DNA of 37,988 bases from Caldifarciminota bacterium (GCA_015490555.1 WFXO01000032.1:1-37988); one strand, 5' to 3'; positions 1 through 37,988 are shown, counted from the first letter of the stretch. The notes: generated by a model not told the origin, from the letters alone. Made by a program: numbers and translations.

Positions 1-716
1 GGTCTGAGGTCACTTAAGCCTGAGATCGTGGCTCTATGGAAACCTATAAGTAAAAATGCCCAGACAGGAAGGAGGATGGTGGGCCGTAAGAGGAAAAGAT
101 AGTCGATCGGCTTCCAGACCCATGAGTTCATGATCGTATTTTAAGGGTCGAATCTTCTTTCCAAAACTCAGTCATCCAAAACTCACCCGAAAGTCTTGCC
201 TCAAAATGCCCTCGAAATCCCCGTCAGGTACGACAATCTCCTCCCCTCTATGCCCTATCAAAAAGTGAACATAATTTATCTTATGTTAACAATTGGAAAC
301 ACACTGAAAATGAGTGGGTTACGAAAATGGAAATGGAAAACTGTGTGGGCGTTGGAAGGGAGCCACCCGAGTCGGTACTCTCTCGGAAGCAGTTGAGGAA
401 ATTTTCAACGGGATTGTGCGGGGTGGACTTCTTTGGAGATTTTGTTGGGTGTCTCTGATTCCTTTGATGAAGGTTCCAAATTTTCGATCTCGGAGATCCA
501 AATTCCCGGACCTGGTCAAATCACTTTCAATCCATCCCCATGCACCCATGACCCTCCCCACTCCTGAGATCAAGGTTGCAGAGCCTATAAGTCGTTTCTC
601 AGCGAAAGGAACCGCTTCCTATGACTTCTGAGTCATCCAGCACGGCACTCGCCTCCTCACACGCAAAAAATCTATAAATTGCCCTTAGACAGGCCAACCG
701 GTAAAATACTCACACG
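1..716. other. Gene-free 5' stretch
   Basis: No convincing gene was found here. Short open frames exist on both strands, but their translations look random, have no family resemblance and no Shine-Dalgarno sequence. The stretch is visibly richer in A and T than the coding DNA that follows. It contains a 10-bp direct repeat (CCAAAACTCA at 161-170 and 176-185) and ends in the rlmN promoter. It could hold a small RNA or the remains of a decayed gene, but nothing seen supports either. Confidence 0.55.
679..707 (+). promoter_or_regulatory. rlmN promoter, leaderless type
   Basis: TTGCCC at 679-684, a 17-bp spacer, and TAAAAT at 702-707. Only 9 bases separate the -10 box from the ATG at 717, and there is no Shine-Dalgarno sequence. 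Transcription would start about 0-3 bases before the start codon. Confidence 0.65.
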
Positions 717-1796
717 ATGGATCCGGAAAAGAAAAACATTAAGTCTTTGAGTAAGAAAGAGTTAGAGGAATACCTCCGTGAACTTGGGGAACCGAAGTAC
801 CGGAGGAAGCAGATTTTCACCTGGCTTTTCCAAAAGATGGCGTATGACTTCAATGAATTCACCGATCTCCCCAAAGCATTGCGCCAGAGATTGGCTTCAG
901 ACTTCTACATCGGACGTCTGGAAGTCAAGCACCGGGCAGTCTCCTCAGATGGCACGGTGAAATTCTTGCTGAAGTTAGAAGACGGGTTGGAGGTCGAAAC
1001 CGTTCTGATCCCGGATGGAAAACGCCGGACGGTTTGTGTGTCCAGTCAGGTCGGCTGCGCATTGGGCTGCACCTTTTGTGCCACTGGCACCCTCGGTTTC
1101 AAACGGAACCTGGCCACTTGGGAGATTGTTGAACAAGTTCTGATCGCACGACGGTACCTTCGTGACATCGGAGAAGAACGGGATGTCACCAATGTGGTCT
1201 TTATGGGGATGGGCGAGCCGCTCCTCAACTTGGATGCTGTGCTCCAGGCCATCCATATCCTGAACCACGACCGGGGCCCCAACATCGGGGCACGGAAAAT
1301 TACGGTCTCCACCCTGGGCATCCTGGAAGGGATCTACCGGCTGGCGGATAGCCCCATCCAGTTCAAACTGGCGCTCTCCCTCCACTCCGCCATCCAGGAA
1401 AAACGAGAAAAGATCATGCCCTTGGCGAAACGCGTCTCTTTAAAAGATCTCAAAAAAGCGATTGCGTATTTTTATCTGAAGAAACGGCGATGGGTGACCT
1501 TAGAGTATATCCATTTGCCTGGATATAACGACACGGAGGAAGACATCCAGGCCTTAGTGGCCTTTATCGGCACGTTGCCCGTCAAGATCAACGTGATCCC
1601 TTACAACCCATATCCGGGTGGCCCTTTCCGCTCCCCCACTCCCGAAGAGTTCGAAGATTTCATCCGCAGACTTCGAAGACTCCCCTGGACCGTGACGCCC
1701 CGAAAGCCTCGGGGACGAGACATCTTCGGGGCCTGTGGCCAACTCTTTCTCCACGTGAACCGTGCGGAGCCTGTAAAGGGCGTACAAACGCGTTGA
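717..1796 (+). CDS. rlmN: 23S rRNA (adenine(2503)-C(2))-methyltransferase RlmN
   Basis: Radical-SAM enzyme that methylates C2 of A2503 in 23S rRNA, and in many bacteria also A37 of some tRNAs. At 359 aa it is full length for the family. The [4Fe-4S]/SAM motif CxxxCxxC is visible as C114, C118 and C121 (GCALGCTFC). The GMGEPLLN motif follows, and a C-terminal GACGQL carries the methyl-carrier cysteine. The N-terminal part has the usual helical RNA-binding region. The start is fixed by a strong promoter whose -10 box lies 9 bases upstream. The gene converges on acyP with about 25 bases between stop codons and no clear terminator. The call is secure. Confidence 0.97.
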   Translation: MDPEKKNIKSLSKKELEEYLRELGEPKYRRKQIFTWLFQKMAYDFNEFTDLPKALRQRLASDFYIGRLEVKHRAVSSDGTVKFLLKLEDGLEVETVLIPDGKRRTVCVSSQVGCALGCTFCATGTLGFKRNLATWEIVEQVLIARRYLRDIGEERDVTNVVFMGMGEPLLNLDAVLQAIHILNHDRGPNIGARKITVSTLGILEGIYRLADSPIQFKLALSLHSAIQEKREKIMPLAKRVSLKDLKKAIAYFYLKKRRWVTLEYIHLPGYNDTEEDIQALVAFIGTLPVKINVIPYNPYPGGPFRSPTPEEFEDFIRRLRRLPWTVTPRKPRGRDIFGACGQLFLHVNRAEPVKGVQTR

Positions 1797-1821
1797 GCCC
1801 CTCCTCTCCTCTCCTCAATGC

Positions 1822-2100
1822 CTAAAAATACCGGATTTCAAAGTCCTCAAATTCACCGGTATACGGCTCATCCACGACCTCCACGTGGGTTACATGCGCG
1901 GCAGGAGGCCCCTCATGCAAACGCTCGATCAGGGTCTGCACAGCGTCTTCTTCCCCTTCCAGCACCGCCTCAACGCGGCCGTCCATTAAATTCCGAACCC
2001 ATCCGGTCACACCCAACCGGCGGGCGTGTTCCCATGTAAATCGTCGAAAAAAGACCCCCTGGACGATGCCCGAGATCCACACATGCTTCCGGACCTTCAT
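1822..2100 (-). CDS. acyP: Acylphosphatase
   Basis: Small cytoplasmic enzyme that hydrolyses acyl phosphates (carboxyl-phosphate anhydrides). At 92 aa it has the usual family length. The phosphate-binding loop GIVQGVFFRRF contains the catalytic arginine, and GWVRNLMDG contains the catalytic asparagine. Its ATG overlaps the stop of the AMMECR1-like gene (ATGA), so it is the last gene of the hslU operon and is probably translationally coupled. Acylphosphatases are often found in thermophile genomes, but a specific link to its operon partners is not known to me. Confidence 0.95.
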   Translation of the reverse strand: MKVRKHVWISGIVQGVFFRRFTWEHARRLGVTGWVRNLMDGRVEAVLEGEEDAVQTLIERLHEGPPAAHVTHVEVVDEPYTGEFEDFEIRYF

Positions 2101-2660
2101 GACGACGCCACCTCCTCATCCGAGAAGACCAAAGCCTCAAAGCGGTAAATTTGGACATCGGGATCCTTATAGCAGTTCGGGGGTAGCCCTGCTTTCAAAC
2201 ACGTGTACTTGAGGAATGTCTCTCGATCCCACCCCTGTTCCACCGGGACTTGAGGCAACAGGAGTCCCCGAAATGGCCCCTTTTCCATGACCAGCCCGTG
2301 TCTTCCCACCTGGATTTCCTGGAGGTCCTGGACAGGCTCTAAAGGGGTCAACAGGGAGATTTCAAATGTCAAGTCCGGATATTCCTCTGCCTGGACCGGG
2401 GGGAATCGGGGGTCTTGGAAGGCCGAAAGGAGAGCCGCTTCAATGACCATCTCTTCGACATCCCTGGACCGAAACGTACCGATACATCCGCGAAGATGTC
2501 CGTGTTTTTTTAAAGTCACAAATACCCCATAGGGTTGGAGTCCTATCCGTCGTTCGGGTTTCGGCTTCGGGCGTCCTTGGAGTGCGTTCCAGACCGCCTG
2601 ACGTGCAAGATCCAGCAGATAATTTTGATCTTCACGAGAAAGGGAAACCTTAGGCTCCAT
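2097..2660 (-). CDS. AMMECR1-family protein (AmmeMemoRadiSam system protein A)
   Basis: 187-aa AMMECR1-domain protein. The family signature LRGCIG is present (KKHGHLRGCIGTF), followed by the conserved FQDPRFPPV and DLTFEISLLTP segments. Its biochemical role is unknown. In bacteria and archaea it commonly occurs next to a MEMO1-like protein and a radical-SAM protein. I chose the ATG at 2660 because MEPKVSLS begins the conserved part. An in-frame ATG at 2684 would add 8 residues and lengthen the overlap with the upstream MEMO1-like gene, whose stop is at 2650-2652. Neither start has a good Shine-Dalgarno sequence, so translational coupling is likely. Confidence 0.9.
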   Translation of the reverse strand: MEPKVSLSREDQNYLLDLARQAVWNALQGRPKPKPERRIGLQPYGVFVTLKKHGHLRGCIGTFRSRDVEEMVIEAALLSAFQDPRFPPVQAEEYPDLTFEISLLTPLEPVQDLQEIQVGRHGLVMEKGPFRGLLLPQVPVEQGWDRETFLKYTCLKAGLPPNCYKDPDVQIYRFEALVFSDEEVASS

Positions 2661-3477
2661 GGCGGAAAAACCCCACCGCAGCATAGCCTACAAAGTACCC
2701 TACCCGTGTCCCTAACACGTCTAAAGAATTGGTGTACTCCAGAACCTCTCCCTGTTGAATTCCCAATGTCTCGAGGGTCGCCAGCAAGAGAGCGATGGGA
2801 TGAATCCCGCAAGCCATGATCGTTCCACGGTGATGGTCTTCCAGCAGGGTGCTCATATCCCTTTGAAGAATCACTTCCAGGGTCTTTTGATCCATCTCCC
2901 GTCCTTCCTCATAGGAATACCCGTGGTATAAATCCGACGATGTCACCAAGACCCACGGCCGGGATTCCTGAAGGAGTCGTTGGGCCAGGGACTCCCCTGC
3001 CCTTCGGAATGCGTTTCGTTCTAAAGCACCCACCAGGATCGGTACGATTTGGAATTCAGATAGATGGACTTGGAGCCATGGAACCAGAACTTCCAAAGAA
3101 TGTTCGGGGTCGTGATATTCTGCCCCTTCTACGAAATCCTCCGACCCTTCAAGAAGCGCTCGGCCCCATTCCTGATCGATCTCGACGTCGCCCAACGGGG
3201 TCCTCCACTCCTCGCGGAGATCGACAGCCAAATGACGAAGGGGGAAATAATGACTGGGTCCCAAAAGGATCACGAGTTCGGTCTCTTTGGGCAAGGAGCC
3301 GATGGCAACGGCCTGAGGACGCCCCGCATAGGGGTATCCTGCATGAGGGGAAATCACGGCCACCAGGTCGGACCTCGGAGATGGGCTTGTGGAATTGAAC
3401 AAATGTTGAATTGTCCGGAGAAGTTCCTCCGGGTCTGCTGGATAAAAGGTCCCGGCAACCGCAGGTGTCCGTCGCAT
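2650..3477 (-). CDS. MEMO1-family protein (AmmeMemoRadiSam system protein B)
   Basis: 275-aa MEMO-like protein, a fold related to class III extradiol dioxygenases. The N-terminal signature RTPAVAGTFYPADPEEL and the SPHAGYPYAG segment are typical, as are later histidines (GPSHYFPL, SSDLYHGYSYEEG). Its substrate is unknown. It starts 5 bases after the hslU stop and overlaps the AMMECR1-like gene, so the pair is co-transcribed. The third usual member, the radical-SAM protein, is not in this window. RlmN nearby belongs to a different radical-SAM family. Confidence 0.93.
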   Translation of the reverse strand: MRRTPAVAGTFYPADPEELLRTIQHLFNSTSPSPRSDLVAVISPHAGYPYAGRPQAVAIGSLPKETELVILLGPSHYFPLRHLAVDLREEWRTPLGDVEIDQEWGRALLEGSEDFVEGAEYHDPEHSLEVLVPWLQVHLSEFQIVPILVGALERNAFRRAGESLAQRLLQESRPWVLVTSSDLYHGYSYEEGREMDQKTLEVILQRDMSTLLEDHHRGTIMACGIHPIALLLATLETLGIQQGEVLEYTNSLDVLGTRVGYFVGYAAVGFFRHGA

Positions 3478-3482
3478 GGCTC

Positions 3483-4856
3483 TTACAAAATATAGCGCGA
3501 AAGATCGAAATCTTCCACAATGGCCTGAAGCCGTTGGTCTACGTAGTCCTCGTCCACCGTGAACTCGACCAGTCCTGGCTTTGGGAGTTCAAAGAGCAGA
3601 TCCTCCAAAAGGAGGCTCATGACCGTGTGGAGCCGACGAGCCCCGATGTTCTCGGTCTTTTCGTTGACCAGGAAGGCGTAGTGTGCAATCTTTTGGATGG
3701 CTCCTTCCGTAAAGTGGAGTTTCACGCCTTCCGATTCGACTAGGGCTTGGTACTGTTTGGTCAGGGCGTTCTCGGGCTCCACCAGAATCCTTCGGAAATC
3801 CTCTTCTGTCAGTGGATCCAATTCCACTCGAATGGGGAATCGGCCCTGAAGTTCTGGAATCAGGTCTTGTGGACTGGTCATATGGAAGGCTCCCGCGGCA
3901 ATAAAGAGGATGTGGTCTGTCCGAATCATGCCGTGTTTGGTTTGGACGGTGGTCCCTTCGACGATTGGAAGGAGGTCGCGTTGGACGCCTTCCCGGGACA
4001 CATCGGGCCCGCCCCGCCGATCCGTGCCGGCAATTTTATCAATTTCGTCCAGGAAAATGATCCCGGAGGTCTCCGCACGTTTCAACGCTTCCTGGACTAC
4101 CTCATCCATATCGATCAGTTTCTGGGCTTCCTCCTGTTCGAGAATGCGCAGCGCTTCTTTTACGGTCACTTTTCGGCGTTTCCGTTTCTTTGGGAACAGT
4201 GCCTCCAGGCCTTCGGGCATCAGGAGATTGAGTTCCTCGATACCCTGGGGGCTGATCACCTCAAAAAACGGGGCCGCAGGCCGTTCAATCTGAAGTTCGA
4301 CCATCCGGTCGTCAAACTTTCCTTCCCGAAGTAAAGACCGGATCCGTTCCCGCGTTTGCTCAATCTCGGCATCGCTTCGGTCTTCGATCCCCGGGAATAG
4401 GAGTTCGACCACACGGTCCTCTGCAAGTTTTCGTGCCTTTTCCCGGACCTGAGCGGTCTTCTCCGCCTTCACCATATTTACCGCCACATTGACGAGATCC
4501 CGCACCATACTCTCCACATCCCGTCCGACATACCCGACCTCTGTGAACCGTGTGGCTTCTACTTTGACGAAAGGTGCGCGTGCGAGGGCGGCCAGCCGAC
4601 GTGCAATCTCGGTTTTCCCGACGCCCGTCGGGCCAATCATCAAGATATTGTTTGGTGTGATCTCCTCTCGGATCGGCTCCGGGGCGTGCATACGCCGCCA
4701 TCGGTTCCGCAATGCGACCGCCACCGCCTTCTTGGCACGGTCCTGCCCAATGATATACTTGTTCAGTTCTTCAACGATCTGACGGGGTGTCAAGTCAGCC
4801 AAAGAATCTTGAAGGGATTTCGGGACTACAAGACCTGGATCTTTGGGATCCGTCAC
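3483..4856 (-). CDS. hslU: ATP-dependent protease ATPase subunit HslU
   Basis: AAA+ unfoldase of the HslUV (ClpYQ) protease; it unfolds substrates and threads them into the HslV peptidase. It has 457 aa. Walker A is GPTGVGKT (75-82), Walker B is [10 protein letters not shown], and the intermediate I-domain lies between them. A sensor/arginine-finger region ([12 protein letters not shown]) follows. The C-terminus, LSRYIL, matches the tail that docks into and activates HslV, so HslV is expected to exist. It is not adjacent here. The start is a GTG with an excellent Shine-Dalgarno sequence (GAGGAGGTGA at 4861-4870). It heads a minus-strand operon with the MEMO1, AMMECR1 and acyP genes. Confidence 0.97.
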
Positions 4857-4860
4857 GGTC

Positions 4861-4885
4861 TCACCTCCTCTTCCGTTTCATTTTA
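4861..4885 (-). promoter_or_regulatory. hslU -10 box and Shine-Dalgarno leader
   Basis: TAAAAT (complement of 4880-4885) is followed by a leader of about 17-20 bases carrying GAGGAGGTGA, 4 bases before the GTG start. No good -35 box is seen 17 bp upstream. This is a normal leadered start, in contrast to the leaderless genes nearby. Confidence 0.45.
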
Positions 4886-4942
4886 TCTCATGACTTCCAG
4901 GACAGGGAATCCTTGAAAAGCAGAATCTCGAGCGGGCAACGG

Positions 4943-6751
4943 TTACTTGAGGATCACAAATCGGCCGCGTTGGATCTTCCCGGTCCGAAGATCCTTGACC
5001 ACATAGTAGTACATCCCCGATGCAACCGCCTGGTCCCGGTCTGTGATCAAGTTCCAGGTTTCTTCGCCCAGGATCGGGTCATGATGCTCAAGGGTCTTGA
5101 TGAGTTCGCCGTTCAACGTAAAGATGTAAATGATGCAGTCCTCGGGTAGGTTGTAGAACCGGATGACCCTGCCCCGCGGGTCCCCGGGGCGATCCCAAAC
5201 ACTTGACTGTCGGTAGGGATTGGGATAGACCCCTACTTTTTTCTCATGGCTTGGAGGGGTCCCGGGGATCACCTCGATCACGTTCTGGCCGATCGCACTT
5301 TCTAAACTCTCCAGACCGAGAGTCGGTTCCCCTTGATCAAAACTGGTCACCGCATATTCGTATGTGAAGCCATTTTTAACCCCGCGATCCACGAATTCAT
5401 ACCAATCTTCGTACCCAGGGATGTCTGAGTGAGGGGGCAATCCGCGGTTATAGCCGATGCTATCGATCCGATCAAACTCCGCCAACAAGATGAAGGTCGT
5501 ATCCTGGGGCCCCTTCCGATAGATCCGATACCCTTCAAAATCACGTTTGTGGGTATTGGGATCGATGGCCGATTCGGGAGAGTTGTCAAACAAAAGGATT
5601 ACTTCGTTGGATCGGACCCGATAGGTCAACCGTGGGGATGGAGGTGGAGCGGGTAAGATGTAGTGGGAGTCGTATGCCTTTTGGGCCCAAAAGGCGTTGG
5701 TTTTCAGGTGTTCTTCGTTTTCCCCAGCCACAAAGGCGACCGTAAAGACCACCGAATCCCCGGGGAAAAGATGGGGGATCGGACCAATCGAAACCAGGGA
5801 GATAGGGTCAGGGTACCCGTGCTCGATGACATAGGCTTCGTCGACATCCGGATCCCTGACGGTATCCGACATGATTGCGTACCGGATATCATCCTCCACC
5901 GACCCGACCATATCCTGCCAGGACCACCAATGAAAGTTCACCTGAAGAGAATCCATTGGAACCGGCCCCTGGACCCCCAAAATCTTGACCCCTGCCCACT
6001 GCGTGGCCAACGTGTCGACTCCGGAGTTGTGCTCATAGACCATCCGGAGGGAGTCGTCGAAGTATAACCGTTTGAATTGGAACATATCGGAAGAGTTGAA
6101 GCGGTCTCCCCAGAAGTCCCGTGAGGCAGAGACCAACTCGGCATACATGCCCAGGTACACGTCGCTTAGTTCCGCTTCCGGGTTGTCGTTATAAATCACA
6201 AATTCCACGATGACAAAATCGTCGGCATAGGAGTAACTCCAGGCATAACTTCGCTGATGGACACGGAGATACAGGGGCTGATGGTTCGGTGGCAACGGAT
6301 CGGCGATGTAGTCGTAATACGTCGCCAGGAAGTCTTGCTCAGAGACAGCCTCAGGGGTGTAGTACGCGCTGGTAATAAGGGAGGAGCGCTCGATCACGGT
6401 GTCTCCGATCTCCGGGGTCGGGGAAAATTCGAAGCCCTGGGTTCCCGCAGAGGCGGAGGTGGCGTCCGAAACCGCCGTCGTTACACGAGGTTGACCCGTC
6501 ATTGGGTCAATGGCGCCGACCCATAGTCCTGCGCGATAGAGGTGTTCGTTCCCGGAACCTTTGGGGTATTCCATCGAGGGCAAGGGTTGGAAAGTGTGGG
6601 GGTCATAGACCCGGAAGCCGTTGCCCAACATTCCGAAGTTGGAAACGGTCAAAGCCACCTTACCGATCGTGGTGTAATGGTAAACATCGGTAACCGCCGA
6701 GGCTAAGCCCAGCATCCCCAAGAGGCTTGCCCATGCCAACAGTTTTCGCAT
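4943..6751 (-). CDS. Exported protein with C-terminal T9SS/FlgD-like sorting domain
   Basis: About 602 aa. It has an N-terminal signal peptide (RKLLAWASLLGMLGLASA) and a large extracellular region with many aromatic and acidic residues. A fibronectin-like segment follows (YRVRSNEVILLFDNSPESA onward). The C-terminal 90 or so residues (VYPNPYRQSS through GKIQRGRFVILK) resemble the type A C-terminal domain of type-9-secreted proteins and FlgD-like Ig domains. The second ATG (6751) is preferred because GGAGG lies 6 bases before it and abuts the first ATG at 6757. It is the last gene of the PorV-like operon. Its function is unknown beyond being secreted or surface-attached. Confidence 0.85.
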   Translation of the reverse strand: MRKLLAWASLLGMLGLASAVTDVYHYTTIGKVALTVSNFGMLGNGFRVYDPHTFQPLPSMEYPKGSGNEHLYRAGLWVGAIDPMTGQPRVTTAVSDATSASAGTQGFEFSPTPEIGDTVIERSSLITSAYYTPEAVSEQDFLATYYDYIADPLPPNHQPLYLRVHQRSYAWSYSYADDFVIVEFVIYNDNPEAELSDVYLGMYAELVSASRDFWGDRFNSSDMFQFKRLYFDDSLRMVYEHNSGVDTLATQWAGVKILGVQGPVPMDSLQVNFHWWSWQDMVGSVEDDIRYAIMSDTVRDPDVDEAYVIEHGYPDPISLVSIGPIPHLFPGDSVVFTVAFVAGENEEHLKTNAFWAQKAYDSHYILPAPPPSPRLTYRVRSNEVILLFDNSPESAIDPNTHKRDFEGYRIYRKGPQDTTFILLAEFDRIDSIGYNRGLPPHSDIPGYEDWYEFVDRGVKNGFTYEYAVTSFDQGEPTLGLESLESAIGQNVIEVIPGTPPSHEKKVGVYPNPYRQSSVWDRPGDPRGRVIRFYNLPEDCIIYIFTLNGELIKTLEHHDPILGEETWNLITDRDQAVASGMYYYVVKDLRTGKIQRGRFVILK

Positions 6752-6753
6752 GT

Positions 6754-7704
6754 TCATCCTCCGCCACCTCCGGTATCTGGCGGTGGGGGCGGTTTCTCCA
6801 CCCGCTCAAATTTCAGAATGCGGTTTTGATCCGTCAAAACGTAAAGGTATTTCCCGGTGAGGCTGACTGTGAGCCGAATCGGGGCCTCCGGAACGCCCGT
6901 CGAGGCTTCCAGATCTACGACGGTCAACACAGAGCCATCCGGTCGGAAGACCTGAACCCGTGCATTTCCAGAGTCGGCCACATAGATAAAGCCATTCTCA
7001 TCGACCGCCACATCCAGGGGCCGTCGGAACATCCCCTGCGCGGTATCGCCGTCGGGGTTGAGCCCCCCTAAATGCAGAACACTCTGAAGGGACGAGGCGT
7101 AAGGGTCCCAGACTTCGACCCAGTTGTGTCCGGAAACCGCGACATACAGCCAGCCACCCTGAAAGGCGAGTCCTCTGGGCTCGTCCACATAAAGGATCCC
7201 GGACCCGAAAGTTGACAGGGTATCCACCAGAGTGTCTTGAACCTGGAGGACAAGATCCGCATCGGGGAGGGTCAGAAAGAGGCCCTGATTTTCACCTTCT
7301 ACAAGCCCTGCAATCGCCAGTTCCGGAAAAGAGGCAAACGATAAGGTATCCAGAGGAGTCCCATCCAAGGTCAGGTGGTAAATCCCTTCCATGGCTGCGA
7401 TCCAGAGCGTGTGATCGCTCCCGAAATCGATCGCGGTTCCATGGTATGGCCAAACGGCGACCTCCGTGCCGTTTCCGAAGAATTTGTGGATGCCTGCAGA
7501 ATCTAAAACGTATAAATACCCATCCGCGCCGTATTCCAAGTCCATAAGGGTGCCGGAGAGGTGTTCTCCCCAGGTCGAAATAAACGTGTAGGTGGACTCG
7601 GGCGGGATTTCTCCGGAGGGCTCCGGCGGCAGGGCCATTTTTTCTGTACAGCCCCACCATAGAAGGGATGCCGCTATGAAGCCCAAGATGCTTATCTTCT
7701 TCAT
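6754..7704 (-). CDS. NHL-repeat lipoprotein
   Basis: 316-aa predicted lipoprotein. The signal peptide MKKISILGFIAASLLWWGC ends in a lipobox cysteine. Beta-propeller repeats of NHL type follow; the clearest is RPLDVAVDENGFIYVADSGNARVQVF. The C-terminal tail is rich in proline and glycine (PPPPPDTGGGGG). The start at 7704 overlaps the stop of the PorV-like gene (ATGA), which supports MKK over the in-frame ATG 18 bases upstream. Its own stop overlaps the start region of the next gene. It probably sits in the outer membrane as a binding or scaffold protein. The ligand is unknown. Confidence 0.85.
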   Translation of the reverse strand: MKKISILGFIAASLLWWGCTEKMALPPEPSGEIPPESTYTFISTWGEHLSGTLMDLEYGADGYLYVLDSAGIHKFFGNGTEVAVWPYHGTAIDFGSDHTLWIAAMEGIYHLTLDGTPLDTLSFASFPELAIAGLVEGENQGLFLTLPDADLVLQVQDTLVDTLSTFGSGILYVDEPRGLAFQGGWLYVAVSGHNWVEVWDPYASSLQSVLHLGGLNPDGDTAQGMFRRPLDVAVDENGFIYVADSGNARVQVFRPDGSVLTVVDLEASTGVPEAPIRLTVSLTGKYLYVLTDQNRILKFERVEKPPPPPDTGGGGG

Positions 7705-8675
7705 CGGATCGCTAAACTCCATCGTGACACAGCGGGGAGATATCCGTAGCCCGTAATCGAATACTCAAAAGTGAAACGGCTCAGGTGGAGGGAAAGGCCG
7801 GCCGAGGCACCGGAGGGTGGAAACGAGGAACCGGGTGCTGGAGTCCGCATGTTGTATCCGAAATAGACACGGAACGTGGAAACGGGTCGAAACTCCAGTC
7901 CCCACCGGACGGTTTCTTCTTCGTCAGAAGGTTTTTCGAGTTGGAGGACCCCATAGAGTTCCCGGGTCAGTTGGCCGGAGACCCCCATGCGGTAGGTAAT
8001 CGGCAAGGAGAACCCTTCGTAGCCTCGAGGGGCGAAGAGATCGGGTCCCAGATGGGAAAGCACTACCCCGATCTTGATATCCCGGTATCCCACATCGTAG
8101 AGCGTTCCGATATCTAACGCCACCCCATGGTATTTGACATCGGCCAGGGTTTCCTGGATCAATTTGAGGGTCAGACCGTAGCCGAAGCGGTCGGTAATGG
8201 TGCGCGCGTAAGTGAAACCGAGATACAGCCCTCCATTGCTAAAATATCGTCCTGTTCCAAAGGGGTGGTTTTCGTCCGTTTCCTCGATGTATCCAGCAAG
8301 GAGGGCTCCGAGTTGAATCCCCAGTGCGCCATTCTTCCGAGGCATGACCACCCCGACCCATTCATGGGACACATCCAGGAACCAATCCGTGTGGTTGGCA
8401 TAGGCTTGGGTGGTCCGGAAGAAAGAGACGATTCCGGGATTCCAGTAGAGGGCCGAAGCGTCTTCAAGAATCGAGACCGCAGCGCCAGCCAGACCCGTTG
8501 CTTCGGCGCCTGGTCCGATTTTCAGGAATTGGGCCTGGGTGGTCCCGACTTTCTGCCCACCCAAGCCGTAGAGCAAAGACGCCAGGACAAAGAACAGCAA
8601 CGCCCCACTTGTCCCCCAGATCAAACGATTCCACATCTTCCATATGGGATGATTTGTCCGTTTTGAGTCTTCCAT
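7701..8675 (-). CDS. PorV/PorQ-family outer-membrane protein
   Basis: 324 aa. A hydrophobic N-terminal segment (GALLFFVLASLLYGL) is followed by AQFLKIGPGAEATGLAGA and SALYWNPGIV. These match the start of the PorV/PorQ/UPF0164 beta-barrel family, which includes the PorV partner of type-9 secretion in Bacteroidota. The rest alternates polar and hydrophobic residues as in a barrel. The ATG at 8675 is chosen; the only in-frame start upstream is a TTG at 8687 that lies inside the -10 box. First gene of a three-gene operon with the NHL lipoprotein and the T9SS-type exported protein, consistent with a secretion or surface role. Confidence 0.85.
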   Translation of the reverse strand: MEDSKRTNHPIWKMWNRLIWGTSGALLFFVLASLLYGLGGQKVGTTQAQFLKIGPGAEATGLAGAAVSILEDASALYWNPGIVSFFRTTQAYANHTDWFLDVSHEWVGVVMPRKNGALGIQLGALLAGYIEETDENHPFGTGRYFSNGGLYLGFTYARTITDRFGYGLTLKLIQETLADVKYHGVALDIGTLYDVGYRDIKIGVVLSHLGPDLFAPRGYEGFSLPITYRMGVSGQLTRELYGVLQLEKPSDEEETVRWGLEFRPVSTFRVYFGYNMRTPAPGSSFPPSGASAGLSLHLSRFTFEYSITGYGYLPAVSRWSLAIR

Positions 8676-8686
8676 GGTGGTCTCCA

Positions 8687-8692
8687 ATTATA
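8687..8692 (-). promoter_or_regulatory. -10 box of PorV-like operon
   Basis: Perfect TATAAT (complement of 8687-8692), 11 bases before the ATG at 8675. The -35 match 17 bp upstream is weak (TTTCCC). The predicted leader is only about 4 bases. Confidence 0.5.
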
Positions 8693-8721
8693 CACTGGCC
8701 ATTCTCAAGGGGAAATGCGAT

Positions 8722-9249
8722 TCAGAATCGAATTCGGATGGAGGTCGTCCATTTTTTCAAATGATCATCAGGCATGACACGAATTCGAGACGCCGGAACC
8801 CCTGCGTTGATGAAGTATCGCTTGAGGGCTTGTAAGCGTTTCTGCGTCAGCGTCTTGTAAGGACCCTGATACATTCGGATCTCGACTTGCTGGACAGATC
8901 GCGAAGAAATCCCTTCTGTGAGACGCTGAAGGACTTTTTTACCTGCTGACGAAAGGGTCGGTTTGTATCGGACAAAGAGTTGGAGTGTTCGAATGGTTAG
9001 AGACAGAGTGTCTTGAGGGGTGCTCACTCCCTCTAACAACGAGGGAGGGGATGTAGGTTCGGAGGGGGTGGTTCCCAAGATCTCAGCGGATCGGGCCTGT
9101 CCCAAAGCCTTTAGGAGTTTTTCATTCTGGACCTTGAGATCCTGAAGTTCCTGTAGAGTCGGTTGCCAGACCTCTTGATAAAAATAAATGTTAACACCCG
9201 CGAGAACGAGGAGCGCGATGAAACTCAACCAGCCCAGGATCCGAAGCAT
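8722..9249 (-). CDS. Membrane-anchored OmpA-like domain protein
   Basis: 175 aa. An N-terminal membrane helix (ILGWLSFIALLVLAGVNIYF) is followed by a short coiled-coil stretch (LQELQDLKVQNEKLLKALG), a low-complexity linker and a C-terminal domain. The pattern VRYKPTLSSAGKKVLQRL ... QKRLQALKRYFINAGVPASRIRV is that of OmpA/MotB-type peptidoglycan-binding domains, although the usual key residues are not all present. The start at 9249 is chosen because a TATATT -10 box ends 6 bases upstream. Longer in-frame starts at 9276 and 9333 have no ribosome-binding site. The function is an inference from domain resemblance. Confidence 0.65.
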   Translation of the reverse strand: MLRILGWLSFIALLVLAGVNIYFYQEVWQPTLQELQDLKVQNEKLLKALGQARSAEILGTTPSEPTSPPSLLEGVSTPQDTLSLTIRTLQLFVRYKPTLSSAGKKVLQRLTEGISSRSVQQVEIRMYQGPYKTLTQKRLQALKRYFINAGVPASRIRVMPDDHLKKWTTSIRIRF

Positions 9250-9255
9250 GCGGAA

Positions 9256-9284
9256 AATATACAATGGGAAACCCATGGAAACAA
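9256..9284 (-). promoter_or_regulatory. Promoter of OmpA-like gene, leaderless type
   Basis: On the minus strand, TTGTTT (9279-9284), 17-bp spacer, TATATT (9256-9261), then 6 bases to the ATG at 9249. There is no Shine-Dalgarno sequence. The start codon would be at or next to the first transcribed base. Confidence 0.55.
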
Positions 9285-9313
9285 GCGAACTTTCGTGGCG
9301 CATAGAGGTGCTG

Positions 9314-9319
9314 TATAAC
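9314..9319 (+). promoter_or_regulatory. -10 box for tRNA-Leu
   Basis: TATAAC at 9314-9319, 16 bases before the mature tRNA start. The -35 candidate at 9291-9296 (TTTCGT) is weak. It lies back to back with the OmpA-like promoter. Confidence 0.4.
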
Positions 9320-9335
9320 TTACAGGTGACCAAAG

Positions 9336-9418
9336 GCGAGGGTGGCGGAACCGGCAGACGCGCCAGATTTAGGATCTGGTGGGGATTCCCCGTGCGGGTT
9401 CAAGTCCCGCCCCTCGCA
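9336..9418 (+). tRNA. tRNA-Leu (anticodon UAG)
   Basis: Complete cloverleaf of 83 nt. The 7-bp acceptor stem GCGAGGG pairs with CCCTCGC (9411-9417), with discriminator A at 9418. The anticodon stem CCAGA/TCTGG encloses loop TTTAGGA, giving anticodon UAG. There is a long class-II variable arm with a GGGG/CCCC stem. The T arm is GCGGG-TTCAAGT-CCCGC (9394-9410). The 3' CCA is not encoded, so it must be added by a CCA-adding enzyme. UAG reads CUN leucine codons. Confidence 0.96.
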
Positions 9419-9420
9419 TC

Positions 9421-9449
9421 TTGCACCTGATTCCATCGGTGGATATAAT
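9421..9449 (+). promoter_or_regulatory. Promoter of small OMP gene and alr, leaderless type
   Basis: TTGCAC at 9421-9426 starts 2 bases after the tRNA 3' end, followed by a 17-bp spacer and a perfect TATAAT at 9444-9449. The ATG at 9456 is 6 bases further, where transcription would be expected to begin. No Shine-Dalgarno sequence. Confidence 0.7.
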
Positions 9450-9455
9450 TCCTTC

Positions 9456-9932
9456 ATGACCCTTCTCCTTTTGGTTCAAACGTTGAGTTGGACTCCACCT
9501 GCCGTCCACATCGGCCTCTCGGGCATGGTCCCTCTTCAAACTCAGAACTTACTCTATGGTCATGGAGTCACGGCCTCCGTAAGGGTTACTTCCTGGCGTT
9601 CGTGGGTCCATCTTTATGCTGAGGCGGATCTCTCCTCGTTTTTAGGGGAATACCGGTACCGCGTTCAGATGGCAAGCGTGGGGCCAGGGATTCGACTGTG
9701 GACACCGCTGGCCCAGATTGACGTTCTTTTACGGTCTGCTCGGATCCAGAGAATGCAAGGCACAGGGAGGGAACGGGGGATGTTCTGGGGATATGGGCTG
9801 GGAGTGGCCTGGCAATGGCTTCATCTGCAACGCCTGGCAAGTGAAGTCACACTTCGATTTTGGTCTTACCCTGGCCGGCTGTCCGACTTCCGCTTCTTTT
9901 CGATCGGCCTGAATGTCCTGCCAAAATTCTAA
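9456..9932 (+). CDS. Small putative outer-membrane beta-barrel protein
   Basis: 158 aa, family not recognised. A short hydrophobic N-terminus (MTLLLLVQTLSW) is followed by alternating polar and hydrophobic strands rich in Tyr, Trp, Leu and Gly. The C-terminus is a terminal phenylalanine (IGLNVLPKF), as in many outer-membrane barrels. The reading frame runs open back through the tRNA, but the perfect promoter at 9421-9449 fixes the start at 9456. Its stop lies one base before the ATG of alr, so the two are probably co-transcribed. The barrel prediction is an inference. Confidence 0.65.
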   Translation: MTLLLLVQTLSWTPPAVHIGLSGMVPLQTQNLLYGHGVTASVRVTSWRSWVHLYAEADLSSFLGEYRYRVQMASVGPGIRLWTPLAQIDVLLRSARIQRMQGTGRERGMFWGYGLGVAWQWLHLQRLASEVTLRFWSYPGRLSDFRFFSIGLNVLPKF

Positions 9933-9933
9933 G

Positions 9934-11064
9934 ATGGTGAAGGAAGCAACACGAGTCTGGGCCGAGATCTCCTTAAAGAACCTCCAGAGGAATCTCCAGT
10001 GGATCCAGCAGAGAATCGGACCTGGTGTCCGGATTGCGCCCGTTCTCAAAGCCAACGCCTATGGCCATGGTGCTGTCCATGTGGCACAGGGCTTGGATGG
10101 AAAAGTCGCCCTTTTTGTGGTCGCAACCCTCGAGGAAGCCCTGGAACTCCAGGAGGCTGGGATCCAGACCCCAATCTTGATCATTGGCCCCTTGTGGCAT
10201 CCTACGGAATGGGAAGCGGCGGTCGAGCATCAGTTCCGGATTTCGATTGGACATGTCGAGCAACTCCAGAGACTTGCAGAGTGGCTTAGACAACAGAAAA
10301 AGAACGCCGTGGTCCACCTCCAGGTGGATACTGGAATGAATCGAACGGGTGTCTTGCTACCCGAAGTGGACGCGGCCATCCAGATCCTCACATTCTCCCC
10401 ATTTCTGAAGTGGGAAGGCATCTACTCCCATTTTGTGGCATCAGATTTGAACCCTGGGCTCACCCGTGAGCAATTCGATCGCTTCCAGAAAGTCCTTCAG
10501 AAGATCCCTCCCAACATCCAGTTGGTCCGGCATATGGCGAATTCTGCGGCGTTGGTGACATTGCGAGAGAGTCACCTGGACATGGTTCGGCCAGGTCTTG
10601 CCCTCTACGGATGGTGTCCGCACCCTTCTTTGTCTCCTCAATACGCCGTATGGCCAGTCATGCAGATCCGGGCACGGGTACTCCAGGTAAAAACCGTTCC
10701 GGCAGGTCAGGGAATTGGGTATGGGCCGCTCTATCGCACCCAAAAGGAAATCCGGGTTGCGACCCTCGGGATCGGCTATGCGGATGGGTTCCCTCGATCG
10801 GCGACCAATCGGGCGGAGGTGCTCATCCATGGGAAACGGAGAAAAGTCCTGGGTTCCGTGACCATGGACCTCATTATGGTCGAGGTAGATGAGACGGTGA
10901 AGGTGGGCGACATTGCAACGATTTTAGGCAAAGACGGGGACGAATGGATTACGGTTCACGACCTCGCGACCTGGGCTGGGACGATCCCCTATGAGATTTT
11001 GGTCCGGGTCGGCCCCCGGGTCCAACGGATCTATACCGACCGGACGAAAAGTCCCGGGCCTTGA
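9934..11064 (+). CDS. alr: Alanine racemase
   Basis: PLP-dependent interconversion of L- and D-alanine, supplying D-Ala for peptidoglycan. It has 376 aa. The PLP-binding lysine is K39 in PVLKANAYGHGA. The barrel segments VDTGMNRTGV and HMANSAA follow. The C-terminal domain carries IGYGPLYRT with the second catalytic tyrosine and IGYADGFPRS. The ATG at 9934 is taken because it begins just after the upstream stop and fits the family N-terminus (RVWAEISLKNLQRNL). A start at 9913 would overlap the upstream gene by 20 bases. The 3' end overlaps the convergent lipoprotein gene by about 116 bases. Confidence 0.96.
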   Translation: MVKEATRVWAEISLKNLQRNLQWIQQRIGPGVRIAPVLKANAYGHGAVHVAQGLDGKVALFVVATLEEALELQEAGIQTPILIIGPLWHPTEWEAAVEHQFRISIGHVEQLQRLAEWLRQQKKNAVVHLQVDTGMNRTGVLLPEVDAAIQILTFSPFLKWEGIYSHFVASDLNPGLTREQFDRFQKVLQKIPPNIQLVRHMANSAALVTLRESHLDMVRPGLALYGWCPHPSLSPQYAVWPVMQIRARVLQVKTVPAGQGIGYGPLYRTQKEIRVATLGIGYADGFPRSATNRAEVLIHGKRRKVLGSVTMDLIMVEVDETVKVGDIATILGKDGDEWITVHDLATWAGTIPYEILVRVGPRVQRIYTDRTKSPGP

Positions 11065-11659
11065 TCTCCGCAAAGGATAAATAGCCCGAATCGGCCTGAT
11101 CTTCCCACTGCACAATACTCCATAAACTGGATGGGTCCCGTTCCAGTGTAAACAAGGAAGTCCCTCGGGCATGTGCCTCTCCAGGACTTTCCCGCAAATA
11201 GACCTGAAGGTCGTAGGTTGCTTCGATTCGGACTTGTTCCAGTGTCGAATCCACGACTTCGAAAGTCAGGTTGAGGATGATCGGGGAGGGAAAATGGCCG
11301 AGGTCTAAGCTCTGGAAGAGTTGCTCCACGCGGGTGGATTCGACCTCAAAATCCCAGTTCTGATAGAGGTCCCCGGAGGGTCCATGGAGGAGCCGTTCCT
11401 CTGGCAAAAAGAGGAATTGATCGCGATCAAAACACCGAAGGTACAAAGAGAGATTAAAGTTATTGACGGCATTTTGAAAGTTGGTTAGGACCTTGGAAGG
11501 CGTGTCTGGAAACAGCCACTGCTCTCCCCCAGGGGCTGGGGGCTCGGGTTCCCGGAGCTGGAAGAGGTCACACCCGCTCCCCCAGATGGTGAATAGCCAC
11601 CCAACGAACAAAAGGAAACCGGTTGTTCTGCGGAGATTCATGCGGTTCTTTGGCGCCAT
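10949..11659 (-). CDS. Lipoprotein with NTF2-like domain
   Basis: 236 aa from the ATG at 11659. The N-terminus is a lipoprotein signal (TGFLLFVGWLFTIWGSGC). The mature part starts with a P-x-x-VLTNFQNAVNNFNLSLYLRCFDRDQF pattern. This resembles a family of NTF2-like lipoproteins I associate with FCB-type genomes. The C-terminal 35 or so residues are basic and low in complexity (SSGRYRSVGPGGRPGPKSHR) and lie antisense to the 3' end of alr. A promoter ending 7 bases upstream supports MAPKNRMNLRR as the start. Function unknown. Confidence 0.75.
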   Translation of the reverse strand: MAPKNRMNLRRTTGFLLFVGWLFTIWGSGCDLFQLREPEPPAPGGEQWLFPDTPSKVLTNFQNAVNNFNLSLYLRCFDRDQFLFLPEERLLHGPSGDLYQNWDFEVESTRVEQLFQSLDLGHFPSPIILNLTFEVVDSTLEQVRIEATYDLQVYLRESPGEAHARGTSLFTLERDPSSLWSIVQWEDQADSGYLSFAEIKARDFSSGRYRSVGPGGRPGPKSHRGSSQPRSRGREP

Positions 11660-11666
11660 CCCGGCA

Positions 11667-11695
11667 ATTCTAACCTTGCCCTCCCAACGAGTCAA
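11667..11695 (-). promoter_or_regulatory. Promoter of NTF2-like lipoprotein gene, leaderless type
   Basis: On the minus strand, TTGACT (11690-11695), exact 17-bp spacer, TAGAAT (11667-11672), then 7 bases to the ATG at 11659. No Shine-Dalgarno sequence. It is divergent from the asnS promoter, whose -35 box begins 24 bases away. Confidence 0.7.
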
Positions 11696-11719
11696 TGCGC
11701 GTAAAGAATGCGAGACTTC

Positions 11720-11748
11720 TTGAAAGTCTCTTCGGAGGAGCCTAAAAT
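11720..11748 (+). promoter_or_regulatory. asnS promoter, leaderless type
   Basis: TTGAAA at 11720-11725, exact 17-bp spacer, TAAAAT at 11743-11748, then 8 bases to the ATG at 11757. A GGAGGA stretch at 11734-11739 lies upstream of the -10 box, so it would not be in the transcript. Confidence 0.7.
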
Positions 11749-11756
11749 ACGTGGCC

Positions 11757-13055
11757 ATGGAACCCCCTAAGGTCTATATTGAGGATGTCCATCGGTACGA
11801 AGGCCAACCCGTTGAAATCCGTGGGTGGCTCTACAACAAACGGTCCTCCGGCAAAATTCACTTCCTCCTCTTTCGGGACGGGACCGGGATCATCCAAGGA
11901 GTTGTCGTCAAAAATGAAGTCCCGGATGAAGTTTTTGACCTTTATGACGAACTCACCCTGGAGTCTTCGGTGATCGTCCGGGGGACGGTCCGTGCCGACA
12001 AGCGCGCTCCAGGGGGATATGAACTCCAGGTCCAAGACCTTCAAATTGTTCAAAAGGCCATCGATTACCCTATTACCAAAAAGGAACACGGCATCGGCTT
12101 CCTGTTGCCTCGCCGACATCTCTGGCTCCGTTCCCGGAAGCAATGGGCATTGATGCGGATCCGCAATGAAATCGAAAAGGCCATCATTGATTTCTTTGAT
12201 GAGCGGAAGTTCATTCGCATTGATGCCCCGATCCTGACCCCTTCCGCCTGTGAAGGGACCACGACACTGTTCGAGACGGACTACTTTGGAGAAAAGGCCT
12301 ACCTCACGCAATCCGGCCAACTCTATATGGAAGCGGCTGCTATGGCCCATGGCAAGGTCTATTGCTTCGGCCCCACATTCCGCGCAGAGAAGTCCAAAAC
12401 CCGACGCCACCTCATGGAATTCTGGATGGTCGAACCGGAAGTGGCATATGCCACCCTGGAAGACATCATGGATCTGGCAGAAGATCTGGTGGTCTATATC
12501 GTAGAGCGGGTCCTGGAAACAAAGCAACACGAACTGGAGATCCTTGAACGGGACACGGCCCCTCTGGAAAAAGTCAAGAAGCCGTTTCCAAGGATCTATT
12601 ACAGCGAGGCCGTGAACATCATTGAGGCGGCGGGTCTGCCCTTTAAACCTGGCGATGACTTTGGCGGGGATGAAGAAACGGTCATTTCCAAGAGTTTTGA
12701 CAAGCCGGTCATGGTTCACCACTACCCCGCTGCAGTCAAGGCCTTTTACATGAAACGAGACCCTAAAGAGCCGGATCTTGCGTTATGCGTGGATATGCTC
12801 GCACCGGAAGGCTATGGCGAGATCATCGGCGGAGGCCAGCGTGAGGATGATCTGGAGACCCTTCGTCAACGGATCCGGGAGCATGGTCTACCGGAAGAGG
12901 ACTATGAGTGGTACTTGGACCTCCGCCGCTACGGTTCCGTGCCCCACGCTGGGTTTGGCCTGGGGCTGGAGCGGACCGTGGCGTGGATCGCCGGGATCCA
13001 CCATGTCCGTGAAGCGATCCCCTTCCCGCGCCTCCTGGAGAAAATCTACCCCTAA
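11757..13055 (+). CDS. asnS: Asparagine--tRNA ligase
   Basis: Class IIb aminoacyl-tRNA synthetase that charges tRNA-Asn. It has 432 aa, typical for the family. An N-terminal OB-fold anticodon-binding domain ([24 protein letters not shown]) is followed by the catalytic core. Motif 2 is [21 protein letters not shown] and motif 3 is [15 protein letters not shown]. The segments [14 protein letters not shown] and [12 protein letters not shown] indicate AsnRS rather than AspRS. The start at 11757 is fixed by the promoter; an in-frame GTG at 11751 would leave only 2 bases after the -10 box. Its stop overlaps the next ATG (TAATG), so the two glycosyltransferases may be co-transcribed. Confidence 0.96.
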
Positions 13056-14149
13056 TGCCCTCTCCCTCTCCTCTGCTTCTGATCTATCTGGGTCACCTCT
13101 ACCACTGGGAAGCCGTTGAATCGGTCTATGAAGTGCTCACCCACAAAGGTTGGGATGTGGAGGTCTATCTGGAAGGCTGGCCGGAACGGGCCTTTTGGTT
13201 TTTCAAGCGGGACCGCCGAGACCGGGGACTCCAGATCTTGAAAAACCAAGGGGTTCAGACAACCCTTCAATTCCACGGACCGTATGACTGGATTCTATGT
13301 ACTGATGTGCCTTCCAGGGCCGAGATTTTTCGACACACTTCCCGGATTGCCGTCGTCAACCATGGCACGGGGATCAAAACCGTCCTGTATCGCCTCCTAC
13401 GACGATACTCAGGGCCTCCTTTGACCTTCTTTGTGGAGGGCCCCCACCGTGCCAGACGTCTGAAGGAGGAACATTTGAGCCCACCCCATCGTATCCATGT
13501 GACCGGCTATCCGAAACTCGACTTTTATCATCAAGGCCGGTACGAGGGCACCCAGATCCTCCAAAAGTGGGGATTGGACCCTACCCGACCTACGATCCTT
13601 TATGCCCCGACCTATAAACCTTCGAGTATCGAACAAATCGCAGCCTCCTTGATGGAAGCCACCGCCGCTTACAACCTTATCGTCAAATTGCATCCCTACA
13701 GTTATTCTGGCTGGTACGCCCCCCACAAACATCACAGGCTTATGGAGCGATGGGTTGCTTCTCATCCCCATGCGATTTTGCTTCCGGTCGAAGAGTTCCG
13801 AATCATGCCGTATGTGGCTGCGGCCGACATCGTCATCTCGGAGGCCTCCAGCACCCTCTTCGAGTTTCTGGCTGCCGGAAAACACGGGATCATTGTTGAT
13901 CTCACCCACGAAAAACTCCGCCACCACGACGGCGAGCCGCTCTTGGAGATTGACCCCCGGGAACTCCTGTCCCAATCTTTTGTCCATATCCGCAATCCCG
14001 AAGAGTTATCCGCGGCTATCCATCAGGCGCTCCATCCCACTGAAGCGATGCGCAGCGCTTTGCTCCAAGACCAGAAAACCTACTTTGATCCAAACGATGG
14101 CCATGCAGCCGAGCGGATTGTTGCACATCTCGAGGAGGCCCTCGCGTGA
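13055..14149 (+). CDS. CDP-glycerol glycerophosphotransferase-like (TagB/TagF-type) protein
   Basis: 364 aa with a GT-B-like fold of the CDP-glycerol:poly(glycerophosphate) glycerophosphotransferase family. Family features seen are VVNHGTGIKT, VTGYPKLDF, ILYAPTYKPS, VKLHPYS and DIVISEASSTLFEFLAAGKHGIIVD. The last is the usual C-terminal nucleotide-binding region. Known relatives build teichoic-acid-like or capsular polymers. In a Gram-negative the product is more likely a surface polysaccharide or glycolipid. It starts on the last base of the asnS stop and is followed by a second glycosyltransferase in GTGA overlap. The exact donor and acceptor cannot be told. Confidence 0.8.
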   Translation: MPSPSPLLLIYLGHLYHWEAVESVYEVLTHKGWDVEVYLEGWPERAFWFFKRDRRDRGLQILKNQGVQTTLQFHGPYDWILCTDVPSRAEIFRHTSRIAVVNHGTGIKTVLYRLLRRYSGPPLTFFVEGPHRARRLKEEHLSPPHRIHVTGYPKLDFYHQGRYEGTQILQKWGLDPTRPTILYAPTYKPSSIEQIAASLMEATAAYNLIVKLHPYSYSGWYAPHKHHRLMERWVASHPHAILLPVEEFRIMPYVAAADIVISEASSTLFEFLAAGKHGIIVDLTHEKLRHHDGEPLLEIDPRELLSQSFVHIRNPEELSAAIHQALHPTEAMRSALLQDQKTYFDPNDGHAAERIVAHLEEALA

Positions 14150-15204
14150 AAGGGACCGTCAAAAAGGCCGTGACTTTCCCGGTGCTTTCTCTCCGGTATC
14201 ACGGGGGCACACAGGTATTGATCCACATCATGAACGCGCTTGTCGAGCGGGGATACCTGGTCCAGGTGGTGGTCCCCGAAGACCGGATTCAGCCGACCAT
14301 TCCACTTCATCCACGGATCCAATTCTACCGGCTTCCGCCCGTGGAGCCCCTCACGAAGCCCAAACTCATTCCCCTTCTCTGGACTATGGCGCAAAAAATG
14401 CCCCCTTCAGACCTCCTGATCGCCAACTTCTTCCCTACCTTTTATCCCGTCTATTACGTCTCGAAACGCGAAAAGATTCCGATGGTTTATTACGTCCAAG
14501 ACGATGAGCGGCCCTTTTATCCGGGCTTCGCCCGCCTGTTCGCGAGTCTCACCTTTCGCCCTTCCGGGGTGCACTATGCGTTTGTTTCGGAGTTTCTTCG
14601 CCAGCGCATCGGACGAGAGGGGGTCGTCCTTCCGCCGGGGATTTCCAACGCTTTTTATCCCGATCCCGACCCCGAATGGCAAGCCAAGAAACAAGGGCGA
14701 AAGGCCTTGTTGTATATCTTCCGGAGGAAGGCTCGTCTCAAGGGCGTCCCGCTGTTCCTCCAAGCGATGGAAATGCTGAAAGATCGGGACGATCTGATTC
14801 TATGGATCCTGGCAGAACAGCGAGAGGATCTCGCGCTTTCCCTGCCGACCCTCTGGTTACCATTCCTTCCGCCCGAGAAACTTCGCAAACTCTACAGTTC
14901 TGCAGACCTCTTTGTCCACACCTCGCTTCTGGAGGGGTTTGGCCTCCCGCCTTTAGAGGCGATGGCCTGTGGAACCCCGGTGGTCGTGACCGACTCGGGT
15001 GGGGTCCGGACCTATCTCCAGGATGGCCACAACGGCCGGCTGGTTCCTCCAGACCCTCAGGCCATTGCGGAGGCCATCGCTTTTGTTTTAGACAACCCCA
15101 TGCAGACACAATCCTGGGTGCAGGCGGGTCTTCACACGGCGCAACGGTTCCGTGCCCAGGACCGAGCCCATGCCTTCGTGGACTGGCTGGAAACCCTCCT
15201 CTGA
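14146..15204 (+). CDS. Glycosyltransferase family 4-like protein
   Basis: 352 aa, GT-B fold. The C-terminal glycosyl-transferase group 1 domain shows LFVHTSLLEGFGLPPLEAMACGTPVVVTDSGGV, which holds the E-x7-E nucleotide-sugar motif. N-terminal features are the glycine-rich RYHGGTQVL and FVSEFLRQRIG. The start is a GTG overlapping the previous stop (GTGA), with GAGGAGG 7 bases upstream. It presumably works with the preceding gene in cell-surface glycan synthesis. The substrate is unknown. Confidence 0.88.
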   Translation: MKGTVKKAVTFPVLSLRYHGGTQVLIHIMNALVERGYLVQVVVPEDRIQPTIPLHPRIQFYRLPPVEPLTKPKLIPLLWTMAQKMPPSDLLIANFFPTFYPVYYVSKREKIPMVYYVQDDERPFYPGFARLFASLTFRPSGVHYAFVSEFLRQRIGREGVVLPPGISNAFYPDPDPEWQAKKQGRKALLYIFRRKARLKGVPLFLQAMEMLKDRDDLILWILAEQREDLALSLPTLWLPFLPPEKLRKLYSSADLFVHTSLLEGFGLPPLEAMACGTPVVVTDSGGVRTYLQDGHNGRLVPPDPQAIAEAIAFVLDNPMQTQSWVQAGLHTAQRFRAQDRAHAFVDWLETLL

Positions 15205-15226
15205 CTCCCAAATCCCCGAAACGCCG

Positions 15227-15232
15227 TATAAT
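15227..15232 (+). promoter_or_regulatory. -10 box of era, leaderless type
   Basis: Perfect TATAAT at 15227-15232, 9 bases before the ATG of era. The -35 region (about 15201-15209), which overlaps the stop of the upstream glycosyltransferase gene, is weak. No Shine-Dalgarno sequence lies between. Confidence 0.5.
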
Positions 15233-15241
15233 TCAAGCACT

Positions 15242-16135
15242 ATGGCATCCTTCAAATCTGGATACGTCGGCATTGTCGGTCGGCCCAATGTGGGGAAATC
15301 GACCCTGATGAACGGGCTATTGCAGACCAAACTCTCCATTGTGACCCCCAAAGCCCAGACAACACGGAGCAAAGTGGTGGGGATCCTTACCGGCGAGAAC
15401 TACCAGGCGGTCTTTCTGGATACTCCGGGCTATGTCCTGAACCCCCAGCATGAACTCCATCGCCTCATGATCCGCCGCATCGAGGAGGTCATTGACGAAT
15501 CAGACCTCGTGGTCCTCATGGTCGAGCCCTATGGCATCAAGAAAGGCGACCTCACCATCCTGGATCTAATCAAAGACCGGCAAAAGAAAGCGATCCTGGC
15601 GATCAACAAAATCGACACCATCCGAAAGGATGAACTGCTTCCCCTGATGGACGAGTGGTCCAAACTCTACGATTTTCTTGAGTATGTCCCCATCAGCGCT
15701 CTGAAATTGGACGGGGTGGACCTGCTCCTGGATCTCATCGTCAAGCACCTACCCGAAGGGGAACCGCTGTATCCCGAAGACTACATCACGGATCGACCGG
15801 AACGCTTCTTTGTAGCAGAGATCATCCGGGAAAAGATCTTCCAGTATTACCGTCAGGAGATCCCTTATGCCACGGCAGTCGAGATCGACGAGTTTGTGGA
15901 GCAGGATCCGGAACATGGTGACAAGGACTATATCCGGGCCATCATCTATGTGGAACACGATTCTCAAAAGGGGATTTTGATCGGCAAAGGCGGGGAAGCG
16001 ATGAAACGCGTGGGGATGCAGGCCCGACAGGAGATCGAGATGTTCCTGGGTCGGCCGGTCCACTTAGAACTCTGGGTCAAGGTCAGGAAAAACTGGAGAA
16101 AAGATCTGAACTTTGTCCGCCGGCTGGGCTATTAG
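15242..16135 (+). CDS. era: GTPase Era
   Basis: Ras-like GTPase that binds 16S rRNA near its 3' end and helps mature the 30S subunit. It has 297 aa, the usual length. G1 is GRPNVGKS (13-20), G3 is DTPG, and G4 is INKID. The C-terminal KH domain has GILIGKGGEAMKRVG. The frame is open further upstream to 15152, but the TATAAT at 15227-15232 and the family N-terminus (SGYVGIVGRPN) fix the start here. The stop overlaps the end of the convergent GATase gene by 4 bases. Confidence 0.96.
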   Translation: MASFKSGYVGIVGRPNVGKSTLMNGLLQTKLSIVTPKAQTTRSKVVGILTGENYQAVFLDTPGYVLNPQHELHRLMIRRIEEVIDESDLVVLMVEPYGIKKGDLTILDLIKDRQKKAILAINKIDTIRKDELLPLMDEWSKLYDFLEYVPISALKLDGVDLLLDLIVKHLPEGEPLYPEDYITDRPERFFVAEIIREKIFQYYRQEIPYATAVEIDEFVEQDPEHGDKDYIRAIIYVEHDSQKGILIGKGGEAMKRVGMQARQEIEMFLGRPVHLELWVKVRKNWRKDLNFVRRLGY

Positions 16136-16866
16136 GAGTCGGGAAGCCAGCCGGCAATCCTCAAGAAGTTTTCAAAGATCCGGTTACCAATGAAGACATA
16201 GTCGTTCCAAAGGTTCTGTGCATCCCTCCGGACTTCCTCGAGGGGGAGTTTCTGGAGATCGGGGTCTTCGCGGAGCCACCGCTCAAGCATCTCCTGGGTT
16301 AACTCCCAGTGTCCCTGGATGCCATAGGCTGTTTGACCGACACGGATGACCTGTGGGCGGCAGGCTCTCCCTTCGGCCAGTAAGACCCCTTCCGGTGGCA
16401 AGACCACGGTCTCCCCATGAAGATGGAAGATAGGTAGTTCCGCGGGCAGTCCCGAGAACAACGGGTCCCGCTTGCCTTCTTGGGTCAAACGGACGGTATA
16501 GGGACGGCCTTCCGGGTCGCGCCACCCGATCTCCGGGGTGGAACAACGAATTACGTCGCCTCCTACCGCTTTGACCAGCAGTTGCATCCCTAAGCAGATC
16601 CCGAGATAGGGAATCCCCGCGGAAACAACTTCACGAATCCAGGCGAGTTCTTGCTGAATCTTGGGAGTGGAATCATTGGCAGAGTCTGGCCCACCCAGCA
16701 CGATCACTGTTCGGACGGCGGACACGGGTGGAAGTGGATCACCCCGACTGAGGTCCACGATTTGCCATGGGATCCGGTGAGGTTCGAGGAGGTCCAGGAT
16801 CCGTCCCGGTCCTTCCCGGGAGATGTTCTGGACAAAAAGGAGATACTTTTGGGCTCTTTCCGGCAT
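16132..16866 (-). CDS. Class I glutamine amidotransferase (GMP-synthase-like GATase)
   Basis: 244 aa, single GATase1 domain. The nucleophile is C91 in GICLGMQLL. The His/Glu pair is H186 and E188 in GIQGHWE, where most relatives have QFHPE. FHLHGETVVLP is also typical of stand-alone GMP-synthase-like amidotransferases (COG0518 type). Such proteins may hydrolyse gamma-glutamyl compounds or supply ammonia. The substrate here is unknown. The ATG at 16866 is preferred over the TTG at 16869 because a TAAAAT -10 box ends 9 bases upstream. The C-terminal tail of about 55 residues is longer than the catalytic domain needs. Confidence 0.85.
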   Translation of the reverse strand: MPERAQKYLLFVQNISREGPGRILDLLEPHRIPWQIVDLSRGDPLPPVSAVRTVIVLGGPDSANDSTPKIQQELAWIREVVSAGIPYLGICLGMQLLVKAVGGDVIRCSTPEIGWRDPEGRPYTVRLTQEGKRDPLFSGLPAELPIFHLHGETVVLPPEGVLLAEGRACRPQVIRVGQTAYGIQGHWELTQEMLERWLREDPDLQKLPLEEVRRDAQNLWNDYVFIGNRIFENFLRIAGWLPDS

Positions 16867-16875
16867 CAAACGAGA

Positions 16876-16881
16876 ATTTTA
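16876..16881 (-). promoter_or_regulatory. -10 box of GATase gene, leaderless type
   Basis: TAAAAT on the minus strand (16876-16881), 9 bases before the ATG at 16866, with no Shine-Dalgarno sequence between. The -35 match is poor (TCCCCA). Confidence 0.4.
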
Positions 16882-16907
16882 CACCCCCTCCTGACCGGTG
16901 GGGAGGC

Positions 16908-18188
16908 CTAAAAACTCCACCGAGCCTCTAAAAAGCCCACCTGCCCCAGGTGTCTTCCCATCTGGCTAAAGGGCGACCGGCCTTTCCGGCCGCTGAACAA
17001 GCCGCCGACCTGCAGGCTCACCCCATCCGCCCAGGCATACGAAAGGGTCGCCAACAGGAATCCTTCCCGGGCCCGCAGGTCGTAAATACCGGAGGCAGAC
17101 CACCGCCAGAGGTCCCGTGTATCAGACCCCTGAAGATGGAACGCCAAAGAGGGCTGGGTCTCCTCATATTGGAAGTTCAACATCCGGGCTTGTTCTTCCA
17201 GGAGGGCGTTGACGCCCATGGGATCTTCCGGAGTTTGCCCAAAGGCAAAGATGCGCTTCACCAGGAGGTCGAGCCCCAGACTCCACTGATCGTTCCAGAA
17301 GGATCGGAAGAAACCAAAGGCTCCGTAAACATACGGATTTTTGACGGTTGGTAGGGTGCCGTCCGTGTCTTCTGTGCGGACATACGCCACATCGGCGTGG
17401 AGTTCCCACGGGCCAACGATCCAGGTCAAGGTCCCTGCCCCCATCCATACCGGACGGTACTCAGGCCGTAAATGGATCGTATCCGGCGGATGTTCCTGAG
17501 GATTGGAGCCAGGAAGCCACACATACCGGACCTGCAGATCCGGGTCCCGATCAAAGCCCCGGAACGCCAGGAGCCGAAAGTCCATCGGCCCCCAGGTCCC
17601 TCCGACACGCAGGAATCCCTCTCCTTTTTTCAGGGTCGGCTCCGGGAGGACGGGGTGTGTCCCGTCCATGAACACCACAAAAGTATCAGGTCCGGCGGGA
17701 ACGGGGATCTGGAGTGAGGGTAAAGGATAGGTGTTGGGCCGAAACATCGGCAAAAAGGCCAGTTCGACGAAGGCGTTTCCCCGGTAATAGGCAAAATCCG
17801 CCACCTCGATGCCTTCCCGGAACTCTTCAAGGTCCGAATACAGGACGGAGAAGTCCCACGGATTCACAAAATCGGACGGACTGACAAACACCCCCGCACC
17901 CCAGGTAAGGATCTTTTTACCCAGGGTCAGGTCTACGGGACCCCGGTGGAAGGTGAGATACAGTTCGATCGGCCGAAAGATGACGGGGTCCGGAGCCCGG
18001 CGATCCATGATGAGATTCAACGCACTGAAGCCGGAAATTCCAGGTTGATCTAACGTGGTTCGCAACTGAAGCGTTGTTGCCAGTTTGTGGATCTGGTATC
18101 CGGAATCCACCCGTACAAAGGACTCAAATCGGAGGTACCCGCCTAAATGGGTATAGGCCAGAAGGACCATCAGCCAGGAGATCGCCAT
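16908..18188 (-). CDS. Putative outer-membrane beta-barrel protein of the RND operon
   Basis: 426 aa. A short hydrophobic leader (ISWLMVLLAYT) precedes a long region of alternating strands. It contains LTLGKKILTWGAGVFVSPSDFVNPWDF, as in DUF1302-like or Wzi-like barrels that accompany lipid exporters. The C-terminus ends in F (VGFLEARWSF), typical of barrels. A Shine-Dalgarno sequence (GGGGAGGTGA) overlaps the end of the LolA-like gene. It is the last gene of the tetR/RND/LolA-like operon and likely provides the outer-membrane step. The family assignment is tentative. Confidence 0.7.
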   Translation of the reverse strand: MAISWLMVLLAYTHLGGYLRFESFVRVDSGYQIHKLATTLQLRTTLDQPGISGFSALNLIMDRRAPDPVIFRPIELYLTFHRGPVDLTLGKKILTWGAGVFVSPSDFVNPWDFSVLYSDLEEFREGIEVADFAYYRGNAFVELAFLPMFRPNTYPLPSLQIPVPAGPDTFVVFMDGTHPVLPEPTLKKGEGFLRVGGTWGPMDFRLLAFRGFDRDPDLQVRYVWLPGSNPQEHPPDTIHLRPEYRPVWMGAGTLTWIVGPWELHADVAYVRTEDTDGTLPTVKNPYVYGAFGFFRSFWNDQWSLGLDLLVKRIFAFGQTPEDPMGVNALLEEQARMLNFQYEETQPSLAFHLQGSDTRDLWRWSASGIYDLRAREGFLLATLSYAWADGVSLQVGGLFSGRKGRSPFSQMGRHLGQVGFLEARWSF

Positions 18189-18191
18189 GAC

Positions 18192-18956
18192 TCACCTCCC
18201 CAGGGCCCGGATCGAGAAAAGGTCGTCCGGAAGCCCTTGATTGACTCGAATGTCCGTAAATTCCATGACGGTCCGGTGTCCAGAGTCCAGGTCTGTCGCT
18301 TCAATGACCCGTTCAAACCAGATCCCCTGGATCTGAACGGCATCTTTGACCACCGTCCGCTTGTAGAGCATCTCGGACCGATCATAATGATCCGTTCGGA
18401 CGACCAGGTCGTTCTCCTTGTTGACCCAACGGATTTCCTTGGAGTAGCCGGATTTCTTTTCGACGTCTGGACTCTTCGGCAACGCTTCAATGACCCAGCA
18501 GGGGATCCCATCCAGGTCTTCCTCCCGAAGAAGCCGATAATTCCAGTCTTCGTACTCCCCTCCTCCGATATCGTAGTTGGAGAAATCGGATCCCATAAAG
18601 GCACCGGATTTGCCACTGGCGGCCAGTCGTTTGGTCTTCCGCAGGGCTGGCAAGTAGAACCACATATCGTCTTCCCGATCCTTGTGCTGGTAAATCAGGA
18701 AGGCGGTGCCCCGGAGGTCTGCAGGCTCCATGAACTTGATCAACATCTTGGTTTCGCCGGTCTTCGGATCTTTCTTGGACCAGGTCTCCATTTTTCGGAC
18801 CCTTTGTGTGCCGTTCGGATCGATCAAGGTCATGGTAATTTGGGCGTGCATGTCCTGGAATGACGGGCGGTTGTAAACCCGCCACATGATTTGTTGGGCC
18901 ACGCTGTCTGGCGAAGCACCGATCAGGAATCCCAAGAGCCAAATCATCCCTTGCAT
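18192..18956 (-). CDS. Outer membrane lipoprotein-sorting protein (LolA-like)
   Basis: 254 aa. It has a signal peptide (MIWLLGFLIGASPDSVA) and a LolA/LolB-like half-barrel. Recognisable family segments are ETKMLIKFMEPADLRGTAFLIYQHKD, DDMWFYLPALRKTKRLAASGKSGAFMGSDFSNYDI and the later GIWFERVIEATDLDSGHRTVMEFTDI. Proteins of this family are encoded next to RND/MMPL exporters and are thought to carry a hydrophobic substrate across the periplasm. The start has AAGGAGG 7 bases upstream. It lies 12 bases downstream of the RND gene and 3 bases before the barrel gene. Confidence 0.9.
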   Translation of the reverse strand: MQGMIWLLGFLIGASPDSVAQQIMWRVYNRPSFQDMHAQITMTLIDPNGTQRVRKMETWSKKDPKTGETKMLIKFMEPADLRGTAFLIYQHKDREDDMWFYLPALRKTKRLAASGKSGAFMGSDFSNYDIGGGEYEDWNYRLLREEDLDGIPCWVIEALPKSPDVEKKSGYSKEIRWVNKENDLVVRTDHYDRSEMLYKRTVVKDAVQIQGIWFERVIEATDLDSGHRTVMEFTDIRVNQGLPDDLFSIRALGR

Positions 18957-18968
18957 GATGAAGCCTCC

Positions 18969-21272
18969 TTACCGACTCAAGAATTTGGGTTTCAAAATGG
19001 ACAACAGGACCGGCAAAAAGGTCAAAGCAGCCACGCAGGTAGAGATCATGGCCACGGAGATCAGAAAACCCATCTGGGAGACGGCCCTAAACATGGAGGC
19101 CATGATGGTCGCAAATCCAATGGCTACCGCCAAGGCATTCAGCAAGATCGCCACGCCGGAGGTGTCCATGGTCTGGACCGTGGCCTCGAGCACATTGCCC
19201 TGCGTTGCTTTGTAAAACCGCCGGAACCGATGGATGAAGTGGATCATGTAGTCTACTCCAACCCCGATGGCGATGTTGGAAGTGACCATGTTCTCCAGGC
19301 TGGCGTAGATCCCCAAATAGCCCATCAAGCCAAAATTGACCAGCAGTGCAAATGTCAATGGAATGATGCCATAAAAGCCTGCACTCACAGAACGGAAAGC
19401 GATGACTACCAGCAGGAAGACCAAGAAAAGGGAGAGGAAGATGCTCCGGGTTTGACCAGAGACCACCATATCATTGACCGTCAAGAGGATCTCCGGTGCA
19501 CCCGTCAGATCAACTTCCTCGGCATGCTGGAAGTCTTGACGAATGAACTCTTTGGCGTAGGTATCAATCCGCTTGATCGTGGTTCGTCGACCGTCCTTGA
19601 TAAAGATATCCATCCGTGCCATGTCGTAATCAGGGGTTACCATCCGCTCCAGTTGGCCAGGCCGGGAAGAAAGTTGATAGAGCGCTAAGTACTGTGCCAC
19701 GACCTCCCGCCCTGGAATGGGTTGTCCTTCAACGACGACGATGGAATCCGGGATCCTATACTCCTGGGGGTCGCCACCGTGGAGGACCTGATTCATCCGT
19801 TTAATCAGGTCCTGGAGCCCGGTCACGTTGCCCACGGCCGGGTCTTTCAGGAGATGGCTTTTGAAGGCGTCCATTTCCTTGAGCAGAGCCGGTTCCTTGA
19901 GGGCTCCTGGACCCCGGCCGCGGATGACCGCGGTCACCACCTCCGGCCCTGAAAAGTGGGCACTGATGAGTTCATACGCCCTCCGCGCCTCATGATTCTT
20001 GGGGAAGTTCTCGATGGTGAAGTTCTCGACCTTGATCTTTGGAATACCAAGGACGAAGAAGAGGACCACGACCCCCATGATCACCGTGACCAGTCCTTTG
20101 TGGAGGATCAGTTGACGGCCGAATCCGGCCAAGGCCTTGTGGAGCCAGCGAAGTTGGGTCTCCTGGATGGCACGCTTCGGCAATGGCAAGATCGCCAACA
20201 TGGCGGGGATGAAAACAAGCGAGAAGACCATCGCCACAAGGACGCCAAAGGCAACGGAGATCCCCAGTTGTTTTAAGGAGGTAAACCCTGCGAATCCTAA
20301 AGCCAGGAACGCCACGGCCGTTGTCAAAGATGTCATTATAACGGGCAGATTCAGTTGCCGCATGGTCTCCAGAACCAACTCCTTTTTGTCTGTGAACCGT
20401 TTCCGGAGGTGATAGTACATGTGAAGGATGTGGATGCCGTCGGCGATCCCGATGGAAATCAGAAGCACTGGCAGGAATTCTGTGGAGTGACTAAAGGGGA
20501 TGCCAACCCATGCCATGAACCCAAAGGTCCAGAGGACAGAGACGATGACCACCGTAAAAGGCAATAAGACCCCTCGAAAACTCCGGAATGACAGGGCAAG
20601 GATCGCGATCACCACCAGGATGACCAGGGTGAAGAAGACGTGGACATCCCGTCCTAACCCTTTTGCCAGTAAGTATTCCAGGACTGGGCGGCCTGTTGCA
20701 TAGACCTGAAGGGAGGTTGCTGACCGGAGCGAGTCCGTAAGAGACAGAATCTCGGCCGCCACCTTTTTATTGACAGCCGTCTTCTTCAGAAGGACGAGCA
20801 AGCCGAAGGCCTTCTCGTCCTTAGAGACCAGGTTTCCTACAAAGTCTGAAGCCAAAAGCCGCTGTTTGAGCGTCTCCAAGACTTGAGGATCCCGGGGGTC
20901 CGCTTGAAGCGCGGGAACAACTTCAATCCCCTCTTCGGTCCCTTGAATGACACTGACATTGGTTGGAGAGATGACGTCGTAAACGCCCTGGACACGGGCA
21001 AGCCGATCCGTAAACTGATCTGTGATCTGTACCACATCCGGTGTAAACACACGGTCCCGAGCCTCGAGGGCGATGAAGATAACATCCTTGGAGGGGAACT
21101 TTTCGCCGACCATATCGTAGAGCCGTTTCACAGGGAGGTCCTTCGGAAGGGCAGCACCAATATCGGTCTCTACCCGGAGGTTTCCCATCCGACTCATCAG
21201 CACAAACGTTGCAAGAGTTAAAATCAGCAGGGTCCACCAAGGATGGCGGACGATCCATCGGGTCCATTTCAT
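18969..21272 (-). CDS. RND/MMPL-family transporter (HAE3-type)
   Basis: 767-aa inner-membrane exporter. Two repeats each have one helix, a periplasmic domain and five more helices, giving 12 in all. Repeat 1 contains ISIGIADGIHILHMYYHLRKRF and repeat 2 contains AIGVGVDYMIHFIHRFRRFYK, the pair of acidic-residue helix motifs expected in this family. It is driven by the proton (or sodium) gradient; relatives export lipids such as hopanoids, wax precursors or mycolate-type molecules. An AAGGAGG precedes the ATG, which overlaps the tetR stop by 4 bases. With the LolA-like and barrel proteins it forms a probable three-compartment export route controlled by TetR. Confidence 0.93.
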   Translation of the reverse strand: MKWTRWIVRHPWWTLLILTLATFVLMSRMGNLRVETDIGAALPKDLPVKRLYDMVGEKFPSKDVIFIALEARDRVFTPDVVQITDQFTDRLARVQGVYDVISPTNVSVIQGTEEGIEVVPALQADPRDPQVLETLKQRLLASDFVGNLVSKDEKAFGLLVLLKKTAVNKKVAAEILSLTDSLRSATSLQVYATGRPVLEYLLAKGLGRDVHVFFTLVILVVIAILALSFRSFRGVLLPFTVVIVSVLWTFGFMAWVGIPFSHSTEFLPVLLISIGIADGIHILHMYYHLRKRFTDKKELVLETMRQLNLPVIMTSLTTAVAFLALGFAGFTSLKQLGISVAFGVLVAMVFSLVFIPAMLAILPLPKRAIQETQLRWLHKALAGFGRQLILHKGLVTVIMGVVVLFFVLGIPKIKVENFTIENFPKNHEARRAYELISAHFSGPEVVTAVIRGRGPGALKEPALLKEMDAFKSHLLKDPAVGNVTGLQDLIKRMNQVLHGGDPQEYRIPDSIVVVEGQPIPGREVVAQYLALYQLSSRPGQLERMVTPDYDMARMDIFIKDGRRTTIKRIDTYAKEFIRQDFQHAEEVDLTGAPEILLTVNDMVVSGQTRSIFLSLFLVFLLVVIAFRSVSAGFYGIIPLTFALLVNFGLMGYLGIYASLENMVTSNIAIGVGVDYMIHFIHRFRRFYKATQGNVLEATVQTMDTSGVAILLNALAVAIGFATIMASMFRAVSQMGFLISVAMISTCVAALTFLPVLLSILKPKFLSR

Positions 21273-21937
21273 GGTGTTGTTTCCTCCTTGGTATCTGGAT
21301 CTTTCTGCGATGGGCCAATTAGACCGTGAAAAAATAGATCGACAAGGGTCTCCGAAAACGTTTCGGGGTCGGGGAAATTCCCTTTGCCAAACAAGACCAA
21401 ACTATGGATGGGACCTGCAATAAAAGTCATGTACAGGTCGACGGGACCGGGGCGGAAGGCTCCTTCCTGGATCCCGCGTTCCAGAATCTCCCGGAGGATT
21501 TGGAATTCCTGGGCATGGAGTTCTCGGAAGGTCTGCTGATAGGACTCTCGGATGGCCTGGAGTTCGTACCCACCAAAAAGGGAATGTAGAAGTTTGGCCA
21601 GAGGTCGATTCTTGGCATAGAATTCCAGTTCGGTCCGGATGTACTGTTTAAGTTGTTCGACGGGGTTTTGGGTCCAGGAGATGGAGAATTCCAGTTGGCG
21701 AATCAGGAGGGTCAAGGCGTCCTTGATGATTTGCGAGAGGATCTCGTCCTTGGAAGAAAAATAAAAATAGACGAGACCTTTGGAGAGTTCCGTTTTTTCG
21801 GCAATCATATCAATGGTGGTTCGACGGTAGCCATGCTCCACGAAAAGTTCTAAAGCCGCCTCCAGGATTGCTTGGCGCCGTTGTTCCTTTTCCCGTTCTT
21901 TCCGCTTTTTGGTTACACTATCTGACCCAACATTCAT
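21269..21937 (-). CDS. TetR/AcrR-family transcriptional regulator
   Basis: 222 aa. The N-terminal helix-turn-helix is RRQAILEAALELFVEHGY followed by RTTIDMIAEKTELSKGLVYFYFSSKDEIL, a canonical TetR DNA-binding domain. The ligand-binding half is helical and diverged. First gene of the operon with the RND exporter (4-base overlap), so it most likely senses the exported substrate and represses its own operon. A 16-bp inverted repeat lies 3 bases upstream of the ATG, within the predicted transcript start region, and is the obvious operator candidate. Confidence 0.93.
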   Translation of the reverse strand: MNVGSDSVTKKRKEREKEQRRQAILEAALELFVEHGYRRTTIDMIAEKTELSKGLVYFYFSSKDEILSQIIKDALTLLIRQLEFSISWTQNPVEQLKQYIRTELEFYAKNRPLAKLLHSLFGGYELQAIRESYQQTFRELHAQEFQILREILERGIQEGAFRPGPVDLYMTFIAGPIHSLVLFGKGNFPDPETFSETLVDLFFHGLIGPSQKDPDTKEETTP

Positions 21938-21940
21938 TTT

Positions 21941-21956
21941 TTGACTCCCCGGTCAA
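21941..21956. promoter_or_regulatory. Candidate TetR operator (inverted repeat)
   Basis: TTGAC-N6-GTCAA, a perfect 5-bp inverted repeat over 16 bp (extended TTGACY-N4-RGTCAA), lies between the tetR start codon and its -10 box. Size and position fit a TetR-family autoregulatory operator. A partial site (TGACTCAA) lies nearby at 21961-21968. Confidence 0.6.
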
Positions 21957-21969
21957 TTTCTGACTCAAA

Positions 21970-21998
21970 AGTTTAAAGTTTGAATGTGTGGTTTGCAA
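21970..21998 (-). promoter_or_regulatory. tetR operon promoter
   Basis: On the minus strand, TTGCAA (21993-21998), exact 17-bp spacer, TAAACT (21970-21975). The start of transcription would be near 21963, giving a leader of about 25 bases that contains the inverted repeat. It is back to back with the lexA promoter, whose -35 starts at 22006. Confidence 0.5.
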
Positions 21999-22005
21999 AT
22001 TGACC

Positions 22006-22034
22006 TTGACGAATTTCTTTTTCGGGTGTACCAT
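22006..22034 (+). promoter_or_regulatory. Promoter of LexA-like gene, leaderless type
   Basis: TTGACG at 22006-22011, exact 17-bp spacer, TACCAT at 22029-22034, then 9 bases to the ATG at 22044. No Shine-Dalgarno sequence. No clear palindromic SOS box overlaps it. Confidence 0.55.
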
Positions 22035-22043
22035 CCTCACCAA

Positions 22044-22664
22044 ATGAAGGCGCTGACCCCAAGACAAAAAGAAATCCTGGGCTTCATCGAACGGTACCTT
22101 CGTTCACGGAATGTTCCCCCTACACTCCGGGAAATCGCTGATTTCCTCGGCCTCCGCCATCCTTCGACCGTGTATCGCCATCTTCAAAGGATTGCGAAAA
22201 AGGGATATCTCATCCTCAAAGGCGGTCGGCGAGGCTGGATCCTTGTCAAACCCTTCCGGGGAGGCGTCCGGATCCCTCTGTATCGAGACCTTCCGTTACC
22301 TCCGAAAGGCCCCTTTTTCGGACCTGCCCAGGAATGGATCGATCTTCCTGAGTGGATGATTTCAGACACCGAGACACCCGATCATCTCTTTGCGTTACGT
22401 TGGGGAGAGCCTTCTTCTCAAACGTCCCCTCTGCAACAAGGCGACGTGCTCATCGTTCAAGCACAAGATGAACTCCCGTCTCCAGAGAGTTGGGTTCTCT
22501 TGTATCTTCCAGAGAAGGGATTGGTCATCAGGCAATTCATTGCACAGCGACCTGAAGGATGGGAAGTCTTGCCGATTCCTCCGACCTCCGTGACATCATC
22601 AGAACTTCTCCCCTCTCCGATCTTCTTGGGGCGAGTCCTCTGTATCCTCCGCTTCCCTGCTTAA
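22044..22664 (+). CDS. LexA-like repressor, apparently without self-cleavage residues
   Basis: 206 aa, close to LexA length. The DNA-binding domain is clear: LTPRQKEILGFIERYLRSR, PPTLREIADFLGL, and the recognition helix STVYRHLQRIAKKGYL. The C-terminal half follows the S24/LexA layout (LFALRWGEPSS..., QGDVLIVQAQDELPS, GRVLCILRF). Where LexA has the Ala-Gly cleavage site this protein has RDLPLPPKG. The GDSM serine motif is GEPS, and the catalytic lysine of the T-V-K-R motif is isoleucine (LVIRQF). It is therefore probably a repressor that cannot cleave itself in response to RecA. The 3' end overlaps the Lon-like gene by 4 bases. Confidence 0.8.
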   Translation: MKALTPRQKEILGFIERYLRSRNVPPTLREIADFLGLRHPSTVYRHLQRIAKKGYLILKGGRRGWILVKPFRGGVRIPLYRDLPLPPKGPFFGPAQEWIDLPEWMISDTETPDHLFALRWGEPSSQTSPLQQGDVLIVQAQDELPSPESWVLLYLPEKGLVIRQFIAQRPEGWEVLPIPPTSVTSSELLPSPIFLGRVLCILRFPA

Positions 22665-23893
22665 GCCTTTTTCTTCCTGCGGGTTGTCCGCTTTTTGGAT
22701 GGTTTCGCTTTTTCCCGCTCCTTCGCCGCCTCTTTAAAGGCCTCTAACCGCTCTGCGATCCGTGCGAAGACCGATCCCTTCTCAAAGGTCCCATCCGGTT
22801 TCCGCCCTGCGGGGACCCCCGTCAGGATCTCGATCCCCTCCTCCACATGATCCACGGCATAGATATGAAACTTGCCCTCACGGACCGCTTGTACCACCTC
22901 ATCGTGAAGCATGAGGTTCTCCAGATTTCGTCGGGGGATTAGGACGCCTTGCGTCCCGGTCAATCCCTTAACTTTGCAAATCCGATAGAATCCCTCGATT
23001 TTTTCGTTGATTCCGCCGACCGGTTGAACTTCCCCTTTTTGGTTGACGGACCCCGTCACGGCGAGATCCTGTCGGATCGGCAAGCCCGAGAGAGCCGACA
23101 TCAAGGCATACAATTCAGTACTCGAGGCCGAGTCCCCTTCAATCTCACTGTAACTCTGTTCGAAGGCGATGCGGGCGGAGAGGGTAATCGGTTCCTTCTC
23201 GCCAAAGGTCTCGCTCAGATATCCGGATAGAATCAACACGCCCTTGCTGTGGATCTTCCCGCCGAGCCCTACTTCCCGTTCGATATCGAGGACCCCCTCT
23301 TTTCCACCTCCGACCGTTGCGGTAATCCGGACCGGTCGCCCAAAAGAAAAGTCTCCGAGATCTAAAACGGACAGCCCATTGACGACGCCCACCCTTTCGC
23401 CTTCTACGTCCACCAACAGGGTCCCGCGGGCAATCATTTCCTGGATCCGTTCTTCCAACAGGTTTGAACGAAATCGTTTCTCTTCAATGGCTTTGACCAC
23501 GTGTTCTGCCTGAACCATCTCGGCTCCCGCCTCTCTGGCCCAGAAATCTGCCTCTCGAAGGATGTCTACGATTTCTGAAAATTTCGTCGAGAGTTTCCGT
23601 TGATCCGAGACGATCCTGGAACTGTATTCGATCACACGGGCCATGGCTTCTGCAGAGAAAGGCAACAGGGCTTCCTTTTTCACAATCCCTGCGATGAAGG
23701 CAGTGTACTTGGCGATGTTTTCCGGCGTGCGATCCATGGTCACACCGAAGTCTGCTTTGACCTTGAAGAGTTCGCGGAAGTCCGGGTCCCACAGATAGGC
23801 CAAGTGGTACAACAAAGGGTCCCCCATCAGAATAACCTTTACCTGAAGGGGAATGGGTTCTGGCTTCAGCACCCGTGTGGTGATCAACCCCAA
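22661..23893 (-). CDS. Lon-family (AAA_32/LonB-like) protease, C-terminal part after a frameshift
   Basis: 410-aa frame holding the rest of the AAA+ module and the Lon proteolytic domain. The catalytic serine is in EGDSASSTELYALMSALSG and the catalytic lysine in GGINEKIEGFYRIC. The end is a lysine- and arginine-rich tail (KKRTTRRKKKA). Coding similarity continues upstream of the nominal start (a TTG at 23893) to about 23961 as YAYPALKKALKTGQ and IEDLGETLGLI. That is the expected continuation of the N-terminal part in another frame. There is no Shine-Dalgarno sequence here. If the frameshift is real this part may not be made on its own. Confidence 0.85.
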   Translation of the reverse strand: MGLITTRVLKPEPIPLQVKVILMGDPLLYHLAYLWDPDFRELFKVKADFGVTMDRTPENIAKYTAFIAGIVKKEALLPFSAEAMARVIEYSSRIVSDQRKLSTKFSEIVDILREADFWAREAGAEMVQAEHVVKAIEEKRFRSNLLEERIQEMIARGTLLVDVEGERVGVVNGLSVLDLGDFSFGRPVRITATVGGGKEGVLDIEREVGLGGKIHSKGVLILSGYLSETFGEKEPITLSARIAFEQSYSEIEGDSASSTELYALMSALSGLPIRQDLAVTGSVNQKGEVQPVGGINEKIEGFYRICKVKGLTGTQGVLIPRRNLENLMLHDEVVQAVREGKFHIYAVDHVEEGIEILTGVPAGRKPDGTFEKGSVFARIAERLEAFKEAAKEREKAKPSKKRTTRRKKKA

Positions 23894-23943
23894 GGTCTCA
23901 CCCAGGTCTTCGATGAGAATTTGACCGGTTTTGAGGGCCTTTT

Positions 23944-25116
23944 TCAGGGCAGGATACGCGTAGGCTGGCGAAGGAGTTCTTCCATTTCAATCACCAAGAA
24001 CCCGCCGATGGCACGATGGAGGGCCCCTGCATGGATCATGGTAAAGTCGGTATGGAGTGCCCCCATGTGGACCTCTTTTTCGATCCGCCCGACAAGGTTC
24101 ACATAATTCGGGATCGGTTCGAACACTACGGGGGCTCCCTCCGCATCACTGTGGTCCACGAGCACATTCACACGATACCGTTTTAAAGAGGTCTCGGCAG
24201 GTTGCGGGATCGGGATGGGGATAGGCAATGGAGGGGTCGGTTTTGGCTTAAAAACGTCTACATGCTCCAACATATCCTTCTGGACTTGTTCCAGATAGGC
24301 GCGAACCTCCGGCAGATCTGCATATTTCTCAAAAAGGTCTTGGAATAGGGGCTCGATCGTGTATTGGAACGCCTCCTGATCCAGTTGTTTCAATCGTTCT
24401 TGGGCTTCCCGCTCAATCTGGCGCAACTCCCGAATCAAGCCTTTAATCTCCTGATCTAACCGTTCCCGCTCCTGCTGAATCCGTTGTTTGAACTCCTGGG
24501 GAAGCGCTTCAAACTCCTCTGGACTCAACGGACGACCCTGGAGATGCGGGGTCACGACCACCCCCTTCGGTGTGAACTGGACAATGAACCCTCTGGCTTT
24601 GGCTCGCTCTTGAAATTCCTGGATCAACCGCTGGTGTCGTTCTTCAAAGGATTTCATCAGGGCGTCGCGTTCTGTTGCATAAGCTTCGGACTCGAAGAGG
24701 TTTTGCATCCGGTTCTGGATTTCCTCCACGAGATTCTCCATGTCTTTTTGGAGTTCTTTCCCTTTTCCTGCGGGAAGAGAAAGGGCCTTTGGCGCAATGG
24801 GATCTTCGAAGTTGTAAACATAGCACCAGTCATTGGGCGTTGGGAGTTGTTTCGCGATCCGCTCCAAATAGGCTTGAATCATGGTTCGTTTCCCGGTGCC
24901 CGGCGGCCCTGCCGCATAGATGTTGTATCCCGAGCCCTTGATCTGCAGGCCTAAGGTAAAGGCATGATGTGCACGTTCTTGGCCGATAAATTCGGAGAGC
25001 GGTTCGACCTCCGTACTCACCTGAATCCCAATCTCTTCCATCTCGCAGGCTTTTTTCAATTGCTGAGGATCCACACGAAATTTGGCGAGAGACTTCTCCC
25101 TTTTCTTTCGCGGCAT
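23944..25116 (-). CDS. Lon-family (AAA_32/LonB-like) protease, N-terminal part before a frameshift
   Basis: About 390 aa. It contains the N-terminal Lon-like segment (EIGIQVSTEVEPLSEFIGQERAHHAF), Walker A in AAGPPGTGKRT, and a long charged coiled-coil insertion (KQRIQQERERLDQEIKGLI and onward). It also has the proline-rich loop (TPPLPIPIPIPQP) typical of bacterial AAA_32 Lon homologues. The conserved ELL-x-P-YAW-x-ALK motif is cut: the frame reads ELLRQP, then TRILP and stop. A one-base loss near 23962 explains it, since restoring one base gives exactly 819 codons across both parts. The start at 25116 has AAAGGAGG upstream; the in-frame 25167 start has none. Confidence 0.88.
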   Translation of the reverse strand: MPRKKREKSLAKFRVDPQQLKKACEMEEIGIQVSTEVEPLSEFIGQERAHHAFTLGLQIKGSGYNIYAAGPPGTGKRTMIQAYLERIAKQLPTPNDWCYVYNFEDPIAPKALSLPAGKGKELQKDMENLVEEIQNRMQNLFESEAYATERDALMKSFEERHQRLIQEFQERAKARGFIVQFTPKGVVVTPHLQGRPLSPEEFEALPQEFKQRIQQERERLDQEIKGLIRELRQIEREAQERLKQLDQEAFQYTIEPLFQDLFEKYADLPEVRAYLEQVQKDMLEHVDVFKPKPTPPLPIPIPIPQPAETSLKRYRVNVLVDHSDAEGAPVVFEPIPNYVNLVGRIEKEVHMGALHTDFTMIHAGALHRAIGGFLVIEMEELLRQPTRILP

Positions 25117-25188
25117 CTCAAAGTCCTCCTTTCCCCTGAAAATAAAGGATTCACGCAAAAGATGCAACGGAACGGCCGCAGCAAGCCA

Positions 25189-25217
25189 TTGACATCCTCG
25201 AATGGATCATGTACATT
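25189..25217 (+). promoter_or_regulatory. Promoter of bifunctional nuclease gene, leaderless type
   Basis: Consensus TTGACA at 25189-25194, exact 17-bp spacer, TACATT at 25212-25217. An ATG at 25219 is too close to be transcribed. The second in-frame ATG, at 25225, is 7 bases after the -10 box and fits the expected transcription start. Confidence 0.7.
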
Positions 25218-25224
25218 CATGGTA

Positions 25225-25686
25225 ATGTGGTGGATACCTTGGATTGTGTGGAGCCTTGTCCCGGTCAAAGTAGAATATGTGGTCCCGGAGTGGGTCCTGG
25301 GTCAACCTGCAGTAGTCCTCAAAGACACTGTAGGCGATCAAATTTTGCCGATCTTCATCGGCTCAGCAGAGGCCAATGCCATTCAACTGGCCCTCAAGGG
25401 GATTCAGCCTGCCCGCCCCCAAACGCATGACCTCCTTCTCAAGATTTTGCGCAAGTTGCATGCAAAAGTCACCCAGGTCGTGGTCACGGATTTAGAGGAA
25501 GACATTTACTTTGCGGAGATCTATCTGGAGACACCTGACGGGCAGCGGATTATCGACGCTCGTCCATCCGATGCCATTGCGATTGCGCTCCGCGCCCAGG
25601 TTCCGATTGCCGTCGAGGAACGCGTCTTTCGAAAATATCGCGCCTCACAGCAAAAGGGCTCCTCTGAAAAGAAGTCGAACCTCTGA
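25225..25686 (+). CDS. Bifunctional nuclease family protein (DUF151)
   Basis: 153 aa. The DUF151/BFN domain is clear: VVLKDTVGDQILPIFIGSAEANAIQLAL, RPQTHDLLLKILRKL, and the C-terminal IIDARPSDAIAIALRAQVPIAV. Plant members have DNase/RNase activity; the bacterial role is not settled. Unusual for the family is a tryptophan-rich hydrophobic N-terminus (MWWIPWIVWSL), which might anchor the protein at the membrane. The start at 25225 follows from the promoter position. The gene stands alone between the divergent Lon gene and the rhodanese operon. Confidence 0.92.
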   Translation: MWWIPWIVWSLVPVKVEYVVPEWVLGQPAVVLKDTVGDQILPIFIGSAEANAIQLALKGIQPARPQTHDLLLKILRKLHAKVTQVVVTDLEEDIYFAEIYLETPDGQRIIDARPSDAIAIALRAQVPIAVEERVFRKYRASQQKGSSEKKSNL

Positions 25687-25759
25687 AAGATTCTTACAGG
25701 ACTGTCCTCCGATCTGCAGTTTACAACACCGGGCAGACCCCCTATACTTAAGTTTACCT

Positions 25760-25765
25760 TATAAT
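25760..25765 (+). promoter_or_regulatory. -10 box of rhodanese operon
   Basis: Perfect TATAAT at 25760-25765, followed by a leader of about 25-28 bases that contains GGAGGTGA ahead of the ATG at 25799. No good -35 box is seen at 17 bp. Confidence 0.5.
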
Positions 25766-25798
25766 TCAGTCAATTTCTTAAAGATGGAGGTGAAAACG

Positions 25799-26275
25799 AT
25801 GTATCGTCGATTCCAGAAGATTGCGGTCTTGGTTGTACTTCTGACGGTTGCCGGCGCTCGGGTCGGCATTGCGCAGAGTCTCGATCCCCAAACGCTTCAA
25901 ACTTGGATCGCAGAACGTGATTCCGGGAAACGGCATTTTATCTTAGTCGATGTCCGCTCTGCCTATGAGCATCAACAAGGGGTCATCCCTGGAACCGACA
26001 CACTCATTCCTTATAGCGAGTTACCCAAACGTCACCAAGAACTCGGGGTAGACCCGAAGAAAGATACCGTCGTTCTTTACTGTCGAACCGGCCATCGAGC
26101 AGGCATTGGCCAACGGATCCTTTTAGATCTCGGGTACAAATACGTCTTTAATGGGCTCGGGATCATGCAGTGGACTTCTGCTGGATACCCTCTTATCTCT
26201 CCACAAGAAAACAATAAAGAGAAGCCCCAGAAAGCCACCCACATGCAAAGGATGGACGACCAGAAAATGGAGTAA
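25799..26275 (+). CDS. Exported rhodanese-domain protein
   Basis: 158 aa. The signal peptide (KIAVLVVLLTVAGARVGIAQS) points to the periplasm. The single rhodanese domain has ILVDVRSAYEHQQGVIPGT and the active-site loop YCRTGHRAG with the persulfide-forming cysteine. It probably carries or transfers sulfane sulfur. The start has GGAGGTGA at a good distance. First gene of a six-gene plus-strand operon. The domain pairs with the DUF2892 membrane protein three genes downstream; in E. coli YgaP these two domains are fused in one protein. Confidence 0.92.
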   Translation: MYRRFQKIAVLVVLLTVAGARVGIAQSLDPQTLQTWIAERDSGKRHFILVDVRSAYEHQQGVIPGTDTLIPYSELPKRHQELGVDPKKDTVVLYCRTGHRAGIGQRILLDLGYKYVFNGLGIMQWTSAGYPLISPQENNKEKPQKATHMQRMDDQKME

Positions 26276-26282
26276 GGGAACA

Positions 26283-26696
26283 ATGAGCAGCCTGATGCTC
26301 TTATTCATTTTGGTGGGGGTGGTCTTCGTGGTCATTGTTGGCCTCCGAGTCCTGGCCCAGTACAAGATCTCTCAGATGAGTGGGGTTTCGGTCCCTTCGC
26401 AATGGGTTCGGCGGTGGCCGGACCCTGTATTGGTTTTTATCACGGCGCCCGGTTGTCGCGCCTGTGAAACAGAACGACCCAAGGTTTCTAAAATTCAAGC
26501 ATGGGTTCCCGTCCGGGAGGTTTCTGTTGCGGACGCACCCGATTTGATCCAGGCTTTGAATCTCATCGCTACGCCTACCTGGATCCGGGTGGAAAACGGG
26601 GTTGTCCAGCGCGCTTGGGTAGGCCGACTGCCCATCGCGCGTCTGAAACAGTGGGTGCAACATCGGCAGCCTCAGGAGGTGTCCCGTGAACGATAG
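26283..26696 (+). CDS. Membrane-anchored thioredoxin-like protein
   Basis: 137 aa. An N-terminal membrane helix (LMLLFILVGVVFVVIVGLRVL) anchors a thioredoxin-fold domain. The redox motif is CRAC in FITAPGCRACETERPKV, and the cis-proline loop is IATPTWIRVENG. It probably works as a thiol-disulfide reductase in the periplasm. It lies 7 bases after the rhodanese gene and overlaps the next gene by 11 bases. It is shorter than standard thioredoxin domains with anchors, and its partner is unknown. Confidence 0.85.
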   Translation: MSSLMLLFILVGVVFVVIVGLRVLAQYKISQMSGVSVPSQWVRRWPDPVLVFITAPGCRACETERPKVSKIQAWVPVREVSVADAPDLIQALNLIATPTWIRVENGVVQRAWVGRLPIARLKQWVQHRQPQEVSRER

Positions 26697-27297
26697 AACC
26701 CAGGCGATGATCTTTAGGATCCTTGGCATCTTATGGGCCACGGGCCTGTTGGGGCTCTGGGCGGAATCTCCAAGGCCCGCGCGCAGTTCTCTCCAGATCG
26801 CGAGGGAGGCTACAAAAGAACTCCTGGACTCTCTAAAAACCCATCTCGTCCAGGAACTCCAGGCTGGGGGCCCCGCGAAGGCAATTGAGGTATGTTCCAG
26901 TCTCGGCCAGAAAATCCCCCAGACTCTGATGAGCCGGTACGGCATTCTGATAAAACGAACCTCCCTGAAAGTTCGGAATCCTCGAAATGCTCCCACCCCG
27001 GATGAAAAAGCGTTGCTTCAGACGTTGGAGACCCTCGCCAAGAAGGATTCCGCCCCCGATGAATGGGTTGACACGGTGACCCTCCAAGGGAGACCCGTGT
27101 TCCGGTATGCAAAACCCTTATATGTCCAGGGACTTTGTTTGGTGTGCCACGGGCCAACGGAGACGTTATCCCCCGAGGTCCGCAAAATTTTGGATGAAAA
27201 TTACCCACAAGACCGGGCCCGAGGGTACCATGTTGGTGACTTCCGTGGTATGGTAATCGTGAAAATTCCTCTTCAAGAACAAGGAGGTGAGCCATGA
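26686..27297 (+). CDS. DUF3365 (Tll0287-like) haem-binding protein
   Basis: 203 aa from a GTG start. It has an N-terminal membrane or signal segment (MIFRILGILWATGLLGLW) and a Tll0287-like sensor domain. Family segments are AIEVCSSLGQKIPQ, IKRTSLKVRNPRNAPTPDEKA and PLYVQGLCLVCHG. CLVCH is a c-type haem motif. Members bind haem in the periplasm and are thought to sense redox state or gases; enzymatic activity is not established. It overlaps the thioredoxin-like gene by 11 bases and the DUF2892 gene by 4 bases (ATGA). Confidence 0.88.
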   Translation: MNDRTQAMIFRILGILWATGLLGLWAESPRPARSSLQIAREATKELLDSLKTHLVQELQAGGPAKAIEVCSSLGQKIPQTLMSRYGILIKRTSLKVRNPRNAPTPDEKALLQTLETLAKKDSAPDEWVDTVTLQGRPVFRYAKPLYVQGLCLVCHGPTETLSPEVRKILDENYPQDRARGYHVGDFRGMVIVKIPLQEQGGEP

Positions 27298-27491
27298 AGA
27301 AGAATGTGGGCAGTGTGGACCAATGGATCCGGTGGATCATCGGGATCGTCCTGATCCTGTGGGGCGTGTTCGGGCTCACCGGTGCTGGGAAGTGGGTCGC
27401 AATCATCATCGGTCTGATCCCCATCATCACGGCCTTGCTCGGCTGGTGTCCTCTATACCAACTGATCGGCGTTTCCACCAAAAAGGAATAG
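27294..27491 (+). CDS. DUF2892 (YgaP-type) small membrane protein
   Basis: 65 aa. The sequence MKKNVGSVDQWIRWIIGI opens with the family pattern (N-V-G-x-D-x-x-x-R). Two membrane helices follow (IVLILWGVFGLTG and WVAIIIGLIPIITALLGWCP), with a conserved cysteine in GWCPLYQLIG. In YgaP this domain is the membrane part of a rhodanese. Here the rhodanese is a separate protein in the same operon. Confidence 0.9.
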   Translation: MKKNVGSVDQWIRWIIGIVLILWGVFGLTGAGKWVAIIIGLIPIITALLGWCPLYQLIGVSTKKE

Positions 27492-27493
27492 AG

Positions 27494-28087
27494 ATGACCC
27501 ACAAGTACGACCCGGGGGCAGCAGACCGGCTTCTTCGACCGGAACGTGCCGAGGAAGAACGCCCCCGGGTCCTCCTGAAAACTCTCGACCTTCAAGACGG
27601 ACAAATTGTGCTGGATTTGGGATGTGGCCCCGGCTTCTACTTGCCCTATCTTGCGGAACAGGTCGCCCCAACCGGCTGGGTTGTGGGGGCCGATCTCCAA
27701 AAAGAGATGCTCACGATCGCTCAACAGCATCTCAAGGCTTCCGGGATTCACAACGTCTGTCTTGTGCAGGTGGGGGAAGCCTCTTTACCGTTTCCAGATC
27801 ACACATTTGACGTTGTCACCCTGGCTCATACCCTACATGAACTTCATCACCCGGTGGAAAGTTTAAAAGAGGTGCGACGGGTTTTGGCTCCCCAGGGGAT
27901 CTTTTGGATCTGGGACTGGGACCGGGCGTACTCGGGCCCTCCGGGTCCACCCCAGGAGGAACGTCTCTCGCCCGAAGAGGCCAAACAACTCCTGCTGGAA
28001 GCCGGCTTTCACGTAGAAATTCACTCCTCGCCGCTCCCGGCCAGGTTTTTCATTCGCGCGGTTCCCAAGAAACCCAAGAAACCCTAA
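27494..28087 (+). CDS. Class I SAM-dependent methyltransferase
   Basis: 197 aa, Rossmann-type methyltransferase of the UbiE/Methyltransf_11 kind. Motif I is VLDLGCGPGFYLPYL and the acidic residue of motif II is in VVGADLQKEML. The FDVVTLAHTLHEL segment is motif IV. The cytoplasmic substrate is not evident. The start lies 2 bases after the DUF2892 stop. The start and end fit the family without extra domains. Its tail (VPKKPKKP) is lysine rich. Confidence 0.88.
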   Translation: MTHKYDPGAADRLLRPERAEEERPRVLLKTLDLQDGQIVLDLGCGPGFYLPYLAEQVAPTGWVVGADLQKEMLTIAQQHLKASGIHNVCLVQVGEASLPFPDHTFDVVTLAHTLHELHHPVESLKEVRRVLAPQGIFWIWDWDRAYSGPPGPPQEERLSPEEAKQLLLEAGFHVEIHSSPLPARFFIRAVPKKPKKP

Positions 28088-28098
28088 AGGAGGTCCCG

Positions 28099-28389
28099 AT
28101 GGTTGTCGCCGTCAATCGCATATTTGTGAAAAAGGAGTTTCAAAAAGAGTTTGAGTCCCGGTTCCGTGATCGGATCCGGATGGTGGAACAACAACCCGGC
28201 TGGCTACGGACCGAAATCCTCTGCCCCACCGATGGGGAAGACTATCTTGTGATGACCTGGTGGAGGTCGAAAGAGGATTTCGAGCGCTGGGTCGAGTCAG
28301 CCGCCTTCCGGAAGGCACACGCTCGTGCCACTCCCAGAGAGTGGTTTTCCAAACCCAACGAGTTCCAACTCTATACGGTTCTTGAGTAA
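28099..28389 (+). CDS. Antibiotic biosynthesis monooxygenase (ABM) domain protein, possibly haem-degrading
   Basis: 96 aa, a single ferredoxin-like ABM domain. Family features are VVAVNRIFVKKEFQKEFESRF, QPGWLRTEIL, and YLVMTWWRSKEDFERWVESAAFRKAH. The pattern resembles HmoA/IsdG-like monooxygenases, which can degrade haem, but haem use cannot be read with certainty. AAGGAGG lies before the ATG. It is the last gene of the rhodanese operon, next to two haem proteins. Confidence 0.85.
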   Translation: MVVAVNRIFVKKEFQKEFESRFRDRIRMVEQQPGWLRTEILCPTDGEDYLVMTWWRSKEDFERWVESAAFRKAHARATPREWFSKPNEFQLYTVLE

Positions 28390-28464
28390 CCCCTGGTAAT
28401 TCTACAACCGTGCTCACTCCCGACCACAAGGAATACACAAAATAGTTGAGCGAATTTCTCAGTC

Positions 28465-28493
28465 TTGATTTTCAACCTCAAATGGCATATGCT
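28465..28493 (+). promoter_or_regulatory. Promoter of cytochrome c - sod pair
   Basis: TTGATT at 28465-28470, exact 17-bp spacer, TATGCT at 28488-28493. A leader of about 23 bases with a strong AAGGAGG precedes the ATG at 28523, so this is a normal leadered start. Confidence 0.5.
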
Positions 28494-28522
28494 ATGCGAG
28501 CACATGGAAGGAGGTCTCAGAC

Positions 28523-28942
28523 ATGGTAAAGAAGTTTCTTTCTTTCGCTTTCCTTTGGTTCGTAGCCACATCGGGTTTCGCCAAAGAGAACGGCGAAGAC
28601 GCACTGATAAAACAAGGGGAAGCCTTGTTCCAGAGTAAGGGCTGTGTGGCCTGCCACACCCTTACAGACCAACGTCTGGTGGGCCCCGGATTGAGAGGCG
28701 TCTTTGACCGTTTAGAAAAAGCCGGAAAAGATGAAACGTGGTTAGCAACCTACCTCAAAAATCCCCCGGCCATGGTAGAAAAAGACCCCTACTTACAAAA
28801 ACTCCATCAGATTTACCAAGTGGTCATGCCAAACTTGGGCTTAAAAGAGAATGAAATACAAGCCCTGATCGCTTATTTAAAGGTGGCGACACAACCACCA
28901 AAGGCATCGCCATCGGAAACTCAAGCAACACAAAAAGAGTAA
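28523..28942 (+). CDS. Periplasmic c-type cytochrome
   Basis: 139 aa. The signal peptide is [19 protein letters not shown] single haem-binding motif, GCVACHTL, is followed by VGPGLRGVF as in class I cytochromes. The methionine ligand lies in [20 protein letters not shown]. The C-terminal tail is low in complexity ([15 protein letters not shown]). It probably shuttles electrons in the periplasm. It is followed 14 bases later by superoxide dismutase and shares its promoter and terminator. Confidence 0.93.
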
Positions 28943-28956
28943 AAAGGAGGACCAAC

Positions 28957-29583
28957 ATGGCCCATACATTACCTGAACTCCCGTATCCTGTGGATGCGTT
29001 GGAGCCATACATTGATGCCCGAACCATGGAAATCCATCATGGGAAGCACCATGCCGGGTATGTGAATAAACTAAACGCCGCGCTGTCGAAGTACCCCTCC
29101 CTGGAATCTGTACCTTTGGAAGAACTCCTCCAAAACCTGGAATCGGTCCCCGAAGACATTCGGACCGCAGTCCGCAACAACGGCGGCGGCCATTTCAACC
29201 ATAGCCTCTTCTGGACAGTGATGTCCCCACGCGGAGGTGGGAAACCCACAGGAGCCCTGGCGGAGGCCATCGAGCATGCCTTCGGTTCCTTCGAGACCTT
29301 CCAGCACGCCTTTTCAGAGGCCGCGTCGACCCGCTTCGGCAGTGGCTGGGCCTGGCTCGCCGTGGATCACTTCGGCAAACTCCGCGTCTTTTCCACTCCG
29401 AACCAAGACAACCCCGTCATGGTGGGGATGATCCCTATCCTCGGTCTCGATGTCTGGGAACACGCCTACTACCTCAAATACCAGAACCGCCGTGCGGAGT
29501 ACATCGAAAATTGGTGGCGGATCGTGAATTGGGACCAGGTGGCACAAAACTATCAGAAAGCCCTGGAGTCCTTAAAACGCTAA
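28957..29583 (+). CDS. sodA: Superoxide dismutase (Fe/Mn family, Mn-like)
   Basis: Converts superoxide to hydrogen peroxide and oxygen. It has 208 aa. The metal ligands expected in the family are visible: H27 in MEIHHGKHH, the His of NHSLFW, and the Asp and His of [23 protein letters not shown] carries the active-site glutamine at the position typical of Mn enzymes (Fe types usually place it elsewhere). No signal peptide, so it is cytoplasmic. GGAGG lies before the ATG. A strong terminator follows. Iron use or dual-metal use cannot be excluded. Confidence 0.95.
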
Positions 29584-29605
29584 CCCTCCTTGCCTGTGCC
29601 CAAAG

Positions 29606-29647
29606 GGCCTACCCATCGAGCCAATGCTCATGGGTAGGCCTCGTTTT
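29606..29647 (+). terminator. Intrinsic terminator after sod
   Basis: An 11-bp perfect stem (GGCCTACCCAT at 29606-29616 with ATGGGTAGGCC at 29630-29640), a 13-base loop and a T run (TCGTTTTT, 29641-29648). It is the only textbook rho-independent terminator seen in the window. Confidence 0.93.
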
Positions 29648-29676
29648 TAAACTTTCGGGAAATTTACTCAACCCTG

Positions 29677-29682
29677 TATAAT
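29677..29682 (+). promoter_or_regulatory. -10 box of 2-oxoacid dehydrogenase operon
   Basis: Perfect TATAAT at 29677-29682, 30 bases downstream of the sod terminator. The -35 match is weak. The leader is about 29 bases and carries AAGGAGGT (29707-29714) before the ATG at 29718. Confidence 0.55.
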
Positions 29683-29717
29683 TGGTTCTGTTGTACGGAA
29701 AATTGAAGGAGGTCCGT

Positions 29718-30869
29718 ATGTCAAAAGAAACGCAAACACCTCCCTCCCTTAAGATCCAACCCTTCACCGAAGAACCGATCCGGTTCATTGATGACGAAGG
29801 ACGTCCTGTGGGAGAGGGAGACCCTGCGGCTGTGCTGGGATTAGAGGATTCACACCTCCTTTTCCTTTACGAAGCCATGGTCCGAACTCGGGAGATCGAC
29901 CGGATGGGCTGGATCCTCGTCCGACAGGGCAAAGCCGCGTTCTACATCTCCATCGGCGGCCAAGAAGCCGCCCATATCGGAAGCCTCTATGCCCTGGACC
30001 CAGAGGACTGGGTGATGCCCTATTACCGAACTGAGCCCTCGCTCCACTTAAGAGGAGCGACCTTGGAGGAAATCTTTGGCCAGATCCTCGGCACCAACAC
30101 CGATCCGAGCAAAGGTCGCCAGATGCCCGGTCATTTCGGGTCCAAAAAGGCCCGTGCCTTCGTCTTAGGGAGTACCGTGGCCCTCGGACACGTCACCGCC
30201 ATGGGTGTAGCCATGGCCCTGAAATACCGAAAAGAACGCCAGGTTGTCATCTCCTACGGCGGGGAAGGCTCGACCAGTGAAGGGCACTTTCACTCTGCTT
30301 TGAACTTCGCCGGCGTCTTTCAACTCCCCCTGATCGTGTTCATCCAAAACAACCACTACGCGATCTCAGTCCCACGCCCTCGGCAGACGGCAGCCAAGAC
30401 CTTAGCCATCAAGGCAAAAGCCTACGGCCTTCCCGGCTATTACGTAGATGGGAACGATGTTCTGGCCGTCTATGCGGTCACCCAAACGGTCGTGGATCAA
30501 GCCAGAGCCGGCGGAGGACCCGCCTTGATCGAGGCCCTGACCTATCGTTTGGATCCCCACTCCTCTGCCGATGACGATAAGCGCTATCGATCCACGGAAG
30601 AAGTCGAAGCCTGGAGACGAAAAGACCCTCTGATCCGCTTCCGAAAATACCTCGAATCCAAAGGCCTCTGGGACGAAACCAAAGAACAAGAATTGAGAGA
30701 ACGCATCCAGAAGGAAATCGAGAACGCTGTGGAAATTGCAGAGAACGCGGGGTTGCCCGATCCCAGAGAGATGTTCCTGGAAGTCTACGCCGATGCGCCT
30801 CCCCATCTCCTCGAAGAAATGCAGGAACTCCTTCAAGAGATCCAGGAGTCCCGACAAGGAGGGAAGTGA
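29718..30869 (+). CDS. 2-oxoacid dehydrogenase E1 component, alpha subunit
   Basis: Thiamine-diphosphate-dependent decarboxylase subunit. It has 383 aa. The ThDP-binding motif is YGGEGSTSEGHFHSALNFAGVFQLPLIVFIQNN, of the G-x-G...NN type. The N-terminal extension and the segment SSADDDKRYRSTEEVEAWRRKDPLIRFRKYL resemble branched-chain 2-oxoacid dehydrogenase E1alpha more than pyruvate dehydrogenase. AAGGAGGT is well spaced before the ATG at 29718. First gene of a complete four-gene complex operon. Substrate (branched-chain or pyruvate) is a family inference. Confidence 0.95.
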   Translation: MSKETQTPPSLKIQPFTEEPIRFIDDEGRPVGEGDPAAVLGLEDSHLLFLYEAMVRTREIDRMGWILVRQGKAAFYISIGGQEAAHIGSLYALDPEDWVMPYYRTEPSLHLRGATLEEIFGQILGTNTDPSKGRQMPGHFGSKKARAFVLGSTVALGHVTAMGVAMALKYRKERQVVISYGGEGSTSEGHFHSALNFAGVFQLPLIVFIQNNHYAISVPRPRQTAAKTLAIKAKAYGLPGYYVDGNDVLAVYAVTQTVVDQARAGGGPALIEALTYRLDPHSSADDDKRYRSTEEVEAWRRKDPLIRFRKYLESKGLWDETKEQELRERIQKEIENAVEIAENAGLPDPREMFLEVYADAPPHLLEEMQELLQEIQESRQGGK

Positions 30870-30871
30870 CC

Positions 30872-31849
30872 ATGCCTGTAATGACCATAGGAGAAGCCAT
30901 CCGCGATGCACTCCGCGGGGAATTGGCACGCGATGACCGGGTCCTGGTCTTCGGAGAAGACGTCGGGAAACGGGGCGGGGTCTTTAACATCACACAGGGA
31001 CTCCAAGAAGAGTTTGGGGAAGAACGGGTATTCGATACCCCGTTAGACGAAAACGGGATCCTCGGCATGGCGACAGGCTTGGCCCTGATGGGCCTCCGAC
31101 CCGTCGCAGAAATCCAGTTCATTGACTTCATCTGGCCAGGGTTCGATGTGATCGCCTCTGATATCGCAAAATACCGCTTTCGCTCCGGAGGACAGTATGG
31201 AGTTCCTCTTGTGATTCGTTCTCCGTATGGCGGCGGCGTCAAAGGCGGGCTCTATCACTCCCAGAGCCCTGAAGCAATCTTTGGCCACCTCTCGGGGTTG
31301 AAGGTCGTGATCCCCTCCACGCCTTCGGATGCCAAGGGGCTCCTCACCTCGGTGATCCGTGATGACGACCCAGTGATCTTTTTAGAGCCCAAAAAGATCT
31401 ACTTCGCCGTCAAAGAGGAAGTCCCGGCAGGGGAACACACCGTGCCCTTAAGCAAAGCCCGGATCGCGCGGTCCGGAAAAGACGTCACCGTGGTCACTTA
31501 CGGCTACATGTTCCACGAAACCATGAAGGCCGTAGAGGCGCTGGTTCAGGAGGGCATCGATCCCGAAGTCATCGACTTGCGCACGATTGTTCCGTATGAC
31601 GCGGAGACCATCCTGGAATCGGTGGGGAAAACCGGGAAACTCGTCATCGTCATTGAGGCTCCGAAGATCCTTTCTGTCGCTTCCGAGATTTCGGCTCTTG
31701 TCGCAGAAAAAGCCATTGACGTTCTCGACGGCCCGATCGTTCGGGTCACAGGCTGGGATACGCCTTTCCCTTATGCGCTCGAGTCCTACTACATGCCAAA
31801 CCGAACCCGAATCATCCGCGGCGTCAAAAAAGCCCTGTCGCTGATCTAA
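30872..31849 (+). CDS. 2-oxoacid dehydrogenase E1 component, beta subunit
   Basis: 325 aa, partner of the preceding gene; together they form an alpha2beta2 E1. The conserved N-terminal segment is TIGEAIRDALRGELARDDRVLVFGEDVG, and FDTPLDENGILGMATGLAL carries the residues that contact ThDP. The C-terminal transketolase-like domain follows (VTVVTYGYMFHETMKAVE). The ATG at 30872 has GGAGG upstream; a GTG at 30866 overlaps the previous stop and is less likely. Confidence 0.95.
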   Translation: MPVMTIGEAIRDALRGELARDDRVLVFGEDVGKRGGVFNITQGLQEEFGEERVFDTPLDENGILGMATGLALMGLRPVAEIQFIDFIWPGFDVIASDIAKYRFRSGGQYGVPLVIRSPYGGGVKGGLYHSQSPEAIFGHLSGLKVVIPSTPSDAKGLLTSVIRDDDPVIFLEPKKIYFAVKEEVPAGEHTVPLSKARIARSGKDVTVVTYGYMFHETMKAVEALVQEGIDPEVIDLRTIVPYDAETILESVGKTGKLVIVIEAPKILSVASEISALVAEKAIDVLDGPIVRVTGWDTPFPYALESYYMPNRTRIIRGVKKALSLI

Positions 31850-31860
31850 GGAGGCGAGAC

Positions 31861-33132
31861 ATGGCAAAAGTTCTACTGCTACCAGAGATTGCCGAAAGTG
31901 TGGTGGAAGGTGAGATCCTCCGGTGGCTCAAAAAGGAAGGCGAGTTCGTGAAAAAGAACGAGCCCATCGTCGAAGTCATGACCGAAAAAGTCACCGTCGA
32001 GATTCCATCGCCTTATGAGGGAGTGTTAGCGAAGATCCTGGCCCCTGAGGGGTCCGTGATTCTGGTCCACAAACCGATTGCGGTCTTTGCAGAACCCGGA
32101 GAAGACCCAGCCAGTCTGGACCTCTCCCAGATTTTGGGAGAGGAAGCAGGGACGGTCCCATCCGGCGCCGGTAAGACAGAACAAGCAGCTGAGGAACCCT
32201 CGACGACACCCGTCCCAACCCCGATGGCGACGGCAGTTCCGGAAGCCCCGCCGGTTCCTGGTCCCATCAAGGCCACCCCTGCGGCGCGCAAGGCCGCACG
32301 CGAGTTGGGCATCGACCTCCGGGAGGTCCCGCCCTCGACCCCGGTCGGCCGGATCGTCAAGGCAGACGTCCTCCGGTATGCCGAACAGATCCGTCAGCGT
32401 CCCCCGATCGCCAGGGTCGGAGCCATCCCGGAGCCGGAGCGAATTCCATTCCGTGGGCTTCGACGTGAGATTGCTCGAAGACTCCGTCAATCCAAAGACC
32501 AAGCGGTCCATACCCTCCACGTCGATGAGGCCGATCTCACTGAACTGGTTCGAATCCGCGAGAAACTCAAGCCCCTGGCCGAACAGGAAGGGGTGAAACT
32601 CACGTTCCTGCCGTTTATCATTAAGGCGGTGATCCAGGCACTTCGGAAATATCCCATGTTGAACGCCACCGTCGACGACGAGCGCGGAGAAATTGTCCTC
32701 CATAAGACCTACAACATCGGGGTTGCAGTCGCCACGGACCAAGGGCTGGTCGTCCCCGTGATTCACCATGCGGAACAGAAAGACCTTTTCACCCTGGCCC
32801 GTGAAATCACAGAGAAGGCGGAGAAGGCCCGCCAAGGCACGCTTACACTGGAAGACGTCGAGGGCGGCACCTTTTCCATCACCAACATCGGGTCCATCGG
32901 CGGCCTCTTCTCGTTTCCGGTCATCAACTACCCCCAGGTCGCCATCCTTGGCGTCCATAGCATCAAGAGACGGCCTGTGGTGGACGATCACGGCGAGATC
33001 GTCATCCGGGACATGGTCTACCTCTCTGTGGCCTTTGATCATCGGGTTACGGATGGGGCAGAAGTCGCCTGGTTCACCCGAGACCTCATCGCCATCTTAG
33101 AGAACCCAGAACGCCTTCTCTTGTCTGCTTAA
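31861..33132 (+). CDS. Dihydrolipoamide acyltransferase (E2)
   Basis: Core of the complex, moving the acyl group from E1 to CoA. It has 423 aa. The lipoyl domain carries the lipoylated lysine K43 in EVMTEKVTVEIPS. A proline/alanine linker follows, then the peripheral subunit-binding domain (ATPAARKAARELGIDLREV...GRIVKADVLRYA). The catalytic domain ends with the active-site motif HRVTDGAEVAWFT (HxxxDG). AAGGAGG precedes the ATG. A single lipoyl domain is seen, as in many bacterial branched-chain complexes. Confidence 0.96.
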   Translation: MAKVLLLPEIAESVVEGEILRWLKKEGEFVKKNEPIVEVMTEKVTVEIPSPYEGVLAKILAPEGSVILVHKPIAVFAEPGEDPASLDLSQILGEEAGTVPSGAGKTEQAAEEPSTTPVPTPMATAVPEAPPVPGPIKATPAARKAARELGIDLREVPPSTPVGRIVKADVLRYAEQIRQRPPIARVGAIPEPERIPFRGLRREIARRLRQSKDQAVHTLHVDEADLTELVRIREKLKPLAEQEGVKLTFLPFIIKAVIQALRKYPMLNATVDDERGEIVLHKTYNIGVAVATDQGLVVPVIHHAEQKDLFTLAREITEKAEKARQGTLTLEDVEGGTFSITNIGSIGGLFSFPVINYPQVAILGVHSIKRRPVVDDHGEIVIRDMVYLSVAFDHRVTDGAEVAWFTRDLIAILENPERLLLSA

Positions 33133-33166
33133 TCACAGCACGACATCGTAAACATAAGGAGGTCGT

Positions 33167-34570
33167 ATGAAGAAGTACGACGCCATCGTGATCGGCGCAG
33201 GCCCTGGGGGCTATGTCGCCGCCATCCGGCTTGGTCAACTTGGCAAAAAGACTTTAGTGGTGGAAAAGCAGTATGTGGGCGGGGTGTGCTTGAATGTCGG
33301 CTGTATCCCGACCAAGGCTTTACTCCATGCGGCACACCTCCGCGCACAGGTCGAACACGCCAACAAGAAGATCGGATTACGCCTCGAAGACCACGGGTTT
33401 GTCCTCGAAAAAGTCAACCAGTGGAAAACCGGGATCGTCCAGCGGCTGGTCAAAGGCATCCAAAGCCTCTGGAAAACCTATGGTGTAGAGTATGTCCAGG
33501 GCACCGGAACCCTGAGCAGCCCCACGACTGTAGAAGTGCAAAAGGAAGACGGCACCAAGGAGACTTATGAGGCAGAAGCCATCATCCTGGCAACGGGATC
33601 GCGTCCTACGGTCCTGAAAGGCTTTGAACCCGACGGGGATCGGATTTGGGACTCCAATCACGCCGTCCAATTCCCGAAGGTTCCCCAAAAACTCCTGGTC
33701 CTGGGGGCGGGAGCGATCGGACTCGAATTCGCGTATGTCTATCGGCATTTTGGCAGTGAAGTGGAGGTCTTCGAACTCATGCCCCAAATCCTGCCTGGAA
33801 CAGATACCGAGATGGCTCGAGAACTGGAAAAAGCCCTGAAACGCCAGGGCATCAAGATCCATACCGGGGTCCGTGCTACGGCGGTAGATTCGACAGAGAC
33901 GGGCGTGGTGTTGACCTATCAGGATGGGGATCAGGAAAAACAGGCAGAAGGCGAGGTATTGCTGGTGGCCATCGGACGCCGGCCAAACTCTGAAAACTTG
34001 AACCTTGAAAAGGTGGGCATTGCATTGGATGATCGCGGCTATGTGAAGGTGGATGCACAGCGCCGAACTTCGGTATCAACCGTTTTTGCCATTGGGGACC
34101 TCGCCAGCCCACCCCTCTTGGCCCATAAAGCATCCCGGGAAGGGGTGGTCGCCGCCGAAGTGATTGCGGGTCTCCCCTCTGCTTTCGATCCTCGGGCCAT
34201 CCCGGCGGTGGTCTATACAGAACCTCAACTGGCCAGCGTGGGAATGACCGAAGAAGAGGCCCGAGAACAGGGCATAGACATCGCGATCGGGAAGTTCCCC
34301 TTCCTCGCCAGCGGCCGCGCCCTGACCTACGGAGAGAACGTTGGGCTCGCCAAGATCATTGTCAATAAAGAAACCGATGAGGTTCTGGGTATCCATATCC
34401 TCGGGCCAGAGGCTTCGTCTTTAATCGGAGAAGCGGTCTTGGCGATCGAAATGGTAGCCACAGCCGAGGATATCGGCTTAACGATCCATCCGCATCCCAC
34501 ACTAACCGAAGTCCTCATGGAGGCCGCAGAGAACGTCCACAAACGCGCCATCCATATCCCCAATAAGTAG
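33167..34570 (+). CDS. lpdA: Dihydrolipoyl dehydrogenase (E3)
   Basis: FAD-dependent reoxidation of the E2 lipoyl group with NAD+. It has 467 aa. The FAD-binding motif is VIGAGPGGYVAAIRLGQLG. The redox disulfide is C41 and C46 in GGVCLNVGCIPTK. The NAD-binding motif is VLGAGAIGLEFAYVY. The C-terminal dimerization domain has HPHPTLTEV with the catalytic His/Glu pair. AAGGAGGT precedes the ATG. It is the last gene of the operon; no clear terminator follows. Confidence 0.97.
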   Translation: MKKYDAIVIGAGPGGYVAAIRLGQLGKKTLVVEKQYVGGVCLNVGCIPTKALLHAAHLRAQVEHANKKIGLRLEDHGFVLEKVNQWKTGIVQRLVKGIQSLWKTYGVEYVQGTGTLSSPTTVEVQKEDGTKETYEAEAIILATGSRPTVLKGFEPDGDRIWDSNHAVQFPKVPQKLLVLGAGAIGLEFAYVYRHFGSEVEVFELMPQILPGTDTEMARELEKALKRQGIKIHTGVRATAVDSTETGVVLTYQDGDQEKQAEGEVLLVAIGRRPNSENLNLEKVGIALDDRGYVKVDAQRRTSVSTVFAIGDLASPPLLAHKASREGVVAAEVIAGLPSAFDPRAIPAVVYTEPQLASVGMTEEEAREQGIDIAIGKFPFLASGRALTYGENVGLAKIIVNKETDEVLGIHILGPEASSLIGEAVLAIEMVATAEDIGLTIHPHPTLTEVLMEAAENVHKRAIHIPNK

Positions 34571-34712
34571 CGCCAAGGCCCTTAGCATAGAGATTCTCCG
34601 GAGACAGGACTTCGGTGGGCTGGAGTCTCGGGGTTTCCATGGACGCAGGGTCTCCTCCTGCCTCCAGATCCGGGCAGATCTCGATCTTCATTTTGGGAAA
34701 GGGGACGGGCGC

Positions 34713-35258
34713 TTATCCTAATCCCAGTTTCTCTGCAGCCTTCATGTAAAAGTCCGCGGTCTCTGGTGCGAGATCAATCAATCGGACCTCCTGGAGGGAA
34801 CGAGCCGAAGACCGCAAGAAATTGACTACGGTTCGAAGGATGATCTCTGTGCCTCGATCTTTGGGGAACCCGAAGATCCCCGTGGAAATGGCCGGCATCG
34901 CCACCGACGCAATGCCCAACTCTTCAGCCCGTTGTAGCGCATTCCAGACCGCCTTCTCGAGTTTCTGCTCTTCCTCTCCCTCTCCCCAACGGGGTCCAAC
35001 GGCGTGGATCACAAACTTTGCGGGCAACTTCCCGGCCGTGGTCACGACCGCGCCCCCTACAGGGACATAGCCGATCCGGTCGCTCTCTTCTTGAATGATT
35101 TTCCCACCCTTTCGGACGATCGCTCCTGCCACCCCGCCCCCATGCTTCAAGTAGGAATTTGCGGCATTGACCACAGCATCGACCTGTTCCTCCGTAATGT
35201 CCCCTACCCCAATCAACACTTTCCGGCCCGCCACCTCCAAGGTCTTGAGCACATCCAT
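34713..35258 (-). CDS. Macro-domain protein
   Basis: 181 aa, a single macro domain that binds ADP-ribose and its derivatives. Family features are [56 protein letters not shown] and [21 protein letters not shown]. The asparagine and GGGV loop match those of O-acetyl-ADP-ribose/ADP-ribosyl hydrolases. GGGAGGTG lies before the ATG. The gene follows thiE by 24 bases with no terminator between, so it is probably in the TPP-riboswitch operon. A direct role in thiamine metabolism is not known. Confidence 0.93.
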
Positions 35259-35282
35259 TGCACACCTCCCAAGGGTTACATC

Positions 35283-35930
35283 CTATGGCTTTTCCAGGTA
35301 TTTTTGCAAGACCTTTTTGAGTGCACGGGCCGCCTGTTCCGGATCGGGTTGTCCAAAGATGGCGGAGATGACGGCGACCGCATCGGGTCGCCCCTCTTCC
35401 ATGAGCCGTGGCAGGTTCTCCAGGGTGATGCCACCGATGGCCACAATCGGAATCTTCAAGATCTTCCGGGCTTGGCGAAACACCTCCATGGGCACAACTG
35501 GCTCTTCCGGTTTGGTCGGTGACGGGAACACGGCCCCAAATGCGACATAATCCGCCCCTTCTTCCTGCAACCTCACAGCGAGATCCACGTCTCCATAAGC
35601 GGACGCCCCGATGATGGCATCAGGCCCTAACAGGGCCCGGGCCTCTGTGACAGGAGGATCGTCTTTGCCTACGTGGACGCCGTCTGCACCAATCGCTTTT
35701 GCAATCTCCGGATGGTCGTTGACAATCAGCGGCACGCCGTACCGCTGACAAAGCGCCAAAAGTTGACGCCCTCGCTCGATGACGAAGTCTTTGGGTTTGT
35801 TCTTCTCCCGGAGTTGGAGCACATCGACGCCCCCCCGGAGCGCCTGCTCCACCACTTCGAGAAAACGATCTTCCGGAATCCAATGGGGATCGGTAACCGC
35901 ATACAGGGGGCCGATCCGTTTGCGGCTCAT
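35283..35930 (-). CDS. thiE: Thiamine-phosphate synthase ThiE
   Basis: Joins HMP diphosphate and the thiazole phosphate to give thiamine monophosphate. It has 215 aa, TIM barrel. Family residues are visible in LYAVTDPHW, VLQLREKNKPKDF, LIVNDHPEIAKAIGADGVHVGKDD, IGASAYGDVDLAVRLQEEGADYVAFGAVFPSPTK and the phosphate-binding VAIGGITLENL. Its ATG overlaps the stop of the AIR-synthase-like gene (ATGA), so it is translated from the riboswitch-controlled mRNA. No thiC, thiG or other thi gene is in the window. Confidence 0.96.
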   Translation of the reverse strand: MSRKRIGPLYAVTDPHWIPEDRFLEVVEQALRGGVDVLQLREKNKPKDFVIERGRQLLALCQRYGVPLIVNDHPEIAKAIGADGVHVGKDDPPVTEARALLGPDAIIGASAYGDVDLAVRLQEEGADYVAFGAVFPSPTKPEEPVVPMEVFRQARKILKIPIVAIGGITLENLPRLMEEGRPDAVAVISAIFGQPDPEQAARALKKVLQKYLEKP

Positions 35931-36994
35931 CGGAGCCCCTCTTCAAAGGCGCGCCGGATCGCGGCCCAGAAGGGATCGACCCGGGGGTGTTCCAGTGGCT
36001 TCTTCACGCCGTTTTCAATGATCCAACGTCCCTGCTCCTCGGGTAAGACCTCCCCCACGATCGCTGCACGGATCCCTTTGGCTTCGAGACGCCGGACCAC
36101 TTCGTCGACCTTATGGGGCCGGACCGTCATGACCAAGGTCCCTTCACTGATCGAGATGTAAGGGTCCATCCAAAACCGATCGGCGATTGCCTGGACTGCG
36201 GGATGTACCGGGATCTTGTCTTTGTCCACAATGAGGCCCACGTGCGAGGCCTGGGCAACCTCGTAGAGCCCCCCAATGACCCCACACTCCGTCGCATCAT
36301 GCATCGCCGTAACGCCGTCCTCGCGAACCCCTGCTTCGACCGCGGTGAGGGCATCATCCACCGTGGACATCTGATAAAAGAAGGCCTGGCCCGCCTCCAG
36401 GATGTCGTCCCCGAGATCCTTCCGGATGGTCTCTACAAAGGTGGACGCAAAGATCCCGGTCGCTTCAATCGCTGCCCCTTTCGTGATCACCAGAACATCG
36501 CCAGGTCGGGCCATTTCGGGGGTCAGGTACTTGTCCTCAGGACCAATGGCAATAAAGGTCGCCCCACCCACCATGGGATAGTCGGTCCCATCGTAGCGAG
36601 CGGTATGTCCGGCAACAATGGCGGCACCGTATTTCTTCGACTCCTGGTCCCAGATGCGCCAGATGATCTCAAACTCCTCCTCAGTGATGCCGATGGGCAA
36701 GTTGAAGTCCGGAATGATGAAGGCGGGCGGGAATCCCGAGGTGGTCACGTCAGAGGCCAGGATATGCCAGGAGAACCATGCGGCCTTTTCCCAGCCGTAT
36801 TGAGGGACGATGTAGATCGGGTCCGTTGTGATCGCCATGACCTTGCCATCGCCGACGCGGACGATGCCGTTGTCGACGCCATGCCGGGGTCCCACCAGGA
36901 CATCCTCCCGTTGACGACCCAGGCGGGGATAGATGAACGCATCAAAGAACTCCGGGGAGATCTTCCCGATCTCGGGGAATGTTGCACGTTCCAT
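35927..36994 (-). CDS. AIR-synthase/HypE-like (PurM superfamily) protein under a TPP riboswitch
   Basis: 355 aa. The layout is that of the PurM/ThiL/HypE/SelD superfamily: an N-terminal domain with GVDNGIVRVGDGKVMAITTDPIYI and ILASDVTTSGFPPAF, then a C-terminal domain with LVITKGAAIEATGI and TAMHDATECGVIGGLYEVA. It lacks the GDDAA motif of true ThiL. The position behind a TPP riboswitch and directly before thiE suggests a thiamine role, for example an alternative thiamine-monophosphate kinase or an enzyme of precursor supply. GGAGG lies 6 bases before the ATG at 36994; the longer frame up to 37069 would run into the riboswitch. Confidence 0.85.
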   Translation of the reverse strand: MERATFPEIGKISPEFFDAFIYPRLGRQREDVLVGPRHGVDNGIVRVGDGKVMAITTDPIYIVPQYGWEKAAWFSWHILASDVTTSGFPPAFIIPDFNLPIGITEEEFEIIWRIWDQESKKYGAAIVAGHTARYDGTDYPMVGGATFIAIGPEDKYLTPEMARPGDVLVITKGAAIEATGIFASTFVETIRKDLGDDILEAGQAFFYQMSTVDDALTAVEAGVREDGVTAMHDATECGVIGGLYEVAQASHVGLIVDKDKIPVHPAVQAIADRFWMDPYISISEGTLVMTVRPHKVDEVVRRLEAKGIRAAIVGEVLPEEQGRWIIENGVKKPLEHPRVDPFWAAIRRAFEEGLR

Positions 36995-37000
36995 AGTGAT

Positions 37001-37042
37001 GCCTCCTTGTTTTGTTGATGGTTCCAGCAGGACACCGGAGGC
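37001..37042 (-). promoter_or_regulatory. Probable SD-sequestering hairpin of the TPP riboswitch
   Basis: GCCTCC (minus strand, 37037-37042) can pair with the Shine-Dalgarno sequence GGAGGC (37001-37006), 6 bases before the ATG at 36994. A second hairpin, GGAAGG (37069-37074) with CCTTCC (37055-37060), competes with the 3' strand of riboswitch stem P1. No T-rich terminator is present, so control is probably at translation. Confidence 0.5.
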
Positions 37043-37064
37043 GGGGAATGGGGCGGAAGGGAAT

Positions 37065-37160
37065 GGCACCTTCCCTACGCCGGCATTACCCGGATCAGGT
37101 TCAAGGGGTCTCCCGACCCTTCAGGGTCGAGACTCTCAGCCTTACGGCTCCCCCGGTGCC
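37065..37160 (-). ncRNA. TPP riboswitch (THI element)
   Basis: On the minus strand, the P1 stem pairs GGCACC (37155-37160) with GGTGCC (37065-37070). Conserved elements are CTGAGAG after the P2/P3 side, then CCTTGAACCTGATC, GGGTAATGCCGGCGTAGGGAA. These are the hallmark THI-box sequences that bind thiamine diphosphate. It lies in the leader of the AIR-synthase-like/thiE/macro operon, in the correct direction. Confidence 0.97.
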
Positions 37161-37167
37161 AGCAGTA

Positions 37168-37196
37168 ATTTTACACGGGTCCACTCACAGTCGCAA
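37168..37196 (-). promoter_or_regulatory. Promoter of TPP-riboswitch operon
   Basis: On the minus strand, TTGCGA (37191-37196), exact 17-bp spacer, TAAAAT (37168-37173). Transcription would start about 37161, at the first bases of the riboswitch P1 stem. Confidence 0.65.
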
Positions 37197-37375
37197 GAAA
37201 CCAACAGCAGCGGCTGGCCCACAAGAACAAATTTTCCCTGGAGAGAAAGAAACGTGTTCTTTCCCATGCTGCTGGAAACCAACCCAGACCTTTTTGACTT
37301 GCTGACACGGAAAGCTTCAGGATTTGGGATGTGTGGAACCCTGGAAATCTTCTTGCAACTATGGAAAGGGCAGGA

Positions 37376-37783
37376 CTATGGGGAGAGGGATGTGATCCAT
37401 TGACGGATTAATTGGATTTCCTCCTGGGTCAAGGGAGGGCCGGCGGCCGGCATCCGTTGTCCACATTTCCGTGGATCGTCCGTGATCTTCCAATACAACA
37501 TGGAGGAGTCTGGATCGCCGGGCTTGACCCGCAAAACCTGGGGATTACATGTCGACGGGACCCCGACAAGGTTCGCTTCGGCTTGTCCCGGCTCCAACGA
37601 GAGACCTCCATTGACACCATGACATCCTACACACCGCGCATCCAGAATCGGCTGAATGCAGGTATCGAAATCAACCATGGTCTCACAATCTTTGGGAAGG
37701 GACACCTGGGATGCACGACACCCCCACGTCCCAAAAGCCCAAAGTCCCAAAAGACTGAGGAAAACTTTCCCGGATCTCACCAT
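37376..37783 (-). CDS. c-type cytochrome lipoprotein
   Basis: 135 aa. The lipoprotein signal peptide ends in FGTWGC (lipid-bearing C22). One haem motif, CVGCH (C51, C54, H55), is set in DTCIQPILDARCVGCHG, as in planctomycete-type cytochrome c domains. LYWKITDDPRKCGQRMPAAGPPLTQEEIQLIRQWI carries the methionine ligand region (RMP). Further cysteine pairs (C33/C42, C79/C104) may form disulfides. Its ATG overlaps the stop of the upstream membrane-protein gene. It may pass electrons at the outer face of a membrane. Confidence 0.88.
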   Translation of the reverse strand: MVRSGKVFLSLLGLWAFGTWGCRASQVSLPKDCETMVDFDTCIQPILDARCVGCHGVNGGLSLEPGQAEANLVGVPSTCNPQVLRVKPGDPDSSMLYWKITDDPRKCGQRMPAAGPPLTQEEIQLIRQWITSLSP

Positions 37784-37988
37784 ATGATCACCCCGACGGT
37801 CAGAAGGGTTGCCCCGATGGATAAAAGTGCCGCGGTTCGATGGAGGCGATATCGGTCAAGATCCCCTCGCTCCCGTGCCTGACGGGCCAGAAGGACTGCG
37901 GTCACATATCCGGATGTCGCCAGCAAAGACAAGGTTCCATGCAGAATGCGTTTGGGGATCTTTTCTTTTTGCTGGAGGCGGATAAGAT
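37777..37988 (-). CDS. Membrane protein, C-terminal part (cut by window edge)
   Basis: The last 69 residues of a frame that continues beyond the window. Two membrane helices are seen: LHGTLSLLATSGYVTAVLLA and TAALLSIGATLLTVGVIIW. Each is near a histidine (HGTL and YRLHRT), separated by a charged loop. The pattern could fit a small haem-binding membrane protein, but this is a weak guess. Its stop overlaps the start of the cytochrome-c lipoprotein gene, so the two are co-transcribed. Confidence 0.6.
   Translation of the reverse strand, partial: LIRLQQKEKIPKRILHGTLSLLATSGYVTAVLLARQARERGDLDRYRLHRTAALLSIGATLLTVGVIIW

Follow-up and report, generated by a model that had tools for sequence, protein, structure and literature searches.

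A probable six-gene operon joining an exported rhodanese, a tethered thioredoxin, a DUF3365 haem protein and a DUF2892 membrane protein in a WOR-3 bacterium: a possible sulfane-sulfur module

Gene content and predicted products

The window, a contig of 37,988 nucleotides, is part of a 2.16-Mb assembly (94% complete) of a little-studied WOR-3 bacterium. All six genes named in the initial annotation were confirmed by Pfam matches and AF2 models, at 25799-28389 on the plus strand and with the families assigned to them (Table 1). In gene order, the five intergenic gaps are 7, -11, -4, 2 and 11 nt. Because they run only from -11 to +11 nt, the six genes probably form a single operon ending at 28389, and its most likely boundaries are the rhodanese gene and the ABM gene. 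The next gene belongs to a cytochrome c-superoxide dismutase pair that starts 133 nt further on and is probably a separate unit. The promoter-like site is weak evidence, as one such site was seen in 25600-29700 and 2.1 are expected by chance. Related cassettes were identified in G005 (S144) and G010 (S141_80), candidate division WOR-3 MAGs of the same class and of another family.

Table 1. Features of the locus, in window coordinates.
Feature	Position	Strand	Evidence
Promoter-like site	25720..25748	+	Just 5' of rhodanese gene; sole consensus match in 25600-29700
Exported (predicted) single-domain rhodanese, 158 aa, active-site Cys95 in CRTGHR	25799..26275	+	Pfam PF00581, 1.3e-12
Thioredoxin, one N-terminal TM helix, CRAC (C58, C61), domain predicted cytoplasmic	26283..26696	+	AF2 model, charge pattern
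DUF3365/Tll0287-like (sCache_heme) haem-c protein, Cys70 at axial-ligand position, C151-L-V-C154-H155	26686..27297	+	PF11845, 1.7e-24
DUF2892/YgaP-like_TM two-helix membrane protein, single Cys52 in CPLY	27294..27491	+	PF11127, 9.7e-23
UbiE-like SAM-dependent methyltransferase	27494..28087	+	PF08241 (Methyltransf_11), 7.9e-23
ABM monooxygenase, IsdG/HmoB-like group	28099..28389	+	PF03992, 5e-21

The rhodanese is a putative sulfurtransferase. It begins with a signal-peptide-like segment, as do the other two cassette rhodaneses (43-44% identity), and export is therefore predicted from sequence. It is PspE-like in having a single domain and an active-site cysteine in a short loop, and its nearest solved structures include PspE (2jtq, 2e-7) and 1qxn.

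The thioredoxin-like protein has a weak match to Pfam Thioredoxin (1.8e-3, below the cut-off), and its AF2 model (pLDDT 83) has the canonical thioredoxin fold and resembles TrxA-type structures. The single TM helix spans residues 3-21. In the three orthologues there are no charges before this helix, and the next 15 residues carry +2, +5 and +5. Under the positive-inside rule, this pattern predicts a cytoplasmic thioredoxin domain in all three. In G005 and G010 the thioredoxin start overlaps the stop of a SCO1 gene (ATGA), and thus the short N-terminus is fixed. Sidedness is predicted, with topology assigned on charge only; composition, gene order and co-occurrence are computed. A periplasmic thioredoxin was rejected in view of the charge pattern and the canonical TrxA-type fold. 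The transfer of persulfide from rhodanese to thioredoxin in the periplasm, as had been suggested for this locus, is accordingly unlikely, as the charge pattern of each of the three orthologues points to a thioredoxin domain inside the cell.

The DUF3365 gene starts at GTG 26686 or ATG 26707. Its family, now called Tll0287-like, was described in 2026 as sCache_heme (PMC12889525). The protein aligns to Tll0287 (5b82) across the Cys ligand and CXXCH, and the AF2 model (pLDDT 85) has 5b82 as its best Foldseek match (E 8.9e-10, prob 1.00), with the same Cache-type fold. The CXXCH haem-c motif is invariant in seven members from the class, as is Cys70, which is aligned with the Tll0287 ligand and is predicted from sequence to be an axial ligand. 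We predict that the haem protein is exported. Cytochrome c assembly proteins are encoded in all three cassette genomes; cytochrome c maturation is a requirement of this haem protein. Stand-alone sCache_heme members are of redox type and Cys/His-ligated, whereas those fused to signalling domains are NO sensors; no sulfur role is assigned to known members in that work (PMC12889525). A Cys haem ligand is catalytic in TsdA and SoxA, and in SoxA-family Cys-ligated c haems a sulfur adduct forms on the ligand cysteine (PMC4423706). Such chemistry might, by analogy only because the folds are unrelated, also occur at the DUF3365 haem.

The N- and C-terminal ends of the DUF2892 protein are both positively charged and so are expected to lie inside; helix 2 carries the sole cysteine at its inner end. 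No solved structure matched its profile. A C-x-x-[YW] cysteine occurs in 29/29 DUF2892 proteins inspected from the phylum, and the family is present in 46/147 phylum genomes and in 10/14 control genomes. The methyltransferase has an orthologue (44% identity) at the same position in G005.

The ABM gene is present in the window's cassette only. Its product scores 1.7e-14 and 53.9 bits against the HmuQ model, under the curated haem-oxygenase cut-off of 130. Structure matches include Thermus TT1380 (6.5e-22) and HmoB (3.5e-12), and HmoB structures align with it over Asn, Trp and His stretches. This haem-type protein, together with the cytochrome c and superoxide dismutase nearby, and the binding of NO by signalling-fused DUF3365 domains (PMC12889525), could point to a unit that senses redox state or gases (NO, O2), in which the DUF3365 haem would sense and signal, with stress outputs provided by the ABM protein and superoxide dismutase. 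However, the window's DUF3365 protein has no fused or neighbouring kinase, HAMP or output domain, the G005 and G010 cassettes lack the ABM gene, and the cytochrome c and superoxide dismutase genes, given their distance downstream, probably lie outside the unit. Furthermore, the stand-alone Cys/His-ligated member studied binds NO weakly, and neither NO nor O2 strongly (PMC12889525), and the Cys position is conserved here. The haem or gas sensing proposed in the initial annotation thus finds little support; we set it aside as a first choice as the DUF3365 protein is of the stand-alone Cys/His type, and consider it very unlikely.

Conservation of the cassette

Both the G005 and G010 cassettes have the order rhodanese-SCO1-thioredoxin-DUF3365-DUF2892-DUF1858, with the methyltransferase gene preceding DUF1858 in G005 only. 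Their proteins are 32-72% identical to the window's copies, and the flanking genes differ between G005, G010 and the window. The gene order is not due to chance, since two genomes of a second family share it with other genes around it. Neighbourhood conservation had been named as a check on the idea that these genes form a unit, and the order is indeed kept in these relatives. The cassette thioredoxin was detected at >200 bits in 3/147 phylum genomes, and all other matches are at or below 33 bits. SCO1 and DUF1858 genes occur in two of the three cassettes and are missing from the window's; SCO1 was not found anywhere in the window's genome. The three cassette genomes are draft MAGs (77-94% complete) from only two families, and their co-occurrences should not be counted as independent.

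Simpler associations of the same genes were also identified. In eight genomes of one family, a rhodanese gene directly precedes DUF2892 (gap -4 to +9 nt). The rhodaneses of these bare pairs match the cassette rhodanese model (E 1e-32 to 1e-38) and are without a clear signal peptide. The coupling of rhodanese and DUF2892 noted in the window therefore extends beyond the cassette. In G083 and G089 a UbiE-like methyltransferase gene follows DUF2892, and in G013 DUF2892 has a thioredoxin-fold gene before it and a DUF1858 gene after it.

It is conceivable that the operon holds loosely co-regulated, unrelated genes for oxidative or sulfur stress that a small lineage happens to have retained side by side. 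The restriction to three genomes in two families is consistent with this, as is the optional nature of SCO1, DUF1858, the methyltransferase and ABM, which come and go. Yet the order is preserved in different surroundings and with overlapping genes, pairs recur in other genomes, and a sister genome (G001) lacks both the cassette and cbb3 oxidase. We thus regard a chance assemblage as unlikely.

DUF3365 genes are present in 9/31 close relatives, and six of the nine stand alone without cassette genes. A scan of the contigs of named genomes, using narrow patterns, recovered 54 DUF3365 loci and no further full cassette. In other phyla, genes within two positions of DUF3365 include those for rhodanese (5/141 neighbours), metallo-beta-lactamase-fold proteins (6), AhpC/TSA (6), sulfate permeases (4) and YgaP-like_TM proteins (3). 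Among more distant control genes, rhodanese and the lactamase fold each account for 2/103, and AhpC/TSA, sulfate permeases and YgaP-like_TM for at most 2 each. The rhodanese contrast is modest and not significant alone; the YgaP-like_TM count is notable because about one such gene per genome is usual. One of the lactamase-fold neighbours is clearly ETHE1-like (4chl, 1.8e-61). The proximity of DUF3365 to rhodanese, persulfide-dioxygenase-type or DUF2892 genes in some of these loci favors the link to sulfur drawn in the initial annotation. In one Bacteroidetes locus (UBA6661, L103), genes for rhodanese, methyltransferase, a small membrane protein, DUF3365, DUF6132 and a thioredoxin fold occur in a row.

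Respiratory context and possible function

Matches to FixO/CcoO with E <1e-30 were found in 3/147 phylum genomes, exactly those with the cassette thioredoxin. CcoN-CcoO gene pairs are present in all three, on contigs other than the cassette's. The probability of this overlap is 2e-6 if the two are independent, a value that makes the link look stronger than it is because the three genomes represent two families. Neither the cassette thioredoxin nor a strong CcoO match occurs in the sister genome G001, which is rated 100% complete. Among the 31 relatives, DUF3365 presence (versus absence) goes with COX1 (9/9 vs 5/22; Fisher 1e-4), SQR-like proteins (8/9 vs 3/22; 2e-4) and SCO1 (8/9 vs 0/22; 1e-6), with kinship ignored in all three tests.

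These patterns bring in the main rival explanation, that the cassette is a unit for assembly or maintenance of cbb3 oxidase, involving thiol, copper and haem. SCO1 and thioredoxin would act like ScoI and TlpA, the haem protein would be an electron carrier, and the rhodanese and DUF2892 would be secondary. The exact co-occurrence of cassette and cbb3 across the 147 genomes, the SCO1 genes within the G005 and G010 cassettes, and the tracking of SCO1 by DUF3365 in the 31 relatives all argue for it. On the other hand, the window's genome has cbb3 but no SCO1, the thioredoxin is TrxA-like and predicted to face the cytoplasm, whereas TlpA acts outside, the ccoNO genes lie on other contigs, and bare rhodanese-DUF2892 pairs occur in genomes without a strong CcoO. 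On balance, a role in cbb3 assembly seems improbable.

The window's genome encodes a type III sulfide:quinone reductase (NF049943, 664.7 bits; curated cut-off 525), followed by a 247-aa gene, DsrC and a DsrE-like gene. This SQR-DsrC-DsrE run in the host is a second line of support for the link to sulfur. An SQR-like protein is encoded in all three cassette genomes; the G010 copy is 73% identical and the G005 copy is more distant. A search of the class for an ETHE1-type persulfide dioxygenase gave generic MBL-fold matches only (best in the window's genome, 1.4e-13). The classical SQR-PDO-rhodanese pathway was therefore rejected, as SQR is present but this dioxygenase was not found. Together, the context supports a module for sulfane sulfur and thiols that is linked to sulfide oxidation under microaerobic conditions.

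We prefer, at slightly less than even odds (roughly 0.45), to read the operon as an inner-membrane module that deals with sulfane sulfur (persulfide, polysulfide, thiosulfate), in a WOR-3 host that is microaerobic and oxidises sulfide. The module is predicted to have an outer half (rhodanese, haem protein and, where present, SCO1) and an inner half (thioredoxin, methyltransferase and DUF1858). Products of SQR, or thiosulfate, would load the periplasmic rhodanese at Cys95, and the Cys-ligated haem could take electrons from, or give electrons to, sulfur intermediates in the manner of SoxA and TsdA. DUF2892 may aid passage of sulfane sulfur across the membrane, and at the inner face the thioredoxin would reduce a persulfide bound at Cys52. 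Sulfur or sulfide might then go to DsrE/DsrC or be methylated by the methyltransferase, and electrons from sulfide would finish at the cbb3 oxidase. A direct hand-over from rhodanese to Cys52 is not obvious, because the membrane is predicted to separate this cysteine from the rhodanese. Counted against the sulfur-module reading are the SCO1 and DUF1858 genes missing from the window's cassette, the bare-pair rhodaneses without a clear signal peptide, the lack of an ETHE1-type dioxygenase in the class, the modest rhodanese control contrast and the restriction to three genomes.

It is doubtful that the cassette is a dedicated transmembrane import relay for sulfane sulfur, with the rhodanese and Cys-ligated haem c outside, DUF2892 in the membrane and the tethered thioredoxin inside. 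If true, the relay would answer how periplasmic sulfane sulfur enters the cytoplasm. In E. coli, how the periplasmic sulfane sulfur made by PspE gets into the cytoplasm is stated to be unexplained (PMC10215317), and the cassette is therefore a useful test case. The cassette may serve to pass reactive sulfur from one side of the cell membrane to the other. It gives the DUF2892 family and the stand-alone DUF3365 haem proteins, for which only a general redox role has been proposed so far, a concrete and testable sulfur role.

Comparison with known systems

The cassette is a new combination of known parts. No cassette of this kind was found in the open-licence PubMed Central literature searched, where DUF2892 with rhodanese and sulfide returned no paper, and DUF3365 with rhodanese only an unrelated genome paper. 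The Bacteroidetes locus L103 resembles it in having rhodanese, methyltransferase, small membrane protein, DUF3365 and thioredoxin fold in one run, but the gene order is different, the proteins are distant and the small membrane protein fails the YgaP-like_TM model.

The haem protein shares its fold, CXXCH and Cys ligand position with Tll0287 and other stand-alone sCache_heme proteins, and differs from them in being embedded in a sulfur-type gene set. With SoxA and TsdA it would share a Cys/His-ligated haem c and, possibly, sulfur chemistry (PMC4423706, PMC9562282); as the fold is unrelated, it is the chemistry that is compared, not homology. The adjoining membrane thioredoxin and SCO1 genes in two of the three cassettes recall TlpA-ScoI, although the cassette thioredoxin is predicted to be oriented the opposite way round and the window's genome lacks SCO1.

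PspE, which belongs to the phage-shock genes, resembles the cassette rhodanese as an exported single rhodanese domain, and is among its nearest solved structures. To our knowledge, the PspE unit includes no DUF2892, thioredoxin or haem protein.

Like E. coli YgaP, the cassette combines a rhodanese with the DUF2892/YgaP-like_TM hairpin (PF11127). YgaP is one fused protein with an N-terminal rhodanese, whereas the cassette has separate genes (25799-26275 and 27294-27491), with those for the thioredoxin and haem protein between them. In YgaP the rhodanese is cytosolic (PMC4730233, PMC3551814), and the second TM helix responds to thiosulfate or SCN- (PMC4730233); the cassette rhodanese is predicted to be exported. 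Thus, of the description of this locus as a split YgaP, the coupling of rhodanese and DUF2892 stands, but a plain split YgaP was rejected on the predicted sidedness of the rhodanese, which has PspE, an exported protein, among its closest structures.

Other genes in the window

The six-gene cassette is followed after 133 nt by a small cytochrome c gene, which is separated by 14 nt from a superoxide dismutase gene; this pair is probably a transcription unit separate from the cassette. Two reverse-strand ORFs lying next to each other resemble two portions of a single Lon-like ATP-dependent protease, and thus a frameshift near 23900, natural or from assembly, may split the protease ORF.

Features in the window and at other loci
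Features	Location	Position	Strand
Small cytochrome c, superoxide dismutase	window, downstream of cassette	28523-29583	+
Lon-like ORF pair	window	23944-25167 and 22661-23893 (span 22661-25167)	-
Type III sulfide:quinone reductase, unassigned 247-aa protein, DsrC, DsrE-like, consecutive	L162 (host genome G000, contig C70)	5423-8318	
Thioredoxin-fold protein, DUF2892, CoA-binding-type protein, DUF1858, consecutive	L170 (phylum genome G013)	824-2334	
DUF3365, sulfite-dehydrogenase-like, cytochrome c	L054 (alphaproteobacterial)	5905-8705	
Rhodanese, thiopurine-type methyltransferase, small membrane protein, DUF3365, DUF6132, thioredoxin fold	L103 (Bacteroidetes)	4565-7031	

Sulfur genes in the host and its relatives

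The host sulfide:quinone reductase matches the NCBI selenoprotein-subtype model, despite the absence of an in-frame TGA from its gene. In another WOR-3-related family, eight genomes carry rhodanese and DUF2892 as a two-gene pair (L164, L165, L169, L172-L175, L179). The hydrophobic N-terminus of these rhodaneses is very short, no clear signal peptide was found in them, and most of the DUF2892 partners have additional cysteines.

DUF3365 loci in other phyla

The alphaproteobacterial DUF3365 gene adjoins cytochrome c and sulfite-dehydrogenase-like genes, the latter with matches to the SorA/SorT/SoxC group that all fall under cut-offs. The Bacteroidetes locus is possibly a parallel cassette.
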